Source: Methylotenera sp.
GTDB lineage: Bacteria; Pseudomonadota; Gammaproteobacteria; Burkholderiales; Methylophilaceae
Assembly: GCF_029946165.1 (NCBI RefSeq)
Contig: NZ_JAQSDZ010000026.1
Span: 1-64,000 of the forward strand
Reading direction: 5' to 3'
Length of the DNA: 64,000 nucleotides
Below, in pieces: positions 1-64,000 of the stretch. The position numbers were made by a program, and so were the translations under genes. The stretch's first letter is position 1, and every line of letters starts with the position of its first letter. The notes under the pieces were generated by a model. That model saw only the letters and a list, made by a program, of their open reading frames with translations, was not told where the DNA came from and searched no databases.

Positions 1-107
1 TCTTAGGATTTGGTGGTATTGCAGGAACTGCTGCTGGTATTGCAAAAGTTTTATTTATAGTTTTTCTTGTCTTGGCTATATTTTCATTTTTAAAATCAAG
101 GAATTAA
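1..107 (+). CDS. DUF1328 family small membrane protein, C-terminal part
   Basis: The window opens inside an open frame that reads [18 protein letters not shown], a hydrophobic stretch, then a short basic tail and a TAA stop at 105-107. The glycine/alanine-rich motif followed by a transmembrane helix is the hallmark of the DUF1328 (YtjA-like) family of about 55-residue inner-membrane proteins of unknown function. The first 20 or so residues lie outside the window. Confidence 0.75.
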
Positions 108-214
108 TAATTTTGATTGTATGAAAAGATATATACTTAAGTTACTAAATTAGTTTAAAGTTGCTTTCTATCTTGTAATATTCGCATCAATAGTTACCGC
201 TGTATTTACGTTTA

Positions 215-230
215 TGTGATTATTATCACA
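215..230. promoter_or_regulatory. CRP/FNR-family-like palindrome
   Basis: TGTGA-N6-TCACA, a perfect dyad matching the consensus of CRP-type regulators, lies about 130 bp upstream of the response-regulator gene at 361. A TATAAT hexamer at 334-339 could be its -10 element. The regulator that would bind is not in the window, so the assignment rests on the motif alone. Confidence 0.45.
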
Positions 231-360
231 TGCTTAAAAGAGCGGTAATTAGGAGATAGTTGTTACTTTTAAGCTATTTTTTTCATCTATTGAAAACATC
301 TAAATTGACTCAAGCGCGTCAATTTAAATTTAATATAATTTATTATTTATCGAGAAACTT

Positions 361-993
361 ATGAAAAAAATCTTGCTTGTTGATGATCATCAAATTGTCA
401 GGCAAGGTTTAAGAAACCTGATTGAATTAGAAAAAGATCTACAAGTAGCGGATGAAGCATCAACGGGTATTGAGGCTTTGAATCTTATCCGAAAAAACGA
501 GTACGACATTGTCATACTCGATGTAACAATGCCACAAAAGAATGGCATAGATACACTGCATGATCTTAAGCATATTGCCCCAAATTTGCCTGTGCTGATT
601 TTAAGCGGATACGCCGAAGAGCAATACGCACTGAATTTGATGCGTAGTGGTTGTAAAGGTTATTTGTCTAAAGATGCAGATTCAGATGAAATTATTAAAG
701 CAATAAGAAGTATCGCTAACGGTAGAAAATATATTTCTGCTGAACTGGCCGAACTTTTAACCAATGAGTTGAGTAATCCATCTGACAAACAACTTCACGA
801 GACGCTTTCTGAAAGAGAGTTTCAGGTATTTTTTAAACTAGCTGGCGGTTTGAGCCCCATAGAAATTGCTAATGAATTAAATATTAGCATTAAGACTGTG
901 AGCACTTATCGCACGCGTATATTAGAAAAAATGTCATTAAAAACAAATGCAGATATGACTTATTACGCCATCAAATATGGCTTAATTATTTAA
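361..993 (+). CDS. NarL/FixJ-family response regulator
   Basis: A 210-residue two-domain regulator. The receiver domain (about 1-120) has the acidic pair D8-D9, phospho-acceptor D54, S82 and K104, all the residues needed for phosphorylation. The C-terminal LuxR-type helix-turn-helix (about 146-208) begins LSEREFQVFFKLAGG and includes the recognition helix around IKTVSTYR. It should be a DNA-binding transcription factor activated by a sensor kinase. No kinase gene is adjacent, so the signal is unknown. A receiver-only protein follows 53 bp downstream, suggesting a shared phosphorelay. Confidence 0.9.
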   Translation: MKKILLVDDHQIVRQGLRNLIELEKDLQVADEASTGIEALNLIRKNEYDIVILDVTMPQKNGIDTLHDLKHIAPNLPVLILSGYAEEQYALNLMRSGCKGYLSKDADSDEIIKAIRSIANGRKYISAELAELLTNELSNPSDKQLHETLSEREFQVFFKLAGGLSPIEIANELNISIKTVSTYRTRILEKMSLKTNADMTYYAIKYGLII

Positions 994-1046
994 TTTTTAT
1001 TAACCAATGCTGATTATAGAAGAGCTAAACTTAATTGGGGTATGGA

Positions 1047-1418
1047 GTGAAATTATTACTTGTTGAAAATTCTCCTTTGCTCAGAGATGCCATAAAGGAC
1101 ATGCTTTCTGGATATGAAAACATTTCAATAGAGAATGTTGCTAGCACCAAAAATGAAGCAATTACGTTTCTTGATGAAATGCAATATGATTTAATTATTG
1201 CTGACATAGAATTGAATGAAGGTAACGGATTTGATGTGGTTAAGCATACTATGCAGGACTTTTATGCCTTTAAACCGCCAACCGTGGTGATGCTAACTAA
1301 CCATGGCAATAGCTATTATAAAAAATTAGCCCAGAAGTTGAATATTAAGTACTTTTATGACAAATCATTAGATTTTGAAAGTGCCATTCAATCAATAGTG
1401 CATGAATCCTTGAATTAA
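1047..1418 (+). CDS. single-domain response-regulator receiver protein
   Basis: About 123 residues forming one receiver domain. The GTG at 1047 is preferred because it begins KLLLVEN, the usual first beta strand, and GGGG lies 6 nt upstream; an upstream TTG at 1035 adds four residues. The phospho-acceptor is D53 (IIADIEL) and a lysine sits in the YDKS segment. The usual N-terminal acidic pair is E-N rather than D-D, so the Mg-binding pocket is altered. It has no output domain and may pass phosphate to, or buffer, the regulator at 361. Confidence 0.75.
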   Translation: MKLLLVENSPLLRDAIKDMLSGYENISIENVASTKNEAITFLDEMQYDLIIADIELNEGNGFDVVKHTMQDFYAFKPPTVVMLTNHGNSYYKKLAQKLNIKYFYDKSLDFESAIQSIVHESLN

Positions 1419-1863
1419 CATATTCACACTTAAGTAATCTAACAGTTGAATTCAATGCAACATTAAATCCAATATATTGGAGTTAATGCTCTGAATGGTT
1501 TTCTGTAAACCGTCACATATTTCGCCCTCAATCTCGGTAGCTTTTTTCTAGACTCCACTCAACTTTTGTGTGTGTAAACGTACAGATTATGACAAGTCTT
1601 ATGTCTTATCATTCATAAGCAGTTAGCCTTTACAAAAAAATTAATCGCTATTTGTTAATTAATTTACATGGTAAGCGTTTAGGTATTCCATCACTTTATC
1701 TTCATTTCTAAGTTAACTTTGGCTTTAGATTATCTTGATGCAATGAAAAGAATTATTCACAGAAAAAGTTCACTTCCAAATTGAATGCCAATTTTATGTA
1801 ACCACTTCCAAATTTTATACAAAACACTTGAGTTAAGCATAATCTCCTAATAGAAAGGTAAAA
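1419..1863. other. 445-bp intergenic region before glgX
   Basis: Very AT-rich. No open frame with a plausible ribosome-binding site, RNA gene or repeat was recognised. It presumably holds the glgX promoter; AGAAAGGT at 1853-1860 is the glgX ribosome-binding site. Confidence 0.5.
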
Positions 1864-3954
1864 ATGAGAGTAGTAAAAGAAGGATTACCTTACCCACGCG
1901 GAGTATATTTTGATGGTAAGGGAACGAATTTTGCATTGTTTTCAGATTATGCGACTTCAGTCACCGTCTGTCTTTTTAGTAAAAATGGAGACTTTGAAGA
2001 AGAACGTATCCCTCTAAGAGAATGTACTAATGGTGTTTGGCATGGATATTTGGATGATGTGAAGCCTGGACAACTGTATGGCTATCGCGTCGATGGACCT
2101 TGGAGTCCATTAGAAGGTCTAAGATTTAACTTTAATAAGCTGTTGTTAGATCCTTATGCTAGAAAGCTTTCAGGCTCAATCAAATGGGATGAGTCGCTTT
2201 ATGGCTATACCATTAACGACGTACCAGATTCCGATCTAATCTTAGATGGTCGAGATAGTGCGGCTTTTATGCCTAAAGCTATCGTCATTGATCCAGCAGT
2301 TCTAGTGAAAGCAAAACTGCCAAATATCAAATGGCCAAAAACAGTCATTTACGAAGCCCATGTTAAAGGGCTTACCATGCAGCACCCTTTAATTCCAAAT
2401 GACATCCGCGGCACGTTCGCCGCGCTAAACGCGCCTGCTTTAATTAATCATTTACAGAAAATTGGTGTAACCGCAATAGAGCTTTTACCTATTCACGCGT
2501 TTAGCCAAGAGCATTATTTACTGGATAAGAATCTATCGAATTATTGGGGGTACAACACACTGTCATTTTTTGCGCCAGAGCCAGCTTACATGGCCTCCGG
2601 CGAGTTAGAGGAGATTTCCCAAACTGTTGATACCTTACATAAAGCGGGTATCGAGGTGATATTGGATGTGGTTTATAACCACACTTGTGAAGGCAATCAT
2701 TTAGGTCCCACTTTATCTTGGAAAGGTATTGATAATCTTAGCTATTATAAACAAGCGCCTGAAAATCCTCGCTATTACGACAATTTAACAGGTTGTGGAA
2801 ATGCCTTAGACACAACTCATCCTAAAGTGCTTCAAATGGTCATGGATAGTCTGCGTTTGTGGGCTACGGTTTATGGCATTGACGGCTTTAGATTTGACCT
2901 TGCATCAACATTAGGCCGCAAAGAAGATGGATTTGATTCAAACCATGCTTTATTCCATGCAATGCTACAAGACCCCGTGTTAAGTCAACGCAAGTTAATT
3001 GCAGAGCCATGGGACGTGGGTCCAGGTGGCTATCAGTTAGGATATTTTCTCCCTGGGTTTTCAGAGTGGAATGGCGATTATAGAGACGTAACCAGAGAAT
3101 TTTGGCAAGGGAAAGAAGGCATACTCTCTAGTTTTGCTAGTAGGTTTGCTGCCTCAAGCGATTTATTTAACGAGCGCCATCGCCGACCTTGGTCAAGCGT
3201 TAACTTTATAACCTCTCATGACGGTTTTACATTACATGATTTAGTCACTTACAACGAAAAACATAATGAAACTAATCTTAATGATAATGAAGATGGGAGT
3301 GATAATAATTGTAGCTGGAATTGTGGCGCTGAAGGCGAGACTGATTCAGCAAAGATAAATGCATTAAGGGCACAACAAAAAAGAAATTTTCTTGCTACCT
3401 TATTTCTTTCTCAGGGCATCCCTATGTTGTTAGCTGGCGATGAATTAAATAATACTCAATTTGGAAATAATAACGCTTACTGTCAGGACAATGAAACAGG
3501 CTGGGTGAAGTGGGATAAGGCTGATGAGAATTTGATCAATTTTGTAGGAAGCTTAGTAAGCATCCGCAAAAAATATAATGCAATCTCTAGAGCTGAGTTT
3601 TTAACGGGTAAATTAAATGAACACGGAAACTCTGATGTTGCATGGCTAAATGTGAATGGTTCAGCCATGACCAACGAGCAATGGAGAGATCCGAATAGTA
3701 AATCAATGATGGTTAAATTTAGTTCTTTTCATAAAAATGAAGCTTCAATATTAGTATTCTTGAATGCCTCTCATGTAAATGTTGAAGCAGTCATGCCTTG
3801 CACTGACTTATTTAAGTGGAAGTTTCTTATCACTACCGTACTAAACAAGGAAACAGTACAAATCAAGGACGTGGAAAATTCTAAAAATCATTTGGTGTTG
3901 GCGCCGCACTCAATGTATGTTTATGAAGGTGAAGTAATCCAGCAATCCTCATAA
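1864..3954 (+). CDS. glgX: glycogen debranching enzyme GlgX
   Basis: A 696-residue GH13 enzyme hydrolysing alpha-1,6 branch points of limit dextrins during cytoplasmic glycogen breakdown. An N-terminal CBM48-like domain (about 10-100) precedes the (beta/alpha)8 catalytic domain. The catalytic triad is visible: nucleophile D345 in GFRFDLAST, acid/base E381 in LIAEPWDVG, and D453 in the SHDGFTLHDL motif. Length is normal for GlgX. No other glycogen genes flank it. Its position next to nifA may be incidental, or may reflect use of stored carbon during nitrogen fixation (inference). Confidence 0.93.
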   Translation: MRVVKEGLPYPRGVYFDGKGTNFALFSDYATSVTVCLFSKNGDFEEERIPLRECTNGVWHGYLDDVKPGQLYGYRVDGPWSPLEGLRFNFNKLLLDPYARKLSGSIKWDESLYGYTINDVPDSDLILDGRDSAAFMPKAIVIDPAVLVKAKLPNIKWPKTVIYEAHVKGLTMQHPLIPNDIRGTFAALNAPALINHLQKIGVTAIELLPIHAFSQEHYLLDKNLSNYWGYNTLSFFAPEPAYMASGELEEISQTVDTLHKAGIEVILDVVYNHTCEGNHLGPTLSWKGIDNLSYYKQAPENPRYYDNLTGCGNALDTTHPKVLQMVMDSLRLWATVYGIDGFRFDLASTLGRKEDGFDSNHALFHAMLQDPVLSQRKLIAEPWDVGPGGYQLGYFLPGFSEWNGDYRDVTREFWQGKEGILSSFASRFAASSDLFNERHRRPWSSVNFITSHDGFTLHDLVTYNEKHNETNLNDNEDGSDNNCSWNCGAEGETDSAKINALRAQQKRNFLATLFLSQGIPMLLAGDELNNTQFGNNNAYCQDNETGWVKWDKADENLINFVGSLVSIRKKYNAISRAEFLTGKLNEHGNSDVAWLNVNGSAMTNEQWRDPNSKSMMVKFSSFHKNEASILVFLNASHVNVEAVMPCTDLFKWKFLITTVLNKETVQIKDVENSKNHLVLAPHSMYVYEGEVIQQSS

Positions 3955-4092
3955 TTCAATTTACAATTAGAAGGTATACATTTTAGTGCGCTTCAAAATC
4001 AATTGAGTGTCATGGCATTACCATAAACTGACTTTATGGTACGTAAATTGCTTATAATAAAATACGATAAACTTTTTTACGGACGTCATGTC

Positions 4093-5709
4093 ATGTCCTC
4101 ATTGCAAACCTCCAGTAAAATTGCGCTGATTACTGTTTACGAAATCGGCAAGATTCTAAGCTCCTCACTTAACCTCAATAAAACCTTGAGACAGGTGTTG
4201 AATGTGATTGCCAACCATTTAAATATGCAACGTGGAATGGTTTGCGTTCTACAAAATGCAGTAGATCTTGGTATCATTGCCTCCATCGGTTTCACCGAAG
4301 AAGAAACAACTCGAGGTCGATTCGCCATTGGCGAAGGAGTGACAGGGAGGATTTTTCAAACTGGATTTCCCGCAGTTATTCCAAATGTAGCGCATGAGCC
4401 CCTATTTCTGAATCGCACTGGTGCGAAAAGACTAATAAAAGATCAAGCAATTTCATTTTTAGGCGTGCCAATAAAGGTAGGTAGGGAAACCATTGGGGTG
4501 CTTTCGTTTGAGCGCAATGCCGCTGATCATTGGCATGGTTTTGAAGATGATTTACAGCTACTGTCTATGGTGGCAAGTTTAATTGGTCAAACTATCTCAT
4601 TAAATCAGCAGGTTACCAACGACAGGGAACAACTTTTACAAGAAAAATCAAGATTACAAAAAGAATTAGGTGGCAAATACAGTCTTGATAATGTCGTAGG
4701 TCAATCCAAGCGGATGCAAGAGGTATTTGCTGATGTGCATATGGCCGCACCAGGTAAAAGCACAATTTTATTACGTGGTGAGTCTGGCACGGGTAAAGAA
4801 GTTATTGCAAGGTCTATACACTTTCTATCCTCACGCAAGAACAAGCCTTTCATTAAGGTTAACTGCGCAGCGCTCACCGAGAGTCTATTAGAATCGGAGT
4901 TATTTGGACACGAAAAAGGCGCATTTACTGGTGCGACTCAAGACCGTATAGGACGGTTCGAACAGGCACATGGTGGCACCTTATTTTTGGATGAAATTGG
5001 CGACGTATCCCCTGCTTTCCAAGTTAAGTTATTACGTGTTCTACAAGAGCGAGAATTTGAACGTGTGGGCGGAAATAGCACAATTAAAGTAGATGTACGA
5101 TTAATTTGCGCAACCAATCGCAATTTAGAAGAGGCTGTGAATAAGGGGGATTTTCGCTCTGATTTGTACTTTCGCATCAATGTGATATCAATACATTTAC
5201 CGCCCTTACGTGAACGTAAAGATGATATTCCGCTATTGGTTGAAAAAATCATTGCTCGATTTAATCGTGACAATAATGCAAGAGTAGGCATTACGCCAGA
5301 AGCCATGCATGTGCTAAGTAATTGTCACTGGCCTGGCAATGTACGTGAGTTAGAAAACTGTGTTGAACGCTTTGCTACTATGTCCCGTACTAACCTTATT
5401 CGTGAGGTTGATATCCCTTGTCAAACCAATCAATGCTTGTCTTCCACATTGTGGAAATACCAACCTACTGGGGGCGTTATTTCCATTGCTCCAGTCGCAG
5501 CGGCACCATCCCATCTATCAAAGATACCAGAACCAGAATATTCGAATATTGATGATGAGCCACTTTCACAAACCGAGCGTGAACAACTAATCAATGCGAT
5601 GGAAAAAAGTGGTTGGGTGCAGGCTAAAGCGGCTCGCTTACTCAATTTAACTCCCCGTCAAATGGGTTATGCATTAAGAAAATACAATATTGAAGTTAAA
5701 CGGTTTTAG
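4093..5709 (+). CDS. nifA: NifA, sigma-54-dependent nif transcriptional activator
   Basis: A bacterial enhancer-binding protein that activates the nif promoters in this window. Domains: GAF (about 15-165), AAA+ sigma-54 interaction domain with Walker A GESGTGKE (229-236) and GAFTGA loop (276-281), and a C-terminal Fis-type helix-turn-helix. C411, C423, C443 and C448 form the exact C-x11-C-x19-C-x4-C pattern of oxygen-sensitive NifA proteins. The ATG at 4093 (MSSLQTSS) is preferred because a GGA lies about 9 nt upstream and the protein then begins as other NifAs do; an in-frame ATG at 4036 would add 19 residues. No sigma-54 promoter was found upstream, so expression is probably sigma-70 dependent. 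Confidence 0.95.
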   Translation: MSSLQTSSKIALITVYEIGKILSSSLNLNKTLRQVLNVIANHLNMQRGMVCVLQNAVDLGIIASIGFTEEETTRGRFAIGEGVTGRIFQTGFPAVIPNVAHEPLFLNRTGAKRLIKDQAISFLGVPIKVGRETIGVLSFERNAADHWHGFEDDLQLLSMVASLIGQTISLNQQVTNDREQLLQEKSRLQKELGGKYSLDNVVGQSKRMQEVFADVHMAAPGKSTILLRGESGTGKEVIARSIHFLSSRKNKPFIKVNCAALTESLLESELFGHEKGAFTGATQDRIGRFEQAHGGTLFLDEIGDVSPAFQVKLLRVLQEREFERVGGNSTIKVDVRLICATNRNLEEAVNKGDFRSDLYFRINVISIHLPPLRERKDDIPLLVEKIIARFNRDNNARVGITPEAMHVLSNCHWPGNVRELENCVERFATMSRTNLIREVDIPCQTNQCLSSTLWKYQPTGGVISIAPVAAAPSHLSKIPEPEYSNIDDEPLSQTEREQLINAMEKSGWVQAKAARLLNLTPRQMGYALRKYNIEVKRF

Positions 5710-5768
5710 GCAGCAAATCAGCCTGTAGAAACACGTTCCAAGAAAAGTAAAATCAGTTCCCCCGCCCC

Positions 5769-5784
5769 TGTACCCTTCACGACA
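5769..5784. promoter_or_regulatory. NifA upstream activator sequence 1 of nifB
   Basis: TGT-N10-ACA (TGTACCCTTCACGACA), an exact match to the NifA enhancer consensus, about 100 bp upstream of the -24 element of nifB. Confidence 0.85.
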
Positions 5785-5797
5785 AATCTGGCTGTTT

Positions 5798-5813
5798 TGT
5801 CGTAATCACGACA
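5798..5813. promoter_or_regulatory. NifA upstream activator sequence 2 of nifB
   Basis: TGT-N10-ACA (TGTCGTAATCACGACA), a second exact site 29 bp from the first. Both end in TCACGACA, which also resembles the nifH site (TTACGACA). Confidence 0.85.
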
Positions 5814-5881
5814 AGCTGTCTAGCGCAGCAAACACCCCTGTAATCGCCTGTTTTATATGATAAATAAATAAATCCTGCATG

Positions 5882-5897
5882 TGGCACGCGTTTTGCA
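5882..5897 (+). promoter_or_regulatory. sigma-54 promoter of the nifB operon
   Basis: TGGCACGCGTTTTGCA matches the -24/-12 consensus, with GG and GC starting 12 bp apart. The predicted start of transcription is near 5908, 25 nt before the nifB ATG. Confidence 0.92.
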
Positions 5898-5932
5898 GTG
5901 CTCTAGTCAAACTGACTATAAAGGATCTCATC

Positions 5933-7516
5933 ATGGCATCTGCATCAGAAAACATAACGCAAAGCACATCACCTAGTTTAAGCCGTCTTAAACCTTTGAT
6001 AGGTATTAAGGTTGAGGTGACAGGACAACCAGAATCTTCTGGCTGCGAAACCACGGGTGGCGAAGGTAAAGCCAGCTGCGGTACTTCTGATGGACCTGAA
6101 GATATGTCTCCAGAAGTTTGGGAGAAAGTGAAAAACCATCCCTGTTATTCTGAAGAAGCTCATCACCACTATGCTCGTATGCATGTGGCTGTGGCGCCTG
6201 CTTGTAATATCCAATGTAATTACTGCAATCGTAAATATGATTGCTCAAACGAATCTCGCCCAGGTGTTGTGTCGCAAAAACTAACACCAGAACAGGCTGT
6301 GAAAAAAGTCATCGCCGTTGCCAGTGAAATTCCTCAAATGACTGTATTAGGCATTGCTGGCCCTGGCGACGCGCTTGCTAGTCCACAAAAAACTTTTGAA
6401 ACATTTCGCATGTTGCAAGAGCAAGCACCAGACATCAAGTTATGCCTTTCTACCAATGGTTTGATGCTGCCTGAATATGTTGATGAAATTTGCAAATACA
6501 ACATCGACCACGTGACGATTACGATCAACATGATTGATGCTGAAGTGGGTGAAAAAATCTACCCATGGATTTTCTATAACCATAAACGCTACTACGGTCG
6601 TGAAGCAGCACAAATCCTCACTGACCGTCAGATGCAAGGTTTAGAAATGCTCACCGCGCGCGGCGTGCTGACTAAAGTCAATTCAGTATTAATTCCTGGC
6701 GTTAACGATAAGCATTTGTATGAAGTGAATCGTGCGGTGAAATCACGTGGTGCATTCTTGCATAACATCATGCCGCTTATTTCAGAAGCTGAACATGGCA
6801 CTGTATATGGCTTAACAGGTCAACGCGGTCCTTCTGCTCAAGAATTAAAAGACGTTCAAGATGCTTGTATGGGTGGCGCTAATTTAATGCGTCATTGCCG
6901 CCAATGCCGTGCTGATGCGGTTGGTTTATTAGGTGAAGACAGAAGTGATGAGTTCACCTTAGACCAAATTGAACAAATGGATGTGGTTTACGACTTAGAA
7001 AAACGTCGTGCATATCAAGAAGGCGTTGAAGCTGAGCGTCAAGCACAACAAAGCGCTAAGCATGATGCATTGGCAACGGTTACAGCAGATGCTGATGACA
7101 GCATGAAAGTGATGGTTGCAGTTGCCACCACTGGCGGCGGCAAGGTTAACGAACACTTTGGACATGCAACAGAGTTCCAAATTTACGAAATTACTTCATC
7201 TTCAACCACATTTGTTGGACATCGTCGTGTTGACTTGTATTGCCAAGGTGGCTTTGGTGAAGATGAACAACTGCCTTCTATCGTCAATGCAATCAATGAT
7301 TGTCACGCCGTATTAGTTGCAAAAATTGGCGCTTGCCCACGTGATGAGCTTTTGGCGGCAGGTATTGAGCCAGTGGATGCCTATGCCCATGAGTTTATTG
7401 AAAAAGCAGCATTAACTTGGTTTGCAGATTACCGTGCACGTGTTGCAAAAGGTGAAATTACCCACGTGGCACGCGGCGATGCAGCCATTCGACAAGGTGC
7501 ATTCATGGCGGCATAA
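5933..7516 (+). CDS. nifB: NifB, radical SAM FeMo-cofactor core synthase
   Basis: NifB fuses and carbide-inserts Fe-S clusters to make the NifB-co precursor of FeMo-co. The 527-residue product has the radical SAM motif C91-x3-C95-x2-C98 ([16 protein letters not shown] region), further cysteines near the N terminus, and a C-terminal NifX-like dinitrogenase cofactor-binding domain (about 385-500), so it is the two-domain form. The ATG at 5933 with AAGGAT 6 nt upstream is chosen; the frame extends back across the sigma-54 promoter, which rules out the longer version. It is the first gene of a NifA-regulated operon. Confidence 0.97.
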
Positions 7517-7572
7517 GCGTTAATTAGCCGCTTAAATCTTAAGTATTAAATATTAAAAAGAGGAGAAATAAA

Positions 7573-7794
7573 ATGGCATACAAAATCGTTGGTTCACAGT
7601 GTACTGGTTGTTCAGCGTGCGAGCCTGAATGTCCGAATGTCGCTATTTTCGAAAAAAATGGTGTGTTTTACATTAAACCTGAAAAGTGTACCGAATGTCT
7701 CGGCCACTTTGACGAGGCTCAATGTGTAGCCGCCTGCCCTGTAGATAACACCTGCATTATCGACACCGCATATCCACGTTATCAAGCAGCTTAA
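7573..7794 (+). CDS. fdxN: 2[4Fe-4S] ferredoxin, FdxN type
   Basis: A 73-residue bacterial-type ferredoxin. The first motif is [12 protein letters not shown]; the second is the spaced form CTEC-x8-C-x3-CP typical of nif-linked FdxN. A strong AGGAG ribosome-binding site precedes the ATG. It lies directly after nifB, as in many diazotrophs, where FdxN-type ferredoxins carry electrons for NifB and/or nitrogenase. Confidence 0.92.
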
Positions 7795-7803
7795 GGAATA
7801 AAA

Positions 7804-8193
7804 ATGGCACTTTCAATTACACCCAAAGCTGAAAAATTTATCGGTCGTATGATTCGCTTTAATGGCGGTACGCCTGAGCATGGATTTAGATTAGTCGTCA
7901 GCCCAGGCGGATGTTCTGGCTTAAGTTCTGAGTTCACTGTTGAAGCTGGACCGCTAGATGGCGATGCAGTTGTTGAAGCGAGCGGACTAAGATTATTTTT
8001 ACCTGCTGAATCACGTATTTTGCTAGAAGGCGCAACCATTGATTTTAAAGACACGCCAATGGAATCTGGTCTAACTTTCATTACAGTACAAGGCGGCAGT
8101 TGTGGTTGCAGTAGCAGTGGTGATAGCCATGGTGACCATTCACATGCTGGTCCTGCCACGGTGAGCATTGAAAGCATTCAGCGTAAACATTGA
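7804..8193 (+). CDS. nif-associated A-type Fe-S carrier (IscA/HesB family)
   Basis: 129 residues with the A-type scaffold fold and three conserved cysteines: one in SPGGCSGL and two in the SCGCS motif. A histidine-rich tail (HGDHSH) follows and is not part of the canonical domain. Such nif-linked IscA proteins are thought to carry clusters to nitrogenase components. It starts 9 nt after fdxN. It is more divergent than the IscA and ErpA of the isc operon at 54046-54757. Confidence 0.85.
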   Translation: MALSITPKAEKFIGRMIRFNGGTPEHGFRLVVSPGGCSGLSSEFTVEAGPLDGDAVVEASGLRLFLPAESRILLEGATIDFKDTPMESGLTFITVQGGSCGCSSSGDSHGDHSHAGPATVSIESIQRKH

Positions 8194-8230
8194 TCTAATA
8201 TTGATTAAATATTGATGCAATCGAACCTAT

Positions 8231-8740
8231 ATGGAAAATGAAGCGCTTGACAATGCATGGTTTGCAAACCGCTACAGTAATTTATCTCCCGTAGCTGAAA
8301 TGCAATTACGGCTTGCAAGCCACGCTTATGCAGATAGTACAAAAGCAGAAATGCATTTGGCACTAGCCAAAGCGATTGCGCCTGATAACCCGGTTGTCCA
8401 TATTGGTGAATATCGTTATTACTTCTACAAGGGTCGTTTAGAAGAGGCGCTAAGGGTGGCGGAGGTATGTTTAATTATTGTTGCAAAAGAATTAGGTTTA
8501 CCACAACAGTGGCAACAAGTCATGCCAACGCATGCTAATTTTAGTAGCGATGAAGCAGCCAACCGCTTTTATCTATTCTGCCTGAAAGCCTACGCTTATC
8601 TTTTGCTTCGTATGGAGAGAATTGAGCAAGGTTGGGCGGCGACAGAGAAGTTACTGCAACTAGATAAGCATAACCAAGTCGGTGGGCAAGTACTTTTGGA
8701 CGTCTTATTACGTAGGGATATAGACGATTATGACGATTGA
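8231..8740 (+). CDS. TPR-like nif-associated protein of unknown function
   Basis: 169 residues, predicted all-helical with at least two tetratricopeptide-like hairpins (around 20-75 and 115-160). No catalytic motif or signal peptide is visible. The segment RFYLFCLKAYAYLLLR resembles HFYLFSLKALAFIRLR in the gene at 36821-37306, so the two appear to be divergent paralogues placed in separate nif operons. It overlaps the LRV protein gene by 11 bp, which implies translational coupling. A scaffold or chaperone role is possible but inferred. Confidence 0.6.
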   Translation: MENEALDNAWFANRYSNLSPVAEMQLRLASHAYADSTKAEMHLALAKAIAPDNPVVHIGEYRYYFYKGRLEEALRVAEVCLIIVAKELGLPQQWQQVMPTHANFSSDEAANRFYLFCLKAYAYLLLRMERIEQGWAATEKLLQLDKHNQVGGQVLLDVLLRRDIDDYDD

Positions 8741-9521
8741 CAAGGCGCTACCTACTAACGAAATTCCCAGTGTCGACTGGCAAGGCAATGCAATTAATTG
8801 CGAAACTTGCGCGCATACCGACAGATTAGCATTAGGCACATGTGCCCCACTACGCTCTTGCGTGCATGACCGTTACGCCAAGCGCATAGATCGATTTTTT
8901 GGCACGAACCCAGGCTTGGCAAGCGTTTATATAGCCCATCCTTATTTTGAAGTGCGTGCGGTAGCGGCTAAATATTTAGATTTGTTCCAACTCAATCGCC
9001 TGATTAACGACCCTGACGAAACAGTGCGTGCCAGCGTGGCTTTACGTTTACCGCCTAAGCTATTAATCAAAATGATTCTTGATGAAGACCGTGAAGTTCG
9101 CATACGCGTAGCGTTGCGCATGGAAATTACATCATTAAGCACAATGCTCAATGATCCAGATTATTACGTGAGAGTTGTCATCGCACGTCGCATCGCCCCA
9201 AGCATGTTGTTTCATTTAGCACGAGATGTAGACACCTCAGTACGGCAAGAAGTAGCTCAAAGAATTGGTACGGAATGGCTCACCATGCTGGCAAATGATG
9301 CTGAAGAGAGCGTAAGGCTTGTTGCTATACGCAGATTACCAGCAGCGCTACTACCGCCCTTTCGTTTCGACTCAGATTGGCGTGTGCGCTTAGAAACTGC
9401 GGAGCGAGTACCTCTTGAATACCTAGCAGTTTTAACCAAGGATGAAGATGAAATAGTGGCTGCAACAGCAAGTAACCGAATTAACCCTGATATGCAAAGT
9501 GAGAATAAGCATGGGCACTAA
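8730..9521 (+). CDS. LRV protein: 4Fe-4S leucine-rich-variant repeat protein
   Basis: 263 residues. An N-terminal cluster-binding segment with C24, C27, C38 and C44 is followed by about eight repeats of some 24 residues, each carrying motifs such as DPDETVRASVALRL and DEDREVRIRVALRM. This is the architecture of the Azotobacter vinelandii LRV protein, which binds one [4Fe-4S] cluster and is encoded near nifB; its function is unknown. A role in cluster assembly or protein-protein scaffolding is inferred. Confidence 0.9.
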   Translation: MTIDKALPTNEIPSVDWQGNAINCETCAHTDRLALGTCAPLRSCVHDRYAKRIDRFFGTNPGLASVYIAHPYFEVRAVAAKYLDLFQLNRLINDPDETVRASVALRLPPKLLIKMILDEDREVRIRVALRMEITSLSTMLNDPDYYVRVVIARRIAPSMLFHLARDVDTSVRQEVAQRIGTEWLTMLANDAEESVRLVAIRRLPAALLPPFRFDSDWRVRLETAERVPLEYLAVLTKDEDEIVAATASNRINPDMQSENKHGH

Positions 9522-9879
9522 AATTAGCCGTGAAAGCGATATTGTTGAATTGGTGAATCCACCTAAATTCGATTATGGTCAAAAAGTCTTTTCGAAAAAA
9601 TATGTGCGTAACGATGGCACTTTTCCGGGTCGTGAAGTGGGTGACATTTTAGTCAGCAAAGGCGATGTAGGTTATGTCACCAGTATTGGTACTTTCTTAC
9701 AACAGTTTTATATCTACGGTGTCGATTTCTACCAGCTAGGTTACAGAGTAGGTATGCGCGGTAAAGAGTTAGAAGTCTTTGTGGAAGAAGATGAAGACGA
9801 CGAGATTGAAACAGATGGCGAAACAGGAAATGAAACAGACGCTGAAACAATAATAGAAAGTGAGCAAGCACATGGCTGA
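9511..9879 (+). CDS. nifZ: NifZ
   Basis: NifZ assists maturation of the P-cluster pair in the MoFe protein. The 122-residue product has the family core FDYGQKVFSKKYVRNDGTFPG and ends in a strongly acidic tail. The ATG at 9511 (MGTKISRE) is chosen over an in-frame GTG at 9499; it overlaps the end of the LRV gene by 11 bp. Confidence 0.92.
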   Translation: MGTKISRESDIVELVNPPKFDYGQKVFSKKYVRNDGTFPGREVGDILVSKGDVGYVTSIGTFLQQFYIYGVDFYQLGYRVGMRGKELEVFVEEDEDDEIETDGETGNETDAETIIESEQAHG

Positions 9880-10111
9880 AGCACAAATTGCAAAATTCCA
9901 ATGGGGCCAAACCATTAGTAGTCAAGTTGACCTACTCAATGACGGGAGCTTTCCCGATGTTGAAATGGAAGCTGTGCTCGTTGAAAAAGGTATGCGTGGT
10001 GAAGTGGTGAATGTTGGTTCTGTAGAAGAAACAGGCATACCCGTTTATCTCGTTGAGTTTACAAACGGTAAAGTAGTTGGTGTGCTTGAAGATGAGATTT
10101 CACTTGCTTAG
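9872..10111 (+). CDS. short NifZ-like protein
   Basis: 79 residues from the ATG at 9872, which overlaps the nifZ stop by 8 bp. It aligns by eye with the preceding NifZ (KFQWGQ, NDGSFP, VEKGMRGEV), so it looks like a tandem, shortened NifZ paralogue without the acidic tail. An upstream in-frame GTG at 9860 is a less likely start. Confidence 0.8.
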   Translation: MAEAQIAKFQWGQTISSQVDLLNDGSFPDVEMEAVLVEKGMRGEVVNVGSVEETGIPVYLVEFTNGKVVGVLEDEISLA

Positions 10112-10120
10112 GTGAATCAA

Positions 10121-10468
10121 ATGATTGCCGCTCACATCCAAACTGAGATTTGCCCGCATCCGAATGAGGTTGATCGTAAACGAATTGAAAAAACCTTGGC
10201 TGAGCGTGAGCGTTATAAATATGTGGCGCCTAAGGTATCGCCAGATATTGAGGGATATCTTGTTCGAAGCCCTTGTTGTTCAAGAAGTGTGGATCCCGAA
10301 GGTGGTGAAATAGATATTGCGCGCATTGAGTATCAATCAGGTGATTTTTGGCGGCTATATCAAAAAGACGATGAACATAATCGTTGGAAACCCCATTCAG
10401 AATACCTAAGCCTCGCTGCCCTACTAGCAAGATTGATTGCAGACCCTAAAAAGGAGTTTTGGCGTTGA
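10121..10468 (+). CDS. DUF3024-like nif-associated protein
   Basis: About 115 residues. The core motifs VRSPCCSRSVDPEGGEIDIA and the following aromatic WRLYQKDDE are what I recall of DUF3024 proteins that sit in nif clusters; no function is known. The CC pair could bind metal or a cluster. The ATG at 10121 has GGTGA 6 nt upstream; a GTG at 10112, immediately after the previous stop, is an alternative. Confidence 0.65.
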   Translation: MIAAHIQTEICPHPNEVDRKRIEKTLAERERYKYVAPKVSPDIEGYLVRSPCCSRSVDPEGGEIDIARIEYQSGDFWRLYQKDDEHNRWKPHSEYLSLAALLARLIADPKKEFWR

Positions 10469-11607
10469 CTAGCTATTATTTCGATAATAACGCCACAACA
10501 CGGGTTTTGCCTGAAGTGTTGGAAGCCATGTTGCCTTGGTTTACTGAGCACTACGGCAACCCTTCAAGTAGTCATCAGTTTGGGCAATTTGCGAAAGAGG
10601 CTTTAATGACAGCGCGGGCGGCAGTGGCTAAGTTTCTGCATGCAAGCCCTGTTGAGATTGTCTTTACCAGTGGCGCAACAGAATCAAACCACATGGCGAT
10701 AATAAGCGCACTCGCTTTGCATCCTAACCGAAGCCGTATTGTAACGAGCGCTGTAGAGCACGCTTCAACATTAAGATTACTAGATGAACTATCAAGAACG
10801 GGCATAGAAGTCATTCAAGTGCCAGTCAACGCAAAAGGCGAATTGAACTTAATAAGACTAAAAGAAGCGGTGAATGAAAATACCGCCTTAGTCACTTTAA
10901 TGCATGCTAATAACGAAACTGGCGTGATATTCCCCATTGCTGAAGTTGCGAGCATCGCTCATGAAAAAGGCGCTTTATTTCACACTGATGCAGCGCAAAC
11001 AGCGGGGAAAATTGCTTTAGATGTCGCACAAATTGCCTGCGACTTTCTTTCGTTCTCAGGTCATAAGCTACACGCACCTATGGGCGTTGGCGTGTTGTAT
11101 GTGAAAAAAGGCTTAACCGCTAAACCTTTACTTTATGGGCATCAAGAACGAAACCGCCGTGGAGGTACAGAAAATATTACGGGCATTATTGGCCTAGGCG
11201 TTGCTTGCCAACTTGCTCAGCAAACCATGAGTAATGCCAATTCTACAATTGCCGCTTTACGAAATGAGCTTGAACAAACTGTGCTTAAAACACTGCCTTT
11301 TGTTAGCGCTAATGGCAGTGAACCACGCGTGCCGAATACAACAAATTTATGTTTTACAGGGCTGCATGGCGAAGAGTTACTCCATAAGCTTAACAAAGCT
11401 GGCGTGATGGCATCACTAGGTAGTGCATGCACTGCTGGCGGCACCGATCCTTCACATGTATTGCTGGCGATGGGACTCAGTCGTGAAGATGCTTTCAGTT
11501 CATTACGGTTATCCCTGTCAAAAGAAACCACAGATAGTGAAGTGAAAATGCTCACTCAAATTATTACCCAGGTTGTAACGGAAATGCGCTCGCCAGTGAA
11601 TGTGTAA
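10465..11607 (+). CDS. nifS: NifS cysteine desulfurase
   Basis: A PLP enzyme that mobilises sulfur from cysteine for nitrogenase Fe-S clusters. 380 residues; visible motifs are NNATT near the N terminus, HTDAAQTAGK, the PLP lysine in SFSGHKLHAP and the catalytic cysteine in SLGSACTAG. The TTG at 10465 is chosen because AAGGAG lies 8 nt upstream and it overlaps the previous stop as TTGA. No nifU accompanies it; the partner scaffold may be IscU from the NifA-controlled isc operon. Confidence 0.95.
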   Translation: MTSYYFDNNATTRVLPEVLEAMLPWFTEHYGNPSSSHQFGQFAKEALMTARAAVAKFLHASPVEIVFTSGATESNHMAIISALALHPNRSRIVTSAVEHASTLRLLDELSRTGIEVIQVPVNAKGELNLIRLKEAVNENTALVTLMHANNETGVIFPIAEVASIAHEKGALFHTDAAQTAGKIALDVAQIACDFLSFSGHKLHAPMGVGVLYVKKGLTAKPLLYGHQERNRRGGTENITGIIGLGVACQLAQQTMSNANSTIAALRNELEQTVLKTLPFVSANGSEPRVPNTTNLCFTGLHGEELLHKLNKAGVMASLGSACTAGGTDPSHVLLAMGLSREDAFSSLRLSLSKETTDSEVKMLTQIITQVVTEMRSPVNV

Positions 11608-11674
11608 AAAGTCACTGAATAAAGAAATCGTCGTTTAACACTATGTCATTTAACACTATAGAAAAGGCTTAACA

Positions 11675-11887
11675 ATGAAAATTATGATTAGACGTAACGA
11701 GGTGGGTGTGTTGTCTGCATATGTTCCAAAAAAAGATTTAGAAGAAAACATTGTCTCGCATGAAATGCCAGATTTATTTGGCGGCACTATTACCTTAGCA
11801 AATGGCTGGCAGCTGGCTTTACCAGAAATGCCAGAAGGCACTCGCCTACCCATTACCATTGAAGCAAAACGTTTAAGTGAAGATTAG
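11675..11887 (+). CDS. nifT: NifT/FixU family protein
   Basis: A 70-residue member of the NifT/FixU family (MKIMIRRNEVGVLSAYVPKKDLEE start; conserved FGGTITLANGW and ending in a basic LPITIEAKRL). These small proteins are found only in nif clusters; their role is undefined. It is usually next to nifK, so its position after nifS here is a local rearrangement. Confidence 0.92.
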   Translation: MKIMIRRNEVGVLSAYVPKKDLEENIVSHEMPDLFGGTITLANGWQLALPEMPEGTRLPITIEAKRLSED

Positions 11888-11896
11888 GAGCTAGCC

Positions 11897-12157
11897 ATGT
11901 GCATCTCGACTGAAACCATGAATGAAATTGAATCGTCTCTGCTCGATTTCCATCAACTTTCAAACAACCCCCTACCCATGCTCAAAGACTGTTTTCCTAA
12001 AACATCTTTTTTACGTATGTCTGCTGCAGATATTGACGAGGCACCGTTTCGCTCACTAGATAATTACAATTTATATTTGTTGGATGGACGTGAACATTGT
12101 GTGCAATTAACGAGTGACTTAAGTACAGCAACGGCAATCGTAGTTGCGCATAAATGA
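11897..12157 (+). CDS. small nif-linked protein of unknown function
   Basis: 86 residues, starting 9 nt after nifT with AGGAG upstream. It resembles a small family I recall as DUF6129 in nif clusters, but this identification is uncertain. Two cysteines (C2 and one in KDCFPKTSF) and a hydrophobic C-terminal strand are visible. No known motif. Confidence 0.55.
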   Translation: MCISTETMNEIESSLLDFHQLSNNPLPMLKDCFPKTSFLRMSAADIDEAPFRSLDNYNLYLLDGREHCVQLTSDLSTATAIVVAHK

Positions 12158-12164
12158 GTTATTG

Positions 12165-13349
12165 ATGACCACCGAAAACACCAATACTGAGGATGCAGGA
12201 ACGGAAACTTGGATTTCGCTTGCTGACCCTGACTACTCGGCAAGAGAGTTAGCCGCCATCGAAACTGTGCTCAATCGCGCATCACAAATAGACGGACATA
12301 TCACCAAGGCATTTGAAACGTCTTTTGCCGCCTATGTCGGACGCCGCCATGCAATTGCCGTGAGTAGCGGCACCATTGGTGTTTTATTAGCGCTAAAGGC
12401 CGCTGGTATTGGCGAAGGTGATGAAGTGATTACCTCAGGCTATAGTTGGCGACAATGCGCTCAAGCAATAGCATGGGCAGGTGCAAAACCAGTTTTGGCT
12501 GAAATTGATTATTGGTCACAAACACTTTCTCCTGATAAAGCCGCAGAAAAAATAACGCCTAAAACCCGCGCAATTTTAGCGACCAACGTTAATGGTCACC
12601 CTGCTGACTGGGATAAGTTACAAGCCTTAGCTAATCAATCTTCAATCTTGTTAATCGAAGATTCAACTGAAGCAATAGGCTCTAGCTACCAAGGCAAAAT
12701 AGTCGGTACTTTTGGCGATGTATCAATTTTCGATTTCTCGCAGCTTTCACCATTGTGCTGCGGACAAGCTGGCATGATTGTGACTGACGACGATACCTTA
12801 GCACTTAAATTGCGTCACTATAGAAGTCGCCAAAAGCAAGACCGCAGTTCGCTAACTGCCACGCTACGCCCAACATTAGACGCAGGTATTTCAGATATTA
12901 CTGCTGCGCTTGGGTTAGCTCAATTACAGCGTTTATCGGAAACATTAGCTAAACGTAAGCAGGTTGAAGCTTGGTATCAGGCGCAGATTTCCAGCTTTGA
13001 GGGCATTAAACCGCCCTACATAGCGCCAGGTGTGGATGAGGTGCATTGGTTTTTATATACCGTCCATTTAGGTACTCGTTTTAGTGCAAGCAGCCGCGAT
13101 GCGCTTGTCGATGATTTGGAAACCGAGTTAGTTGAATCATCAGCCTATTGCCAACCGCTACATTTACAACGTGCTTATATCGAGCTCTACGGCTACCGCA
13201 AAGGTGATTTTAAAGTCAGCGAAAAGGTTGCAGATCGATCCCTTGCTTTGCCTTTTCATGGGCAAATTACTGAAAACCAAGTGGCCTTTATTGTCAAAAC
13301 AGCCAAAGATGCCTCTATCAACGTAGGTGCAGGTGCTGCTATTTATTAG
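12165..13349 (+). CDS. DegT/DnrJ/EryC1/StrS-fold protein lacking the PLP lysine
   Basis: 394 residues with a type-I aminotransferase fold of the DegT sugar-aminotransferase family: SSGTIGVLLAL cofactor loop, ATNVNGHPADWDK and LLIEDSTEAIGSSYQGK are all recognisable. At the position of the Schiff-base lysine (usually F-x3-K-x2-x2-GEGG), the protein reads FSQLSPLCCGQAG, placing S195 where lysine is expected. It is therefore probably not a standard aminotransferase and may be a binding or scaffold protein. It belongs to a nif-linked DegT subgroup. Its sugar or protein partner is unknown. Confidence 0.8.
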   Translation: MTTENTNTEDAGTETWISLADPDYSARELAAIETVLNRASQIDGHITKAFETSFAAYVGRRHAIAVSSGTIGVLLALKAAGIGEGDEVITSGYSWRQCAQAIAWAGAKPVLAEIDYWSQTLSPDKAAEKITPKTRAILATNVNGHPADWDKLQALANQSSILLIEDSTEAIGSSYQGKIVGTFGDVSIFDFSQLSPLCCGQAGMIVTDDDTLALKLRHYRSRQKQDRSSLTATLRPTLDAGISDITAALGLAQLQRLSETLAKRKQVEAWYQAQISSFEGIKPPYIAPGVDEVHWFLYTVHLGTRFSASSRDALVDDLETELVESSAYCQPLHLQRAYIELYGYRKGDFKVSEKVADRSLALPFHGQITENQVAFIVKTAKDASINVGAGAAIY

Positions 13350-13378
13350 TCAGTTATTTTAAGTTAAGGAAACACATC

Positions 13379-14233
13379 ATGATCACCCCAAAATTACAAG
13401 AAATAGCATCGGCTATCGCCAGTGGTAGCGCCATACCGTACATTGGTCCAAATGTGCTTTCTTTAGAGCCGGCAACTTGCCATGTTCCCGCAACGCCAGA
13501 AGATTTAGTAAAACTGCTGACGACTAAGGTAAGCGTTCCACATAAGATTCGCAACAATTTAACCGCTGCGGCTCAATTTATTGAAAACTTTAAACACCGT
13601 AAATCGGTAGTCAGCTTAATGACAGAAGCTTTCTCCCCTAGCCTAACGCCAAATATTTTGCATCAATTTTTAGCGGGCTTAAGTAAGCGCCCATTATTAA
13701 TTGTTGATACTTGGTATGACGACGCGATGGGTAAAGCGCTGTCAGACATTGCAAGTTGGGGGCAAATTCAAGGCGTTTCGCAGTCTGAGCATTATGGTAC
13801 TTGGGTAAACTATTTTGATGCGCAAGGCAATGAATCCTCAGAGTTAGAGGCTGATGCATGGTCAATCGTATTGTATAAACCATTAGGCTCCATTTCACCT
13901 GCCAAAAACTTCATTATTTCTGATTCAGATTTTGTGGAAGTGTTGACGGAGATTGATATTCAAACGCCAATTCCGCCGCGCGTCAAAGAGCTGCGCGTGG
14001 GTGCTAACTTCTTATTTATAGGTTGCCGATTTAATAATCAGCTTGCACGCACTTATGCTAGACAAGTAATGAAGCGATCGACCGACAAGCACTGGGCAGT
14101 CATTGAAGGTCCGCTTACTCGCATGGAAAAAAAATTCATTGAAGAACAAAATATCACACAAATTAATATGCCATTAGCGGAGTTTGTGGAATGGTTAATC
14201 TCAAATAAATCACAACAGGCTTTAGCCGCCTAA
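13379..14233 (+). CDS. SIR2-like protein with degenerate active site
   Basis: 284 residues with the layout of SIR2_2-type NAD-binding domains. The usual G-A-G-x-S loop reads YIGPNVLS, the T-x-N-Y-D motif reads DTWYDD (W112 for the catalytic asparagine) and the KLHG motif reads YKPLG (L169 for the catalytic histidine). By eye it has lost deacylase and NADase residues. It follows the DegT-like gene by 29 bp in the nifB operon. A regulatory, nucleotide-sensing or structural role is possible (inference). Confidence 0.7.
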   Translation: MITPKLQEIASAIASGSAIPYIGPNVLSLEPATCHVPATPEDLVKLLTTKVSVPHKIRNNLTAAAQFIENFKHRKSVVSLMTEAFSPSLTPNILHQFLAGLSKRPLLIVDTWYDDAMGKALSDIASWGQIQGVSQSEHYGTWVNYFDAQGNESSELEADAWSIVLYKPLGSISPAKNFIISDSDFVEVLTEIDIQTPIPPRVKELRVGANFLFIGCRFNNQLARTYARQVMKRSTDKHWAVIEGPLTRMEKKFIEEQNITQINMPLAEFVEWLISNKSQQALAA

Positions 14234-14300
14234 CTGGTTAAACCAAGTTATTTGTTAGACCCAGTTTATTTATTAAACCAGGTTCATTTAAGGAATGATG

Positions 14301-14531
14301 ATGCCACTATATGATTTTTATTGCGCCGAGTGCGACAAAGTATTTGAGTTGCTAGTAAAAGCCTCTAGCACGCCTGTTTGCCCAGATTGTAGCGGGGAAA
14401 TTTCAAAACAAGTGTCGTGTCCAGTAGCGCCAGGCCAAAGTGCTGGCATTATTGCCAGCGCCCGCCAACGTGCTGCGCGTGAAGGACATTTTAGTAATTA
14501 CAAACCTTCAGAGCGTGCAAAACTTAAATAG
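14301..14531 (+). CDS. FmdB-family zinc-ribbon protein
   Basis: 76 residues. The start MPLYDFYCAECDKVFE with a second CPDC knuckle is the FmdB/CxxC_CxxC zinc ribbon found in putative regulatory proteins. Of three consecutive ATGs, the one at 14301 has AAGGA at ideal distance and gives the family's usual N terminus. It is the last gene of the nifB operon, before a hairpin at 14560-14584. Confidence 0.85.
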   Translation: MPLYDFYCAECDKVFELLVKASSTPVCPDCSGEISKQVSCPVAPGQSAGIIASARQRAAREGHFSNYKPSERAKLK

Positions 14532-14559
14532 TTAAAGTAAATAAAACGCTTGAAAAGTG

Positions 14560-14584
14560 CTTGCCCTATTCATATTAGGGCAAG
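14560..14584. terminator. hairpin between convergent nifB operon and bfd
   Basis: A 9-bp perfect stem (CTTGCCCTA/TAGGGCAAG) with a 7-nt loop lies between genes ending at 14531 (+) and 14606 (-). The flanking T-runs are weak, so it is a candidate bidirectional terminator only. Confidence 0.55.
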
Positions 14585-14605
14585 TGATCTAGAGGCTTTG
14601 AATTG

Positions 14606-14803
14606 TTAGCCCATAGATAATAATAGGCTATTGGTGCTTTTCTCATGTGCATTGCGAAGACACTGCATACTACAAGCCGCGCAACGACCACACTCCATTG
14701 TTACTCCAAGTTTCGCACGCAAATCCTTAAGGGTTTTTACGCCATTTTGGGCCGCCTGATGAATATCGCTCTCGGTCACTGCTTGACAAATACAAACATA
14801 CAT
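14606..14803 (-). CDS. bfd: bacterioferritin-associated ferredoxin Bfd
   Basis: A 65-residue [2Fe-2S] protein with the Bfd pattern MYVCICQAVT and CGRCAAC. Bfd binds bacterioferritin and reduces it so that stored iron is released. It lies downstream of two bacterioferritin genes on the same strand, but has its own upstream Fur-box-like site, consistent with induction under iron limitation. Confidence 0.93.
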   Translation of the reverse strand: MYVCICQAVTESDIHQAAQNGVKTLKDLRAKLGVTMECGRCAACSMQCLRNAHEKSTNSLLLSMG

Positions 14804-14840
14804 ACAGAAGAATGCTCCATCTCATAAACAATTATTTGTT

Positions 14841-14859
14841 GATAATGATTCTCATTTAT
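14841..14859. promoter_or_regulatory. Fur box upstream of bfd
   Basis: GATAATGATTCTCATTTAT matches 14 of 19 positions of the consensus Fur box and keeps its inverted hexamer core. It lies about 40 bp upstream of the bfd start, a normal position for Fur repression. Confidence 0.75.
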
Positions 14860-14966
14860 ATACATAATATTGTCAAGCTATATTTTAGTAACGTACCAAT
14901 TAAGAGAGATATACTTAAGATTAATCCCTAAAATTTAACCATAAAGATCAATCTCTTAATAAAGGT

Positions 14967-15440
14967 TTAATCTTTAATGTGAGTTTGTAAATAGTTTGGC
15001 AGTGTCACATCCTGAATAAGAATTTGCTGCGTTTCTATCCAATCTATCGCTTCTTCGCAGTGCTCTAACAAGTCTTCTAATAAATCACGTGTTACATAGT
15101 CTTGAAGAGTCTCACACAGAGCGATAGCATCAACTAACATGGGACGGTGAATTTCTTGCTCATATTTCAAATCACCTGCCAAGCATTCAACGACATTTTC
15201 ACCAATCAACAGTTTTCCAAGATTTTGCAGATTTGGTAAACCTTCTAAGAAAAGTACGCGCTCAATCACACAATCGGCCTCTTTCATCACGCGGATTGAT
15301 TGTTTATATTGGTAATCATTGAGTTTTTCTAATCCCCAATTGCGAAACATACGCGCATGCAAAAAATATTGATTGATGGCTGTTAATTCATTGGTCAACA
15401 CTTTATTTAACATGCTAATAATTCTTTTATCACCTTGCAT
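14967..15440 (-). CDS. bfr: bacterioferritin, heme-binding type subunit
   Basis: 157 residues, closely similar to E. coli Bfr over the first 70 ([16 protein letters not shown]). Heme-ligand M52 is present. Of the ferroxidase ligands, E18 and E94 remain, but E51 is V, H54 is E, and the positions of E127 and H130 are C128 and A131. This subunit should bind heme yet have no functional di-iron centre, as in two-subunit bacterioferritins of Neisseria or Magnetospirillum. Its partner is the next gene upstream, 10 bp away. Confidence 0.92.
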
Positions 15441-15450
15441 AATATGTCTC

Positions 15451-15930
15451 CTAGACGCCAGATTTCATTTGACTTTGTTGGTAATTGGCAAGCCCGACCA
15501 ATTCGATTAATTTCAATTGTTGCTCTAGCCAGTATGCATGATCCATTTCAGTATCTTCCAACTGAATTTTTAACATATCACGTGTTACATAGTCTTGCGC
15601 AAGCTCGCATTCCGCCATTGCTTGTTTTAATGCACCAACTACATGGTACTCAACTGCTAAATCTGCTTCCAGCATATCGGGTACCGTGTTGCCAACATTA
15701 ATCGGCAAACGGTTCACCATGTTGGGTATTCCTTCTAAGAATAGAATACGTTGAATGATTGCGCGTGCATGTTGGCGCTCATGATCGGACTCATGCAAAG
15801 ACTTTTCTGCCAATCCCGCTAAACCAAGTTGTGCATACATCTCGCCGTGAATCAAATACTGATCTACAGCTGCAAGTTCACCAGCAAGTAAACTGTTAAG
15901 TATGTCTATTATATTTTTTGCGCCTTGCAT
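15451..15930 (-). CDS. bfr: bacterioferritin, ferroxidase subunit
   Basis: 159 residues. All di-iron ferroxidase ligands are visible (E18, E51, H54, E94, E128 and H131 of the E-x-x-H pair), while the heme-ligand methionine position 52 is arginine. It is the catalytic complement of the adjacent subunit at 14967. Together they should form the 24-mer iron store, a plausible iron source for nitrogenase clusters. Confidence 0.92.
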
Positions 15931-16136
15931 ATAAATCTCCTTAGATTAAATGGCTATCTGGACAACTGATACGTTATGGTAATTTTAACTTAAAGCAATG
16001 GGGTATTCAGAGCATAAGTTCAAAATACAGTAAAAGCATGTTTTTGCAACTGATAACTCATTAATCATTTAAACTTTAAACTTTAAATTTAAAATATTTT
16101 TTGCCTATTCCCTACATCGCTTTTTGTAGACAACGC

Positions 16137-16553
16137 TTATTGCAGACAAGCCTTTTGTGCAGGCTGCTTTTTGCATACCTCTAGATTATCTGCTGTTAGT
16201 TTACTCAATCCAAGCCAACTATTAACTAAATCAATCTCGAATCCAACTTCAAAGCGGCCATCTGCCTCAATAAGTGGTCGACGTATCAATATTGGTTCTG
16301 CAAGCATCATCTCTAGTGCTCTGTCGGCATGAATCTGCTCTGGGATAACTTCACCAGACTTAACTTTTGGTGCAGCACGATTGAACCATTCAGAAACAGG
16401 CCTAGCACCAAAAAATGTGAGTAATCTTTCTGCCGTCCAAGCCTCTGTAAGCAGATTTTTAGCCCACACCGTATGTCCTGCAGCAGCCAACATGAGCTTT
16501 TGCTTAGTGTTGTTTGCACAGCCAGGTTTTTCATAAAAAACTACGACAGTCAC
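16137..16553 (-). CDS. nifO: NifO, ArsC/Spx-family nitrogenase-associated protein
   Basis: 138 residues of the ArsC-like thioredoxin fold (MTVVVFYEKPGCANNTKQK start, RRPLIEADGRFEVGFE towards the C terminus). It fits the nitrogenase-associated (NifO) family, which has the single N-terminal cysteine and lacks true arsenate reductase context. Its ATG overlaps the draG stop (ATGA). The precise role is unknown; in Azotobacter it affects nitrate/molybdenum use. Confidence 0.85.
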   Translation of the reverse strand: MTVVVFYEKPGCANNTKQKLMLAAAGHTVWAKNLLTEAWTAERLLTFFGARPVSEWFNRAAPKVKSGEVIPEQIHADRALEMMLAEPILIRRPLIEADGRFEVGFEIDLVNSWLGLSKLTADNLEVCKKQPAQKACLQ

Positions 16554-17458
16554 TTTAAAACTCCTTTCATTAACGCACTCACTTGAAATTCAATTTCGCT
16601 TCTTACGCTGTCATCTAGCTTATTCAGCCAACGTTGCGGAATCGCCGAGACTCCATATAAAGCCCCTGCTAGCATACCCACAATAGCGCCCGTAGTGTCT
16701 GCATCCTCGCCACAATTCACTGTGGCGACCACGCAGTCTTCAAAATTAGCGCTATTAAAGAAATGATGCATGACTGTTTGCATAGTATCTACAATGTAAC
16801 CACTAGCACGTCCTGCATAAGGAGCGTAGCGAAATTGCGGGTGCTCAACAATCAACTTATTTGCTAGCGTTAGGCAGGCATTTACACCCTGCCCAGCTAA
16901 TAGTAGATGCACCATACGACCCAAGGTTAAGGTGGCTGCGTCTGATAAAGGGTGATAGTGAGTAAGATGTGCTTGCTCTATGGCAGCACACTCAAAAGCA
17001 GCGTCATCGCCATAGGTTGCTAAGGCAATGGGCAGAATACGCATAGCCGCGCCATTGCCACCATCTGCTTCATTTTCCAATCCATGTAATGTGCCATCCA
17101 ACATAAATCGTCTAATTCCCCTACGACAGGTATTACCCACATCAATTGGGTAGTGCTTTAACCATTCGGCTAGTTGATTTGCCGCTAGTTGGGCATTCCA
17201 ACCGCCGGTTTCTATCCATGCGCGGCCAAGATATAGAGACATCTCCGTATCATCAGTTATTTGACCTGGCTTTAATTTCAGCCAACCTCCACCTGTCATT
17301 TCTTGGTGACCACCCCGATGTGCTATTTCTCGTTTTGTCAGAAACTCAATGGGCGCGCCTAGAGCATCCCCCACGGCAAGACCTAAATATGCGCCTAGCG
17401 CACGGCTTTTTATATCTGCTGATAATGGTTGTTTAACAATGGTCGAGTTTTTAGGCAT
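16550..17458 (-). CDS. draG: DraG, ADP-ribosyl-dinitrogenase reductase hydrolase
   Basis: 302 residues of the ADP-ribosylglycohydrolase family. Metal-binding motifs are visible: DDTEMSLYLG near residue 65 and GEDADTTGAIVGMLAG near 250. DraG removes ADP-ribose from NifH arginine, reactivating nitrogenase. It is immediately downstream of and overlaps draT by 8 bp. Confidence 0.95.
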   Translation of the reverse strand: MPKNSTIVKQPLSADIKSRALGAYLGLAVGDALGAPIEFLTKREIAHRGGHQEMTGGGWLKLKPGQITDDTEMSLYLGRAWIETGGWNAQLAANQLAEWLKHYPIDVGNTCRRGIRRFMLDGTLHGLENEADGGNGAAMRILPIALATYGDDAAFECAAIEQAHLTHYHPLSDAATLTLGRMVHLLLAGQGVNACLTLANKLIVEHPQFRYAPYAGRASGYIVDTMQTVMHHFFNSANFEDCVVATVNCGEDADTTGAIVGMLAGALYGVSAIPQRWLNKLDDSVRSEIEFQVSALMKGVLK

Positions 17459-18278
17459 AGCTTACTTTCGCCCAATACTCACCGCCTAAGGCCAATACTT
17501 CACCTTCGCCGCTCAGCACAGGTTTTTCTAGTAAATCAGGAAAAAATAACAACTTAACAACAGGTACTTTGACTTCAAGAATCCAATCACCAAATTCGTC
17601 TGCGCGCTCACGCGACAGCGTAAATGAAACAAGGTTGTTCAATCTAACCAAACTATGACCTTTTTCCATTTTGGTTTTAGTCATAGTTGGTTCATCATAG
17701 CTATTCACGCCACGCCACAATGTCACCCAATCCCGCGCTGGGTAACCATAGCGTTGAATCACAAATTGGCAGTATTCGTACAACAAATCTAACTGCATAT
17801 GAATGCTATTGCTATGAAAGCGACTTGAGTATTTTTCTTCTAAATATCGCACCCACGCTTCAGAGGGAAACTGGTGTAATGGCGCTCTGTGAAAAGTGGG
17901 GGTCAGTCCAAATCTGCTTTCAACCCAGCCTTTTAGCACCGCGCCTTGCGGGCTGTTTGAATCAAATCCCCAGCCTTCCATTAACTTAAGATAACTAGGG
18001 CGGAAACGTCGAATTTCAGCATGTTCAATCGCATAGTTGCTGGGTTTTAATTCAAAGACAATGTCTAAATAGCGCCTGAATTTTTCAGCACAATCTTTGC
18101 GGCTTACGGCCTCCTCAAGTAGCCTGAATAAGCCTCGGTGAGTTTCTCTCGCCCCGGCTATTCGTAAAGCTTGTGGATGATCATTAAATTCACTAGAAGC
18201 AAGTAACCACGCGGGAATTCCAACTAGATTCGTTGAATACCAATCTCGCGGGTTACTATATTTCTCATCTTCAGACAT
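17451..18278 (-). CDS. draT: DraT, NAD-dinitrogenase reductase ADP-ribosyltransferase
   Basis: 275 residues matching DraT (WYSTNLVGIPAWLLAS N-terminal motif; VTLWRGVNSYDE and VSFTLSRERADEFGDW core). It transfers ADP-ribose from NAD to the surface arginine of NifH, which is present here as R102 in the CAGRG motif. Together with draG it switches nitrogenase off and on after ammonium or dark/energy signals. Confidence 0.95.
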   Translation of the reverse strand: MSEDEKYSNPRDWYSTNLVGIPAWLLASSEFNDHPQALRIAGARETHRGLFRLLEEAVSRKDCAEKFRRYLDIVFELKPSNYAIEHAEIRRFRPSYLKLMEGWGFDSNSPQGAVLKGWVESRFGLTPTFHRAPLHQFPSEAWVRYLEEKYSSRFHSNSIHMQLDLLYEYCQFVIQRYGYPARDWVTLWRGVNSYDEPTMTKTKMEKGHSLVRLNNLVSFTLSRERADEFGDWILEVKVPVVKLLFFPDLLEKPVLSGEGEVLALGGEYWAKVSYA

Positions 18279-18325
18279 TAGGTTTACTTAAAACCAAAGG
18301 TCTAAACTTACCACTATGCCGCTAC

Positions 18326-18916
18326 TTAAACTGGACGATTTTCATTTGGGTTACGTACTGGGCCCATTAATTTCAAGCCTTCCTCATAAGTAATCACAGG
18401 ATAGTTTGCAGTAAACTTAAGCGCTTTATCCGCAATGACATCTAGTTTAGTGGCAGTGTCTAACTTTTTAAGGTCGCCCTTTTCCAAACGTAGAAGTTCT
18501 AGAAGTTCGTTATAAACGGTAGCTTCATCTAGTGGATAAATATAGAACGTAGCGCCACCCAAACTGACCTGATATTTTTTTAACAAATCGATATTGTTGC
18601 AGAATACAAAATACTTACCATCTGCTTGTAAAGTATCGCCCAAAGCTTCCGCTAACATGTCTAGATAACCAAAAGATAATAAGTACCCAGCAAAAAATGG
18701 AATGCCTTTTTCACCTTCAGTAGCAATTGCTAATACTTGATCGGCAGTGACCTCTGGCGGTCTGGCTTCATCTGCCATTTGCTCTGCAAATTTTAGGGCA
18801 ATTTCACCACGAAAACCAAAACGTCCTTTAGTGGGTGTAGCTGCCTTTAATACTGGGTTTTGCAGGCGTTTTTCGGTTTCTAATCTAGCAAAAGCGGTTT
18901 GTTCTAACGTGGTCAT
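18326..18916 (-). CDS. uncharacterised protein between hemoglobin and draT
   Basis: 196 residues; no family recognised. It looks cytoplasmic, with a mixed alpha/beta pattern, a hydrophobic stretch GIPFFAGYLLSFGYLDMLAE at about 72-91, and a single cysteine (VFCNNIDLL). It lies 47 bp upstream of draT and 18 bp after the hemoglobin gene, so it is probably co-transcribed from the gnd promoter. Confidence 0.5.
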   Translation of the reverse strand: MTTLEQTAFARLETEKRLQNPVLKAATPTKGRFGFRGEIALKFAEQMADEARPPEVTADQVLAIATEGEKGIPFFAGYLLSFGYLDMLAEALGDTLQADGKYFVFCNNIDLLKKYQVSLGGATFYIYPLDEATVYNELLELLRLEKGDLKKLDTATKLDVIADKALKFTANYPVITYEEGLKLMGPVRNPNENRPV

Positions 18917-18934
18917 ACTTATTTACTCCCATGA

Positions 18935-19366
18935 TTAATTGTTACGTATAAAATTTGCGGTTTTTGAAAATGATTGCTCTAACTGTTGGCGGAATGCTGC
19001 ATCACTAACGACATCTGCCATGGCATGTCGCATACATGACATCCAAGCATTAGCCTCAGCTTCACCAATGGGAAAATGCATATGCCTTTTGCGCAGGCTT
19101 GGGTGCCCATGAACGGCGGAATAAACCTTAGGCCCGCCTAGCCATTCAATTAAAAACTGGACTAAAAGCTGTTTAGTATGGCTAAGGTCAGCTGCATGCA
19201 TGGTTCTAATGCCGGCGGCTTCTGGCAAGGTATTCATGTAGTCGTAAAACTTATCGACTAATTTAATAATCCCAGCCTCCCCACCAATCTTTTCATAGTG
19301 AGGATTACTCATTACCTGAGTCACAGGCTTGAGTGTTGCGTAAGGATTAGCGTTATCGGCATTCAT
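18935..19366 (-). CDS. group II truncated hemoglobin
   Basis: 143 residues. The pattern QFLIEWLGGPKVYSAVHGHPSL followed by RHMHFPIG and AWMSCM is typical of group II (trHbO) globins; the proximal histidine is in the LRKRHMHF segment. In the draT operon behind a sigma-54 promoter it may supply or remove O2/NO under microaerobic nitrogen fixation (inference). Confidence 0.92.
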   Translation of the reverse strand: MNADNANPYATLKPVTQVMSNPHYEKIGGEAGIIKLVDKFYDYMNTLPEAAGIRTMHAADLSHTKQLLVQFLIEWLGGPKVYSAVHGHPSLRKRHMHFPIGEAEANAWMSCMRHAMADVVSDAAFRQQLEQSFSKTANFIRNN

Positions 19367-19380
19367 TTAAGTAGCAATAC

Positions 19381-20289
19381 TTAAGACATCTTGACGGTAT
19401 GGCCGCCAAAACCATTACGCATCATTGAGAGCAGTTTGTAACTGTAACCAGTGGCATCTTGGCTTCTAAAGCGTGCTTGTAATGCTAAGGTAAGCACTGG
19501 CGCAGCGACACCTTGTTCTACTGATTCCATCACAGTCCAGCGACCTTCTCCAGAGTCTGCGACGTACGGAGCAATTGCCTTGAGTTCTTGGTCATCTTTT
19601 AATGCATCTGCGGTCAGGTCGAGCAACCAACTGCGCACCACTGAGCCATGACGCCATAATTCAGTAATTTCCGCCAAGTTTAGATTGAACTCTTCCTTAC
19701 CTTTAATAAGGTCTAAGCCTTCCGCCATCGCCTGCATCATGCCGTATTCAATGCCGTTATGAATCATTTTGGTAAAGTGACCTGAACCCACTGGCCCAAC
19801 ATGTGCCCAGCCTTTATCTTCTGCTGGCGCTAAAGCCTTTAATATAGGGGTGACTGCCGCTGCAACTTCTTTAGTTGCTCCTACCATTAGGCAGTAGCCA
19901 TTTTCTAAGCCCCAAACACCGCCTGAGGTACCAGAATCCATGAAGCCTATGCCTAGTTCAGCTAACATTGCACCGCGGCGTTGACTATCTTTATAGTTAG
20001 AGTTTCCACCATCAATAATGATGTCGCCTTTACTCAACATAGGAATCAAGTTTTTGATTTGGTTTTCTGTAATGTCACCCGCTGGCAACATCATCCAAAC
20101 AATTTTCTGATCAGATAATTTAGATACAGCATCTGCCACAGTACTTGCCGCAATTAAGCCTTCTTCTTTAGCTAACTTATTGACGGTGTCAGTGTTAAAG
20201 TCAAAACCGATTACTTCTATTTTATGGCGTAGCAAACGCGTTGCCATATTGCCGCCCATTTTTCCCAAACCGATTATTGCTAATTTCAT
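19381..20289 (-). CDS. gnd: 6-phosphogluconate dehydrogenase, short decarboxylating type
   Basis: 302 residues, the short (GndA/NAD-preferring) form. Visible: N-terminal GLGKMGGNMA nucleotide loop with D31 (GFDFN), substrate motif DGGNSNYKDS, DSGTSGGVWGLENG, and catalytic lysine/asparagine in HFTKMIHNGIEYG. It oxidises 6-phosphogluconate to ribulose-5-phosphate with release of CO2 and NAD(P)H. A TGGCAT-N5-TTGC promoter lies 68 bp upstream, so it heads the hemoglobin-draTG operon and is probably part of the nif regulon as a reductant source. Confidence 0.93.
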   Translation of the reverse strand: MKLAIIGLGKMGGNMATRLLRHKIEVIGFDFNTDTVNKLAKEEGLIAASTVADAVSKLSDQKIVWMMLPAGDITENQIKNLIPMLSKGDIIIDGGNSNYKDSQRRGAMLAELGIGFMDSGTSGGVWGLENGYCLMVGATKEVAAAVTPILKALAPAEDKGWAHVGPVGSGHFTKMIHNGIEYGMMQAMAEGLDLIKGKEEFNLNLAEITELWRHGSVVRSWLLDLTADALKDDQELKAIAPYVADSGEGRWTVMESVEQGVAAPVLTLALQARFRSQDATGYSYKLLSMMRNGFGGHTVKMS

Positions 20290-20356
20290 TTCATCGCTCC
20301 TATTGTTTATATCAGCTGAGTCGCTGTATTTGTTGTAAACACATAAGCTCTAATAA

Positions 20357-20371
20357 GCAAAGGTAATGCCA
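20357..20371 (-). promoter_or_regulatory. sigma-54 promoter of the gnd-hemoglobin-draTG operon
   Basis: On the minus strand TGGCATTACCTTTGC matches the -24/-12 consensus with correct spacing. It diverges from the nifH promoter; the only exact NifA site between them is at 20515-20530. Confidence 0.82.
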
Positions 20372-20514
20372 ACAGCCCTTTAATGTCTCTTAAATTTAAT
20401 TAAATGCAATAAAAACAATAGCTTGATACCAAATTTAAGTTGGTTTTTATGATTTAAAACATAAGGTTTGCATTGAATCGATTTTGTTCAATACAACACC
20501 AATACATGTGCATT

Positions 20515-20530
20515 TGTAGGGTTTACGACA
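20515..20530. promoter_or_regulatory. NifA upstream activator sequence between gnd and nifH
   Basis: TGT-N10-ACA (TGTAGGGTTTACGACA). It is about 81 bp upstream of the nifH -24 element and about 144 bp from the gnd -24 element, so it could serve both directions. A near match (TGT-N10-ACC) starts at 20485. Confidence 0.85.
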
Positions 20531-20610
20531 GAAACTAAAATCACCCAAAATTCCGCTATGAGTAGTTAAATATCCTTATATTTCAATAGGTTAATTTTAA
20601 ATAAAGACGT

Positions 20611-20626
20611 TGGCACGTACTTTGCT
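20611..20626 (+). promoter_or_regulatory. sigma-54 promoter of nifHDK
   Basis: TGGCACGTACTTTGCT, an excellent -24/-12 match. Predicted transcription start near 20637 gives a 5' leader of about 115 nt that contains a small CGATT/AATCG hairpin (20683-20695) before the ribosome-binding site AAGGAG. Confidence 0.95.
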
Positions 20627-20721
20627 GTGTCTACTTTGCATGACCGACCAACCATCCGACGGCAGATAAGAAGAGTGATTAGCGATTCGGAATCGGAAGC
20701 CCGGCAGCAAAACGGTCTTAA

Positions 20722-21627
<906 letters not shown>

Positions 21628-21643
21628 GTTGTAAATCTGGCGG

Positions 21644-21672
21644 GAGCTTATGTGCTTGTAAAGCATAAGCTC
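21644..21672 (+). other. strong hairpin in nifH-nifD spacer
   Basis: GAGCTTATG at 21644 pairs with CATAAGCTC ending at 21672, and the stem continues through CTT/AAG with a 2-nt bulge and a 3-nt loop. It follows the nifH stop by 16 nt and could protect the nifH 3' end from exonucleases or attenuate transcription into nifD. Confidence 0.65.
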
Positions 21673-21690
21673 TTTGCTAGCCCCTTTTGC

Positions 21691-21773
21691 AAGTTGTTTC
21701 AAAAGTTGCGGGGGCTGAAAGTCAAGGTGACTTGAAGATGCCACTAAAGCGCAAGCAATTTTTGAAACAACTT
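21691..21773 (+). repeat. long 19-bp inverted repeat in nifH-nifD spacer
   Basis: Arms 21691-21709 and 21755-21773 (AAGTTGTTTCAAAAGTTGC and GCAATTTTTGAAACAACTT) pair over 19 positions with one G-U wobble. The enclosed 45 nt holds a perfect 6-bp hairpin (AAGTCA/TGACTT, 21719-21733). The folded RNA would be a branched structure ending 22 nt before the nifD ATG. Confidence 0.7.
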
Positions 21774-21795
21774 CAATGAGATATAGGAGAAAGAA

Positions 21796-23253
21796 ATGAG
21801 TTATACGGTTGATTTAGGCGTCAATGGCGCAGAATTAATTGAGGAGGTGCTAAAAGCCTACCCAGAGAAATCTGCTAAACGCCGCGCAAAACATTTAAAC
21901 GTGCATGAAGAAGGTAAGTCTGATTGCGATGTTAAATCTAATATTAAATCGCTCCCTGGCGTGATGACCATTCGTGGTTGTGCATACGCTGGTTCAAAAG
22001 GTGTGGTTTGGGGTCCAATTAAAGACATGATCCATATCAGCCATGGTCCAGTAGGCTGCGGTCAATACTCATGGGCATCTCGTCGTAACTACTACATTGG
22101 TACTACTGGTATTGATTCGTTTGGTACCATGCAATTCACTTCAGATTTCCAAGAAAAAGACATCGTTTTCGGCGGTGATAAAAAACTTGAGAAAATTATG
22201 GATGAAATCCAAGAGTTATTCCCACTCAACAAAGGTATCACAGTGCAATCTGAATGCCCTATCGGTTTGATTGGTGATGATATCGAAGCGGTTTCTAAGA
22301 AAAAATCTAAAGAATATGATGGCAAAACCATTGTGCCAGTGCGTTGCGAAGGTTTCCGTGGCGTATCTCAATCATTAGGTCACCATATTGCCAATGATGC
22401 GGTGCGTGACTTTATTTTTGATAAAACTGATCCAAACAAAAACGAATTCACTGGCACACCTTATGACGTAGCGATTATCGGCGACTACAACATTGGTGGT
22501 GATGCTTGGTCTAGCCGTATCTTGCTTGAAGAAATGGGCTTACGTGTAATTGCACAATGGTCTGGCGATGGCTCAATAGCTGAGTTAGAAAACTCACCAA
22601 AAGCTAAATTGAACATCCTTCACTGCTACCGTTCAATGAACTACATCAGCCGCCACATGGAAGAAAAGTACGGTATACCTTGGGTTGAGTACAACTTCTT
22701 TGGCCCTTCAAAAATTGAAGAGTCATTGCGCAAAATAGCTGGCTTCTTTGACGATTCAATCAAAGAAAAAACTGAAGCAGTCATTGCTAAATACAAGGCA
22801 CTGACTGATGCCGTCATTGCGAAATACAAACCACGCCTACAAGGTAAAAAAGTGATGTTGTTTGTGGGTGGTTTACGTCCACGTCACGTGATTGGTGCTT
22901 ATGAAGATTTAGGCATGGAAGTAGTCGGTACTGGTTACGAGTTTGGTCATAACGATGACTATCAACGTACCACTCACTACGTTAAAGACGGTACCTTAAT
23001 TTACGATGATGTGACTGGTTACGAGTTTGAAAAATTTGTAGAAGCGGTACAACCAGATCTCGTTGGTTCAGGCATTAAAGAAAAATACGTTTTCCAGAAA
23101 ATGGGCGTACCTTTCCGCCAAATGCACAGCTGGGATTACTCAGGCCCATACCACGGTTATGACGGCTTTGCCATCTTTGCCCGTGACATGGATATGGCAA
23201 TTAACAACCCAGTGTGGGCGTTGACAAAAACCCCATGGAAAAAAGCAGCTTAA
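21796..23253 (+). CDS. nifD: NifD, nitrogenase MoFe protein alpha chain
   Basis: 485 residues. P-cluster cysteines C62, C88 and C154 and the FeMo-co ligand cysteine C277 (LNILHCYRS) are in place, with the SLGHHIAND histidines near 196 and the cofactor histidine in the [14 protein letters not shown] segment. AGGAG lies upstream. It pairs with NifK, 13 bp downstream. Confidence 0.98.
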
Positions 23254-23266
23254 AAGGAGAAATGAA

Positions 23267-24826
23267 ATGAGCCAAAGCGCTGAAAAAGTATTAGACCACT
23301 TCAAACTATTCCGTGAACCTGAATACAAGGAAATGTTCGCGAAAAAGAAAGCGGAATTTGAATATCCAGTTCCAAACGAAGCTTTACAACACACTATTGA
23401 GTGGACTAAATCCACTGAATACCGTGATAAAAACTTCGCGCGTGAAGCCTTAACTGTAAACCCAGCTAAAGCTTGCCAACCATTAGGCGCAGTGTTTGCT
23501 GCTAATGGTTTTGAAGGTACGTTGCCATTCGTACACGGATCACAAGGTTGCGTTGCCTATTATCGCTCGCACTTTAGCCGTCACTTTAAAGAACCAACAT
23601 CATGCGTATCTTCTTCAATGACTGAAGATGCTGCGGTGTTCGGTGGCTTAAATAATATGATTGATGGTTTAGCTAACTCATACAGCTTGTATAAACCGAA
23701 AATGATTGCGGTTTCTACCACTTGTATGGCTGAAGTGATTGGTGATGACTTAAATGCCTTCATCAAAACCTCTAAAGAAAAAGGCAGTGTGCCAGAAGCT
23801 TTCGATGTGCCGTTCGCACATACACCAGCTTTCGTTGGTAGCCATATCACAGGTTATGACAATGCTTTACATGGCGTGTTAAAACACTTTTGGGATGGCA
23901 AAGCCGGTACGACTGAACCATTAAAACGCGTAGAAAATGAAAGCGTTAACTTCATTGGTGGCTTCGATGGTTATGTAGTGGGTAATAACCGTGAAATCAA
24001 ACGTATTTTCAATGAGTTTGGAATTAAACATACCATGTTGTGTGACCCTTCAGACGCTTGGGATACGCCAACTGACGGTGAGTTCCGTATGTATGATGGT
24101 GGTACAAGCTTAGAAGATGCTGCGAATGCACTTCATGCAAAAGCAACCATCACAATGCAAACTATTAGCACTGAAAAAACCGCTAAATTCATTGAAGAGC
24201 ATGGCCAAGAAGTTGTTAAATTACACCACCCAGTCGGTGTAGGTGGCACAGATAAATTCATAATGGAGTTATCTCGTATCACGGGTGTAGCGATTCCAGA
24301 CTCAATCACTAAAGAACGTGGCCGTTTAGTGGATGCAATTGCTGACTCTAGCGCACACATTCATGGTAAGAAATTTGCCTTGTATGGTGATCCAGACTTA
24401 ATGCTTGGCCTAACAGGTTTCTTGTTAGAGCTTGGTGCTGAGCCAGTCACAGTATTATCAACAAATGGCGATAAGGACTGGGCAGCTAAAGTGCAAGCTC
24501 TGTTTGATGCAAGCCCATTTGGTGCTAATTGTAAAGTTTATCCAAAAAGAGATTTGTGGCACTTGCGCTCATTGTTGTTCACAGACCCAGTGGATTTCTT
24601 AATTGGTAATACTTACGGTAAATACTTGGATCGTGATACCAAAACACCATTAATTCGTATTGGCTTCCCAATCTTTGATCGCCATCATAAACATCGTTAT
24701 CCAGTTTGGGGTTATCAAGGTGCGATGAATGTGCTAGTGACTATCCTCGATAAGATTTTTGATGTGATGGATGCAGATACTGATGGTATTGGAACCACTG
24801 ACTACAGTTTCGACATCATTCGTTAA
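23267..24826 (+). CDS. nifK: NifK, nitrogenase MoFe protein beta chain
   Basis: 519 residues. P-cluster cysteines are visible in the [20 protein letters not shown] and [12 protein letters not shown] motifs. The N-terminal extension (about 60 residues before the first cysteine motif) is the usual long form that wraps over NifD. AAAGGAG precedes the start. Confidence 0.98.
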
Positions 24827-24891
24827 AACCACTATAAGCACCGCAATTGGCAATGCGCAAGTTGTGGTGCTTATAAAGACAAGGAAAAATC

Positions 24892-25239
24892 ATGGCAAAC
24901 GTAACATTTAGTTCACCAAAGATGAAAAAAGACCTCACGGTATATGCCACTGCTGGCGACTGTAGCACTTTGCTAGCATTAGCTAAAACACACAAAGTAC
25001 CTGTGGAGTTTGAATGCGAAAATGGTGAATGCGGTTCATGCGCAGTAGAAGTTGCCATTCTTGGTAATAAGCAGCCAATGGGCGTTCATCTCACTGAAAA
25101 AGAAAAGACTGTACTTAAACTGGCGGGCAAAATCACCAAGCAACAGATTGCAGATGCTGAAGTGACTGATATTCCACCACCTTGGCGTCTTGCTTGCCAA
25201 TTTATTGTGCGTAACGAGGATATTTTGGTTAAGTTCTAA
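24892..25239 (+). CDS. FeSII (Shethna)-like [2Fe-2S] protective ferredoxin
   Basis: 115 residues with plant-type ligands C42-x4-C47-x2-C50 and C92. Outside the ligands it resembles Azotobacter FeSII: FSSP near the start, LTEKEKTVLKLAGK, and PPPWRLACQFIV-ED-L-V-F at the end. FeSII binds NifHDK in an inactive, oxygen-stable complex when the cell is oxidised (conformational protection). Its place directly after nifK fits that role. A simple electron-carrier function is the alternative. Confidence 0.82.
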   Translation: MANVTFSSPKMKKDLTVYATAGDCSTLLALAKTHKVPVEFECENGECGSCAVEVAILGNKQPMGVHLTEKEKTVLKLAGKITKQQIADAEVTDIPPPWRLACQFIVRNEDILVKF

Positions 25240-25277
25240 CGCTTTTTAGCTTCCTCGGTATAAATCCGAACCTTTAT

Positions 25278-25301
25278 AGCCTCCTCTGGGAGGCTTTTTT
25301 T
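25278..25301 (+). terminator. rho-independent terminator of nifHDK-fdx
   Basis: AGCCTCC-TCTG-GGAGGCT, a perfect 7-bp GC-rich stem with tetraloop, followed by a run of seven T. It separates the nifHDK operon from nifEN. Confidence 0.95.
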
Positions 25302-25307
25302 ATTAAA

Positions 25308-25353
25308 TGTATCGTTTACTACGCCATTATTTTAAATTGTCGCGTTTGCTACG
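25308..25353. promoter_or_regulatory. paired NifA-site variants upstream of nifE
   Basis: Two copies, at 25308-25323 (TGTATCGTTTACTACG) and 25338-25353 (TGTCGCGTTTGCTACG), share 13 of 16 positions and start exactly 30 bp apart. Each is TGT-N10-ACG, one base off the NifA consensus TGT-N10-ACA. No exact site was found before nifE, so these are the likely enhancer. Confidence 0.6.
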
Positions 25354-25408
25354 TGTGACATATTAAATATTTACCTTATAAATCATCAGGTTGAAAATTA
25401 AATGCCGT

Positions 25409-25424
25409 TGGCATGTTGTTTGCT
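25409..25424 (+). promoter_or_regulatory. sigma-54 promoter of the nifENX operon
   Basis: TGGCATGTTGTTTGCT, correct -24/-12 spacing, 39 bp before the nifE ATG. Confidence 0.88.
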
Positions 25425-25462
25425 AAACATTAAATGACAACAAACGACAAAGGCATACCGTC

Positions 25463-26878
25463 ATGGCATCGCTCAACGAAAAGGTACAAGACGTTTTTAA
25501 CGAACCTGCTTGCGATAAAAACCAGGCAAAAGGTGAGAAAGAGCGTAAAAAAGGTTGTACCAAACAGCTCACCCCAGGTGCAGCAGCTGGTGGTTGTGCT
25601 TTTGATGGTGCAAAGATCGCCTTACAACCTATCACCGATGTTGCACACTTAGTTCACGGCCCTATCGCTTGCGAAGGCAATGGTTGGGATAATCGCGGCG
25701 CCAAGTCGTCAGATTCAAAGCTTTACCGCACTGGCTTTACTACGGATATTAGCGAACTAGATGTGATTTATGGTGGTGAAAAACGCTTATATAAATCCAT
25801 TCGTGAAGTATTAGAAAAATATAATCCACCAGCAGTATTTGTTTATCAAACTTGTGTGACTGCACTTATCGGCGATGATATTGAAGCCGTTTGTAAGGCA
25901 GCTACGACAAAGTTCGGCAAACCAATCATTCCAATTAACGCACCCGGTTTTGTCGGCGCTAAAAACTTAGGTAATAAACTCGCTGGCGAAGCCTTACTTG
26001 AGTACGTTATCGGTACGGAAGAGCCAGAGTTAACCACACCTTACGACATTAATATTATTGGTGAGTACAACTTAGCTGGTGAATTGTGGCAAATCAAACC
26101 ATTGCTGGATGAGCTAGGCATACGCATTTTGGCTTGTATTTCTGGTGATGCTAAATATAAAGAAGTGGCTTATTCACACCGCGCCAAAGCGGCCATGATG
26201 GTCTGTTCCAAAGCCATGATTAACGTGGCGCGTAAAATGGAAGAACGCTACAACATTCCTTTCTTTGAAGGCTCGTTCTATGGCATTACTGACACCAGTG
26301 AAAGCCTACGCCAAATTTCTAAGTTACTTGTACAACAAGGTGCCGCAGAGGATTTACTCTCACGAACTGAAAAACTCATTTTCCGCGAAGAGACTCGCGC
26401 ATGGGAAGGCATCAATCGTTATCGCGCTAAATTACAAGGCAAAAAAGTTTTATTGATCACTGGTGGCGTTAAGTCTTGGTCTGTCGTTTCAGCCTTACAA
26501 GAAGGCGGCATGGAGATTGTAGGCACTAGCGTTAAGAAATCTACCGATGAAGACAAGGACAAAATCAAAGAGTTGATGGGCGAAGATGCGCATATGTTTG
26601 ATGATATGCGCCCGCGTGATATGTACGCCATGCTCAAAGAATGCCGTGCTGACATTATGCTATCAGGTGGTCGCAGTCAATTTGTCGCGTTAAAAGTGAA
26701 AATGCCATGGTTAGACATTAACCAAGAGCGTCACCACGCTTATGCAGGCTATGTAGGCATGGTTGAGTTAGTTAAGCAGATCGAACAAGCGCTTTATCAC
26801 CCCGTGTGGGCGCAGGTGCGCAAACCAGCACCTTGGGAAACTGAAGTTTCAGAAGTGTCTGAAGCAAAGGCTGCATGA
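25463..26878 (+). CDS. nifE: NifE, FeMo-cofactor scaffold alpha subunit
   Basis: 471 residues, a NifD paralogue. Conserved cysteines are seen in AAAGGCAFDGA, HGPIACEGNGWDNRG and YQTCVTALIGDD. With NifN it matures NifB-co to FeMo-co. Its stop overlaps the nifN start. Confidence 0.97.
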   Translation: MASLNEKVQDVFNEPACDKNQAKGEKERKKGCTKQLTPGAAAGGCAFDGAKIALQPITDVAHLVHGPIACEGNGWDNRGAKSSDSKLYRTGFTTDISELDVIYGGEKRLYKSIREVLEKYNPPAVFVYQTCVTALIGDDIEAVCKAATTKFGKPIIPINAPGFVGAKNLGNKLAGEALLEYVIGTEEPELTTPYDINIIGEYNLAGELWQIKPLLDELGIRILACISGDAKYKEVAYSHRAKAAMMVCSKAMINVARKMEERYNIPFFEGSFYGITDTSESLRQISKLLVQQGAAEDLLSRTEKLIFREETRAWEGINRYRAKLQGKKVLLITGGVKSWSVVSALQEGGMEIVGTSVKKSTDEDKDKIKELMGEDAHMFDDMRPRDMYAMLKECRADIMLSGGRSQFVALKVKMPWLDINQERHHAYAGYVGMVELVKQIEQALYHPVWAQVRKPAPWETEVSEVSEAKAA

Positions 26879-28278
26879 TGGCTATCGTAAACACCAATCA
26901 CAAAGCTTGTACGGTTAACCCGCTTAAAATGAGCCAACCTATCGGTGCCGCTCTCGCCTTCATGGGTTTGAATAATTGCATGCCGACCCTGCATGGTTCA
27001 CAGGGCTGCACTTCGTTTGGCTTAGTGTTATTTGTGCGCCATTTCCGCGAAATGATCCCTATGCAAACCACGGCTATGAACGAGGTAAACACTATTCTCG
27101 GCGGCATGGAGAACATCGAACAAGCAATCGTCAATATATGGGAGCGCACTAAACCGGCCGTGATTGGTTTGGCTTCTACAGGGCTTACCGAAACAAAAGG
27201 CGATGATGTGAATGCCTACATCAAGCTCATTCGCGCAAAACATCCCGAGCTTGCAGATACCGCCATTGTTTATGCATCCACGCCTGACTATGTTGGTGCG
27301 TTTCAAGATGGTTGGAGCAAAGCTGCCGTCTGTATCATTCAGGAAACAGCAGAGCCTTGCCAAGTGAAACAGGTCAATCGCGTCAACGTGTTACCAGGCT
27401 CTCACTTAACGCCGGCTGATATTGATGAAATACGAGAAATAATTGAATCATTTGGTTTATTTGCAGTGTTTATTCCAGATATTTCTGGCTCTTTAGACGG
27501 GCACATTCCTGAAGATTTCACCCCAACTACATTAGGTGGCACAACCGTTTTAGAACTTCGCACCATGGGTGCTGCCCGCGCGACGATTGCGATTGGCGAA
27601 CAAATGCACGCCGCAGCAATTGAGTTGGAAATGAAAACAGGCGTGCCTTACACCATGTTTGACCGCTTAACAGGTTTAGATGCTAACGATAACTTCGTGC
27701 AATTTCTATCTAAGCTTTCTGGTAAACCTGTGGCTTTGAAATATCGCCGCCAACGCAGCCAATTGCAAGATGCAATGTTGGACGCACACTTTTACACAGG
27801 CGGAAAAAAAATCGCCATCGGTGCTGAACCAGATTTGTTATGGTCATTGGGTAGTTTTTTGAGCGAAATGGGCTGTGAATTAGCTGCCGTTGTCACAACA
27901 ACGCAATCGCCATTACTTGAAAAAATGCCAGCCGAAGAAGTGTTAATCGGCGATTTAGAAGACTTAGAAATGCGTGCTAAAGACTGTGATTTACTGATCA
28001 CGCACTCACACGGCAGGCAGATGGCAGAGCGTTTACATATCCCTTTCTTGCGCTTTGGCATTCCTACTTTTGACCGCCTCGGCGCCGCACACAAATTAAC
28101 CGTGGGCTATCGCGGTACAAAAGAACTGGCGTTTGAATTAGCCAATACTTTTCTGGCAGAAGACCACGAAGCAACGCCTGATAGCTGGCGAGAAACGTTT
28201 CAAGAAATAAATACCGAAGTAGCCAGTGAAGCCCAAACCACCTGCGCCTCAAACGGCAGTTGTTCTAGTTGCAATTAA
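26875..28278 (+). CDS. nifN: NifN, FeMo-cofactor scaffold beta subunit
   Basis: 467 residues, a NifK paralogue. Motifs VNPLKMSQPIGAALA, HGSQGCTSFGLV and LTETKGDDVN are typical. The ATG at 26875 overlaps the nifE TGA (ATGA). The C terminus ends in a small cysteine cluster, TCASNGSCSSCN, which is not needed for the fold and is unusual. Confidence 0.97.
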   Translation: MMAIVNTNHKACTVNPLKMSQPIGAALAFMGLNNCMPTLHGSQGCTSFGLVLFVRHFREMIPMQTTAMNEVNTILGGMENIEQAIVNIWERTKPAVIGLASTGLTETKGDDVNAYIKLIRAKHPELADTAIVYASTPDYVGAFQDGWSKAAVCIIQETAEPCQVKQVNRVNVLPGSHLTPADIDEIREIIESFGLFAVFIPDISGSLDGHIPEDFTPTTLGGTTVLELRTMGAARATIAIGEQMHAAAIELEMKTGVPYTMFDRLTGLDANDNFVQFLSKLSGKPVALKYRRQRSQLQDAMLDAHFYTGGKKIAIGAEPDLLWSLGSFLSEMGCELAAVVTTTQSPLLEKMPAEEVLIGDLEDLEMRAKDCDLLITHSHGRQMAERLHIPFLRFGIPTFDRLGAAHKLTVGYRGTKELAFELANTFLAEDHEATPDSWRETFQEINTEVASEAQTTCASNGSCSSCN

Positions 28279-28296
28279 ATTTATTAGGAGACACAC

Positions 28297-28701
28297 ATGA
28301 AAGTCGCATTCTCAACACAAGACCTCAAACGCGTGGATGCCCACTTTGGCTGGGCTAAGAATATTTCGATTTATGAACTTACGCAAAAGGATTGGACTTT
28401 TATTGAAACCGTGCAGTTTGATGGCGACTTAAAACAAGATGGTGACGAAGATAAGTTAGCACCAAAACTAGAGGCCATTAAAGACTGTGCTTTGCTATAT
28501 GTGGCAGCGATTGGTGGTTCTGCTGCCGCTAGAGTCGTCGCACATAAAATTCATCCAATCAAAGTTTCAGAGCCAGAAGTGATTGAAGAGGTATTAGCAA
28601 AACTACGTGATGTGCTTAATGGCACCCCACCTCCATTCTTAAGAAAAGCCATGATGCGCGATCAAGAACGCACATTTGAGTTTGATGAAGAGACCATTTA
28701 A
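28297..28701 (+). CDS. nifX: NifX, FeMo-cofactor precursor carrier
   Basis: 134 residues with the dinitrogenase cofactor-binding domain (MKVAFSTQDLKRVDAHFGWAK start, histidine in the DAHFG motif). It shuttles NifB-co/VK-cluster between NifB and NifEN. AGGAG lies before the ATG, 18 nt after nifN. Confidence 0.95.
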   Translation: MKVAFSTQDLKRVDAHFGWAKNISIYELTQKDWTFIETVQFDGDLKQDGDEDKLAPKLEAIKDCALLYVAAIGGSAAARVVAHKIHPIKVSEPEVIEEVLAKLRDVLNGTPPPFLRKAMMRDQERTFEFDEETI

Positions 28702-28756
28702 TAGTAATTGCATTTAATTACTTAGTAAATTTATTCGTAAGTATTAGGAGAAACAC

Positions 28757-29260
28757 ATGACATCTACCGCTGCCGCAGTTGCAGAAACACCAACAGCCAT
28801 TTCTGAAACAGTAATTTCTGACGCTTGGAAGTCTCCATTTGTATTGGAGCTTATCAAACAGTGGCGCGCACAAGACACGCATGGCGCTTGGGAAGGTAAA
28901 GATGATGCAACTTTACTTGCGCCTTACCTTATCACCAAAGAACAACGTAAAGAAATGCCAATTATTGGCGACCCAGATCCTGAAACTATTTGGCGTTTAG
29001 AGCTTTTTTACAATGCGGTTGGGCTTGCTATCGAACGTGAAACGAAGAATATGGTATCGCCAATGATGAAGATGCACCATGAAGGTTTTGGCAAAATGAT
29101 TCTGACTGCTGGGCGCTTAGTGGTAGTGAATAAGCAACTGCGCGATGTTCATAGATTTGGTTTTGAAACGATTGAGAAGTTAGCTGCTGAAGGTGAAAAG
29201 TTTGTATCTGCTGCTGTTGAGATGATACATAAATTTCCTGAAGTGGCTAATTATAGCTAA
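28757..29260 (+). CDS. NifX-associated nitrogen fixation protein (DUF269)
   Basis: 167 residues. The core [42 protein letters not shown] and [19 protein letters not shown] is the DUF269 signature of the family always found next to nifX. The exact role is unknown; it probably supports FeMo-co trafficking. Confidence 0.93.
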
Positions 29261-29287
29261 AAGAAAAATAGTTAAGGAGTACAAGAA

Positions 29288-29494
29288 ATGACAGAAGTAG
29301 AAGCAATTGATGCAATAAAAGCTGAAATCAAAAAGTTAAATGGCCAAGCCACACAGTTAAAAATGGACTTGCATGATTTATCTGAAGATTTGCCGATAGG
29401 CTGGGAGAAAATTCCTGAAATAGCCGAAAAAACTTTTAATGCCTATGAACAACTAACAAGTGCACGCAAAAGACTTGCAGGCGTAGGAGGCTAA
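29288..29494 (+). CDS. CCE_0567-type small helical protein (DUF683)
   Basis: 68 residues, two long helices (about 3-30 and 38-62), typical of the DUF683 family found between the DUF269 gene and fdxB. A cyanobacterial homologue binds metal as a helical bundle. AAGGAG lies upstream of the ATG. Confidence 0.88.
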
Positions 29495-29495
29495 T

Positions 29496-29801
29496 ATGGC
29501 ATACACCATTACCTTACCAAGTGGCGTGGAATGGATTCCACAGTTTGCTCAAGAAATTGAGGAAGAAAAATGCATCGGTTGTGGTCGTTGCTTCAAAGTT
29601 TGTGGTCGCGATGTACTGCAATTGGTTGGAATTGATGAAGATGGCGAGAGAATTGCAGTGGCTACCGAAGACGATGAAGATGCTGATGAATACGTGAGAA
29701 TGATTATGACGATTGCCCACCCAGAAAACTGCGTAGGTTGTGAAGCTTGCTCTAAAATTTGTCCTAAGAAATGCTACACACATGGCCCAGCAGCTGAATA
29801 A
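29496..29801 (+). CDS. fdxB: nif-specific ferredoxin III, 2[4Fe-4S]
   Basis: 101 residues with cluster motifs [13 protein letters not shown] (about 27-39) and [15 protein letters not shown] (about 79-93), separated by an acidic linker ([10 protein letters not shown]). This matches FdxB/ferredoxin III of nif operons. It starts 1 nt after the DUF683 stop. Confidence 0.94.
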
Positions 29802-29814
29802 ATAAAACATCACC

Positions 29815-30210
29815 ATGCAAGCTCAGCCAGTTCATATTTTACGCAAAGCTAGTCAGGTGCATCAGCATCCTGAGCATCAGCATATTGATGAATATGATGA
29901 CATCGTAAAGTTACTAAAAGAGCATGGTCGTGATGCAAGCGACGAAACTCTGCATGTGGTGGCTTACGTGGCGGACGCTTGCATGGGTAGTAATCATTTA
30001 TGGCAAGATATGCAGTTGCCAAATCGTCAGGCATTATCAGACTTAATGCTGTACTATTTCCCCACACTCGCGGCTAAAAACACGGGAGATATGAAGTGGA
30101 AAAAGTTCTTCTATAAGCAATTATGCGAACGCGAGGATATTTTTATCTGCAAATCGCCGTCTTGTGGCGAGTGTGTAGATTATCAACAATGCTTTGGCAA
30201 TGAGGACTAA
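29815..30210 (+). CDS. nifQ: NifQ, molybdenum donor (short form)
   Basis: 131 residues ending in the family's C112-x4-C117-x2-C120-x5-C126 cluster motif. NifQ carries a Mo-Fe-S cluster and delivers Mo to NifEN/NifH. It is shorter than the common 170-200 residue form because the N-terminal part is reduced; the helical core (SDLMLYYFPTLAAKN...MKWKKFFYKQLCERE) is intact. Confidence 0.93.
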   Translation: MQAQPVHILRKASQVHQHPEHQHIDEYDDIVKLLKEHGRDASDETLHVVAYVADACMGSNHLWQDMQLPNRQALSDLMLYYFPTLAAKNTGDMKWKKFFYKQLCEREDIFICKSPSCGECVDYQQCFGNED

Positions 30211-30223
30211 GCAGCGTGACATC

Positions 30224-31897
30224 ATGAATCCCGACCCTAGCATAACAAATACGGTAATCAACAACCACTCTTTGGCAACAGTTCGTGCGTATCACCAGCG
30301 TACAAAACATCAATTTACTGCTTACGCACAAGGCCCAGAAACACTTGATTGGGATGCACAGCCCGCCCCTTTTCGGCATTTTGAAAATACTGCAAACATT
30401 CAATTACCAAACTTTAATGAAAGCCTAAAAGAACCTGCACTGTTAGCTGCGCTTGAGCGGCCATTTGGCGAATTAGGCGAAGCAATTCAACCTTTACCTT
30501 ACACATTAAGTACTTTGGGGGCTTTACTACAATTAGCACTTGGCATTACCGCTTGGAAATCATACGGGCCTGATCGCTGGGCAGTACGTGCTAACCCTTC
30601 TAGCGGTAACCTTCACCCGATTGAAGCCTATGTGATAGTGGGCGGCTTGCAAGGCGTAGTTGATGGTGTCTACCATTACTGCCCAGACAGCCATGCACTT
30701 GAATGTCGTGCGGAATTAAGGTTTGAGGCGGATAGCTCACCCTCACTACAAATCGGGCTAAGTACAGTCATGTGGCGCGAAGCATGGAAATATGGTGAGC
30801 GCGCATTTCGATACTGCCAATTAGATACAGGTCATGCGATTGGCTCGTTAAGTTATGCCGCACAAGTGTTAGGTTGGTCATTGACCGAAAAAACCGACAT
30901 TACAACGGACGCATTAGCACATTTGCTAGGTGTAGATAGAAGTGCAGATTTTCCAGCAAGCCGTCAAGTTGAAACTGAGCGTGAAGAGGCGGTAGTATTG
31001 CTGGGAGTGTCATTCAACAGCCAACAGCCACATATGGTTAAATCTGCCCCACCAGAACAATGGCATGGAATCGCATCTACCATCGATGCTCATCCATTCT
31101 ATCGCTGGCCTATTATTGATGAAGTAGCACTTGCCTCAAGGTATAAGGCAAATAATTCAAACTTGAGCACGAAGCTCCCTACAAATATTATTAATGCCAG
31201 CACCAAAAACAACCTAATAAGTGCGGCCAGTGTAATTCTAGGCCGCCGCAGTGCGCAACGCTTTAATGCCAACCATGTGATGCCCGCGCAGGATTTTATC
31301 GCGATGCTTGAGGCATTGTTGCCAAAAGATACTGCCCCGTGGAATGCATTAACATCAGCACCAAGCATCAATCTATTTCTTTTTGTACATCGCGTAGAAA
31401 GCTTTAAAGCTGGACTTTATCTACTCACTCGAACACCAAGACTTAGCCCGCAACTGGATGGTCTTTTAAAACAGAATTTTGAGTATGAGCCTGTTACGAA
31501 TGTCCCCGCGCATTTAAATCTACAGTTTCTTACACCGTCTCCAGTGAGTGATTTAAACCGTATTGCACGTAGCCTTCACTGTCATCAAGACATTGCTTCT
31601 AATGCCTGCTTTGCACTTGGCATGTTAACTGAGTATAACGCAGTGCTTGTCGATAACCCCAGTGGCTATCGCAGCATACATAGAGAAGCTGGGTTCATAG
31701 GCCAAGTACTTTATTTACAAGCGGAAATGTTTGGTTTGCGTGGCACTGGCATTGGTTGTTTTTTTGATGACCCAATTCACGAGCTACTGGGTTTGACCGA
31801 TGAAACATTTCAAACCATTTATCACTTCACTGTGGGTTTGCCGCTTGACGACACGCGCATTGAAAATGTTCCAACCTTTTCATTAACCAATACTTAA
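30224..31897 (+). CDS. SagB/ThcOx-type double nitroreductase-domain oxidoreductase
   Basis: 557 residues. Two nitroreductase-fold halves are visible: about 70-260 with WAVRANPSSGNLHPIEAYV, and about 330-550 with GRRSAQRFN and MFGLRGTGIGCFFDDP. This is the SagB/ThcOx FMN-dehydrogenase architecture, known for azoline oxidation in peptide biosynthesis, but no peptide cyclase or precursor is nearby. Homologues at nifQ suggest a nif-linked redox role that is not defined. The ATG at 30224 is preferred; in-frame starts at 30194 and 30200 would overlap nifQ. Confidence 0.75.
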   Translation: MNPDPSITNTVINNHSLATVRAYHQRTKHQFTAYAQGPETLDWDAQPAPFRHFENTANIQLPNFNESLKEPALLAALERPFGELGEAIQPLPYTLSTLGALLQLALGITAWKSYGPDRWAVRANPSSGNLHPIEAYVIVGGLQGVVDGVYHYCPDSHALECRAELRFEADSSPSLQIGLSTVMWREAWKYGERAFRYCQLDTGHAIGSLSYAAQVLGWSLTEKTDITTDALAHLLGVDRSADFPASRQVETEREEAVVLLGVSFNSQQPHMVKSAPPEQWHGIASTIDAHPFYRWPIIDEVALASRYKANNSNLSTKLPTNIINASTKNNLISAASVILGRRSAQRFNANHVMPAQDFIAMLEALLPKDTAPWNALTSAPSINLFLFVHRVESFKAGLYLLTRTPRLSPQLDGLLKQNFEYEPVTNVPAHLNLQFLTPSPVSDLNRIARSLHCHQDIASNACFALGMLTEYNAVLVDNPSGYRSIHREAGFIGQVLYLQAEMFGLRGTGIGCFFDDPIHELLGLTDETFQTIYHFTVGLPLDDTRIENVPTFSLTNT

Positions 31898-31908
31898 GCG
31901 AGAATATC

Positions 31909-32694
31909 ATGAGAACCGCATTCCAACGTATTTCACCTCAACATGCATCTGACCTTATTCTACGCGCCAGAGCCGGCATTAAACCACTGGCACTTTTTGA
32001 CTCTAGAGATGCTGCAAGTTATCAAAAATCCCACATTATTGGCACAGACCATCTGACCGAGCATGACTTTGGCGAAGTCATCGCCAATTTACCTAAAAGC
32101 GTGCCAGTGATGATTTACTGTTACCACGGCAATGCTAGCCAAGTGTATGCCAGCATGTTTGCAGACTTTCAATATAATGAAGTTTATAGTGTCGATGGTG
32201 GCTACGAGGCTCTTGTACCAGCGCTTTCAGAAACTCCGAAATTACATTCTCAATCTAGCGTCACGTTAACAGAGTTCATTGAAGAACATCAATTTGACGC
32301 AGAAGACCTAAATTCACCATGGCATCATGCCTTAACGCCACTGATGCGCGCAGCCTTATTTGGCAATGAGTCTTTGGTAACAGAATTGCTCGCATTAGGC
32401 GTTAATATTCATATGCGCAACTTGGACGGCAACAACGCTTTGTGGTTAGCCTGCGTATCTGGAAACTTGGCGATTATTAAGCTATTTCTCGAAGCTGGCA
32501 TTGATATTGATAACCGCAATGTCACAGGCGCCACGACTTTGATGTATACCGCATCAAGCGGCAAACATGAGTTAACAAAACTACTGTTAGATCATGGAGC
32601 AGATCCATTTATTCGTAATGATGACGATTATCTTGCCATAGAGCTTGCTGCAAGCGAGGAGTGCCTTAAATTGTTAAGACATACTGCATCTTAA
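31909..32694 (+). CDS. rhodanese domain fused to ankyrin repeats
   Basis: 261 residues. A single rhodanese domain (about 5-105) carries the active-site loop CYHGNASQ, close to that of GlpE, so the catalytic cysteine is present. Three ankyrin repeats follow (about 138-255: TPLMRAALFGNESLVTELL, NALWLACVSGNLAIIKLFL, TTLMYTASSGKHELTKLLL). It may pass persulfide sulfur to a nif protein docked by the ankyrin part (inference). It starts 11 nt after the SagB-type gene. Confidence 0.88.
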   Translation: MRTAFQRISPQHASDLILRARAGIKPLALFDSRDAASYQKSHIIGTDHLTEHDFGEVIANLPKSVPVMIYCYHGNASQVYASMFADFQYNEVYSVDGGYEALVPALSETPKLHSQSSVTLTEFIEEHQFDAEDLNSPWHHALTPLMRAALFGNESLVTELLALGVNIHMRNLDGNNALWLACVSGNLAIIKLFLEAGIDIDNRNVTGATTLMYTASSGKHELTKLLLDHGADPFIRNDDDYLAIELAASEECLKLLRHTAS

Positions 32695-32750
32695 TGACTA
32701 TTTTAATGTTGTTTTTATATGGTCGAGACAACAACTCAAATCGTTAACCA

Positions 32751-33086
32751 ATGATTATGAGAAAACCCTCATTGCTTGAACGTCTTAGGGCTAAGAAGCG
32801 TACCCAATCTATGATTATCGGTGTTACTTGGTACACCGACGAAACTTGGTTGATTGTAAAAGCCGCAGCGTCAGACCCTGAATGTTTTGAAGAGTCATTT
32901 TCAGCTTGGGAAGCAATGGCTGTAACTGCTCGAAGAGATTTGCAACGCTCAGGAGCGCGCACCTTAGAGTTTCACATCACTCCGCAAGAACTGTTTGATT
33001 GGTGCGAGCAGAATAAAAAGGTGAATAATGCCGAATCAAGAGCTGAGTTTGTATCAGAAATGTTGATGGCAGCGCACAACAGGTAA
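32751..33086 (+). CDS. unknown 111-residue protein at the end of the nifENX operon
   Basis: No family recognised. Basic N terminus (KPSLLERLRAKKRTQ), a WYTDETWLIVKAAASDPECFEESF strand-rich centre and a helical C terminus. It begins 56 bp after the rhodanese-ankyrin gene and is followed by a terminator-like hairpin, so it is probably the last gene of the operon. Confidence 0.5.
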   Translation: MIMRKPSLLERLRAKKRTQSMIIGVTWYTDETWLIVKAAASDPECFEESFSAWEAMAVTARRDLQRSGARTLEFHITPQELFDWCEQNKKVNNAESRAEFVSEMLMAAHNR

Positions 33087-33133
33087 GTTAACTAGCGCAC
33101 GTGAAAAATAACTCATTATTGAGGGCTGTAGAG

Positions 33134-33165
33134 TATGGCGGATTTTATAATTTGAATCCGCCATA
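33134..33165. terminator. hairpin between convergent genes
   Basis: TATGGCGGATT and AATCCGCCATA form an 11-bp perfect stem with a 10-nt loop between the gene ending at 33086 (+) and the ferredoxin gene ending at 33179 (-). The downstream T-tract is poor, but the position fits a bidirectional terminator. Confidence 0.7.
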
Positions 33166-33178
33166 TTAAAACTTAAGT

Positions 33179-33472
33179 TTACACGCTCAGTATTTCAATG
33201 ATTAAATCTTCTTCACCAACAATTGTTTGGCAGGCAAGGCGAGATTTAGAACCTACACCCACAGTCATATCTAAACGCTCATTTTCTGCAGGCTTAATTT
33301 TAGAGACGCTTTTACGACCTTCTATTACTGAAATATGGCAAGAGCCACATTCAGCTTTGCCATCACATTTATGCGCAATTGTTTCACCGCCAGCCAATAA
33401 AGCTGCAAGTATGCTAATTCCAGATGAAGTTTGATAGATTTTACCTGAAGGTTGAACAGTAATTGAGGGCAT
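33179..33472 (-). CDS. [2Fe-2S] plant/vertebrate-type ferredoxin
   Basis: 97 residues with ligands C-x5-C-x2-C (HKCDGKAECGSCH) and a distal RLACQTIV cysteine. It resembles adrenodoxin-like/isc-type ferredoxins. The ATG at 33472 has AAAGGAG 8 nt upstream, which excludes the longer frame from 33493. The gene stands alone between the nifENX and mod operons. Confidence 0.88.
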   Translation of the reverse strand: MPSITVQPSGKIYQTSSGISILAALLAGGETIAHKCDGKAECGSCHISVIEGRKSVSKIKPAENERLDMTVGVGSKSRLACQTIVGEEDLIIEILSV

Positions 33473-33647
33473 TGCTTTTACTCCTTTAATCATAAAATAT
33501 TTGTCTAATTTGTCGCAAACGCAACAACAGAAGCACCTAAAAGTAGTGCATATATGACTAAAAGCAAAGGCTATACCAGCTTTAAATTAAAGCGCGTTTT
33601 TTAAGTGAATAAGGCTTGTTAAAACGTTATGGCAGTAATCTATATGA

Positions 33648-34523
33648 TTATTCAAGTTTTAATATCATCGGATTAAATGCTTTTGATACCAGCATCACAG
33701 CATCTCCTACGCTTAACTTGAGTGCTTCTTCAGGCATGGCAACCACTCTAACAATTTGATTGCCCACTAACACCGTTAATGAATACAAAACATCCATGGG
33801 TTCTAACGCAAGAATCTCGCCTGTAAACCGAAACTTCCCGCTGGTTTGCCCCGCACTGAATACATCGGCTGGGGTGCCATGTTGTGCAATACGCCCTGCT
33901 TCCATTACAAAAACACGTTTGGCGAGTTTATAAACTTCACTTACATCGTGGCTCACGATAATTGTTGTAATCCCCAAGCTTCTTTGCAGCCTTAACACCT
34001 CATTATGTAAGCGACTTCGCATTTCTGTATCTAAGGCTGAAAATGGCTCATCAAGCAATAATAAACTAGGCTCTGAGGCTAAAGCACGCGCTAAAGCAAC
34101 GCGTTGCTTTTGGCCGCCAGACAGTGTTTCTGGCTTTTGATGTTGCAACTCACCAAGGTTCATCAGCTCAATGAGCTCGTTGATGCGATGCGTGCTGCTG
34201 CCTTTGCGTAAGGCAAACTCCACATTGCCTCGCACGGTCATGTTAGGAAATAAAGCGTAGTCCTGAAACATATAACCAACTCTACGCAGTTGAGGTTCAA
34301 GATTAATGCGTAGGCGCGTATCAACCCAGGTATTTCCATTAAATTTAATGTTGGCTTGGTCAGCTTGTTCTAAGCCAGCCAAACAGCGTAATAGTGTAGT
34401 TTTTCCTACTCCTGATGGCCCATACAGTGCAACAAATTCGCCTTTGGCAATCTGCAACTCAACATCTAACTCAAAGCTTCCATTTGCGCCAATGAGCCGT
34501 TTATTAATCTGCGCCTTTATCAT
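33648..34523 (-). CDS. modC: ModC, molybdate ABC transporter ATPase
   Basis: 291 residues: Walker A GPSGVGKTT near 35, signature LSGGQKQRVALARAL, Walker B LLLLDEPFSALD, H-loop IIVSHD. A short C-terminal TOBE-like segment follows, less than the two-domain tail of long ModC proteins. Its start overlaps the modB stop (ATGA). It energises molybdate uptake for FeMo-co. Confidence 0.95.
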   Translation of the reverse strand: MIKAQINKRLIGANGSFELDVELQIAKGEFVALYGPSGVGKTTLLRCLAGLEQADQANIKFNGNTWVDTRLRINLEPQLRRVGYMFQDYALFPNMTVRGNVEFALRKGSSTHRINELIELMNLGELQHQKPETLSGGQKQRVALARALASEPSLLLLDEPFSALDTEMRSRLHNEVLRLQRSLGITTIIVSHDVSEVYKLAKRVFVMEAGRIAQHGTPADVFSAGQTSGKFRFTGEILALEPMDVLYSLTVLVGNQIVRVVAMPEEALKLSVGDAVMLVSKAFNPMILKLE

Positions 34524-35188
34524 TTACGCGCCTTACGATTAACCATATAAACAACCATCAAAATAGCAAACGATGACAATACTAGTACGCCCGCATAGAA
34601 ATTGGCGACGTCATAGTGTAATGATTCCACTTCATCATAAATGGCGATTGACGCCACTCGAGTTGAATTAGGTAAGTTGCCGCCTATCATCATCACCACG
34701 CCAAATTCACCTACCGTATGCGCAAAAGCTAACACGGTGCCTGAAATCAAAGCGGGTTTAATATTGGGTAATAAAACGCGAAAGAAAATCTGCACATTTG
34801 ATTTTCCTAATACTTTTGCAGCATCTGTTAGCGACTTTGGCAGGTTCTGAAAAGCAGCCTGAACAGGATGCACGATAAAAGGAAAGCTGAAAATAACGGA
34901 AGCAATGACTAAGCCTGCAAAGCTAAAGGCTAGTCTAATACCTAGTTCTTTATCCAGCCAACTACCAAACCAATGTTCTGGGCTAAATGCGAGCAATAAG
35001 TAAAACCCCAGTACAGAAGGCGGAAGCACTAATGGCATGCTCACCAGCGATTCAACAACTGGTTTAAAGCGAATTTTAGTGTTAGCTAACCACCAAGCAA
35101 AAGGAATGGCAATGATCAGTAAAATCGCCGTGGTGACGGTAGCTAACTTAAAAGTGAGTATTAATGGTTGAATATCATAAGTCATCAT
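34520..35188 (-). CDS. modB: ModB, molybdate ABC transporter permease
   Basis: 222 residues with five or so transmembrane helices and the permease EAA-type loop (DAAKVLGKSNVQIFFRVLLPNIKPALISG). AHTVGEFGVVMMIGGNLPNSTRV is the ModB signature. It overlaps the upstream Mop-like gene by 14 bp. Confidence 0.95.
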   Translation of the reverse strand: MMTYDIQPLILTFKLATVTTAILLIIAIPFAWWLANTKIRFKPVVESLVSMPLVLPPSVLGFYLLLAFSPEHWFGSWLDKELGIRLAFSFAGLVIASVIFSFPFIVHPVQAAFQNLPKSLTDAAKVLGKSNVQIFFRVLLPNIKPALISGTVLAFAHTVGEFGVVMMIGGNLPNSTRVASIAIYDEVESLHYDVANFYAGVLVLSSFAILMVVYMVNRKARK

Positions 35189-35588
35189 GACCCGCCATTA
35201 ATGCAATCTCGTTTGCTTTTATTAGCGCTTCTAATGGGTCGCCCGGTTTAATCTCTAAGCGGTCAATCGCTCGGCTAGTAATCACACTCACCAAGCGCTT
35301 GCCTGCATAATCAAGTGTTACCGCACTTAAAATGTCCCCACGCACAACATTCTTAACGACTACTGGAATACGGTTACGTAAACTAATCATTCCACTTAAG
35401 TTCTTTGCCAGTGCAATTTCGGTTTCTTTAAACAATAACGTCACTTCACTGCCTACTTGTAAATAGTCTGCTGTTGCAGGCGTTTCTAACAAGGTCGCCG
35501 TAAATACATCTTGACCAACCGCCACGTCTACCAATGACATGTGGTTGTTGCTGTCTATTGCTACAATCTGGCCTTTTAAGCTATTCAA
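35175..35588 (-). CDS. tandem-TOBE (Mop/ModG-like) molybdate-binding protein
   Basis: 137 residues made of two TOBE/Mop domains (about 1-67 and 72-135; each has the pattern of a small molbindin, e.g. LRNRIPVVVKNVV in the second). Such proteins store or buffer molybdate in the cytoplasm. It is inserted between modA and modB, which may compensate for the short TOBE tail of ModC. Confidence 0.85.
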   Translation of the reverse strand: MNSLKGQIVAIDSNNHMSLVDVAVGQDVFTATLLETPATADYLQVGSEVTLLFKETEIALAKNLSGMISLRNRIPVVVKNVVRGDILSAVTLDYAGKRLVSVITSRAIDRLEIKPGDPLEALIKANEIALMAGHDDL

Positions 35589-36355
35589 GGTACTTTCAAC
35601 GCTTTCACTGCATATCCATTCTTTGCAAAAATTTCACGTGCTTTAGCTGACATAACAAAGTCGTAAAACTTACGTGCCGCATCACCATTGACCTCTGAGC
35701 CGTGCTTCAGAATTACAATCCCTTGCGCAATCGGTTCATAACTTTCAGGTGGCACATTCACCCATTGTCCTTTACCGGCAGCCTCAGATGCTAATACGAT
35801 AGATTTTGCGCTAAAGCCTACGTCCACAACTTTGGCATCAACATATTGGCTGACTTGCGAAATGCTTTCACCATAAACCAACTTTGGTTCAACAACAGCC
35901 CTCACTTTATAATAATCTAAAACCTTAAGGGCTTGCTTGCCAAATGGAGCAACTTTAGGATTAGCAATGGCTACTTTGACAATACTTTTATCTGCCAAAA
36001 ATGCCACGCCTTTACTCAAATCTACACCCTTATCAGTCCATAACACCAGTTGACCATAGGCATAAGGTTTAGCCCTTGTGGTGGCAAAGCCATCTTTATA
36101 CAAGCCATTTGGAAAATCCATATCGGCAGACATGAATACATCAAAAGGCGCACCGTTGCGCACTTGTGTCGCAATTTTACCAGAGGCATTCAACACACTT
36201 TGCGTTTCTATTCCTGTTTCTTTTTTAAACGCTACCGCAAGGTCATCGAATACATATTTTAGATTTCCCGCTATTGCAACAGTCAAAACCTCTGCGTTAG
36301 CGAACGGTGCGGTCAACATGCTAATGACTAATAACGCTTTAATTAGATTTTTCAA
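35585..36355 (-). CDS. modA: ModA, periplasmic molybdate-binding protein
   Basis: 256 residues with a Sec signal peptide (basic start, hydrophobic LLVISMLTAPFA, cleavage near ANA-EV). The mature part has the ModA motifs AIAGNLKYVFDDLA, LNASGKIATQVRNGAPFDVFMSAD and VDVGFSAKSIV. It captures molybdate for ModBC. First gene of the modA-mop-modB-modC operon. Confidence 0.94.
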   Translation of the reverse strand: MKNLIKALLVISMLTAPFANAEVLTVAIAGNLKYVFDDLAVAFKKETGIETQSVLNASGKIATQVRNGAPFDVFMSADMDFPNGLYKDGFATTRAKPYAYGQLVLWTDKGVDLSKGVAFLADKSIVKVAIANPKVAPFGKQALKVLDYYKVRAVVEPKLVYGESISQVSQYVDAKVVDVGFSAKSIVLASEAAGKGQWVNVPPESYEPIAQGIVILKHGSEVNGDAARKFYDFVMSAKAREIFAKNGYAVKALKVP

Positions 36356-36430
36356 ACTATTTTCCTGTTAAAAGCACATCTAAGCATTATCATCAAAAAC
36401 CTTCTCATTCGTCATCACACAAAACCCAAG

Positions 36431-36452
36431 ATATGTAGTGTATACCACATAT
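36431..36452. promoter_or_regulatory. dyad operator candidate upstream of modA
   Basis: ATATGTAGTGTATACCACATAT, an inverted repeat (ATATGT-N10-ACATAT) about 76 bp upstream of the modA start. The TA-rich dyad suggests a ModE-type repressor site, but the same sequence also satisfies the NifA pattern TGT-N10-ACA (36434-36449). No sigma-54 promoter was found, which favours the repressor reading. Confidence 0.5.
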
Positions 36453-36464
36453 TTTTCGTCTATA

Positions 36465-36824
36465 TTAATCCACAAATGAGAATAATTCAGGTGAGCTTTT
36501 ATGAAAAACTCTTAGCCACAACAAAGTGGCTGGTACTAATGAACGTACAGCAAACCAAACCGCATCTTTCATAGACTCGTCTGTTTTCATAAACTGAATG
36601 CTTAAAGCTGACCAAGCTTCCCAATCGATTTCTATCATTCTTTGCTTAATTTCATAAGGTAAATTAAACGTGGTATCGGTCATTGCACGAAGTTGTCTTA
36701 AGACCTCTTGCTGAGTAATACGGCTAGCAAAAAATTCATCATACTCAAGCCCCTCTGTCATAATCAGAATCGAATTACCCGCTTCTTGCAAAATACCTAG
36801 CATTGCACCAGATACTATCGTCAT
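36465..36824 (-). CDS. unknown 119-residue nif-linked protein
   Basis: No recognised family; mostly helical (QQEVLRQLRAMTDTTFNL, KQRMIEIDWEAWSALSIQF). Its ATG overlaps the stop of the TPR gene (ATGA), so the two are translationally coupled. It is the last gene of the long nifV/fix operon run, just before the modA control region. Confidence 0.5.
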   Translation of the reverse strand: MTIVSGAMLGILQEAGNSILIMTEGLEYDEFFASRITQQEVLRQLRAMTDTTFNLPYEIKQRMIEIDWEAWSALSIQFMKTDESMKDAVWFAVRSLVPATLLWLRVFHKSSPELFSFVD

Positions 36825-37306
36825 ACAGAGGCTCCTGTAGCATAAGATTCAATCACTGAAGCCCCAACAGAGTCATCAGGATCGATTTCACGCAGTTTGG
36901 CCAAAATTACATTCGCATCTGCAATACGTAGTTGGCGCAGACGAATAAAGGCTAACGCTTTCAAACTAAACAAATAAAAATGCTGCGGCGAACTAACTAT
37001 TGACCAATCGCAACTGTCTTTTTTTTGTAAACGCCAGTCAGCCTCAATCTTAGCCTGCCTGGCAGCAGCATCTAGCGCAAGACAAGTTTGCCGTTCAGCG
37101 TCACTTAATCGCTTATGGTTAAAATAAAACTTATAAAGGGTATAGTAAACTTGCAAGCAATCGGGGTCGGTCGCTTGCGCTCTCAATAACAATGATTCCG
37201 CATCACGCCAATCATGCGAGCAAGCCGCTGCATTAAGGTAACCTAGGATGCGTGGCGGCAAGTCTTCTGTGGCGACAAACCCCTTTAAAGATTGATTACC
37301 AGACAC
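36821..37306 (-). CDS. TPR-like nif-associated protein, paralogue of the 8231 gene
   Basis: 161 residues, helical with TPR-like hairpins (LRAQATDPDCLQVYYTLYKFYFNHKRLSDAERQ region, and HFYLFSLKALAFIRLRQLRIADAN). The second block aligns with the product of 8231-8740. It overlaps the upstream thioredoxin-like ferredoxin by 11 bp. Role unknown; coupling suggests a partner or chaperone for that ferredoxin (inference). Confidence 0.6.
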   Translation of the reverse strand: MSGNQSLKGFVATEDLPPRILGYLNAAACSHDWRDAESLLLRAQATDPDCLQVYYTLYKFYFNHKRLSDAERQTCLALDAAARQAKIEADWRLQKKDSCDWSIVSSPQHFYLFSLKALAFIRLRQLRIADANVILAKLREIDPDDSVGASVIESYATGASV

Positions 37307-37622
37307 TTTCAGGTACTTTTAAGCGTTCCACTACTTGATCACCAAGCAAATGTTCATCAATGATTGCCGCGACATCTTCTTTAGTGACGCCGCCGTACAT
37401 AATTCCTTCAGGATAAACCAACACATTTGGGCCACTGTCACATGGGCCAAGACAGCCTGAATTAGTCACAGCAAATTTTTCCCATAGATTACGGGCTTGT
37501 AATTGTCCCCAAAAAGCCTGCAAAATCTCGTTGCCACCTTTGCCTTGGCAAGAGCCACGTGGGTGGTTTGGTGGTCGCGCTTGATTGCATACAAATACTT
37601 GTTTAGGTGGTTTTGGCATCAT
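37296..37622 (-). CDS. thioredoxin-like [2Fe-2S] ferredoxin
   Basis: 108 residues with the pattern of the thioredoxin-fold ferredoxins of Azotobacter/Clostridium: FVCNQARPPNHPRGSC, a distal CLGPCDSGPNVLVYPEG, then GVTKEDVAAIIDEHLLGG-like end. Ligands are probably the N-terminal cysteines and the CLGPC pair. In A. vinelandii a member of this family is encoded in the nif region; it is thought to be an electron carrier. Confidence 0.9.
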   Translation of the reverse strand: MMPKPPKQVFVCNQARPPNHPRGSCQGKGGNEILQAFWGQLQARNLWEKFAVTNSGCLGPCDSGPNVLVYPEGIMYGGVTKEDVAAIIDEHLLGDQVVERLKVPESVW

Positions 37623-37663
37623 GTTTCCTTTTATATTTTGGCAAATTCTTTTGTATTAGTAAG

Positions 37664-37948
37664 TTATGCTGGCTTAACTGTCACATCGCCTAAGACCATC
37701 GCTTGGCAAGCAAGGCGGTTATTCGGTTTGGCAAACTTTTGTTTAAGTAAATCTATTTCAAGCGGCGAAGGGACAGATAGATTTGCCGCGCCTTCGAGCA
37801 CATCAACCATACAGTCACCACAGTCATTTTCTTTGCAGCCAAACGGTATGCTAGCACCGATTTTTTCTGCCACTTCAACAATGCGCGTTCCGCGTGGTAC
37901 GGCTACGGTTGTTTTGATGTCAGCAAATGTAATATTATATTTAGGCAT
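37664..37948 (-). CDS. [2Fe-2S] ferredoxin
   Basis: 94 residues, plant-type ligands C-x5-C-x2-C (GCKENDCGDCM) and RLACQAM. It is a shorter tandem paralogue of the next gene: both open with KxTFxDxxxTVxVPxGTRIxE. Confidence 0.88.
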   Translation of the reverse strand: MPKYNITFADIKTTVAVPRGTRIVEVAEKIGASIPFGCKENDCGDCMVDVLEGAANLSVPSPLEIDLLKQKFAKPNNRLACQAMVLGDVTVKPA

Positions 37949-37957
37949 AATCTTTCC

Positions 37958-38317
37958 TTACAAAGGTGCGACGACAACGTCACCAAAAACCTGCGTTTGA
38001 CAAGCAAGGCGGCAATTTTTACCGATGAAATTTTCACGCTGCATTTTTGCTTGTAAAGCATCAATGTCTTTTGTGGCACGCCACCCGTCCATGATTTCTT
38101 GATAGCGAGCAAGCAGCACGGCTTTCTCTTCTTTAGAGATTGCCGACATATTTTCTTTGCCCTTAATCACTTCAAACAAGCAAACTCCGCAATCGCCTTC
38201 GCGGCAGTTGTAAGCGATATACGAACCAACCGCTTCTGATATTTCGATAATTCGCGTGCCGACTGGGACATTGACTGTCACGTTGACGTCAGAGAATGTA
38301 ACTTTTGCTTTGGCCAT
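37958..38317 (-). CDS. [2Fe-2S] ferredoxin, extended form
   Basis: 119 residues, ligands in NCREGDCGVCL and RLACQTQV. Compared with its neighbour it carries an extra, charged segment of about 25 residues (YQEIMDGWRATKDIDALQAK) between the third and fourth ligand. The tandem is 9 bp apart, downstream of the flavodiiron gene. Confidence 0.88.
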   Translation of the reverse strand: MAKAKVTFSDVNVTVNVPVGTRIIEISEAVGSYIAYNCREGDCGVCLFEVIKGKENMSAISKEEKAVLLARYQEIMDGWRATKDIDALQAKMQRENFIGKNCRLACQTQVFGDVVVAPL

Positions 38318-38369
38318 AATTCACTTCCTATTTTTGTTGCATTAACAGTATTTGATTATTAGTATTGCT

Positions 38370-39644
38370 TTAATTGATCAATTCTTTGCGTGAAGCAAGC
38401 AATGTCGCCATATCGATAACACGTGGCGCATTCACACCCATTAAGTGCTCGCCAGCTTCTTGTCCATACTTGCGGCATTGCTCTAGTTCATCTAATGAAG
38501 GAATCAACTTGATGCGCACGCCATCTAGTGGCAAGCGCATCTTTAAGCCACGCATTCTGTCTTCTAACATGCGAACCGCTTCGCCAGACCAGCCAAATGA
38601 ACCAAAAGCACCAGCTAGCTTGCCTTTCACATTAATCTTGGCAAAGGATGAAACCAAATCCCATGCGGGTTTTACGGCATCACCATTAATGGTGGGAGAG
38701 CCAATTAAAATGCCGTCAGCGTCTTCAACCAAATCAACAAACAAGTCGGAATCGCCACCTTCCATGTCGTACAATGAAGCACGCACCCCTGCAACTTGTT
38801 CAGCACCATCACGAATCATTCGTGCCATTTGCGTGGTACTGCCATAAGCGCTGATGTAGAAAATCAATAAAGTCTTCTCGTCCGCATTCACTTCACTTTG
38901 TAAGCCCTGCCCACTTAAATCGCGATAGCGTTGTATATAACTGGTTGGCTTATCGCGTAATATCGGTCCGTGGGTTGGTGCAATGATATTAATCGGCAAA
39001 GGCTCAATGAGTTGTAGCGCATTAATTACATGCTCACGGAAAGGCCGCATAATGTGTGCGTAGTAATACTCAAAGGCAAAGCGAAAGTCCCCTACTTTGT
39101 CATTGAATAAACGCTCATCGCAAAAATGACAGCCAAATACATCACCAGAAAATAAAATACATTCTTCTTCTAAATAAGTGCATTGCGTATCTGGCCAATG
39201 TAAATAAGGCGTGTGCAAGAATTTAAGCGTACGGTCGCCTAGGCTAATCGTGTCACCAGTGCCAACTGAAGTAAATTCCACATCCTGTTGATTGAGCAAT
39301 GCTTTAATCATCAATTGCGCTGATTGGGAAATATATAATTTAGCCTGTGGCGCACGGCGCATCAACTCTGGCAATGCGCCTGTATGGTCTGGTTCTAAGT
39401 GATTAAGGATGATGACCTTAATTTCATCATACCGAGCAACCGCTTCTAATCGCTCGAAAAACTGATCGGCACATTCGGCTTTAACGGTATCGACCACCGC
39501 CACTCCATCGCTACCACGCACCGCATAAGCGTTGTACGTCGTGCCGTTTGGGGTTTTAAGTATGATGTCAAAGCTACGCATATCAGGGTCTAAAGCCCCT
39601 ATCCATTGCACCCGCTCTGAAAGCCATACTGGCGATTTGGTCAT
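38370..39644 (-). CDS. A-type flavodiiron protein (FprA/ROO family)
   Basis: 424 residues. An N-terminal metallo-beta-lactamase-like domain retains the di-iron ligands (H-x-E-x-D-H in NHLEPDHTG, H in LHTPYLHWPD, D in FSGDVFG, H in APTHGPI). A C-terminal flavodoxin domain begins FYISAYGSTTQMA. Such proteins reduce O2 to water, or NO to N2O, with electrons from a small redox protein. In the fix/ferredoxin operon it probably scavenges O2 to protect nitrogenase. Confidence 0.9.
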   Translation of the reverse strand: MTKSPVWLSERVQWIGALDPDMRSFDIILKTPNGTTYNAYAVRGSDGVAVVDTVKAECADQFFERLEAVARYDEIKVIILNHLEPDHTGALPELMRRAPQAKLYISQSAQLMIKALLNQQDVEFTSVGTGDTISLGDRTLKFLHTPYLHWPDTQCTYLEEECILFSGDVFGCHFCDERLFNDKVGDFRFAFEYYYAHIMRPFREHVINALQLIEPLPINIIAPTHGPILRDKPTSYIQRYRDLSGQGLQSEVNADEKTLLIFYISAYGSTTQMARMIRDGAEQVAGVRASLYDMEGGDSDLFVDLVEDADGILIGSPTINGDAVKPAWDLVSSFAKINVKGKLAGAFGSFGWSGEAVRMLEDRMRGLKMRLPLDGVRIKLIPSLDELEQCRKYGQEAGEHLMGVNAPRVIDMATLLASRKELIN

Positions 39645-39656
39645 GGTGTTAAATAA

Positions 39657-39953
39657 CTAACCGAATTTAAATAATATGCCATAACCACCCCTTGGGTATT
39701 CCCAAGCGACGTTACTATGCTCATCACAAATAATGCGACAAGTGCCACACTCCAAACAGCCATCGCTAATCACGGTTACTTGTCCATTGGCCTCTGCAGT
39801 CCAACAAGCAGCGGGGCAACATACGGTACAAGCTTGAGCTTCACAATGATTGCGACATTTATCTTCATCGATAATGCTGATGTGTGGGCGGCCAGAATCT
39901 ACTTTGTAGCGGTTCTGAAACAGCTTTTCTTCGACTTTTACAACGACACTCAT
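39657..39953 (-). CDS. fixX: FixX, ferredoxin-like electron carrier
   Basis: 98 residues from the ATG that overlaps the fixC stop (ATGA). Cysteine motifs CRNHCEAQACTVCCPAAC and CLECGTCRIICDEHSNVAWEYPRGGYG are diagnostic for FixX. It accepts electrons from FixC in the electron-bifurcating FixABCX complex. Confidence 0.94.
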   Translation of the reverse strand: MSVVVKVEEKLFQNRYKVDSGRPHISIIDEDKCRNHCEAQACTVCCPAACWTAEANGQVTVISDGCLECGTCRIICDEHSNVAWEYPRGGYGILFKFG

Positions 39954-41248
39954 TCGAATGCCCTCCATAACTTAAATGCATCACCCATTAAGCCAAACAG
40001 TGAGCGGCGTTGACTGAAACTCTTGCGAATTTGTTTTTCTTTGGTCTTTTTATCCACGCCATCTACCGTTAACATGGTGCGAGCGGCTTGTGAAATTAAA
40101 TCTGGATAATCGTTAAAGAACTGCGGATTAGTATGGAAAACATCTGGCATGTTTTTATACTTTTTCATGTCTTTCATCACAAAGCTTTCGTCTAGACGCG
40201 CTTTATAGCGTTTTAAGTTGGCAGCGCTAAACTCTTTGCCTTCGCTCTTCAGCTCAATCAAGGTATCAGCCGCATGCATACCCGTAGTCATGGCGAGGTT
40301 AGAGCCTTCTCTATGCACGGCATTTACAAACATGCCTGCGTCACCAACAATCATCCAGCCATCCCCGTACAAGTTTGGTATAGCGTTAAAGCCACCTTCA
40401 GGAATCAAATGTGCGGTGTATTCTTTCATCTCACCGCCTTCAAGCATTGGCTTAATGGAAGGATGTGCTTTCATTTGTTCCAATAATTCGTAGGGTGTGA
40501 TTTTTTGATTTTTGAAATCAGACAACATGCAACCTACACCAATCGTAATAGACTCACGATTGGTATATAAAAAGCCTGTACCCATCATGCCTTTGGTGAT
40601 CTTTCCCACCATCTCAATCACTACGCCTTCATCACCTTTTACACCAAAACGCTGCTCAATCAACTCTTGCGGCATAAAGTGAATTTCTTTCACTGCCAGC
40701 GCCACGTTTTTAGGTTTTAACTCTGGATGAAAACCTGCTTTTTTAGCTAAAAGTGAATTCACGCCATCAGCCAAAATCACCGCATCTGCATAAATTTCAC
40801 CGCCTTGACGGTCTGTCATTACGCCAATCACGCGCTGACCATCTAGTAGTAAATGTGATACTGTTGTTTCACAAATCAGCAAAGCCCCTGCTTTTTGTAC
40901 GCGCTCTGAAAACCATTTGTCAAACTGGGCGCGAATCATGGTGTAACGGTTGTACGGCTCTTTATTAAAGCTGTCTGAACGGTAATGTGTACCTACGAAT
41001 GAATCATCATCGAGTACCCACATACGCTGTTCAATCACATGACGCTCTAATGGCGCATCATCACGGAAATCTGGGATTAACTTTTCTAAGGCATCTGAAT
41101 AAAGAATCGCACCTTGCACGTTCTTAGAGCCAGGTGATTCACCGCGCTCAATTTGCAGCACGCTCAAGCCTGATTCAGCTAACTTCAGTGCAGCTGCATT
41201 GCCTGAAGGCCCTGCACCAACAACGATGACATCAAATTTTTCAGCCAT
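39950..41248 (-). CDS. fixC: FixC, ETF:quinone oxidoreductase-like flavoprotein
   Basis: 432 residues. FAD loop VVGAGPSGNAAALKLAESG at the N terminus and the ETF-QO-like GDAGMFVNAVHREGSNLAM motif are visible. In FixABCX it takes electrons bifurcated from FixAB (NADH oxidation with quinone and low-potential ferredoxin/flavodoxin as acceptors). Confidence 0.95.
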   Translation of the reverse strand: MAEKFDVIVVGAGPSGNAAALKLAESGLSVLQIERGESPGSKNVQGAILYSDALEKLIPDFRDDAPLERHVIEQRMWVLDDDSFVGTHYRSDSFNKEPYNRYTMIRAQFDKWFSERVQKAGALLICETTVSHLLLDGQRVIGVMTDRQGGEIYADAVILADGVNSLLAKKAGFHPELKPKNVALAVKEIHFMPQELIEQRFGVKGDEGVVIEMVGKITKGMMGTGFLYTNRESITIGVGCMLSDFKNQKITPYELLEQMKAHPSIKPMLEGGEMKEYTAHLIPEGGFNAIPNLYGDGWMIVGDAGMFVNAVHREGSNLAMTTGMHAADTLIELKSEGKEFSAANLKRYKARLDESFVMKDMKKYKNMPDVFHTNPQFFNDYPDLISQAARTMLTVDGVDKKTKEKQIRKSFSQRRSLFGLMGDAFKLWRAFE

Positions 41249-41258
41249 TTGGATTCCT

Positions 41259-41383
41259 CTAAAAATTCAAGTTTTGAAGGCAGACTAGGCGCGAGCGGAA
41301 AATGGTGACGCGGCATATGTCTGATATGTAAGGAAGCATTTTTCGCGAGCAACACCGTATGGCGAAAAAAAATGAATTTTTAG
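41259..41383. repeat. MITE-like element between fixB and fixC
   Basis: About 125 bp bounded by inverted repeats CTAAAAATTCA (41259-41269) and TGAATTTTTAG (41373-41383), with the heptamer CGCGAGC repeated inside in the same orientation (41290 and 41345 areas). It encodes nothing and splits an otherwise tight operon. Presence of other copies in the genome cannot be tested here. Confidence 0.5.
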
Positions 41384-41395
41384 ATGTATCCATGA

Positions 41396-42487
41396 TTAAC
41401 CTGCCTTTCTTGCGGTTGCCAAATGCGCTTTAAATGCTTCGGTCAGCATCGGTAATATTGTCATAGCGTTACCCACAATACCGTAATGCGCAAAGTCAAA
41501 AATGGGAGCATTCGGGTCACTATTGATGGCAATAATCACATCTGAGGCATCCATTCCTACGCGATGTTGAATGGCGCCGGAAATACCCGCTGCGATATAC
41601 AGTTTAGGCCGTACTGTTTTACCTGACTGCCCTACCTGACGCTCTAAATCAAGCCAGCCAGCTTGAACAACTGGTCTTGTTCCACCGACCTCAGCACCTA
41701 ATACTGCGGCTAAATCCCATATCAACTTAAAGTTTTCAGGTTTTTTCATCCCACGACCACCTGAGATAATGATGTCAGCAAATGGCAGTTGTGGTTTGTC
41801 TTGCATAGCGTCTGGTATAAATTCCAACACCTTGGTAATAATGTCTTTTTCAAACATACCCAAAGTGTCTTCAATAATGCGACCCGTACGCGATGTATCT
41901 GCATCAGGCATTGGCATTACACGAGGGCGTACTGTCGCCATTTGTGGACGATAATTAAGTGTTTGGATGGTACAAAGCAAACTACCGCCAAAAGTTGGGC
42001 GTGTTGCCAACAAACTACGCGCTTCTATATCTACATTCAATTCGGTACAGTCAGCCGTTAAGCCTGTCTTTAAGGTTGTTGCAACACTACCAGCTAAGTC
42101 GCGGCCCAAGGTTGTTGCACCTAACAGTAAAATCTCTGGCTGATATTTGTTTACCAAGTCTGTTAAACCTTTAGTAAATGGTTCGTTGCGGTAATCCGTC
42201 ATCAAACCATCTTCCATCAAGTAGCATAAATCAGCGCCGTGGGTAAATGCTTCTTGGCAAAAGCTACGAGTTACCTCACCAGGCTCACCCATCACAACGC
42301 CAGCTAATTCCACACTTAAACTATCAGCGAGTTTTCTGCCCTCGCCCAATAATTCCAGCGATACTGGATGAATTTTGCCGCGTTCATGCTCAACGAAAAC
42401 CCAAACGCCTTTATAAGCCTTTAGTCTATCGTCAAGCTCAATGCGCTTTTTGCCCATTGGCTTTTTAACTTCTGGAGCTTCACTCAT
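41396..42487 (-). CDS. fixB: FixB, electron transfer flavoprotein alpha subunit
   Basis: 363 residues. An ETF-alpha N-terminal domain is followed by the C-terminal FAD domain with [11 protein letters not shown]-type, [12 protein letters not shown] and [26 protein letters not shown] motifs. With FixA it forms the bifurcating ETF. Confidence 0.95.
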
Positions 42488-42502
42488 GACTTAACCTTTC
42501 TT

Positions 42503-43348
42503 TCATACCGCACGTTTAGCGATTTCTTTTTCTAGTTTCGGATATTTAGCAAATACCTTAGCCAGCAAAGTCACACTCAATTCTTTGGGGTCATTCCCTT
42601 CACACTGGATAATTTCTGCTTTAACCGCTCTGGGCGTAGGTGCAAATACTTTAGAAACCACAGTAGGAGAACCTTTCAAGCCAACTGAGGTGACATCCTC
42701 AATTCCTGCCTGCTCACGATTCCACACTCTGATTTGGTAGCGCGATGCTCTAAACATATTCGTCATAGTGGCAAAGCGCATTTCATTAGTGCCTTCCAAC
42801 ACGGTAATTAAGCTAGGGGTGCTGGTTTTAAGTAACTGCACACCACCTTCAGAACGGCGTTCAACTGTGATTTCATGGTTTTCTAAATCAACTGAACGCA
42901 CTTTTGAAACGTAAGTTAAGAGTTGCATGTTTAGACGTTTGGCAATACCAGGGCCAACTTGCGCGGTATCTCCGTCAATCGTTTGCTTGCCAGTGAACAC
43001 TAAATCCACAGGCATATCTTTGTGAATTTGCGTAATGGCTGAAGCCAGCGCACAACTAGTAGCCAGCGTATCAGACCCTGCAAACGCGCGATCTGTCACT
43101 AACACTGCATCGTCAGCGCCGTATGAAATGGCTTTGCGAAGCGCGGCTTCTGCCATCGGCGGCCCCATAGTAAGCACGGTCACGCGTCCACCGTATTTAT
43201 CTTTTAGCTTTAAGGCTTCCTCTAGTGCAAAAAGATCATAGGGATTCACAATCGCAGGGACACCTTGACGCATAATCGTATTGGTCACTGGATGTACGCG
43301 AATTTGCGCACTATCAGGTACTTGCTTAATACAAACTACAATATGCAT
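42503..43348 (-). CDS. fixA: FixA, electron transfer flavoprotein beta subunit
   Basis: 281 residues, ETF-beta family (MHIVVCIKQVPDSAQIRV start; NPYDLFALEEALKLKDKYGG; FTGKQTIDGDTAQVGPGIA AMP/FAD loop). First gene after a NifA-type promoter at 43403. Confidence 0.95.
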   Translation of the reverse strand: MHIVVCIKQVPDSAQIRVHPVTNTIMRQGVPAIVNPYDLFALEEALKLKDKYGGRVTVLTMGPPMAEAALRKAISYGADDAVLVTDRAFAGSDTLATSCALASAITQIHKDMPVDLVFTGKQTIDGDTAQVGPGIAKRLNMQLLTYVSKVRSVDLENHEITVERRSEGGVQLLKTSTPSLITVLEGTNEMRFATMTNMFRASRYQIRVWNREQAGIEDVTSVGLKGSPTVVSKVFAPTPRAVKAEIIQCEGNDPKELSVTLLAKVFAKYPKLEKEIAKRAV

Positions 43349-43402
43349 ATCAACTCCGTTTGTTAACCAGTGACCTATTAGCCACTTTACGATTCACTAT
43401 CA

Positions 43403-43417
43403 GCAACCTTTGTGCCA
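43403..43417 (-). promoter_or_regulatory. sigma-54 promoter of the fixABCX operon
   Basis: Minus-strand TGGCACAAAGGTTGC, consensus -24/-12 with correct spacing, 55 bp before the fixA ATG. Confidence 0.88.
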
Positions 43418-43486
43418 ATCGACTTAAAAATAAATATTTACTTTAAATACAATTAGTTATAGTGCTATTGGCTAAGCTTTATATTT

Positions 43487-43502
43487 TGTAGCAAACCTGA
43501 CA
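43487..43502. promoter_or_regulatory. NifA upstream activator sequence of fixA
   Basis: TGT-N10-ACA (TGTAGCAAACCTGACA), 70-85 bp upstream of the fixA -24 element, just past the nifW stop codon. Confidence 0.8.
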
Positions 43503-43504
43503 AT

Positions 43505-43843
43505 TTACGCTGTACCACGCTCAACCAATGTCTGTTTTAGCTTATTTACGCTCACAGTTTGCACACCAGCTTTGTCTTGAAAGACTTTGAAGACTTTTTC
43601 TGCCACTGAATTTGATTCCACAAAGTCTTGGTAAGATTGTTGTAGCTTTGCTTTGTAAGCTTCAAGTTCAGCTTCTGCTGACAAGCCTTCTGGCACTGGG
43701 TCACGACCGATATATTGCTGAAAGCGCTTTAAAATATGTAAGCGGTTTACTTGCACCACCTGTGGCACATAATCCACACCTAAAAAATCAAAAAACTCTT
43801 CTGCCGCTGAAAACTTTTGCATTGCATTTAATAACTGGCTCAT
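43505..43843 (-). CDS. nifW: NifW, nitrogenase stabilising/protective protein
   Basis: 112 residues matching NifW (FSAAEEFFDFLGVDYVPQVVQVNRLHILKRF core). It helps homocitrate/MoFe maturation and is reported to protect the MoFe protein from oxygen. Downstream of nifV by 45 bp. Confidence 0.94.
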   Translation of the reverse strand: MSQLLNAMQKFSAAEEFFDFLGVDYVPQVVQVNRLHILKRFQQYIGRDPVPEGLSAEAELEAYKAKLQQSYQDFVESNSVAEKVFKVFQDKAGVQTVSVNKLKQTLVERGTA

Positions 43844-43888
43844 GGTGACTCCAAAAAATAATAGGGGTTAAGTGAAAAGTGTATCAAT

Positions 43889-45025
43889 CTAATGCTGAGT
43901 GCTATGGGTGATTTCGAGGTACATTTTCCGCAAGTCATCCGCTTGCGGTATGCGTTTATTGTTATTGGCAAACTGGCGTATCTGCGCCATTAACATCGGC
44001 GCTTCTATTTCGAGCAAATGAATACCTAACTGAGCGTAGGCATACTTCAAACCATGTCCGCCAGAATGCTTACCGAGCACGAGTTGGCGATCCCGACCCA
44101 CATCTGCCGGGTCAAAACTTTCATAAGTGCTTGGGTCTTTTAAAAGGCCATCTACATGTAAGCCTGATTCGTGGGTGAAAACTGCCTCGCCAACAATGCT
44201 TTTGTTAGCCGCTACAGAACGGCCTGAAGCCTCAGCCACTAATTTAGAAATCGAGGGGAAACCTTGCATATCAATTCCCGTGTCTACGCCATGAATACGC
44301 CACAAGGCCATCACCACCTCTTCAAGCGGCGCATTGCCGGCACGCTCGCCTAAGCCATTCACAGTAGTGTTTACATGACTAGCACCTGCCATGATGGCCG
44401 CAATCGAGTTAGCCGTCGCCAAGCCTAAATCATCGTGGGCGTGCATCTCAATTTCCATATCTGTCGCGGCGACCAGTTCGGCAATTCTTGAATGTGTGAC
44501 GAAGGGATCTAACACACCCAAAGTATCTGCATAGCGGAAACGGCTTGCACCAGCTCGTTGAGCGGTATCCAACACTTGTAAAACAAATGATTGTTCAGCG
44601 CGTGAGGCATCTTCGCCGCCCACCGAAACCTGCAAACCTAAATCACAGGCTTTTTGTACAAAATACGAAACTTGATTGAGCACCCAATGACGATCTTTTC
44701 GCAATTTGCGTTCAATGTGTAAATCAGAAACAGGAATAGACAGGTTAACCATATTCACACCTGTTTTTAGGCATGCTGCTAAATCCCCCTCCGTCATCCG
44801 TCCCCATACCATTAGACGGCTACTTAGATTCAAATCAACGATAGCGCGAATATCTTCAATCTCCGCTTCACCCATCGCTGGTATACCAATTTCAAGCTCC
44901 TGCACGCCAATGGTATCCAACGAAAGCGCAATTAATTGCTTTTCAGCGCGTGTAAACGCCACGCCAGCAGTCTGCTCACCGTCACGTAGGGTAGTATCAT
45001 TCACAATTGGCGTAATCGTTGGCAC
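43889..45025 (-). CDS. nifV: NifV, homocitrate synthase
   Basis: 378 residues. Claisen-type aldolase of the HMGL family: [16 protein letters not shown] start, the metal motif [14 protein letters not shown], and [19 protein letters not shown]. It condenses acetyl-CoA and 2-oxoglutarate to homocitrate, the organic ligand of FeMo-co. First gene of the nifV-nifW run. Confidence 0.96.
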
Positions 45026-45070
45026 AATATATTCTCACTGACATCCTTTGATTCACTTAATACAAATTAA

Positions 45071-45085
45071 GCATCAAACATGCCA
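45071..45085 (-). promoter_or_regulatory. sigma-54 promoter of nifVW
   Basis: Minus-strand TGGCATGTTTGATGC: GG and GC are 12 bp apart as required, but the -12 box is ATGC instead of TTGC, so it may be weaker. Confidence 0.75.
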
Positions 45086-45130
45086 ATGAAAAAGACGTTT
45101 ATTTACAACAAGTTAGGTTGTTGCGCGGAT

Positions 45131-45155
45131 TGTATGGTTTGTAACAGTTATTACA
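45131..45155. promoter_or_regulatory. two overlapping NifA upstream activator sequences of nifV
   Basis: TGTATGGTTTGTAACA (45131-45146) and TGTAACAGTTATTACA (45140-45155) are both exact TGT-N10-ACA sites and share 7 bp, so they cannot easily be filled at the same time. They lie 46-70 bp upstream of the nifV -24 element. They are also 81-105 bp before the divergent gene at 45237. Confidence 0.8.
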
Positions 45156-45236
45156 AAGCTAGAAACTATTTGTTGTGAATGAAGTAAGATATTAACCAAT
45201 CAAGTACATATCTATATCAATTAACGAGAAATACCC

Positions 45237-45842
45237 ATGACACAGCAACGCTACCACTCTGCCATAGCAGCTTTTGACAAAGCCAATGCAGAAGACCCCA
45301 ACCTCGAAGTATTCAACGGTAAGGAGTATCCAAAAGAATTACTCTATGCGCAGCGCATGACTGACATGCTAGAAATCTACATACCAGAAGCGTCTGAAAC
45401 CTTAAAACTATCTGTGCGTGCGCAGCATATTCAGCGTTGGAAAACGCCACGAAGCAACTACCCAATGGATAGGCAAGGTTATTTGCAATGGCGTACAGGT
45501 TTATACAAATTTCACGCTGAAACAGCAGGTAATTTGATGAAATCGGTGGGTTATGACGATGAAAGCATTACGCTTGTTCAGGCCAATATTGGCAAAAAAG
45601 GTTTGAAAATAAACCCTGAAACGCAGCTGACGGAAGACGTTGCTGGCTTGGTGTTTATTCAATACTATATGTTTGCATTTGCTTCCAGCCACCCAGAATA
45701 TGATGAAGCTAAATGGATTCAAATCATAAAAAAAACATGGCTAAAAATGTCGCCACGTGCGCATGAATTTGCCTTGGCTGGCAAAATTCAACTGCCAGAA
45801 GCATTAGTACCACTGATTCTTAAGTCCATTCAAACGGTATAA
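45237..45842 (+). CDS. DUF4202 family protein
   Basis: 201 residues. The conserved blocks ELLYAQRMTDMLEIYIPEASETL, VRAQHIQRWKTPRSNYPMDRQGYLQWR and AGLVFIQYYM are the DUF4202 signature; the His/Asp-rich pattern recalls a metal-dependent phosphohydrolase fold, but function is unknown. Transcribed divergently from nifV and closed by a strong terminator. Confidence 0.88.
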   Translation: MTQQRYHSAIAAFDKANAEDPNLEVFNGKEYPKELLYAQRMTDMLEIYIPEASETLKLSVRAQHIQRWKTPRSNYPMDRQGYLQWRTGLYKFHAETAGNLMKSVGYDDESITLVQANIGKKGLKINPETQLTEDVAGLVFIQYYMFAFASSHPEYDEAKWIQIIKKTWLKMSPRAHEFALAGKIQLPEALVPLILKSIQTV

Positions 45843-45866
45843 GCTAACATCTCATATCTCACATCA

Positions 45867-45904
45867 GTCAGCTAGCCTATCTGGGCTAGCTGACAGCTTT
45901 TTTC
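45867..45904 (+). terminator. rho-independent terminator after the DUF4202 gene
   Basis: An 11-bp perfect stem (GTCAGCTAGCC/GGCTAGCTGAC) with a 6-nt loop, followed after AGC by six T. Confidence 0.93.
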
Positions 45905-45910
45905 AAACGC

Positions 45911-45926
45911 TGGCACACCAAATGCT
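45911..45926 (+). promoter_or_regulatory. possible sigma-54 promoter of the GST gene
   Basis: TGGCACACCAAATGCT has the -24 box and correct spacing but ATGC at -12. No upstream NifA site was found; an exact TGT-N10-ACA (45952-45967) lies downstream of it, an unusual place. Confidence 0.4.
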
Positions 45927-45986
45927 TACTCTGTTGTTACCGATATTTTTTTGTCGGCAATACAACATTGTTTGGAAAGCATCCCC

Positions 45987-46616
45987 ATGAAATTTTATAT
46001 GACCCCAGGTTCGTGCTCGACTGGCATTCACATTCTGCTTGAAACGCTGGAACTGCCATTTGAGGTGTATTTGGTCAATCTCATGGCGGGTGACCAATTT
46101 AAATCTGAATATCTTGCCATTAACCCCAAAGCCACCATTCCAACACTGGTGCGCGATGATGGGTCATCCATCACCGACTTTCAAGCCATTGCATGGTGGC
46201 TTGCGCGGCGCTATCCAAAAGCCAAGCTATTGCCTGACGATATAGAGGGTGAAACGCGCGTGCTGGAAACCATGAATTATGTGGTTGGTACGATTCACGG
46301 GCAAGGCTACACGCGCATTTTCACCACGGCTAACTACAGCACCAATGACAGTGCTGGCAAAGCTGACCATGCGGTGATTCAGACACGTGGTCGCGAGATT
46401 GTCGAAAAAGGGTTTGCGGTGATGAATGCGCTGCTGGCGGATAAAGAGTATGTGGTCGGCAACTTCAGCATTGCCGATGCGGCTTTGTTTTATGTTGAGT
46501 TTTGGGCGGACAAAATTAAAGTTGACTTGCCACCCAACTGCCAAGCACACTACCAGCGCATGTTGCAACGGCCAGTGGTGCGGCAGGTTTTATTGGAGGA
46601 GGGCTATCGGGTTTAG
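45987..46616 (+). CDS. glutathione S-transferase
   Basis: 209 residues from the ATG at 45987. N-terminal thioredoxin fold (MKFYMTPGSCSTGIHILLETL, cis-proline in NPKATIPTLV, then SITDFQAIAWWLARRYP), C-terminal helical domain with FSIADAALFYVEFW. It resembles bacterial beta-class GSTs; the SCSTG loop may provide the catalytic cysteine or serine. Substrate unknown. Confidence 0.88.
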   Translation: MKFYMTPGSCSTGIHILLETLELPFEVYLVNLMAGDQFKSEYLAINPKATIPTLVRDDGSSITDFQAIAWWLARRYPKAKLLPDDIEGETRVLETMNYVVGTIHGQGYTRIFTTANYSTNDSAGKADHAVIQTRGREIVEKGFAVMNALLADKEYVVGNFSIADAALFYVEFWADKIKVDLPPNCQAHYQRMLQRPVVRQVLLEEGYRV

Positions 46617-46697
46617 CGAAACACACTTAAGCATGATTTTTGCTTAATCAAATTTAATGGCTACAAAACCCTACATTCACGACAAACGAGACAATTC

Positions 46698-47588
46698 ATG
46701 AGCATTATCGCTATTGCCAGTCGCGCGCACCCTTACTTTCCACTGATCGTACTAATGAATCAGGATGGGCGCCACGATAATAAAACAGCGCCAGCCAAAT
46801 GGTGGGCTGATGCTCCAAATTGCCTTGCAGGGCGTGATGAAACAAATGGTGGCGCATGGTTTGGCATTCTGCCAGACGGCCGTTTTGCTGCTGTCACATC
46901 TTTTCGTGACAATCAGCCTATCGACACTGCCCTACCCCCCATTGAACAACTCACTGTAGATTTTTTGGCATCGGAAGATGCGCCAGTCACGCATGTACGA
47001 CAGTTTCAACGTAACCGCGGTAGCCATCCCCCGTTTAACTTGCTGGTCGGCACAACACGCCAAGTGTATTACGCTGGCACTAACACGCGCCAACCACTGG
47101 CGGTGACGCATGGCGTGCATACCATCTCGAACGGATTATTAGACGAGCGCTGGCCTAAGTGCGTAGAACTTGAGCAATTGCTTGGCCCGTATCTACTCAG
47201 CAATGGCGGCTTTAGCATTCCACTGGGGGCTTTCCCAAGATTAGATAAATCCCCAGCACGCGGTGCAAGCGCATTGCCAAAACCAAGCGGCAGTGAACTT
47301 AAAGCAGAAGATATTTTTGCCGCGAGCTTTGCCATGCTGGCTGACCGCACTTGCTACAGTAATAGTTTGCCTAATACTGGTGTGGACAAAGACGAAGAAG
47401 CACGGCTTTCAGCCTGCTTTGTCATGGGCGAAGCGCATGGCACGCGCTCAAGCACAGTGCTGGTGATGGCGCGTGACGGCAAGGTACGTTTTGAAGAGCG
47501 CAGTTTTGACGCGGCTGGCAATCAAACCAATTGCGTTATAGAACATTGGACGATGGACGAATCGGCATTTTCTGGCGGTGCCGATTAA
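46698..47588 (+). CDS. NRDE/TANGO2-family protein with altered active site
   Basis: 296 residues with the family layout (LAGRDETNGGAWFGILPDGRFAAVTSFRDN, HTISNGLLDERWPKC, and a C-terminal RSSTVLVM-R). Normally residue 2 is the N-terminal nucleophile-type cysteine and the motif reads NRDE; here residue 2 is serine and the motif is NQDG. Activity, if any, must differ. Family members are linked to heme trafficking and lipid metabolism, but bacterial roles are unclear. Confidence 0.82.
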   Translation: MSIIAIASRAHPYFPLIVLMNQDGRHDNKTAPAKWWADAPNCLAGRDETNGGAWFGILPDGRFAAVTSFRDNQPIDTALPPIEQLTVDFLASEDAPVTHVRQFQRNRGSHPPFNLLVGTTRQVYYAGTNTRQPLAVTHGVHTISNGLLDERWPKCVELEQLLGPYLLSNGGFSIPLGAFPRLDKSPARGASALPKPSGSELKAEDIFAASFAMLADRTCYSNSLPNTGVDKDEEARLSACFVMGEAHGTRSSTVLVMARDGKVRFEERSFDAAGNQTNCVIEHWTMDESAFSGGAD

Positions 47589-47703
47589 GGTACTGAATAA
47601 AGGTGCTGATTAACGGGATGCAAAATGAAAATTCAGATTGAGCGAACCGTTCTGTTATGCAGCTTGAATATTACAGCCACTCTCAAAACATGCTGAATCT
47701 CAT

Positions 47704-49053
47704 ATGAAAAAACCATTTGAACCCAAACTAGACTGGTCAGCCTACGATAGCTATGGCGAGGGAGATGCTTATGCGCAGATTCCAGCTAAAGGTGGCGCGT
47801 ATGGCAAGGCAGCCTCTTTATGCATAGGCAGTAGAACTTGCCAACGCACCGATGCAGGTGTGATGTGCCCAAGTTTTAGATTAACAAATAAGGATGCTCA
47901 TTCAACACGACACCGGGCTGCCACACTCAAAGCCGCGTTGAATGGCGAGTTAGGTGAGCACCCATTTATTAGCCCAGACTTGGCTGATGCAATGGAGTTG
48001 TGTGTGGCATGCAAAGGCTGCAAACGCGAATGTCCAAATGGCGTGGATATGGCCATGTTACGCACCGAAGCACTGGCACAACACTGGACTGCAATTGGCA
48101 AGATTCCATTACGCGAACGCTTAACAGCGCATCTACCACGTTTTGCACATCACTTTAAGCATATCAAATGGTTAAGCCGTTTACGTCAGGAGGTTCCGCT
48201 GATTGCAAAATTGTTTGAAAAATACATCGGCATCGCCGCTAAACGTTCATTGCCTAAAGCGGCGCCAAATAGCTTTATGTCGTCAGCGCCATCGACCCAC
48301 ATTGCAGAAAGTGCGCGTGAAGTGGTGCTACTGGTCGATACTTTTTCTAACCACTTTGACCCTGATATTGCCCAAGCCGCGCTGGAAGTACTACAGGCTG
48401 GTGGATATACCGTGCACTTTGCCAGGCCAGCAAAAGGTGAACGTGCGCTATGTTGCGGGCGCACCTATTTTTCTAACGGTATGATCAATGAAGCGCGCGC
48501 CGAGGCTATGCGTTTGGTTAATGCATTATGGCCGTTTGTTCAACGTGGTTTGCCCGTCATTGGCTTAGAGCCATCATGCTTGCTGATGTTACGTGATGAA
48601 TACCTAATGTTGAATCTAGATGAGCGTGTTCCCGTCTTGGCGAAGGCGGCATTGCTACTAGAAGAATTTATTGCACGTGAGCATACGGCAAATCAACTCT
48701 ATATTGAACTAAAACCAATCACCGCCAAAGCTTTAATTCATGGTCATTGCCACCAAAAAGCCTTTGGCGCAATGAAGTCTATGCACAAAGTGTTGAGTTT
48801 AGTACCAGATTTGCAAGTGGAGTTTATCGAATCCAGTTGCTGCGGTATGGCTGGCGCCTTTGGGATGAAAGCGGAGCATTACGAGGCATCGATGCAAATG
48901 GCAGAACTCGCCCTATTGCCACAAATTAGAGCGGCTGGCACAGATAACCTAATCATTGCTAACGGTACCAGTTGCCGCCACCAAATACTGGATGGCGTTG
49001 GACGCCAGCCGCTTCATCTTGCCCAGATATTACGCGCTTCAATTAACGCTTAA
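47704..49053 (+). CDS. (Fe-S)-binding oxidoreductase subunit with two CCG domains
   Basis: 449 residues. Two N-terminal cluster motifs (CIGSRTC-x6-MCPSF near 37-52 and CVACKGCKRECP near 98-109) precede two cysteine-rich CCG domains (ALCCGRTYFSNG with LEPSCLLMLRDE; HGHCHQKAFGA with ESSCCGMAGAFG). This matches the C-terminal part of large FAD-linked D-lactate/D-2-hydroxyacid dehydrogenases (GlpC/HdrD type), but no FAD_binding_4 partner is encoded beside it. It may instead receive electrons from the flavoprotein 11 bp downstream. Confidence 0.85.
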   Translation: MKKPFEPKLDWSAYDSYGEGDAYAQIPAKGGAYGKAASLCIGSRTCQRTDAGVMCPSFRLTNKDAHSTRHRAATLKAALNGELGEHPFISPDLADAMELCVACKGCKRECPNGVDMAMLRTEALAQHWTAIGKIPLRERLTAHLPRFAHHFKHIKWLSRLRQEVPLIAKLFEKYIGIAAKRSLPKAAPNSFMSSAPSTHIAESAREVVLLVDTFSNHFDPDIAQAALEVLQAGGYTVHFARPAKGERALCCGRTYFSNGMINEARAEAMRLVNALWPFVQRGLPVIGLEPSCLLMLRDEYLMLNLDERVPVLAKAALLLEEFIAREHTANQLYIELKPITAKALIHGHCHQKAFGAMKSMHKVLSLVPDLQVEFIESSCCGMAGAFGMKAEHYEASMQMAELALLPQIRAAGTDNLIIANGTSCRHQILDGVGRQPLHLAQILRASINA

Positions 49054-49064
49054 GGAGACAAATA

Positions 49065-50609
49065 ATGTTAGATTCAGTCATTGTTGGTGGTGGTTTGTGC
49101 GGGTTGTCATTAGCTGACCGACTGCATCAATCAGGCCAATCTTTCGCTTTGTTTGAGGCAAGAACAAGGCTTGGCGGTCGCATATTATCGAAACATTGTA
49201 CGATGTCGGACATGACGATTGATCTAGGTCCTACTTGGTTTTGGCCAGATGTTCAGCCAAATATGTTGGCGCTAGTGGAAGCCCTGCAACTCAAACATTT
49301 TCCGCAGCACGATCAAGGTACAGTGCTGACGCTGACTGACCCAAACAGAGACTCAGACAAACAAAATATTGGTGTACATGGCGGTGCTCATCGCGTAGAA
49401 AATGGCATGGGAGCCATCGTCAGCGCGTTAGAAAAGCGCTTGCCGAAAGATAGTATTCATTTAGAACACAAGCTAATTCATATGGAAGACAAAGGTGATC
49501 ATATTTGTCTGCAATTCCAACTAAATGATATGGTGATTAATGTTGAGGCAAAACGTGTGGTTTTAGCACTTCCTCCAAGATTACTAGTAGAGCACGTTAA
49601 CTTTGTCCCAACCTTAGATGAAACATTAGTGCAAACCATGCGTAGCACGCATACTTGGATGGCAGATCAAGCCAAGGCTGTGATGGGTTATTCAAAAGCA
49701 TTTTGGCGTCAAGACGGCCATTCAGGCAATGCATTTGTGAGTCATCCGCAAGCCGTATTATCCGAAGTATTCGATGCCAGTGATGCACATGGTCAGCACG
49801 GCGCCCTTGGCGGCTTATCCGCCATGCCTACAAACTTGCGAGAGTCTTTTCGGCAAGGCATGCCTATGCTGCTGGAAAGTCAGCTAGCGCAATTATTTGG
49901 CATAGAGGCACAAAATGGGGAGTTGCATTATCAAGACTGGGCAAATGAAGTGCATACCTGCTCCACACTTGATCAAACGCCACCGACTAGCCAGCCGATA
50001 TATGGCAGCCGCCATCTGCGTGATTCATACTGGAATACTAAGTTATTTTTTGGTGGCGCAGAAACGGCCTCACATGCTGGGGGATATTTAGAGGGCGCGT
50101 TAGAAGCAGCGACTAGACTAGCTCTCATGTTATCCACAAAGGATTTGTTAAAAACGCTTAACGCGGATAACAATGCCAGTATGAGTCATTTTAGTAGCTG
50201 GTTAACCGCACAACGCAGCCAAGTATTAGCGCGCTATCGCAGCCACTTAAACCGTTACATGACATTGCAATTAAAAGAGCAACTCACGCAACGCGCATTG
50301 CTAGACACGGTAGAGCAGATTTATAGAGAAGCGATTGAGAAACTCAATGCATTACCACTCAATACCAGTGATGTTAGCGTTGATAAAGGCCGCTCAGCGC
50401 TTACACCATTGGTTTTGTCACACTTCAACGGTATTAACCAAGACCTAGTTGAAACGGCCTGGGAGTTCAATCGTAACTCATGTGCGATCTCTAACTTTCC
50501 AGAAGAAAATGCACCTGCAGCAGAATACCAAGAAGCCATACGCCTTGATTTGTTAGTTGCTTGGCGTGAGTTTGCCCTTTCGGTGAACGATACGCTACTT
50601 GCGCGTTAG
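49065..50609 (+). CDS. flavin monoamine-oxidase-like protein
   Basis: 514 residues. Rossmann loop VGGGLCGLSLADRLHQSG, the GG doublet in ARTRLGGRIL, and the C-terminal FAD-contact segment FFGGAETASHAGGYLEGALEA are those of the amine oxidase family. About 150 helical residues after that segment (from about 365) are not part of the usual fold. Substrate unknown. Tight spacing suggests it works with the flanking Fe-S and Rieske proteins. Confidence 0.85.
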   Translation: MLDSVIVGGGLCGLSLADRLHQSGQSFALFEARTRLGGRILSKHCTMSDMTIDLGPTWFWPDVQPNMLALVEALQLKHFPQHDQGTVLTLTDPNRDSDKQNIGVHGGAHRVENGMGAIVSALEKRLPKDSIHLEHKLIHMEDKGDHICLQFQLNDMVINVEAKRVVLALPPRLLVEHVNFVPTLDETLVQTMRSTHTWMADQAKAVMGYSKAFWRQDGHSGNAFVSHPQAVLSEVFDASDAHGQHGALGGLSAMPTNLRESFRQGMPMLLESQLAQLFGIEAQNGELHYQDWANEVHTCSTLDQTPPTSQPIYGSRHLRDSYWNTKLFFGGAETASHAGGYLEGALEAATRLALMLSTKDLLKTLNADNNASMSHFSSWLTAQRSQVLARYRSHLNRYMTLQLKEQLTQRALLDTVEQIYREAIEKLNALPLNTSDVSVDKGRSALTPLVLSHFNGINQDLVETAWEFNRNSCAISNFPEENAPAAEYQEAIRLDLLVAWREFALSVNDTLLAR

Positions 50610-50638
50610 CGCATGAATCATATAGTTAGGAGGTTGCA

Positions 50639-50950
50639 ATGAGCTACATCACCTTATGCAAACACAAAAACATCATGGAAGGCGAGCTTGCAGCCTTTAG
50701 CACAGATGAGGGTGAAGTCATGCTAGTTTGGCCAGATGATGGCGAGTTAAAAGCTTTTCAAGGCACTTGTCCGCATCAAGATGTACCGTTATGGAATACA
50801 TTTAATGGTCGCATCATTACTTGTCAGTTTCATCAATGGGTATTCGATGGCCGCACAGGGAAAGGCTTGAATCCTACTGGCTGTGAATTAAAACAATATC
50901 CTCTGCGGATAGAGGATGGCATGGTACAAGTTGATTTAAACGCAGATTAA
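50639..50950 (+). CDS. Rieske [2Fe-2S] ferredoxin
   Basis: 103 residues with ligands C44-x-H46 (TCPHQD) and C62-x2-H65 (TCQFHQW), the soluble Rieske type used by toluene/alkene monooxygenases (TmoC-like). AGGAGG precedes the ATG. No oxygenase is encoded nearby, so the partner is probably the amine-oxidase-like flavoprotein or the CCG protein. Confidence 0.93.
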   Translation: MSYITLCKHKNIMEGELAAFSTDEGEVMLVWPDDGELKAFQGTCPHQDVPLWNTFNGRIITCQFHQWVFDGRTGKGLNPTGCELKQYPLRIEDGMVQVDLNAD

Positions 50951-50980
50951 CTATTAATCACAATACTTCCAAAACTCATA

Positions 50981-51060
50981 TTGTAGGAGGGGCTTTTAGC
51001 CCCGAAAGCAACTGTAAAATATTCCGCAAAGGTTCTCGGCTACAAGCCGCTCCAACTATA
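50981..51060. repeat. REP-like inverted hairpin pair
   Basis: Two small palindromes, GGGGCT-TTT-AGCCCC (50989-51003) and CGGCT-ACA-AGCCG (51037-51049), lie in inverted orientation, flanked by TTGTAGGAG on the left and CTCCAACTATAA on the right. This is the layout of REP/REPIN-type elements between convergent genes. It may end both transcripts. Confidence 0.6.
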
Positions 51061-51192
51061 AAACAGCTAGAGGCATACCTTGTGCTAATTAACGTCATTT
51101 ATATTTCGTGACGAGAGCATTGCTCCTAGATGCACCTATGGAGAATCGCGGGGAAATGCGGATTAATTACTGTAAGCTTTGAAAAACCTGAC

Positions 51193-51546
51193 TTATTCAT
51201 GCTCTCGCGCATGGTTAAGGCTATATCGCGGTAACTCAACGATTAAAGGTGTCTGCCCTACTTTTACTTGGCAAGCCAAACGTGATGTTGGCGTTAATCC
51301 CCACGCTTTATCTAGTTGGTCTTCCTCTTCATCAGAAGCGGCATTGAGTGACTTGTAGCCTTCACGAATAATGATATGGCAAGTACTGCAAGCGCTCACC
51401 CCATCACACGCATGTTCAATTTCAACTCCTGCATTTAGCAATGCATCGCAAAGCACTTTACCAGGCTTAATTTCCAACTCCAAGCCATTTGGACAAGTAT
51501 CAGGATGCGGTAAAACTGTCACTTTGGTGAGGCTAATTTGGCTCAT
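51193..51546 (-). CDS. fdx: isc-type [2Fe-2S] ferredoxin
   Basis: 117 residues, adrenodoxin-like ligands ([13 protein letters not shown] and RLACQVKV). It gives electrons for cluster assembly on IscU. Last gene of the isc operon; its ATG overlaps the hscA stop. Confidence 0.95.
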
Positions 51547-53435
51547 ATATTGATGCTTTCTATTTGCTTACCTGAAAGTGCCTTATGAATCGAAAGATCC
51601 ATACGGCGATTGGCAAAGGTTGTAGTCTCTTCATTTAACGCCGATGTTGCCTCACGTAAGTCTTGAATGCTATTTGCATCACCTAATAAAAGTAATTCCG
51701 CCAACTCATATATTTTTACCCAAACAGCATCCCACTCAGGTTTGCTTAAAAGCTCGTGACCACTTTCAGCCATGGCTATTTCTGTGGCATTAACTAGCTG
51801 ACGCGCTTCAACTTGCGCTTCACGTAGCGCACGCATGTTTTTATCATGGGCTGCGTTAGCTATGCCGGCAGAAAGCATTTGCGTAATTTCAGTATCGGTC
51901 AAACCATAAGAAGGCTTTACTGTAATTTGCGCTTCGTGACCGGTGGTTTGCTCGCGCGCAGAAACGGAAAGCAAACCATCCGCATCCACTTGAAAAGTCA
52001 CGCGTATACGCGCTGCACCAGCAACCATTGCAGGAATCCTACGTAATTCAAACTTAGCTAATGAGCGGCATTCTGCTACCAACTCTCGTTCGCCTTGCAC
52101 CACATGAAAACTCATCGCAGTTTGGCCATCTTTAAAGGTGGTAAAGTCTTGTGCACGTGCTGCTGGAATAGTGACGTTGCGTGGAATAATCTTCTCACTC
52201 AAGCCACCCATTGTTTCAATGCCCAATGAGAGCGGAATAACATCTAGCAGCAGTAATTCATCACCACCGTGATTGCCAGCTAGTGCATTGGCTTGTATGG
52301 CTGCGCCTAGTGCGACGACTTTATCTGGGTCAAGATTAGTTAATGGTTCACGATAAAAAAACTCGCCTACCGCTATTCTTAAATGTGGCATGCGCGTTGC
52401 ACCACCAACCAATACCACGCCTTGAACATCTTCCATTTGCAAATCCGCATCACGCAGTGCACGGCGCACTGGGCTGAATGTTTTACTTAATAATGGCTTG
52501 GTTAAATCAATAAAAGTTTCGCGACTTAAAATGGCGTTGACCGTTGAATTATCAGCCAAAGTACATGAAATCTCAGTCACAGCATCGTCTGTCAAACGCT
52601 CTTTCGCAAGACGAGATTCAGTGAGCAACAAACGCGTATCTTCGTCTGTAATATGGCTTAGTTTAAGTGTGCTCGTTAACCAATCAAAAATCGCACGGTC
52701 AAAATCATCCCCGCCAAGCGCAGAGTCGCCACTGGTTGCCAGTACTTCAAACACACCGCGTGTTAAACGTAATATGGAAAAGTCAAAAGTGCCACCACCC
52801 AAGTCATACACACAGTAAATGCCTTCTGAGGCATTATCTAAGCCGTATGCTATGGCCGCTGCGGTTGGCTCATTAAGCAGTCTTAATACAGATATGCCTG
52901 CTAAGCGTGCTGCATCTTTGGTGGCTTGACGTTGTGCATCATCAAAATAAGCGGGCACCGTAATCACCGCGCCAGATAGCTCGCCGCCAAGGCTTTCTTC
53001 TGCACGCAAACGCAATACTTTTAGAATTTCGGCTGAAACTTCAACTGGGCTTAACTCACCCATCACGGTTTTTAGTTTGACCATGCCTTGAGATTCGGCA
53101 CCAACCGCCTCAACAAATTGATATGGCATGCTGGCAGCATCTGCAATGTCTTCAATGCCACGCCCCATAAAACGCTTTACCGAAACAATCGTGTTATGTG
53201 GATCTTTTGCGGCATTGCTGCGTGCATCCCAGCCTACGTCCACCACGCCATCAGCTTGATAATGTACGACGGAGGGTAATAATGTCCGTCCAGCCTCATC
53301 TGGCAAGGCCACCGCAATGCCACTGCGTACGGATGCAACCAGTGAATGCGTTGTGCCTAAATCTATGCCAACAGCTAAGCGATGTTGATGCGGTGCAGCG
53401 CTTTGACCTGGTTCTGTAATTTGTAAGAGAGCCAT
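51543..53435 (-). CDS. hscA: HscA, Hsp70-type chaperone for Fe-S assembly
   Basis: 630 residues: DnaK-fold ATPase ([41 protein letters not shown]) with peptide-binding domain. It drives cluster transfer from IscU with HscB. Confidence 0.96.
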
Positions 53436-53448
53436 TTATGAATTTATC

Positions 53449-53985
53449 TCAATCACTAATTTTATCGAGTGCTTCGCCAATTTCATGGCGCAATTTTTCA
53501 TAAAAACGTAATTCATTGACGCGTACTTCCGCTGTTGCAAAATCACCCTGCAAATCTAAAACAGCGGCTATTTCATTCACTTGCACGCTAATTTTATGCT
53601 TTAAGCGTTTAGATAGCGCTTCTAACACAGTCACATCTCTACTCTTAACAGCCTCTTCAATCGCTTCGCGCCATTCCATTTGCGACATCAAAAAAGTAGT
53701 AGAAAGCGCTTGGGCAGCTTCAGTTTTACCTGAGAGGTTAATTAAAAACTGCGCACGGCTAGTTGGGTTACGCAAAGTTTGATAGCCATCGTTGATTAAC
53801 GTAGATTGTTGCAAAGCTAATCGTTGTTCAGATTGGGTATGGCTTGCGTGTTTATCTGGATGCGCTTCAGACTGTAGTTGGCGGAAAGAGCGCTCTAAGC
53901 TATTTAAATCAATACTAAAGCGTGGTGCCAAGCCAAACAGTTCAAAATAATTGGGTTGAGTCAACGTTTGCATCACGCTATCCAT
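53449..53985 (-). CDS. hscB: HscB, J-type co-chaperone
   Basis: 178 residues; N-terminal J-domain with the HPD motif (EAHPDKHAS) and a C-terminal helical IscU-binding domain. It is 13 bp upstream of hscA. Confidence 0.95.
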   Translation of the reverse strand: MDSVMQTLTQPNYFELFGLAPRFSIDLNSLERSFRQLQSEAHPDKHASHTQSEQRLALQQSTLINDGYQTLRNPTSRAQFLINLSGKTEAAQALSTTFLMSQMEWREAIEEAVKSRDVTVLEALSKRLKHKISVQVNEIAAVLDLQGDFATAEVRVNELRFYEKLRHEIGEALDKISD

Positions 53986-54045
53986 TTCACTCTAGATTGA
54001 GTTAAAGATTTCACAACATAGTGTTGCGCTAAGGAATGCTTTAAA

Positions 54046-54369
54046 TTAGACACTAAAGCTTTCACCACAACCGCAATTAGCCTTGGCATTTGGGTTGTTG
54101 AATTTAAAGCCTTCATTTAGCCCTTCTTTGGCATAATCTAGCTCAGTACCATCCATGTATGCCAAGCTGGTTGGATCAACCAACACCTTAACCCCATTAC
54201 TTTCAAAAATCATATCTTCAGGTAAAGCTTCATCTACAAACTCTAGGGTATAAGCCATGCCTGAACAGCCTGAAGTTTTAACGCCTAAACGCAAACCAAT
54301 GCCTTTACCGCGGCTGTCCAAAAATTTTTGCACACGGGCTGCTGCCACTGTCGTTAAAGTAACGGCCAT
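54046..54369 (-). CDS. iscA: IscA, A-type Fe-S carrier
   Basis: 107 residues from the ATG with GGAGAAAT upstream; the frame reaches back to 54423 without a good start. Cysteine ligands in [11 protein letters not shown] and [10 protein letters not shown]. Confidence 0.94.
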
Positions 54370-54379
54370 ATTATTTCTC

Positions 54380-54757
54380 CTATACCGAAAATGAACTACC
54401 GCAACCACATGTCGCTGTGGCATTTGGGTTAGTGATTACAAAACGAGATCCTTCCAAACCTTCTTGATAGTCAATCGTCGCGCCCACTAAATATTGATAG
54501 CTCATGGCATCAACAAGCAATGTGACCCCTTCTTTTTCTAGCGCCAAGTCATCTTCTGCCACTTGGTCATCAAAAGCAAAACTGTATTGGAAACCAGAAC
54601 AGCCACCACCCGTTACGTAAACACGTAACTTAAGTGTGGCATCGCCTTCTTCTATAAGCATTTCACTGACTTTGCCAGCAGCGTTTGTAGTGAAAATAAT
54701 CGGTGCAAGCGCTGGGTCAGCAAGCTCGGTTGATTCAATTGTAGCGGTATCAGACAT
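54380..54757 (-). CDS. erpA: ErpA-like A-type Fe-S insertion protein
   Basis: 125 residues; ligands in [12 protein letters not shown] and [10 protein letters not shown], with the ErpA-type N-terminal extension. Having both an ErpA and an IscA inside one isc operon is uncommon; the window thus encodes three A-type carriers in all. Confidence 0.9.
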
Positions 54758-54782
54758 ATCAATACTCCATCAAAATTAAGAT

Positions 54783-55202
54783 TTAAGCAGCAGATTTACA
54801 GGCGTTGTAGCCTTCAGATTCAGTCACATTTTTACTGCGATAATCAGAGATAGCGGCGCGAATAGCGTCCTCTGCCAGCACTGAGCAGTGAATTTTTACT
54901 GGGGGTAAAGCCAGCTCTTCGGCAATATGGGTGTTTTTAATATCTAAAGCTTGATCTAGTGTTTTGCCTTTTAACATTTCAGTCACCAATGAGGACGAGG
55001 CAATCGCAGAGCCGCAGCCATAAGTTTTAAACTTAGCATCTTCAATAAATCCAGCTTCATTCACTTTAATTTGCAATTTCATCACATCGCCACAAGCGGG
55101 CGCGCCGACCATGCCAGTACCAACATCTTGATCTTCTGCATCAAAAGCACCCACATTGCGTGGATTTTCGTAGTGATCTAAAACTTTGTCGCTATATGCC
55201 AT
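54783..55202 (-). CDS. iscU: IscU, Fe-S scaffold
   Basis: 139 residues. Cluster-ligand cysteines in VGAPACGDVMKLQ, KTYGCGSAIASS and PVKIHCSVLAEDA, and the LPPVK motif recognised by HscA is intact. It may stand in for NifU, which is absent. Confidence 0.97.
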   Translation of the reverse strand: MAYSDKVLDHYENPRNVGAFDAEDQDVGTGMVGAPACGDVMKLQIKVNEAGFIEDAKFKTYGCGSAIASSSLVTEMLKGKTLDQALDIKNTHIAEELALPPVKIHCSVLAEDAIRAAISDYRSKNVTESEGYNACKSAA

Positions 55203-55222
55203 TTTGTTCTCCTAATGATGTA

Positions 55223-56470
55223 TTACGCTGCCACTGCTTCAGGGTCGCGATGTGACTCTGTGCCATGTACCCAGCTTACTGAGGCAATATCAATACCTGC
55301 CCTAAACATATCCCATAACGGTGATAGGTCGCGTAACTGCCCTACTTTGGTTTTAATAAGATCGATTGCGTAATCAACATCAGCCTCTGTGGTATAGCGA
55401 CCAATTGAAAAGCGTATGGATGAATGTGCTAGCTCGTCTTCACGACCGATTGCACGAAGCACATAAGATGGCTCTAAGCTCGATGAAGTACAAGCAGAGC
55501 CACTAGAAACCGCGATGCCCTTAACCGCCATCATGAGAGACTCTCCTTCAACGTAGTTAAAACTGACGTTGAGGTTGTGTGGTACGCGTTGATCCAAATC
55601 ACCATTTAGGTAAGCTTCTTCAATACCTGCAAGACCGGCCCAAAGCTTATCGCGCAAGATTCTGATACGAGCGTTTTCTTCTGCCATTTCAGCCTTAGCA
55701 ATACTAAATGCCTCACCCATACCAACTATTTGATGTACCGGTAGCGTACCAGAGCGAAAGCCGCGCTCATGTCCACCGCCATGCATCTGTGCTTCAAGAC
55801 GAATGCGCGGCTTGCGACAAACATACAATGCGCCAATACCTTTAGGACCATAAGTTTTATGAGCAGAAAAACTCATTAAATCAACGGGGAGTTTCTCAAG
55901 ATCAATTTCAACTTTACCAGTAGCCTGTGCAGCGTCCACATGAAAAATAATGCCTTTTTCACGGCAGATATTACCGATGGTGACGATGTCTTGAATAACA
56001 CCAATTTCATTATTCACTAACATGATAGAAACCACGATGGTATCGGGTTGAATGGCGGCTTTAAAAGCCTCTATATCTATAAGACCATTTTCTAATGGTG
56101 AAAGATAAGTGGCTGTAAACCCTTCACGTTCAAGCTCGCGAACGGTGTCTAACACGGCTTTGTGCTCAGTTTTAACAGTAATTAAATGCTTACCATTACC
56201 TGCATAAAAATGCGCAGCACCCTTAATGGCTAAGTTGTTTGATTCTGTCGCACCAGAAGTCCAAACAATCTCTTTAGGATCGCAGTTAACTAAAGCAGCT
56301 ACTTGCTCACGCGCCAAATCGACGGCCGCCTCGGCATCCCAGCCATAAGCATGACTTCGAGATGCAGGGTTACCATAAATCTCAGTCAGGTATGGAATCA
56401 TTTTATTCGCAACACGTACATCGACAGGTGTAGTGGCTGAATAATCAAGATAAATTGGCAAGTTGGACAT
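55223..56470 (-). CDS. iscS: IscS cysteine desulfurase
   Basis: 415 residues. DYSATTPVD start, PLP lysine in [10 protein letters not shown] and catalytic cysteine in [13 protein letters not shown]. The ATG at 56470 has GAGGTG upstream. No iscR precedes it; instead a sigma-54 promoter lies 41 bp upstream. With NifS the window has two desulfurases. Confidence 0.96.
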
Positions 56471-56483
56471 GCGACACACCTCA

Positions 56484-56507
56484 TTAAGAATACTAGTTAA
56501 TTCTTAA
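56484..56507. promoter_or_regulatory. hairpin/dyad at the iscS transcription start
   Basis: TTAAGAAT (56484-56491) and ATTCTTAA (56500-56507) form an 8-bp dyad in the 5' leader, next to the predicted start near 56499. It could be an operator for a repressor or an mRNA hairpin. Confidence 0.5.
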
Positions 56508-56510
56508 TAA

Positions 56511-56525
56511 GCAATCCTCATGCCA
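56511..56525 (-). promoter_or_regulatory. sigma-54 promoter of the isc operon
   Basis: Minus-strand TGGCATGAGGATTGC, -24/-12 boxes with exact spacing. Placed before iscS in the position where an IscR-controlled promoter is usual. Confidence 0.85.
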
Positions 56526-56608
56526 ATGCATAAAATAACACTAACCTATTGATTTTAATTAAACTAATTAAATAGTTGAGAAAATTACAACTCCATCTTT
56601 GTCGTGAT

Positions 56609-56624
56609 TGTCGGGTTACATACA
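56609..56624. promoter_or_regulatory. NifA upstream activator sequence of the isc operon
   Basis: TGT-N10-ACA (TGTCGGGTTACATACA), about 85-100 bp upstream of the iscS -24 element. The IS30 remnant begins some 25 bp beyond it. Confidence 0.8.
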
Positions 56625-56648
56625 CGATGTAGGAAGATGCGGCAACCT

Positions 56649-57360
56649 GGGATTTTGTCAGAGAGAAGTTGCTAGAGGAATGGAGCCCTGAGAAAATCAG
56701 TGGTCAGATTGCCATCAGCCATGAAACGGTTTATCAGCGCATCTATGCTGACAAACGTGCTGGTGGGGGTTGCTCTGGAAAAGATTACGCTGCCAGAAGC
56801 AACGCAGGAAACGTGATGGCAAGTTAGACAGGCGCGGCATCATTCCCAATCGACTATCGATTGATGCTCGCCCTGAAATTGTAGAAACAAGAAGTCGTAT
56901 TGGGGATTGGGAGGCAGATACTATATATTGGCAAGCACCATAAAATGGCAATCGTCAGCTCGGTTGAGCGCAAGACTGGATTGATCCAGAGAGTAACGCG
57001 TAAAACCGCAGACGAAGTAAGTGCTGCGATGGTAGCGTTGATGCGGCCACTCAAGGCGCATGTCACGACGATTACCAGTGACTATGGACGTGAGTTTGCA
57101 GGACATGCCACCGTTGCCACCCAATTGGCCACGAATTTTACTTTGCACACCCTTACGCTTCATGGGAACGTGGTACTGAGAAAACACCAATGGTTTGATT
57201 CGATAATATTTCCCGAAAGACCGGGATTTTAGAACAATTACAGATGAAGAAATTGACACTGCGATGAGAAGATTGAATCACAAGACCTAGAAAAAGGCAT
57301 GGATTTAATTCTCCTCATCAGGTATTTTTAGAACTTACAGGCGTTGCACTTCAAAAGTGA
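56649..57360 (+). pseudogene. decayed IS30-family transposase
   Basis: Stretches of IS30 transposase are readable in different frames: WSPEKISGQIAISHETVYQR, then KRDGKLDRRGIIPNRLSID, GDWEAD, a central VERKTGLIQRVTRKTADE and TITSDYGREFAGH, YFAHPYASWERGT, DFRTITDEEIDTAMRRLNH, and the end SPHQVFLELTGVALQK. At least four frameshifts and two in-frame stops separate them, and the N-terminal DNA-binding third is missing. It is not functional. Confidence 0.92.
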
Positions 57361-58001
57361 ATCCGCCTTATGTAATTTCACTGAGCTAACCTTAATACTA
57401 GGCACAAATTTCATATATATTTACTGCAAGAGTGCTAATTTCCTATTCAGTAGACATTAAAGCCTCTGACTTGCTGAATGGTAGGTTTGAATTAGTATCT
57501 AGAAATCTACAATCTAAATTAATTTTCTTATCTCAAGAATACCTGGCAGCTGCAGGGCGGGCAAAGCTTTATACGTGACCTTTTAATATTTTATTAGAAC
57601 AAATTAACCTTATTTCTGCTGGGGCACCTAATCTTATTAGTGCGAGTTTGTGTTCCTCAAAATAGCCATAAACCCAGAATGAATGTTGGTCTATCAACGC
57701 TAGCTTAGACAAGTTATATCTTAAGATATCCAAAAATTAAAACTTACTTGCCTTGGGCTTGATGTAAATCAAATCCGAAATTATTTTTTTATTTACAGTG
57801 CGAACCTTAAATTTTTTAAGGTTATATTTTTGTTTGACGATTGAGTAGTAAGTGTATGTTTTGATAAATTATTAAATCGGCCATAGCTCAATGTTCTGGT
57901 ACTAATAACTGAAAGCAACAAATGTAAATAAATTAGCCACTCTCTATGTCTAGCGATGCTAAATACAATAGAAAGACTTTATTTGTAAATAATAGGACAT
58001 T
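57361..58001. other. 641-bp AT-rich intergenic region
   Basis: No gene recognised. It contains a perfect 9-bp hairpin (AACCTTAAA/TTTAAGGTT, 57803-57823) followed by a T-rich tract, and probably the promoter of the GGDEF-EAL gene. It may include decayed flank of the IS30 element. Confidence 0.5.
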
Positions 58002-61000
58002 TTGATTAACGTAAACCAACACAGGCTTATTCAAAGCCTCTTCCGTCCCGCCACTAACCTCATGGGGCGTTTAGACTTTAGTAAAAGATCTGCATTAATC
58101 GGATTTCTGCTGCTGTCTGCCATCTTTGTGGTGATTTATAATCTATACACAAGTCTTCAACATACCATTGTCACCTCAAAACTTGAGTTAGATGGCACAT
58201 CAATGATTAAGCCGCTCTCCAGAACCTTACAACTTGTTCAACTGCATCGCGGGCTTTCCATAGCTACATTAACTGGCTCTGAAGTATTAAAAGAGCAGCG
58301 CATTACGATAGAAAAAGAAACCGTTGTAGCTTTCGATACTCTTCAGAAGTCACTGCCAGCCAAGATTACATCAAGTACTGAGTGGAAAAGTATCAACGAT
58401 GACTGGATCATTATTCGTAAAGAGGGCTTAAATTGGAGTGTTAGAGACAATTTTGAAGCCCATACCAAGCTTGTCTATAAATTAATCACTATAGAGGGGG
58501 TGGTCGTTGATGAGTATGACTTATCAGCAGACCCTCAAATTGATACCTACCATTTAATCAACTCAATTAGTAGTGAGCTGCCACAAGCACTTGAACGCCT
58601 TGGGCAATTGCGGGCTTATGGTTCAGGTATTTTAAATAAAAAGCAAATATCTGAAGCGCAAAAAATCCAATTAAATGTGCTTGTCGGTGAATTTAAAAAT
58701 GCGCTTTATAACTTCACCACCGGACTAGATAAGACAAATCACTTTAATTCCACTATACCTAACTCACGGTCTCTAAACTCAAACCATTTCTCCATGGCAG
58801 CACAATACACTATCAACAACATCAATTCAGAAGTTATTAGTAGTCAATTTGAAGTAACTCCAGAAGATTATTTCTTAAAATCAAAAGCCGCTATTGATGC
58901 GGGTTATGAGCAGATTTATCAAACATTAACACCTAAATTACAGCAACTACTAAAAACCAGAATTCAACAGGCTGAATTTACGCTTCGCTTAAGCACCAGC
59001 ATTGCGTTACTACTATTTTTAATCGTGATTTACTTGACTATCGCCATTTATTTAGTCACGAAAAAAAGTATTTTGAGGCTGGTTGCGTCTGCTCATATTT
59101 TTGCTACAGGCGATTTGCAAGAACGCGTGAATCTCGACACACATGACGAATTGGTATTGGTAGGACACAGCTTTAACAAAATGGCGGACAGTATCCAGAA
59201 ACTGCATGAAGAACAACGGTTGAATGAGATGCACTTGAAAGCTGTGATTGACAATACCCCTATATGCGTCAAAATTGTTGCAAGTAATGGCTCTCTATTA
59301 GAAATGAACCCTGCTGGTCTTGTCATGATAGGGGCTAAATCACCCACTGATGCCATTGGGAAAAGTGTCTATGATCTTATTTCACCCAAAGATCGAGACG
59401 CTTACCGAAAATTTAACGAACTTATCTGTACGAATAAGTCAGGTGCAATGCAGTTTGAGATTACTGCGTTAGATGGCAATAAGCGTGAAATGGAAACCTA
59501 TTCGGCCCCGATACGCTTTAAATCTACCGGCGAGTTAGTTCAGTTGGCTGTTACTCAAGACATTTCTGAACGTAAACATGCTGAAGATAAAATGAAACTG
59601 GCTGCCAGCGTATTCGTCAACGCCCGTGAAGGAATTTTAATTACCGATGCTACAGGCCGCATCGTTGAAGTGAATGACACCTTCAGCTTAATCTCTGGCT
59701 ACACTCGTGATGAAGTGCTAGGGGAAAACCCTCGCATTTTCCAATCAGGGCTCCAATCTCCAGAGTTTTATGACAAAATGTGGCAAGCAATTACCACTAC
59801 AGGACAATGGATAGGCGAAATTTGGAATCGCCGTAAGAATGGCGAAGTCTATGCTGAAATCCTCACCATCAGTGCGGTGCACGATACTGCTGGTCAAGTG
59901 CAAAACTACGTTGCATTATTTACCGATATTACCGCCATAAAAGAACAACAAAGCAGGTTAGAGCGCATTGCCCATTACGACATCTTGACCAATCTGCCTA
60001 ACCGAGTATTGCTGGCAGACCGCTTAGGCCAAGCCATGGTGCAGTGCCAACGCCACCAACAGTCATTAGTTGTCGCATTTCTGGATTTAGATGGCTTTAA
60101 AGCTGTGAACGATGCCCATGGCCATGATGTAGGAGATGAACTCCTCATTACGTTGTCACAACTGATGAAAGAGGCTATGCGTGAGGGTGATACCTTAGCT
60201 CGCATTGGCGGTGACGAGTTTGTTGCGATATTAGCGGGTTTAGCTAAAACTGAAGATTGTCAGCCTGTATTAAAACGGCTGCTAAAGGCAGCTGCTACCC
60301 CTGTTAACATAAGTGGGATAATATTGAGTGTTTCTGCCAGCATTGGTGTCACCATTTACCCTCAGGATGCGGCAGATGTTGATCAACTCATGCGTCACGC
60401 AGACCAAGCCATGTATACAGCTAAGCAAGCTGGAAAGAACCGTTATCACTTGTTTGATACCGCACAAAATGATGCGGTCAAGATTCAACAAGAAAGTATA
60501 GGTGATATTTGTTTTGCTTTGGATAGACATGAGTTTGTACTGCACTATCAACCTAAGGTAAATATGCGCACTGGTGAAGTGATCGGTGTTGAGGCACTGA
60601 TACGCTGGCAACACCCCGTGCGCGGATTAGTCTCGCCTTTATCGTTCTTACCTCTGATAGAGGGCCATGTCGTGAGTCTAGACTTAGGTGAATGGATTAT
60701 CGATACTGCACTGAAGCAAATCAGCCAATGGCAAAGCATGGGATCACATCTCCCAATAAGCGTAAACATTAGTGCATATCAATTACAACAAGATAACTTC
60801 GCCACTCGCTTAGCAGCTTTGTTAGCGGACCATCCTGAAGTTAACCCGCGTTGTTTAGAATTAGAGGTACTGGAAACCAGCGCGTTAAGTGACCTGATGC
60901 AAGCATCTGGCACCATGCAAGCTTGCTCTAACCTTGGTGTACGCTTTGCTTTAGATGACTTTGGTACAGGTTATTCATCACTCACATATCTCAGACGTCT

Positions 61001-61274
61001 GCCAGTGCACTTGATTAAAATCGACCAGAGCTTTGTACATGATATGCTGATTGACCCTAATGATTTAGCCATTGTTCAAGGCGTAGTAGGCTTAGCTAAA
61101 TCATTCCAGCGTGAAGTGATCGCCGAGGGTGTAGAAACCATCGCTCATGGTGCAGCACTATTGCAATTGGGTTGTGACTTCGCTCAAGGGTATGGCATAG
61201 CTCGACCGATGCCTGCCAGTGATATTCCTGAATGGGTCGTTAATTGGCGACCTGATAGCTCCTGGCTGCCATAA
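58002..61274 (+). CDS. membrane-bound PAS-GGDEF-EAL cyclic-di-GMP enzyme
   Basis: 1090 residues: transmembrane helix about 31-49, periplasmic sensor region about 50-330, second helix about 330-352, HAMP about 353-405, two PAS domains (about 415-530 and 530-650), GGDEF domain about 665-825 and EAL domain about 845-1085. Both signature motifs, GGDEF near 734 and EAL near 863 (VEALIRWQHP), are intact, so it may make and break c-di-GMP. The TTG at 58002 with AGGA upstream gives the full N terminus; the next ATG would start at residue 20. Confidence 0.9.
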   Translation: MINVNQHRLIQSLFRPATNLMGRLDFSKRSALIGFLLLSAIFVVIYNLYTSLQHTIVTSKLELDGTSMIKPLSRTLQLVQLHRGLSIATLTGSEVLKEQRITIEKETVVAFDTLQKSLPAKITSSTEWKSINDDWIIIRKEGLNWSVRDNFEAHTKLVYKLITIEGVVVDEYDLSADPQIDTYHLINSISSELPQALERLGQLRAYGSGILNKKQISEAQKIQLNVLVGEFKNALYNFTTGLDKTNHFNSTIPNSRSLNSNHFSMAAQYTINNINSEVISSQFEVTPEDYFLKSKAAIDAGYEQIYQTLTPKLQQLLKTRIQQAEFTLRLSTSIALLLFLIVIYLTIAIYLVTKKSILRLVASAHIFATGDLQERVNLDTHDELVLVGHSFNKMADSIQKLHEEQRLNEMHLKAVIDNTPICVKIVASNGSLLEMNPAGLVMIGAKSPTDAIGKSVYDLISPKDRDAYRKFNELICTNKSGAMQFEITALDGNKREMETYSAPIRFKSTGELVQLAVTQDISERKHAEDKMKLAASVFVNAREGILITDATGRIVEVNDTFSLISGYTRDEVLGENPRIFQSGLQSPEFYDKMWQAITTTGQWIGEIWNRRKNGEVYAEILTISAVHDTAGQVQNYVALFTDITAIKEQQSRLERIAHYDILTNLPNRVLLADRLGQAMVQCQRHQQSLVVAFLDLDGFKAVNDAHGHDVGDELLITLSQLMKEAMREGDTLARIGGDEFVAILAGLAKTEDCQPVLKRLLKAAATPVNISGIILSVSASIGVTIYPQDAADVDQLMRHADQAMYTAKQAGKNRYHLFDTAQNDAVKIQQESIGDICFALDRHEFVLHYQPKVNMRTGEVIGVEALIRWQHPVRGLVSPLSFLPLIEGHVVSLDLGEWIIDTALKQISQWQSMGSHLPISVNISAYQLQQDNFATRLAALLADHPEVNPRCLELEVLETSALSDLMQASGTMQACSNLGVRFALDDFGTGYSSLTYLRRLPVHLIKIDQSFVHDMLIDPNDLAIVQGVVGLAKSFQREVIAEGVETIAHGAALLQLGCDFAQGYGIARPMPASDIPEWVVNWRPDSSWLP

Positions 61275-61747
61275 AGTGTTATTAATGCTATCAAACTTAG
61301 TGTTTATCTAAAATATTGATCAGGGCAAGCAAAATACCCACATAGGACTATCGATATATAATTATCTATAATTGTTAAGGATAAACACTGCTGTTCTGAA
61401 CAATTAAAGTTGTTAAATCGGCTATCTATAAAATCAAGCACATAAAAATACCCCACTATTGTTAATGTCGTTAAATTCTTTAACAAAGTTAAGATTTACA
61501 CTAAATTTAAAATATTAATGTAATTAATTCAATATGTTACATTAAATTATTTACAATTATTCAGTTGACATCAGCAGTTTTTATTCGCTAACATGTATCT
61601 CAAATGAACACTTACCTAACAATAGCTAAACATCCTTCGCTTTATCTCAAGCGAATAGGATCTACTGGACGAATGCCTTCGCTTCGCTTCAAAGAACCTA
61701 TTTCGTAATCAGCCGCCGTAATGCTTTGGCGGCTTTGAGGAGCTACC
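61275..61747. promoter_or_regulatory. promoter and structured leader of the AAA+ gene
   Basis: TTGACA (61565-61570) and TAACAT (61589-61594) with an 18-bp spacer form a sigma-70 promoter. The leader of about 150 nt can fold into TTCGCTT/AAGCGAA (61636-61655), an AATAGG/CCTATT stem, and AGCCGCC/GGCGGCT (61711-61734) directly before the GAGGAG ribosome-binding site. The part 61275-61560 is AT-rich with no recognised feature. Confidence 0.55.
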
Positions 61748-62704
61748 ATGAGCACTATTCATTCTTTTACAATCGCAAATCACGAACATGTGGTTAATAG
61801 AGTCAACGAACTCCGTCATCGCGCTGATGACATAAAATCAAAAGTCGGTCACGTACTAAAGCATCTCTGGAATACCGAGAGGGAACTTGGTGCAATCAAA
61901 AATCTTAGCATCTTTGGCGACCTTAGAAAGCGCTTTCCAAACTTTACTGAGGCAATTGAGTTCTTTGAAGGCAACGCCATTGCGCTCAATCAATTGGATA
62001 TGCCTTATGAGGCCAACCCAGTATTACTAATTGGTGATCCTGGTCTCGGTAAGACTCTATTTGTCAGTGAACTGGCAAAACTCATGGGGCTTCCATTCTT
62101 TGAGATTTCCATGAACACAGCTAGTGCAAGCTTCGCACTCACAGGTGGAAACCTCCAATGGGGTGATGCCTCAGTAGGCTTTATTGCAAAATCTCTGTCT
62201 GAGAGCTCAATTGCGAATCCCATCATCATGATTGATGAAATTGATAAGGGTAGTGGTAATTCAGGATTTAATCCAATGAATTCGTTCTATGGATTGCTTG
62301 AGCCACATTCTGCCAAGCGCTTCAAGGACGAGGCATTGGAAGTGGAAATCGATGCAAGTAAAATTATCTGGGTATTAACTGGCAATTATATTGGGAACAT
62401 TCCAGAAGCAATTCTTTCGAGAATGAGGGTAATCAATATCAGCCAACCAACGAAGTCTGATATGCCGGATGTCATCAAAAGCATTTACACCAAAATTAGG
62501 ACCGATAAAGTTTTCGGCAAAGTCATTAATCCTGACCTTGATGCGGAAGTAATAAACATTCTAACGGACTTGCCACCAAGGCAGATAAGGATGACTTTAG
62601 AGGCTGCTGTACTAAGAGCCATCATGGATCGACGCTCAATGATCCATGTAGCAGATATCAAATATGATAAAAAGGAAAAACGTCATGCTATCGGATTCTT
62701 TTGA
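61748..62704 (+). CDS. AAA+ ATPase
   Basis: 318 residues. Walker A GDPGLGKT (96-103), Walker B IIMIDEID near 160-167 and a sensor-1 LTGNY are present; the C-terminal lid with RQIRMTLEAAVLRAI resembles Lon/ClpX-type modules, but no protease domain follows. Substrate unknown. Its unusual leader, lack of relation to the nif genes and closeness to tnsA suggest a mobile or island setting (inference). Confidence 0.8.
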   Translation: MSTIHSFTIANHEHVVNRVNELRHRADDIKSKVGHVLKHLWNTERELGAIKNLSIFGDLRKRFPNFTEAIEFFEGNAIALNQLDMPYEANPVLLIGDPGLGKTLFVSELAKLMGLPFFEISMNTASASFALTGGNLQWGDASVGFIAKSLSESSIANPIIMIDEIDKGSGNSGFNPMNSFYGLLEPHSAKRFKDEALEVEIDASKIIWVLTGNYIGNIPEAILSRMRVINISQPTKSDMPDVIKSIYTKIRTDKVFGKVINPDLDAEVINILTDLPPRQIRMTLEAAVLRAIMDRRSMIHVADIKYDKKEKRHAIGFF

Positions 62705-63107
62705 ACAAAACAAAGACCATGTTAAATTTAATGCATTTGAACACTTTAAAACTTTAGCGAAAGGAAAGAAGTTTGTTCTTTCAAATCATATCGATGTCAG
62801 CTATGGAGAAGGTTGGAAAGGCATGGTTGAAGTGCTTATAGAGGAACTAAAGGGTTACTCGATGCAGATTACGCGTGTGAATGACGCCTACGGCCAGTTG
62901 GAAGTAGACTTCAATCCTATAACAAAGACTCATGAAGTTAGCATATGGCGAGTCCTACATAATGCAAGAAAAACCTCTAGACGTATCTGCGTTGAATGCG
63001 GAGATTCACTAAACCAATTTAAACCTGAATTAGGATTTAAGAGTAAATGCCGAGCATGTGAAAAAACAGGTAAAGGGGGAACTGGAACTTGGTTGGATAA
63101 GTATTAA
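62685..63107 (+). CDS. zinc-ribbon protein of unknown function
   Basis: 140 residues from the ATG at 62685, which has AAAGGA 8 nt upstream and overlaps the AAA+ gene by 20 bp. Two knuckles, CVECGD and CRACEK near the C terminus, should bind zinc. The overlap makes it a likely functional partner of the ATPase. Confidence 0.65.
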   Translation: MLSDSFEQNKDHVKFNAFEHFKTLAKGKKFVLSNHIDVSYGEGWKGMVEVLIEELKGYSMQITRVNDAYGQLEVDFNPITKTHEVSIWRVLHNARKTSRRICVECGDSLNQFKPELGFKSKCRACEKTGKGGTGTWLDKY

Positions 63108-63501
63108 ATGAAATTTTCACTAAAGGCCTGTGCATCTGAAAAATCTAACTTTTTCATGACGTATTTGGCTTTTAACTTCTCAAAATAGTTTATGTTATAC
63201 CTCATAATCACTGTAACTTATTGATAAGTATAATAATTATTGAGATATATAAAAGACTTGGGTATTATGAAAAGTTCATTTCACAATATTTGAAGAGGGA
63301 AAGTCATGAATATTAAACAGCAATAAAAAAACGCGTATTTGACGATACGCGTTTTTTTTAATTACTTGGGTGGGACCCGTTTAGATCTTCAATAAATCTA
63401 ATATTAGGCCTTTGGAAGAAGGCCGTCAATCCCCCCTCGTCTATTTTTTAATCGCAACCTGCTTGCCACGGGTTTGCTTGGCCTAAAAATATGGAATTAT
63501 G
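63108..63501. other. intergenic region before tnsA
   Basis: 394 bp. Holds a TGAAA-N6-TTTCA dyad (63268-63283), a 6-codon ORF at 63306-63326 (MNIKQQ) with a GAGGGA ribosome-binding site, the terminator at 63325-63358 and a GGCCTT/AAGGCC hairpin near 63407-63424. Transposon-end repeats for a Tn7-like element would be expected here; none could be assigned with confidence. Confidence 0.5.
63325..63358. terminator. bidirectional rho-independent terminator
   Basis: ACGCGTAT-TTGACG-ATACGCGT, an 8-bp perfect stem, extended by an A6/T6 pair on either side. It works in principle in both directions and isolates the AAA+ unit from tnsA. Confidence 0.92.
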
Positions 63502-64000
63502 ATGAGAAAAACTAAAAGATTTACCCCTGATTTGCTCGACCGCTACGAAAGAATCGGAAGGGGATTAGGAATATTTGAGAACTATCTACCCTGGCACCGT
63601 GTTAGTCGAAGTGATCCATCAAGTATCGGTCGATCACATCTCCAGATGTGGAATGGCCGTCAAAGAGAATTTCTGTCTGACGGGGAATGGATTGGATTTC
63701 AATTTTGCACAATGCTGCAAAACCTAATAGACATAAGAGAACAATTCCCATTGCAGTATGAAAAAGGGATGCATGAGCTTTTCCCATATAACGTTCGCTA
63801 TGGTGGCACCTTCCCAGGAACGCGCCAGATTGCAAGCGACTTAGGTATTAAACATCCACGGCTCAACGGAAATGGTCGCTCTGCGGCTTGGGTAATGACA
63901 ACGGATTTGTTACTTACTTTATCCAGACCAGATGGAGGCTATTATCTTCTGGCTATTGCGCATAAACCAATCAACTCCCAAGAAAAGAAGCGTACTAAAC
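63502..64000 (+). CDS. tnsA: TnsA-like endonuclease of a Tn7-like transposon, N-terminal part
   Basis: The open frame from the ATG at 63502 runs off the window after 166 codons. PWHRVSRSDPSSIGRSH and EQFPLQYE are hallmarks of TnsA, and the restriction-like catalytic residues E62, D135 (TTDLLLTL) and K155 (AIAHK) are visible. TnsA makes the 5' cuts in cut-and-paste Tn7-type transposition. tnsB and tnsC would be expected just beyond the window. Start assigned by the typical basic N terminus. Confidence 0.85.
   Translation, partial: MRKTKRFTPDLLDRYERIGRGLGIFENYLPWHRVSRSDPSSIGRSHLQMWNGRQREFLSDGEWIGFQFCTMLQNLIDIREQFPLQYEKGMHELFPYNVRYGGTFPGTRQIASDLGIKHPRLNGNGRSAAWVMTTDLLLTLSRPDGGYYLLAIAHKPINSQEKKRTK

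Follow-up and report, generated by a model that had tools for sequence, protein, structure and literature searches.

The isc operon described here lies on the minus strand (positions 56470 to 51193) of the window, which is the whole stretch of 64,000 nucleotides of Methylotenera sp. DNA that was analyzed. The operon is complete, with the order iscS-iscU-erpA-iscA-hscB-hscA-fdx, and is encoded with nif genes, both in the nif cluster of the window and beside nif genes in relatives. All seven proteins were named by NCBIfam, each passing one or more models at the curated cut-off. The genes of the operon, together with nifA and a NifS-like gene of the same window, are the following:

55223..56470, minus strand: iscS, cysteine desulfurase, nif-linked copy, 415 aa (TIGR02006, 710 bits; cut-off, 643)
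54783..55202, minus strand: iscU scaffold, nif-linked copy, 139 aa (TIGR01999, 225 bits; cut-off, 192)
54380..54757, minus strand: erpA-type A carrier, between iscU and iscA (NF010147, 183 bits; cut-off, 117)
54046..54369, minus strand: iscA (TIGR02011, 178 bits; cut-off, 151)
53449..53985, minus strand: hscB co-chaperone (TIGR00714, 105 bits; cut-off, 47)
51543..53435, minus strand: hscA chaperone (TIGR01991, 862 bits; cut-off, 709)
51193..51546, minus strand: fdx, ISC-type [2Fe-2S] ferredoxin (TIGR02007, 156 bits; cut-off, 132)
4093..5709, plus strand: nifA, predicted activator of the operon (TIGR01817, 711 bits; cut-off, 529)
10459..11607, plus strand: NifS-like cysteine desulfurase behind nifB (TIGR03402, 478 bits, below the cut-off of 531)

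The best start of iscS is the ATG at 56470, and the Cys loop SGSACTS is present in the protein. IscU has intact ligand and LPPVK (HscA-binding) motifs and a C-terminal tail containing a cysteine (GYNACKSAA). Its score against the NifU_proper model is 146 bits, against a cut-off of 273, which indicates that the scaffold is of the IscU type. The short intergenic gaps (10 to 60 bp) and the 4-bp overlap of hscA and fdx fit a single operon.

ISC operons are usually, although not universally, led by iscR and its promoter. The nif-linked operon shares the core genes and their order (IscS, IscU, IscA, HscB, HscA, and Fdx) with the housekeeping iscR-iscS-iscU-iscA-hscB-hscA-fdx operon, but an ErpA gene is inserted after iscU and no iscR was found with the window copy. 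Both peculiarities had been part of the original prediction and are confirmed here. An Rfam scan of the window gave no match above the gathering scores. The claim that the region lacks nifU can be extended to the genome: a search with PF01592 returned exactly two proteins, both IscU, the NifU C-terminal (Nfu) domain PF01106 had no match in the genome, and no nifU gene was found in the assembly. The same check located a second, separate isc operon, the housekeeping copy, which is headed by iscR on contig C5.

Control region of the nif-linked iscS

Three elements were recognized upstream of iscS:

56511..56525, minus strand: sigma-54 -24/-12 element TGGCATGAGGATTGC, one mismatch to TGGCACG-N4-TTGC; conserved block
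56542..56554, minus strand: IHF-like site AATCAATAGGTTA, between the upstream activating site (UAS) and the promoter; exact match to WATCAANNNNTTR
56609..56624, minus strand: TGT-N10-ACA (TGTATGTAACCCGACA), predicted NifA upstream activating site; exact match

Both the GG and the GC of the -24/-12 element are intact, and the TGT-N10-ACA precedes the -24 element by 91 bp. The middle site is called IHF-like on the basis of WATCAANNNNTTR, the IHF consensus. In the comparison with three relatives, the UAS and the -24/-12 element stand out as conserved blocks.

Taken singly, neither motif is informative in the window, where -24/-12 elements with at most two mismatches are at chance level (29 found versus 23 expected), as are TGT-N10-ACA sites (19 versus 20.4). 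This would be compatible with an operon that is mainly constitutive or stress-driven and whose nif-type promoter is incidental. However, the joint motif, defined as a -24/-12 element with at most one mismatch and a TGT-N10-ACA 70 to 110 bp upstream, is limited within the 64 kb to four promoters, those of nifB, nifH, fixA, and iscS, against an expectation of 0.03 per simulated window (60 windows). Furthermore, a simple scan revealed no sigma-70-like site on the minus strand between iscS and position 57400.

The comparison of loci points in the same direction. A -24/-12 element (at most two mismatches) was found upstream of the nif-linked iscS in 34/34 loci and then in 14/14 of a separately drawn sample, versus 0/21 and 0/28 within 400 bp of housekeeping iscS in the two samples. 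These 48 promoter loci include L070 and L086, which are outside the 49 nif-linked rows used below; L056, L060, and L118, without the full iscS upstream region, were left out, as was L253 from the housekeeping counts. With the element present in 48/48 nif-linked loci and the joint motif far above its null, a chance promoter was rejected, and constitutive or stress-driven expression behind an incidental nif-type promoter becomes very improbable. The nif-type control region of iscS claimed in the original prediction is confirmed.

The other two sites are less uniform. An exact TGT-N10-ACA lies 70 to 110 bp upstream in 24/48 nif-linked loci, versus 0.8% of shuffles. It was found at 78 to 94 bp in all nine Methylophilaceae-type loci with upstream sequence, and at 70 to 110 bp in only 2/25 loci outside the Methylophilaceae type and the even draw described below. 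The IHF-like site was found without mismatches in 8/48 loci (0.25% of shuffles) and with at most one mismatch in 21/48 (6.7% of shuffles).

When the search in front of housekeeping iscS was extended to as much as 2.6 kb, scattered -24/-12 elements (at most two mismatches) turned up in 13/49 loci. The related, nif-bearing L255 and L266 have perfect matches at -416 and -488, which, judged from the map, lie inside the preceding desulfurase gene.

Distribution and origin of the nif-linked copies

Many Burkholderiales and two gammaproteobacteria have the same operon within their nif clusters. Among 120 genomes of Methylophilaceae, nifH scored above its cut-off in 8, and a second isc operon was present in 7 of these and in none of the genomes outside these nifH carriers. 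One member of the family, G105, has nif genes and one IscU.

For an even draw, 56 nifH-bearing genomes spread over Burkholderiales were used. With NifU-proper in only 17/56, the nif-linked isc operon (erpA in, iscR out) in 16/56, and both in 0/56, NifU-free feeding of nitrogenase becomes testable. The mutual exclusion (P of 0.0009 for the 56 diazotrophs) follows families, so that this value overstates independence. In all 17 NifU carriers, the sole other IscU operon is led by iscR and contains no erpA; loci L277 to L293, added last, served this check alone. Neither NifU nor the nif-linked operon was found in 23/56 genomes: 15 have one housekeeping IscU, and 8 are without a full IscU. The former 15 suggest that diazotrophy may not depend strictly on a dedicated scaffold; presumably, nitrogenase can be supplied by housekeeping systems, unless genes were missed because of gaps in the assemblies.

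Compared with housekeeping ISC, the nif-linked operon has no iscR, has gained erpA, has often lost hscB, and carries a nif-type promoter. The erpA gene between iscU and iscA is a marker of the nif-linked operon, being inside the operon in 14/14 nif-type copies fetched from the even draw versus 0/29 housekeeping copies of the same draw, and in 0/50 housekeeping operons overall. Only these 14 rows test erpA; ErpA had been the query of the scan that yielded 34 of the 49 nif-linked rows, so that its presence in those rows is a matter of selection. Single housekeeping ErpA genes (L019 to L041) and named ErpA-only loci were not used as operons, and L062, L064, L078, L082, and L103 are not among the 49 rows. 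With the window included, iscR is present in 0/49 nif-linked loci versus 49/50 housekeeping loci, and hscB is present in 12/49 nif-linked operons and missing from 37/49.

These data bear on an alternative account, in which the operon is NifA controlled but merely raises the total Fe-S capacity, either isc operon feeding nitrogenase with no specialized hand-over. Consistent with it, no residue of IscS, IscU, IscA, or HscA cleanly splits nif from housekeeping copies (Fdx has one weak, near-diagnostic column), and G105 and the 15 genomes of the even draw have one IscU and no NifU-proper. On the other hand, a cysteine in the C-terminal tail of IscU was found in 48/49 nif copies versus 13/51 housekeeping copies (13 and not 14, the L235 row running past its stop as an alignment artifact). 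Together with the retention of a separate lineage, the added erpA, and the absence of iscR, this is more than extra dosage needs. We consider the dosage account a genuine contender, but somewhat unlikely.

The original prediction regarded the operon as a housekeeping isc operon captured by the nif regulon. This is partly supported: the sequence bears out the nif-type promoter, but what lies here is not a captured housekeeping operon. Rather, diazotrophs of many families have this paralogue in common. A recent duplication of the lineage's own housekeeping operon into the nif cluster could be suspected from the likeness of the paralogues, the housekeeping IscU of relatives being ~80% identical to the nif-linked IscU of the window. 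In the tree, however, the window copy falls together with nif-linked copies from other families, apart from its own housekeeping copy, and the likelihood was better when all 49 sampled nif copies were constrained to one clade than in the unconstrained search (p-AU, 0.764). Recent local capture was rejected on these grounds and is scarcely credible; most likely, the nif-linked isc operon is an old paralogue dedicated to nitrogenase.

The concatenated trees used rows with at least four of five proteins in one tree and at least three of five in another. One nif clade was not recovered in the single-gene trees of IscS, IscU, and HscA. When plasmid copies were added, L239, L243, L248, L249, and the copy from Methylococcus came to lie next to the housekeeping clade in the FastTree result (support, 0.65), so that a single origin of the nif-linked copies is favored but not proven.

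Proposed role and relation to known systems

In the usual account, NifU and NifS make the Fe-S clusters of nitrogenase. The gene content and promoter described above suggest that this second isc operon is switched on together with nitrogenase by NifA and sigma-54 and probably replaces NifU in building the Fe-S clusters of nitrogenase. As fixed nitrogen becomes scarce, NifA would occupy the site at 56609-56624, the DNA between the UAS and the promoter would be bent by IHF, and sigma-54 RNA polymerase would start at about position 56499. IscS, possibly joined by the NifS-like enzyme behind nifB as a further sulfur donor, would deliver sulfur to IscU, where Fdx would supply electrons for cluster assembly, and HscB/HscA would release the cluster. 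ErpA and IscA would then likely make [4Fe-4S] units and pass them to NifH, NifB, and the other nif proteins, a task that falls to NifU's own Nfu domain elsewhere. Being without IscR and its promoter, the nif-linked operon would not be subject to the feedback that keeps expression of the housekeeping operon low.

A stronger version can be put forward only tentatively and appears doubtful. It holds that nif-linked ISC would be a distinct, nitrogenase-dedicated system of Burkholderiales, in which erpA and the IscU Cys tail would form a specialized hand-over to NifH and NifB replacing the Nfu domain, and for which housekeeping ISC could not substitute during nitrogen fixation.

The NIF system (NifU/NifS) of Azotobacter vinelandii also has Fe-S assembly genes that are coregulated with nitrogenase, as proposed here. 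It differs in that its NifU is multidomain, whereas the IscU of the window has no such additional domains and is encoded along with HscBA, Fdx, ErpA, and IscA. NifU is described as including a ferredoxin-type domain and an Nfu domain (PMC8593673). Fully active A. vinelandii NifH was obtained in Escherichia coli by coexpression of NifM and, as the Fe-S plasmid, an ISC operon (PMC10746259).

Parts of this arrangement are already in print, for Rhodoferax antarcticus and Herbaspirillum. As in the window, iscU and iscA of R. antarcticus lie inside the nitrogen fixation cluster; nifU was reported missing from this one genome and the significance was left open, and the available passages of that account mention neither a promoter nor an erpA marker, describe no shared lineage, and draw no comparison with genomes that carry NifU (PMC5374385). 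Herbaspirillum seropedicae likewise is reported to have hes, fdx, and hsc genes in a nif cluster of NifA/sigma-54 operons, but its scaffold gene is called nifU (PMC3093359). On the acid mine drainage fosmid DX-1A-14, hscA and erpA lie between nifA and nifB and nifU was not found, as far as the available text describes it; this cluster differs in being partial, with iscS and iscU not listed there (PMC3912193). Paenibacillus polymyxa, reported to have no nifU, feeds its nitrogenase by SUF, as shown by deletions; it uses SufCDB, whereas the window has a duplicated ISC operon (PMC8038749). In the transcriptome of Azoarcus BH72, hesB, an A-type carrier gene, is among the nif-cluster genes with RpoN and NifA sites (PMC3916325), and the available portions of this and of the Paraburkholderia phymatum transcriptome name no nif-linked iscS, iscU, or hsc gene and thus speak neither for nor against an induction of the operon (PMC3916325, PMC5748707). 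Among open-licence PMC papers, none was found on a dedicated nif ISC lineage.

The iscSU-erpA-iscA-hscA-fdx set is a natural part list for moving nitrogenase into hosts that run ISC. Paired iscA/erpA duplications are known from Betaproteobacteria (PMC7144353), and a nif-linked isc operon would explain them.

The nif-linked isc operon and the promoter of iscS

Seven consecutive genes on the minus strand (56470-51193) encode IscS, IscU, an ErpA-type carrier, IscA, HscB, HscA and Fdx, and are separated by gaps of 10 to 60 bp or overlap by 4 bp. NCBIfam identified all seven, each passing the curated cut-off of one or more models. The IscU has 139 aa and scores 146 bits against the NifU_proper model, far short of its cut-off of 273. 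The window also holds nifA, nifB, nifH and nifZ, while nifDK, nifEN, nifV and fixABC are labels given from sequence and gene order. Genes for an Fe-S dicluster protein, an amine-oxidase-like flavoprotein and a Rieske protein lie at 47704-50950, and two or all three also occur near the nif-linked operon in three compared loci (L054, L062 and L123).

Features upstream of iscS
56511-56525, upstream of iscS: -24/-12 (sigma-54) element
56609-56624, upstream of iscS: TGT-N10-ACA, predicted NifA site (UAS)
56900-57232, plus strand: ORF of an IS30-family remnant (NF033563, 47 bits, under its cut-off of 80)

Neither motif by itself is evidence, because the raw count of each in the window is at chance level. 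The joint motif, a -24/-12 element with at most one mismatch and TGT-N10-ACA 70 to 110 bp upstream, was found only at nifB, nifH, fixA and iscS, against a mean of 0.03 and a maximum of 1 in 60 first-order Markov windows, which bears out the original prediction of this pair of sites before iscS. Comparison with three relatives showed both sites as conserved blocks amid otherwise diverged DNA. An IHF-type match lies between the two. The IS30-family transposase remnant (56625-57450) lies upstream of the UAS and leaves the iscS promoter undamaged.

NifU and the second isc operon

The genome contains two proteins with the scaffold domain PF01592, both IscU, and gave zero matches to the NifU C-terminal domain PF01106 in a search that was positive in 5 of 14 control genomes; the lack of nifU noted for the region thus extends to the genome as searched. 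The listed completeness of the assembly is 100%, in 27 contigs, so that an overlooked gene is unlikely, though possible. The second isc operon that the original prediction had proposed looking for was found on contig C5, where the second IscU belongs to a complete housekeeping operon headed by iscR; a NifS/IscS-like gene separates iscR from iscS there. This cysteine desulfurase (384 aa; 9958-11112 of the housekeeping locus L003) has the same placement in several relatives.

Among 120 genomes of the family, seven encode an ErpA that shares 80% identity or more with that of the window. A second IscA adjoins it in at least six of the seven among the matches listed, and maps of the loci (L012-L018) place iscS, iscU and iscA around it in 7/7. 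Eight of the 120 have nifH above the cut-off, including all seven ErpA-positive genomes. The eighth, G105, has nif genes, one IscU and no PF01106 match. The second ErpA is absent there too (L271, L272), making this same-family diazotroph a natural control.

We also drew 399 genomes (at least 90% complete) evenly across the order. The 56 with nifH above the cut-off were classed by the places of PF01592 and PF01106, NifU proper being defined as a single open frame, about 300 aa or longer, that contains the two domains. NifU proper was carried by 17; it was absent from 16 with two IscU-type proteins and from 15 with one IscU (one with an extra 22-residue fragment). In the other eight, PF01592 was missing or distant (<90 bits), in two cases beside a PF01106 frame.

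Both isc copies were fetched for 14 of the 16 two-IscU genomes, that of the window and G014 being already in hand. In 14/14, erpA lies between iscU and iscA in one copy and is absent from the other, so the joining of ErpA to the operon, as noted in the window, recurs in every nif-type copy of the even draw. Nine of the 14 erpA-bearing copies share their 10-kb locus with another nif gene and four lie on the nifH contig, within about 40 kb; the remaining one (L236) is only putatively nif-linked. The other IscU operon of the NifU carriers has iscR and lacks erpA in 17/17, and therefore the overlap between NifU proper and the nif-linked operon is 0/56. In all 15 single-IscU genomes erpA is absent from the one isc copy. 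In some of these a nif-linked copy could have been lost to gaps in the assembly; G534, for example, is a member of family f33, where seven further genomes of the sample carry such a copy.

Lineage, gene content and promoter conservation

In a tree of concatenated IscS, IscU, IscA, HscA and Fdx, one branch (support 98.6) split 35 nif-linked from 22 housekeeping rows. With 49 and 51 rows, respectively, the free search placed one nif row (L248) elsewhere; the tree constraining all 49 together had a log-likelihood 31 above the free tree and was not rejected (p-AU 0.764). Single-gene trees were less clean, as was FastTree with plasmid copies.

The absence of iscR noted in the window proved general (0/49 nif-linked versus 49/50 housekeeping loci, the exception being cut by its contig). 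The gene erpA is present in 49/49 versus 0/50, but since erpA had served to find 34 of the nif-linked rows, a fair test is limited to the 14 of the even draw. A cysteine in the C-terminal tail of IscU marks 48/49 nif copies versus 13/51 housekeeping ones (one artefact row discounted), and hscB is present in 12/49 versus 50/50. The 37 operons missing hscB (among L065-L133 and L226-L252) keep hscA, and the housekeeping HscB presumably serves both systems there.

A -24/-12 element that retains GG and GC and has no more than two mismatches lies within 400 bp before nif-linked iscS in 34/34 loci of the first set and 14/14 of the even draw; none precedes housekeeping iscS within that distance (0/21 and 0/28), and mononucleotide shuffles gave 139/4200. 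Perfect matches 416 and 488 bp before two housekeeping iscS genes (L255 and L266) may be coding coincidence; their genomes are related, nif-bearing, with a single IscU and no NifU. An exact UAS lies 70 to 110 bp upstream in 24/48 nif-linked loci versus 0.8% of shuffles: 9/9 of Methylophilaceae type (L066 being counted here by similarity), 13/14 of the even draw and 2/25 of the remainder. This remainder is chiefly of Comamonadaceae, Paraburkholderia and Azoarcus types and may have weaker NifA sites or ones positioned elsewhere.

Proposed role and wider occurrence

Alongside the genes, promoter anatomy, conservation, distribution and lack of a detected NifU established here, we infer a mechanism in which NifA would drive the nif-linked operon, its products would deliver Fe-S clusters to NifH, NifB and others, and this copy would be released from IscR feedback. 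That ISC proteins could serve nitrogenase is plausible because fully active Azotobacter vinelandii NifH was obtained in Escherichia coli with co-expressed NifM and iscSUA-hscAB-fdx (PMC10746259), and SUF replaces NifU in Paenibacillus (PMC8038749). Rhodoferax antarcticus has already been described as missing nifU and having iscU/iscA in its nif cluster, with the significance left open (PMC5374385), and the Herbaspirillum paper includes hes, fdx and hsc in its list of NifA/sigma-54 operons (PMC3093359). What is new here is the pattern: a single type of operon that differs from the housekeeping one in fixed ways, has a common promoter and does not occur together with NifU.

In a contig scan with ErpA as query, the best 80 of 314 matches included nif-linked isc operons, many divergent from nifA, in Azoarcus, Aromatoleum, Paraburkholderia, Hydrogenophaga, Pseudacidovorax, Rhodoferax, Polaromonas and others. 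PF01106 was absent in 39 of 40 genomes picked for such loci, a sample biased because it was chosen for the operon and its erpA, and including G105 and three genomes with nif-linked ErpA plus IscA and no second IscU. Gallionella- or Nitrosomonadales-type nif clusters (L064, L078 and L082) have only ErpA and IscA beside nifA, and a single IscU in the genome.

The operon also occurs outside Burkholderiales, on a plasmid of Methylococcus sp. EFPC2, where nifV and a nifW-type gene directly follow fdx, and in a MAG named gammaproteobacterium (L123), presumably having spread by transfer. A Paraburkholderia plasmid carries it as well, and the annotation of both plasmids already names iscU, erpA, iscA and hscA. 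Beyond nifV and the nifW-type gene, grxD and a BolA-family gene cluster with the operon on the Methylococcus plasmid (L275, 18962-19556).
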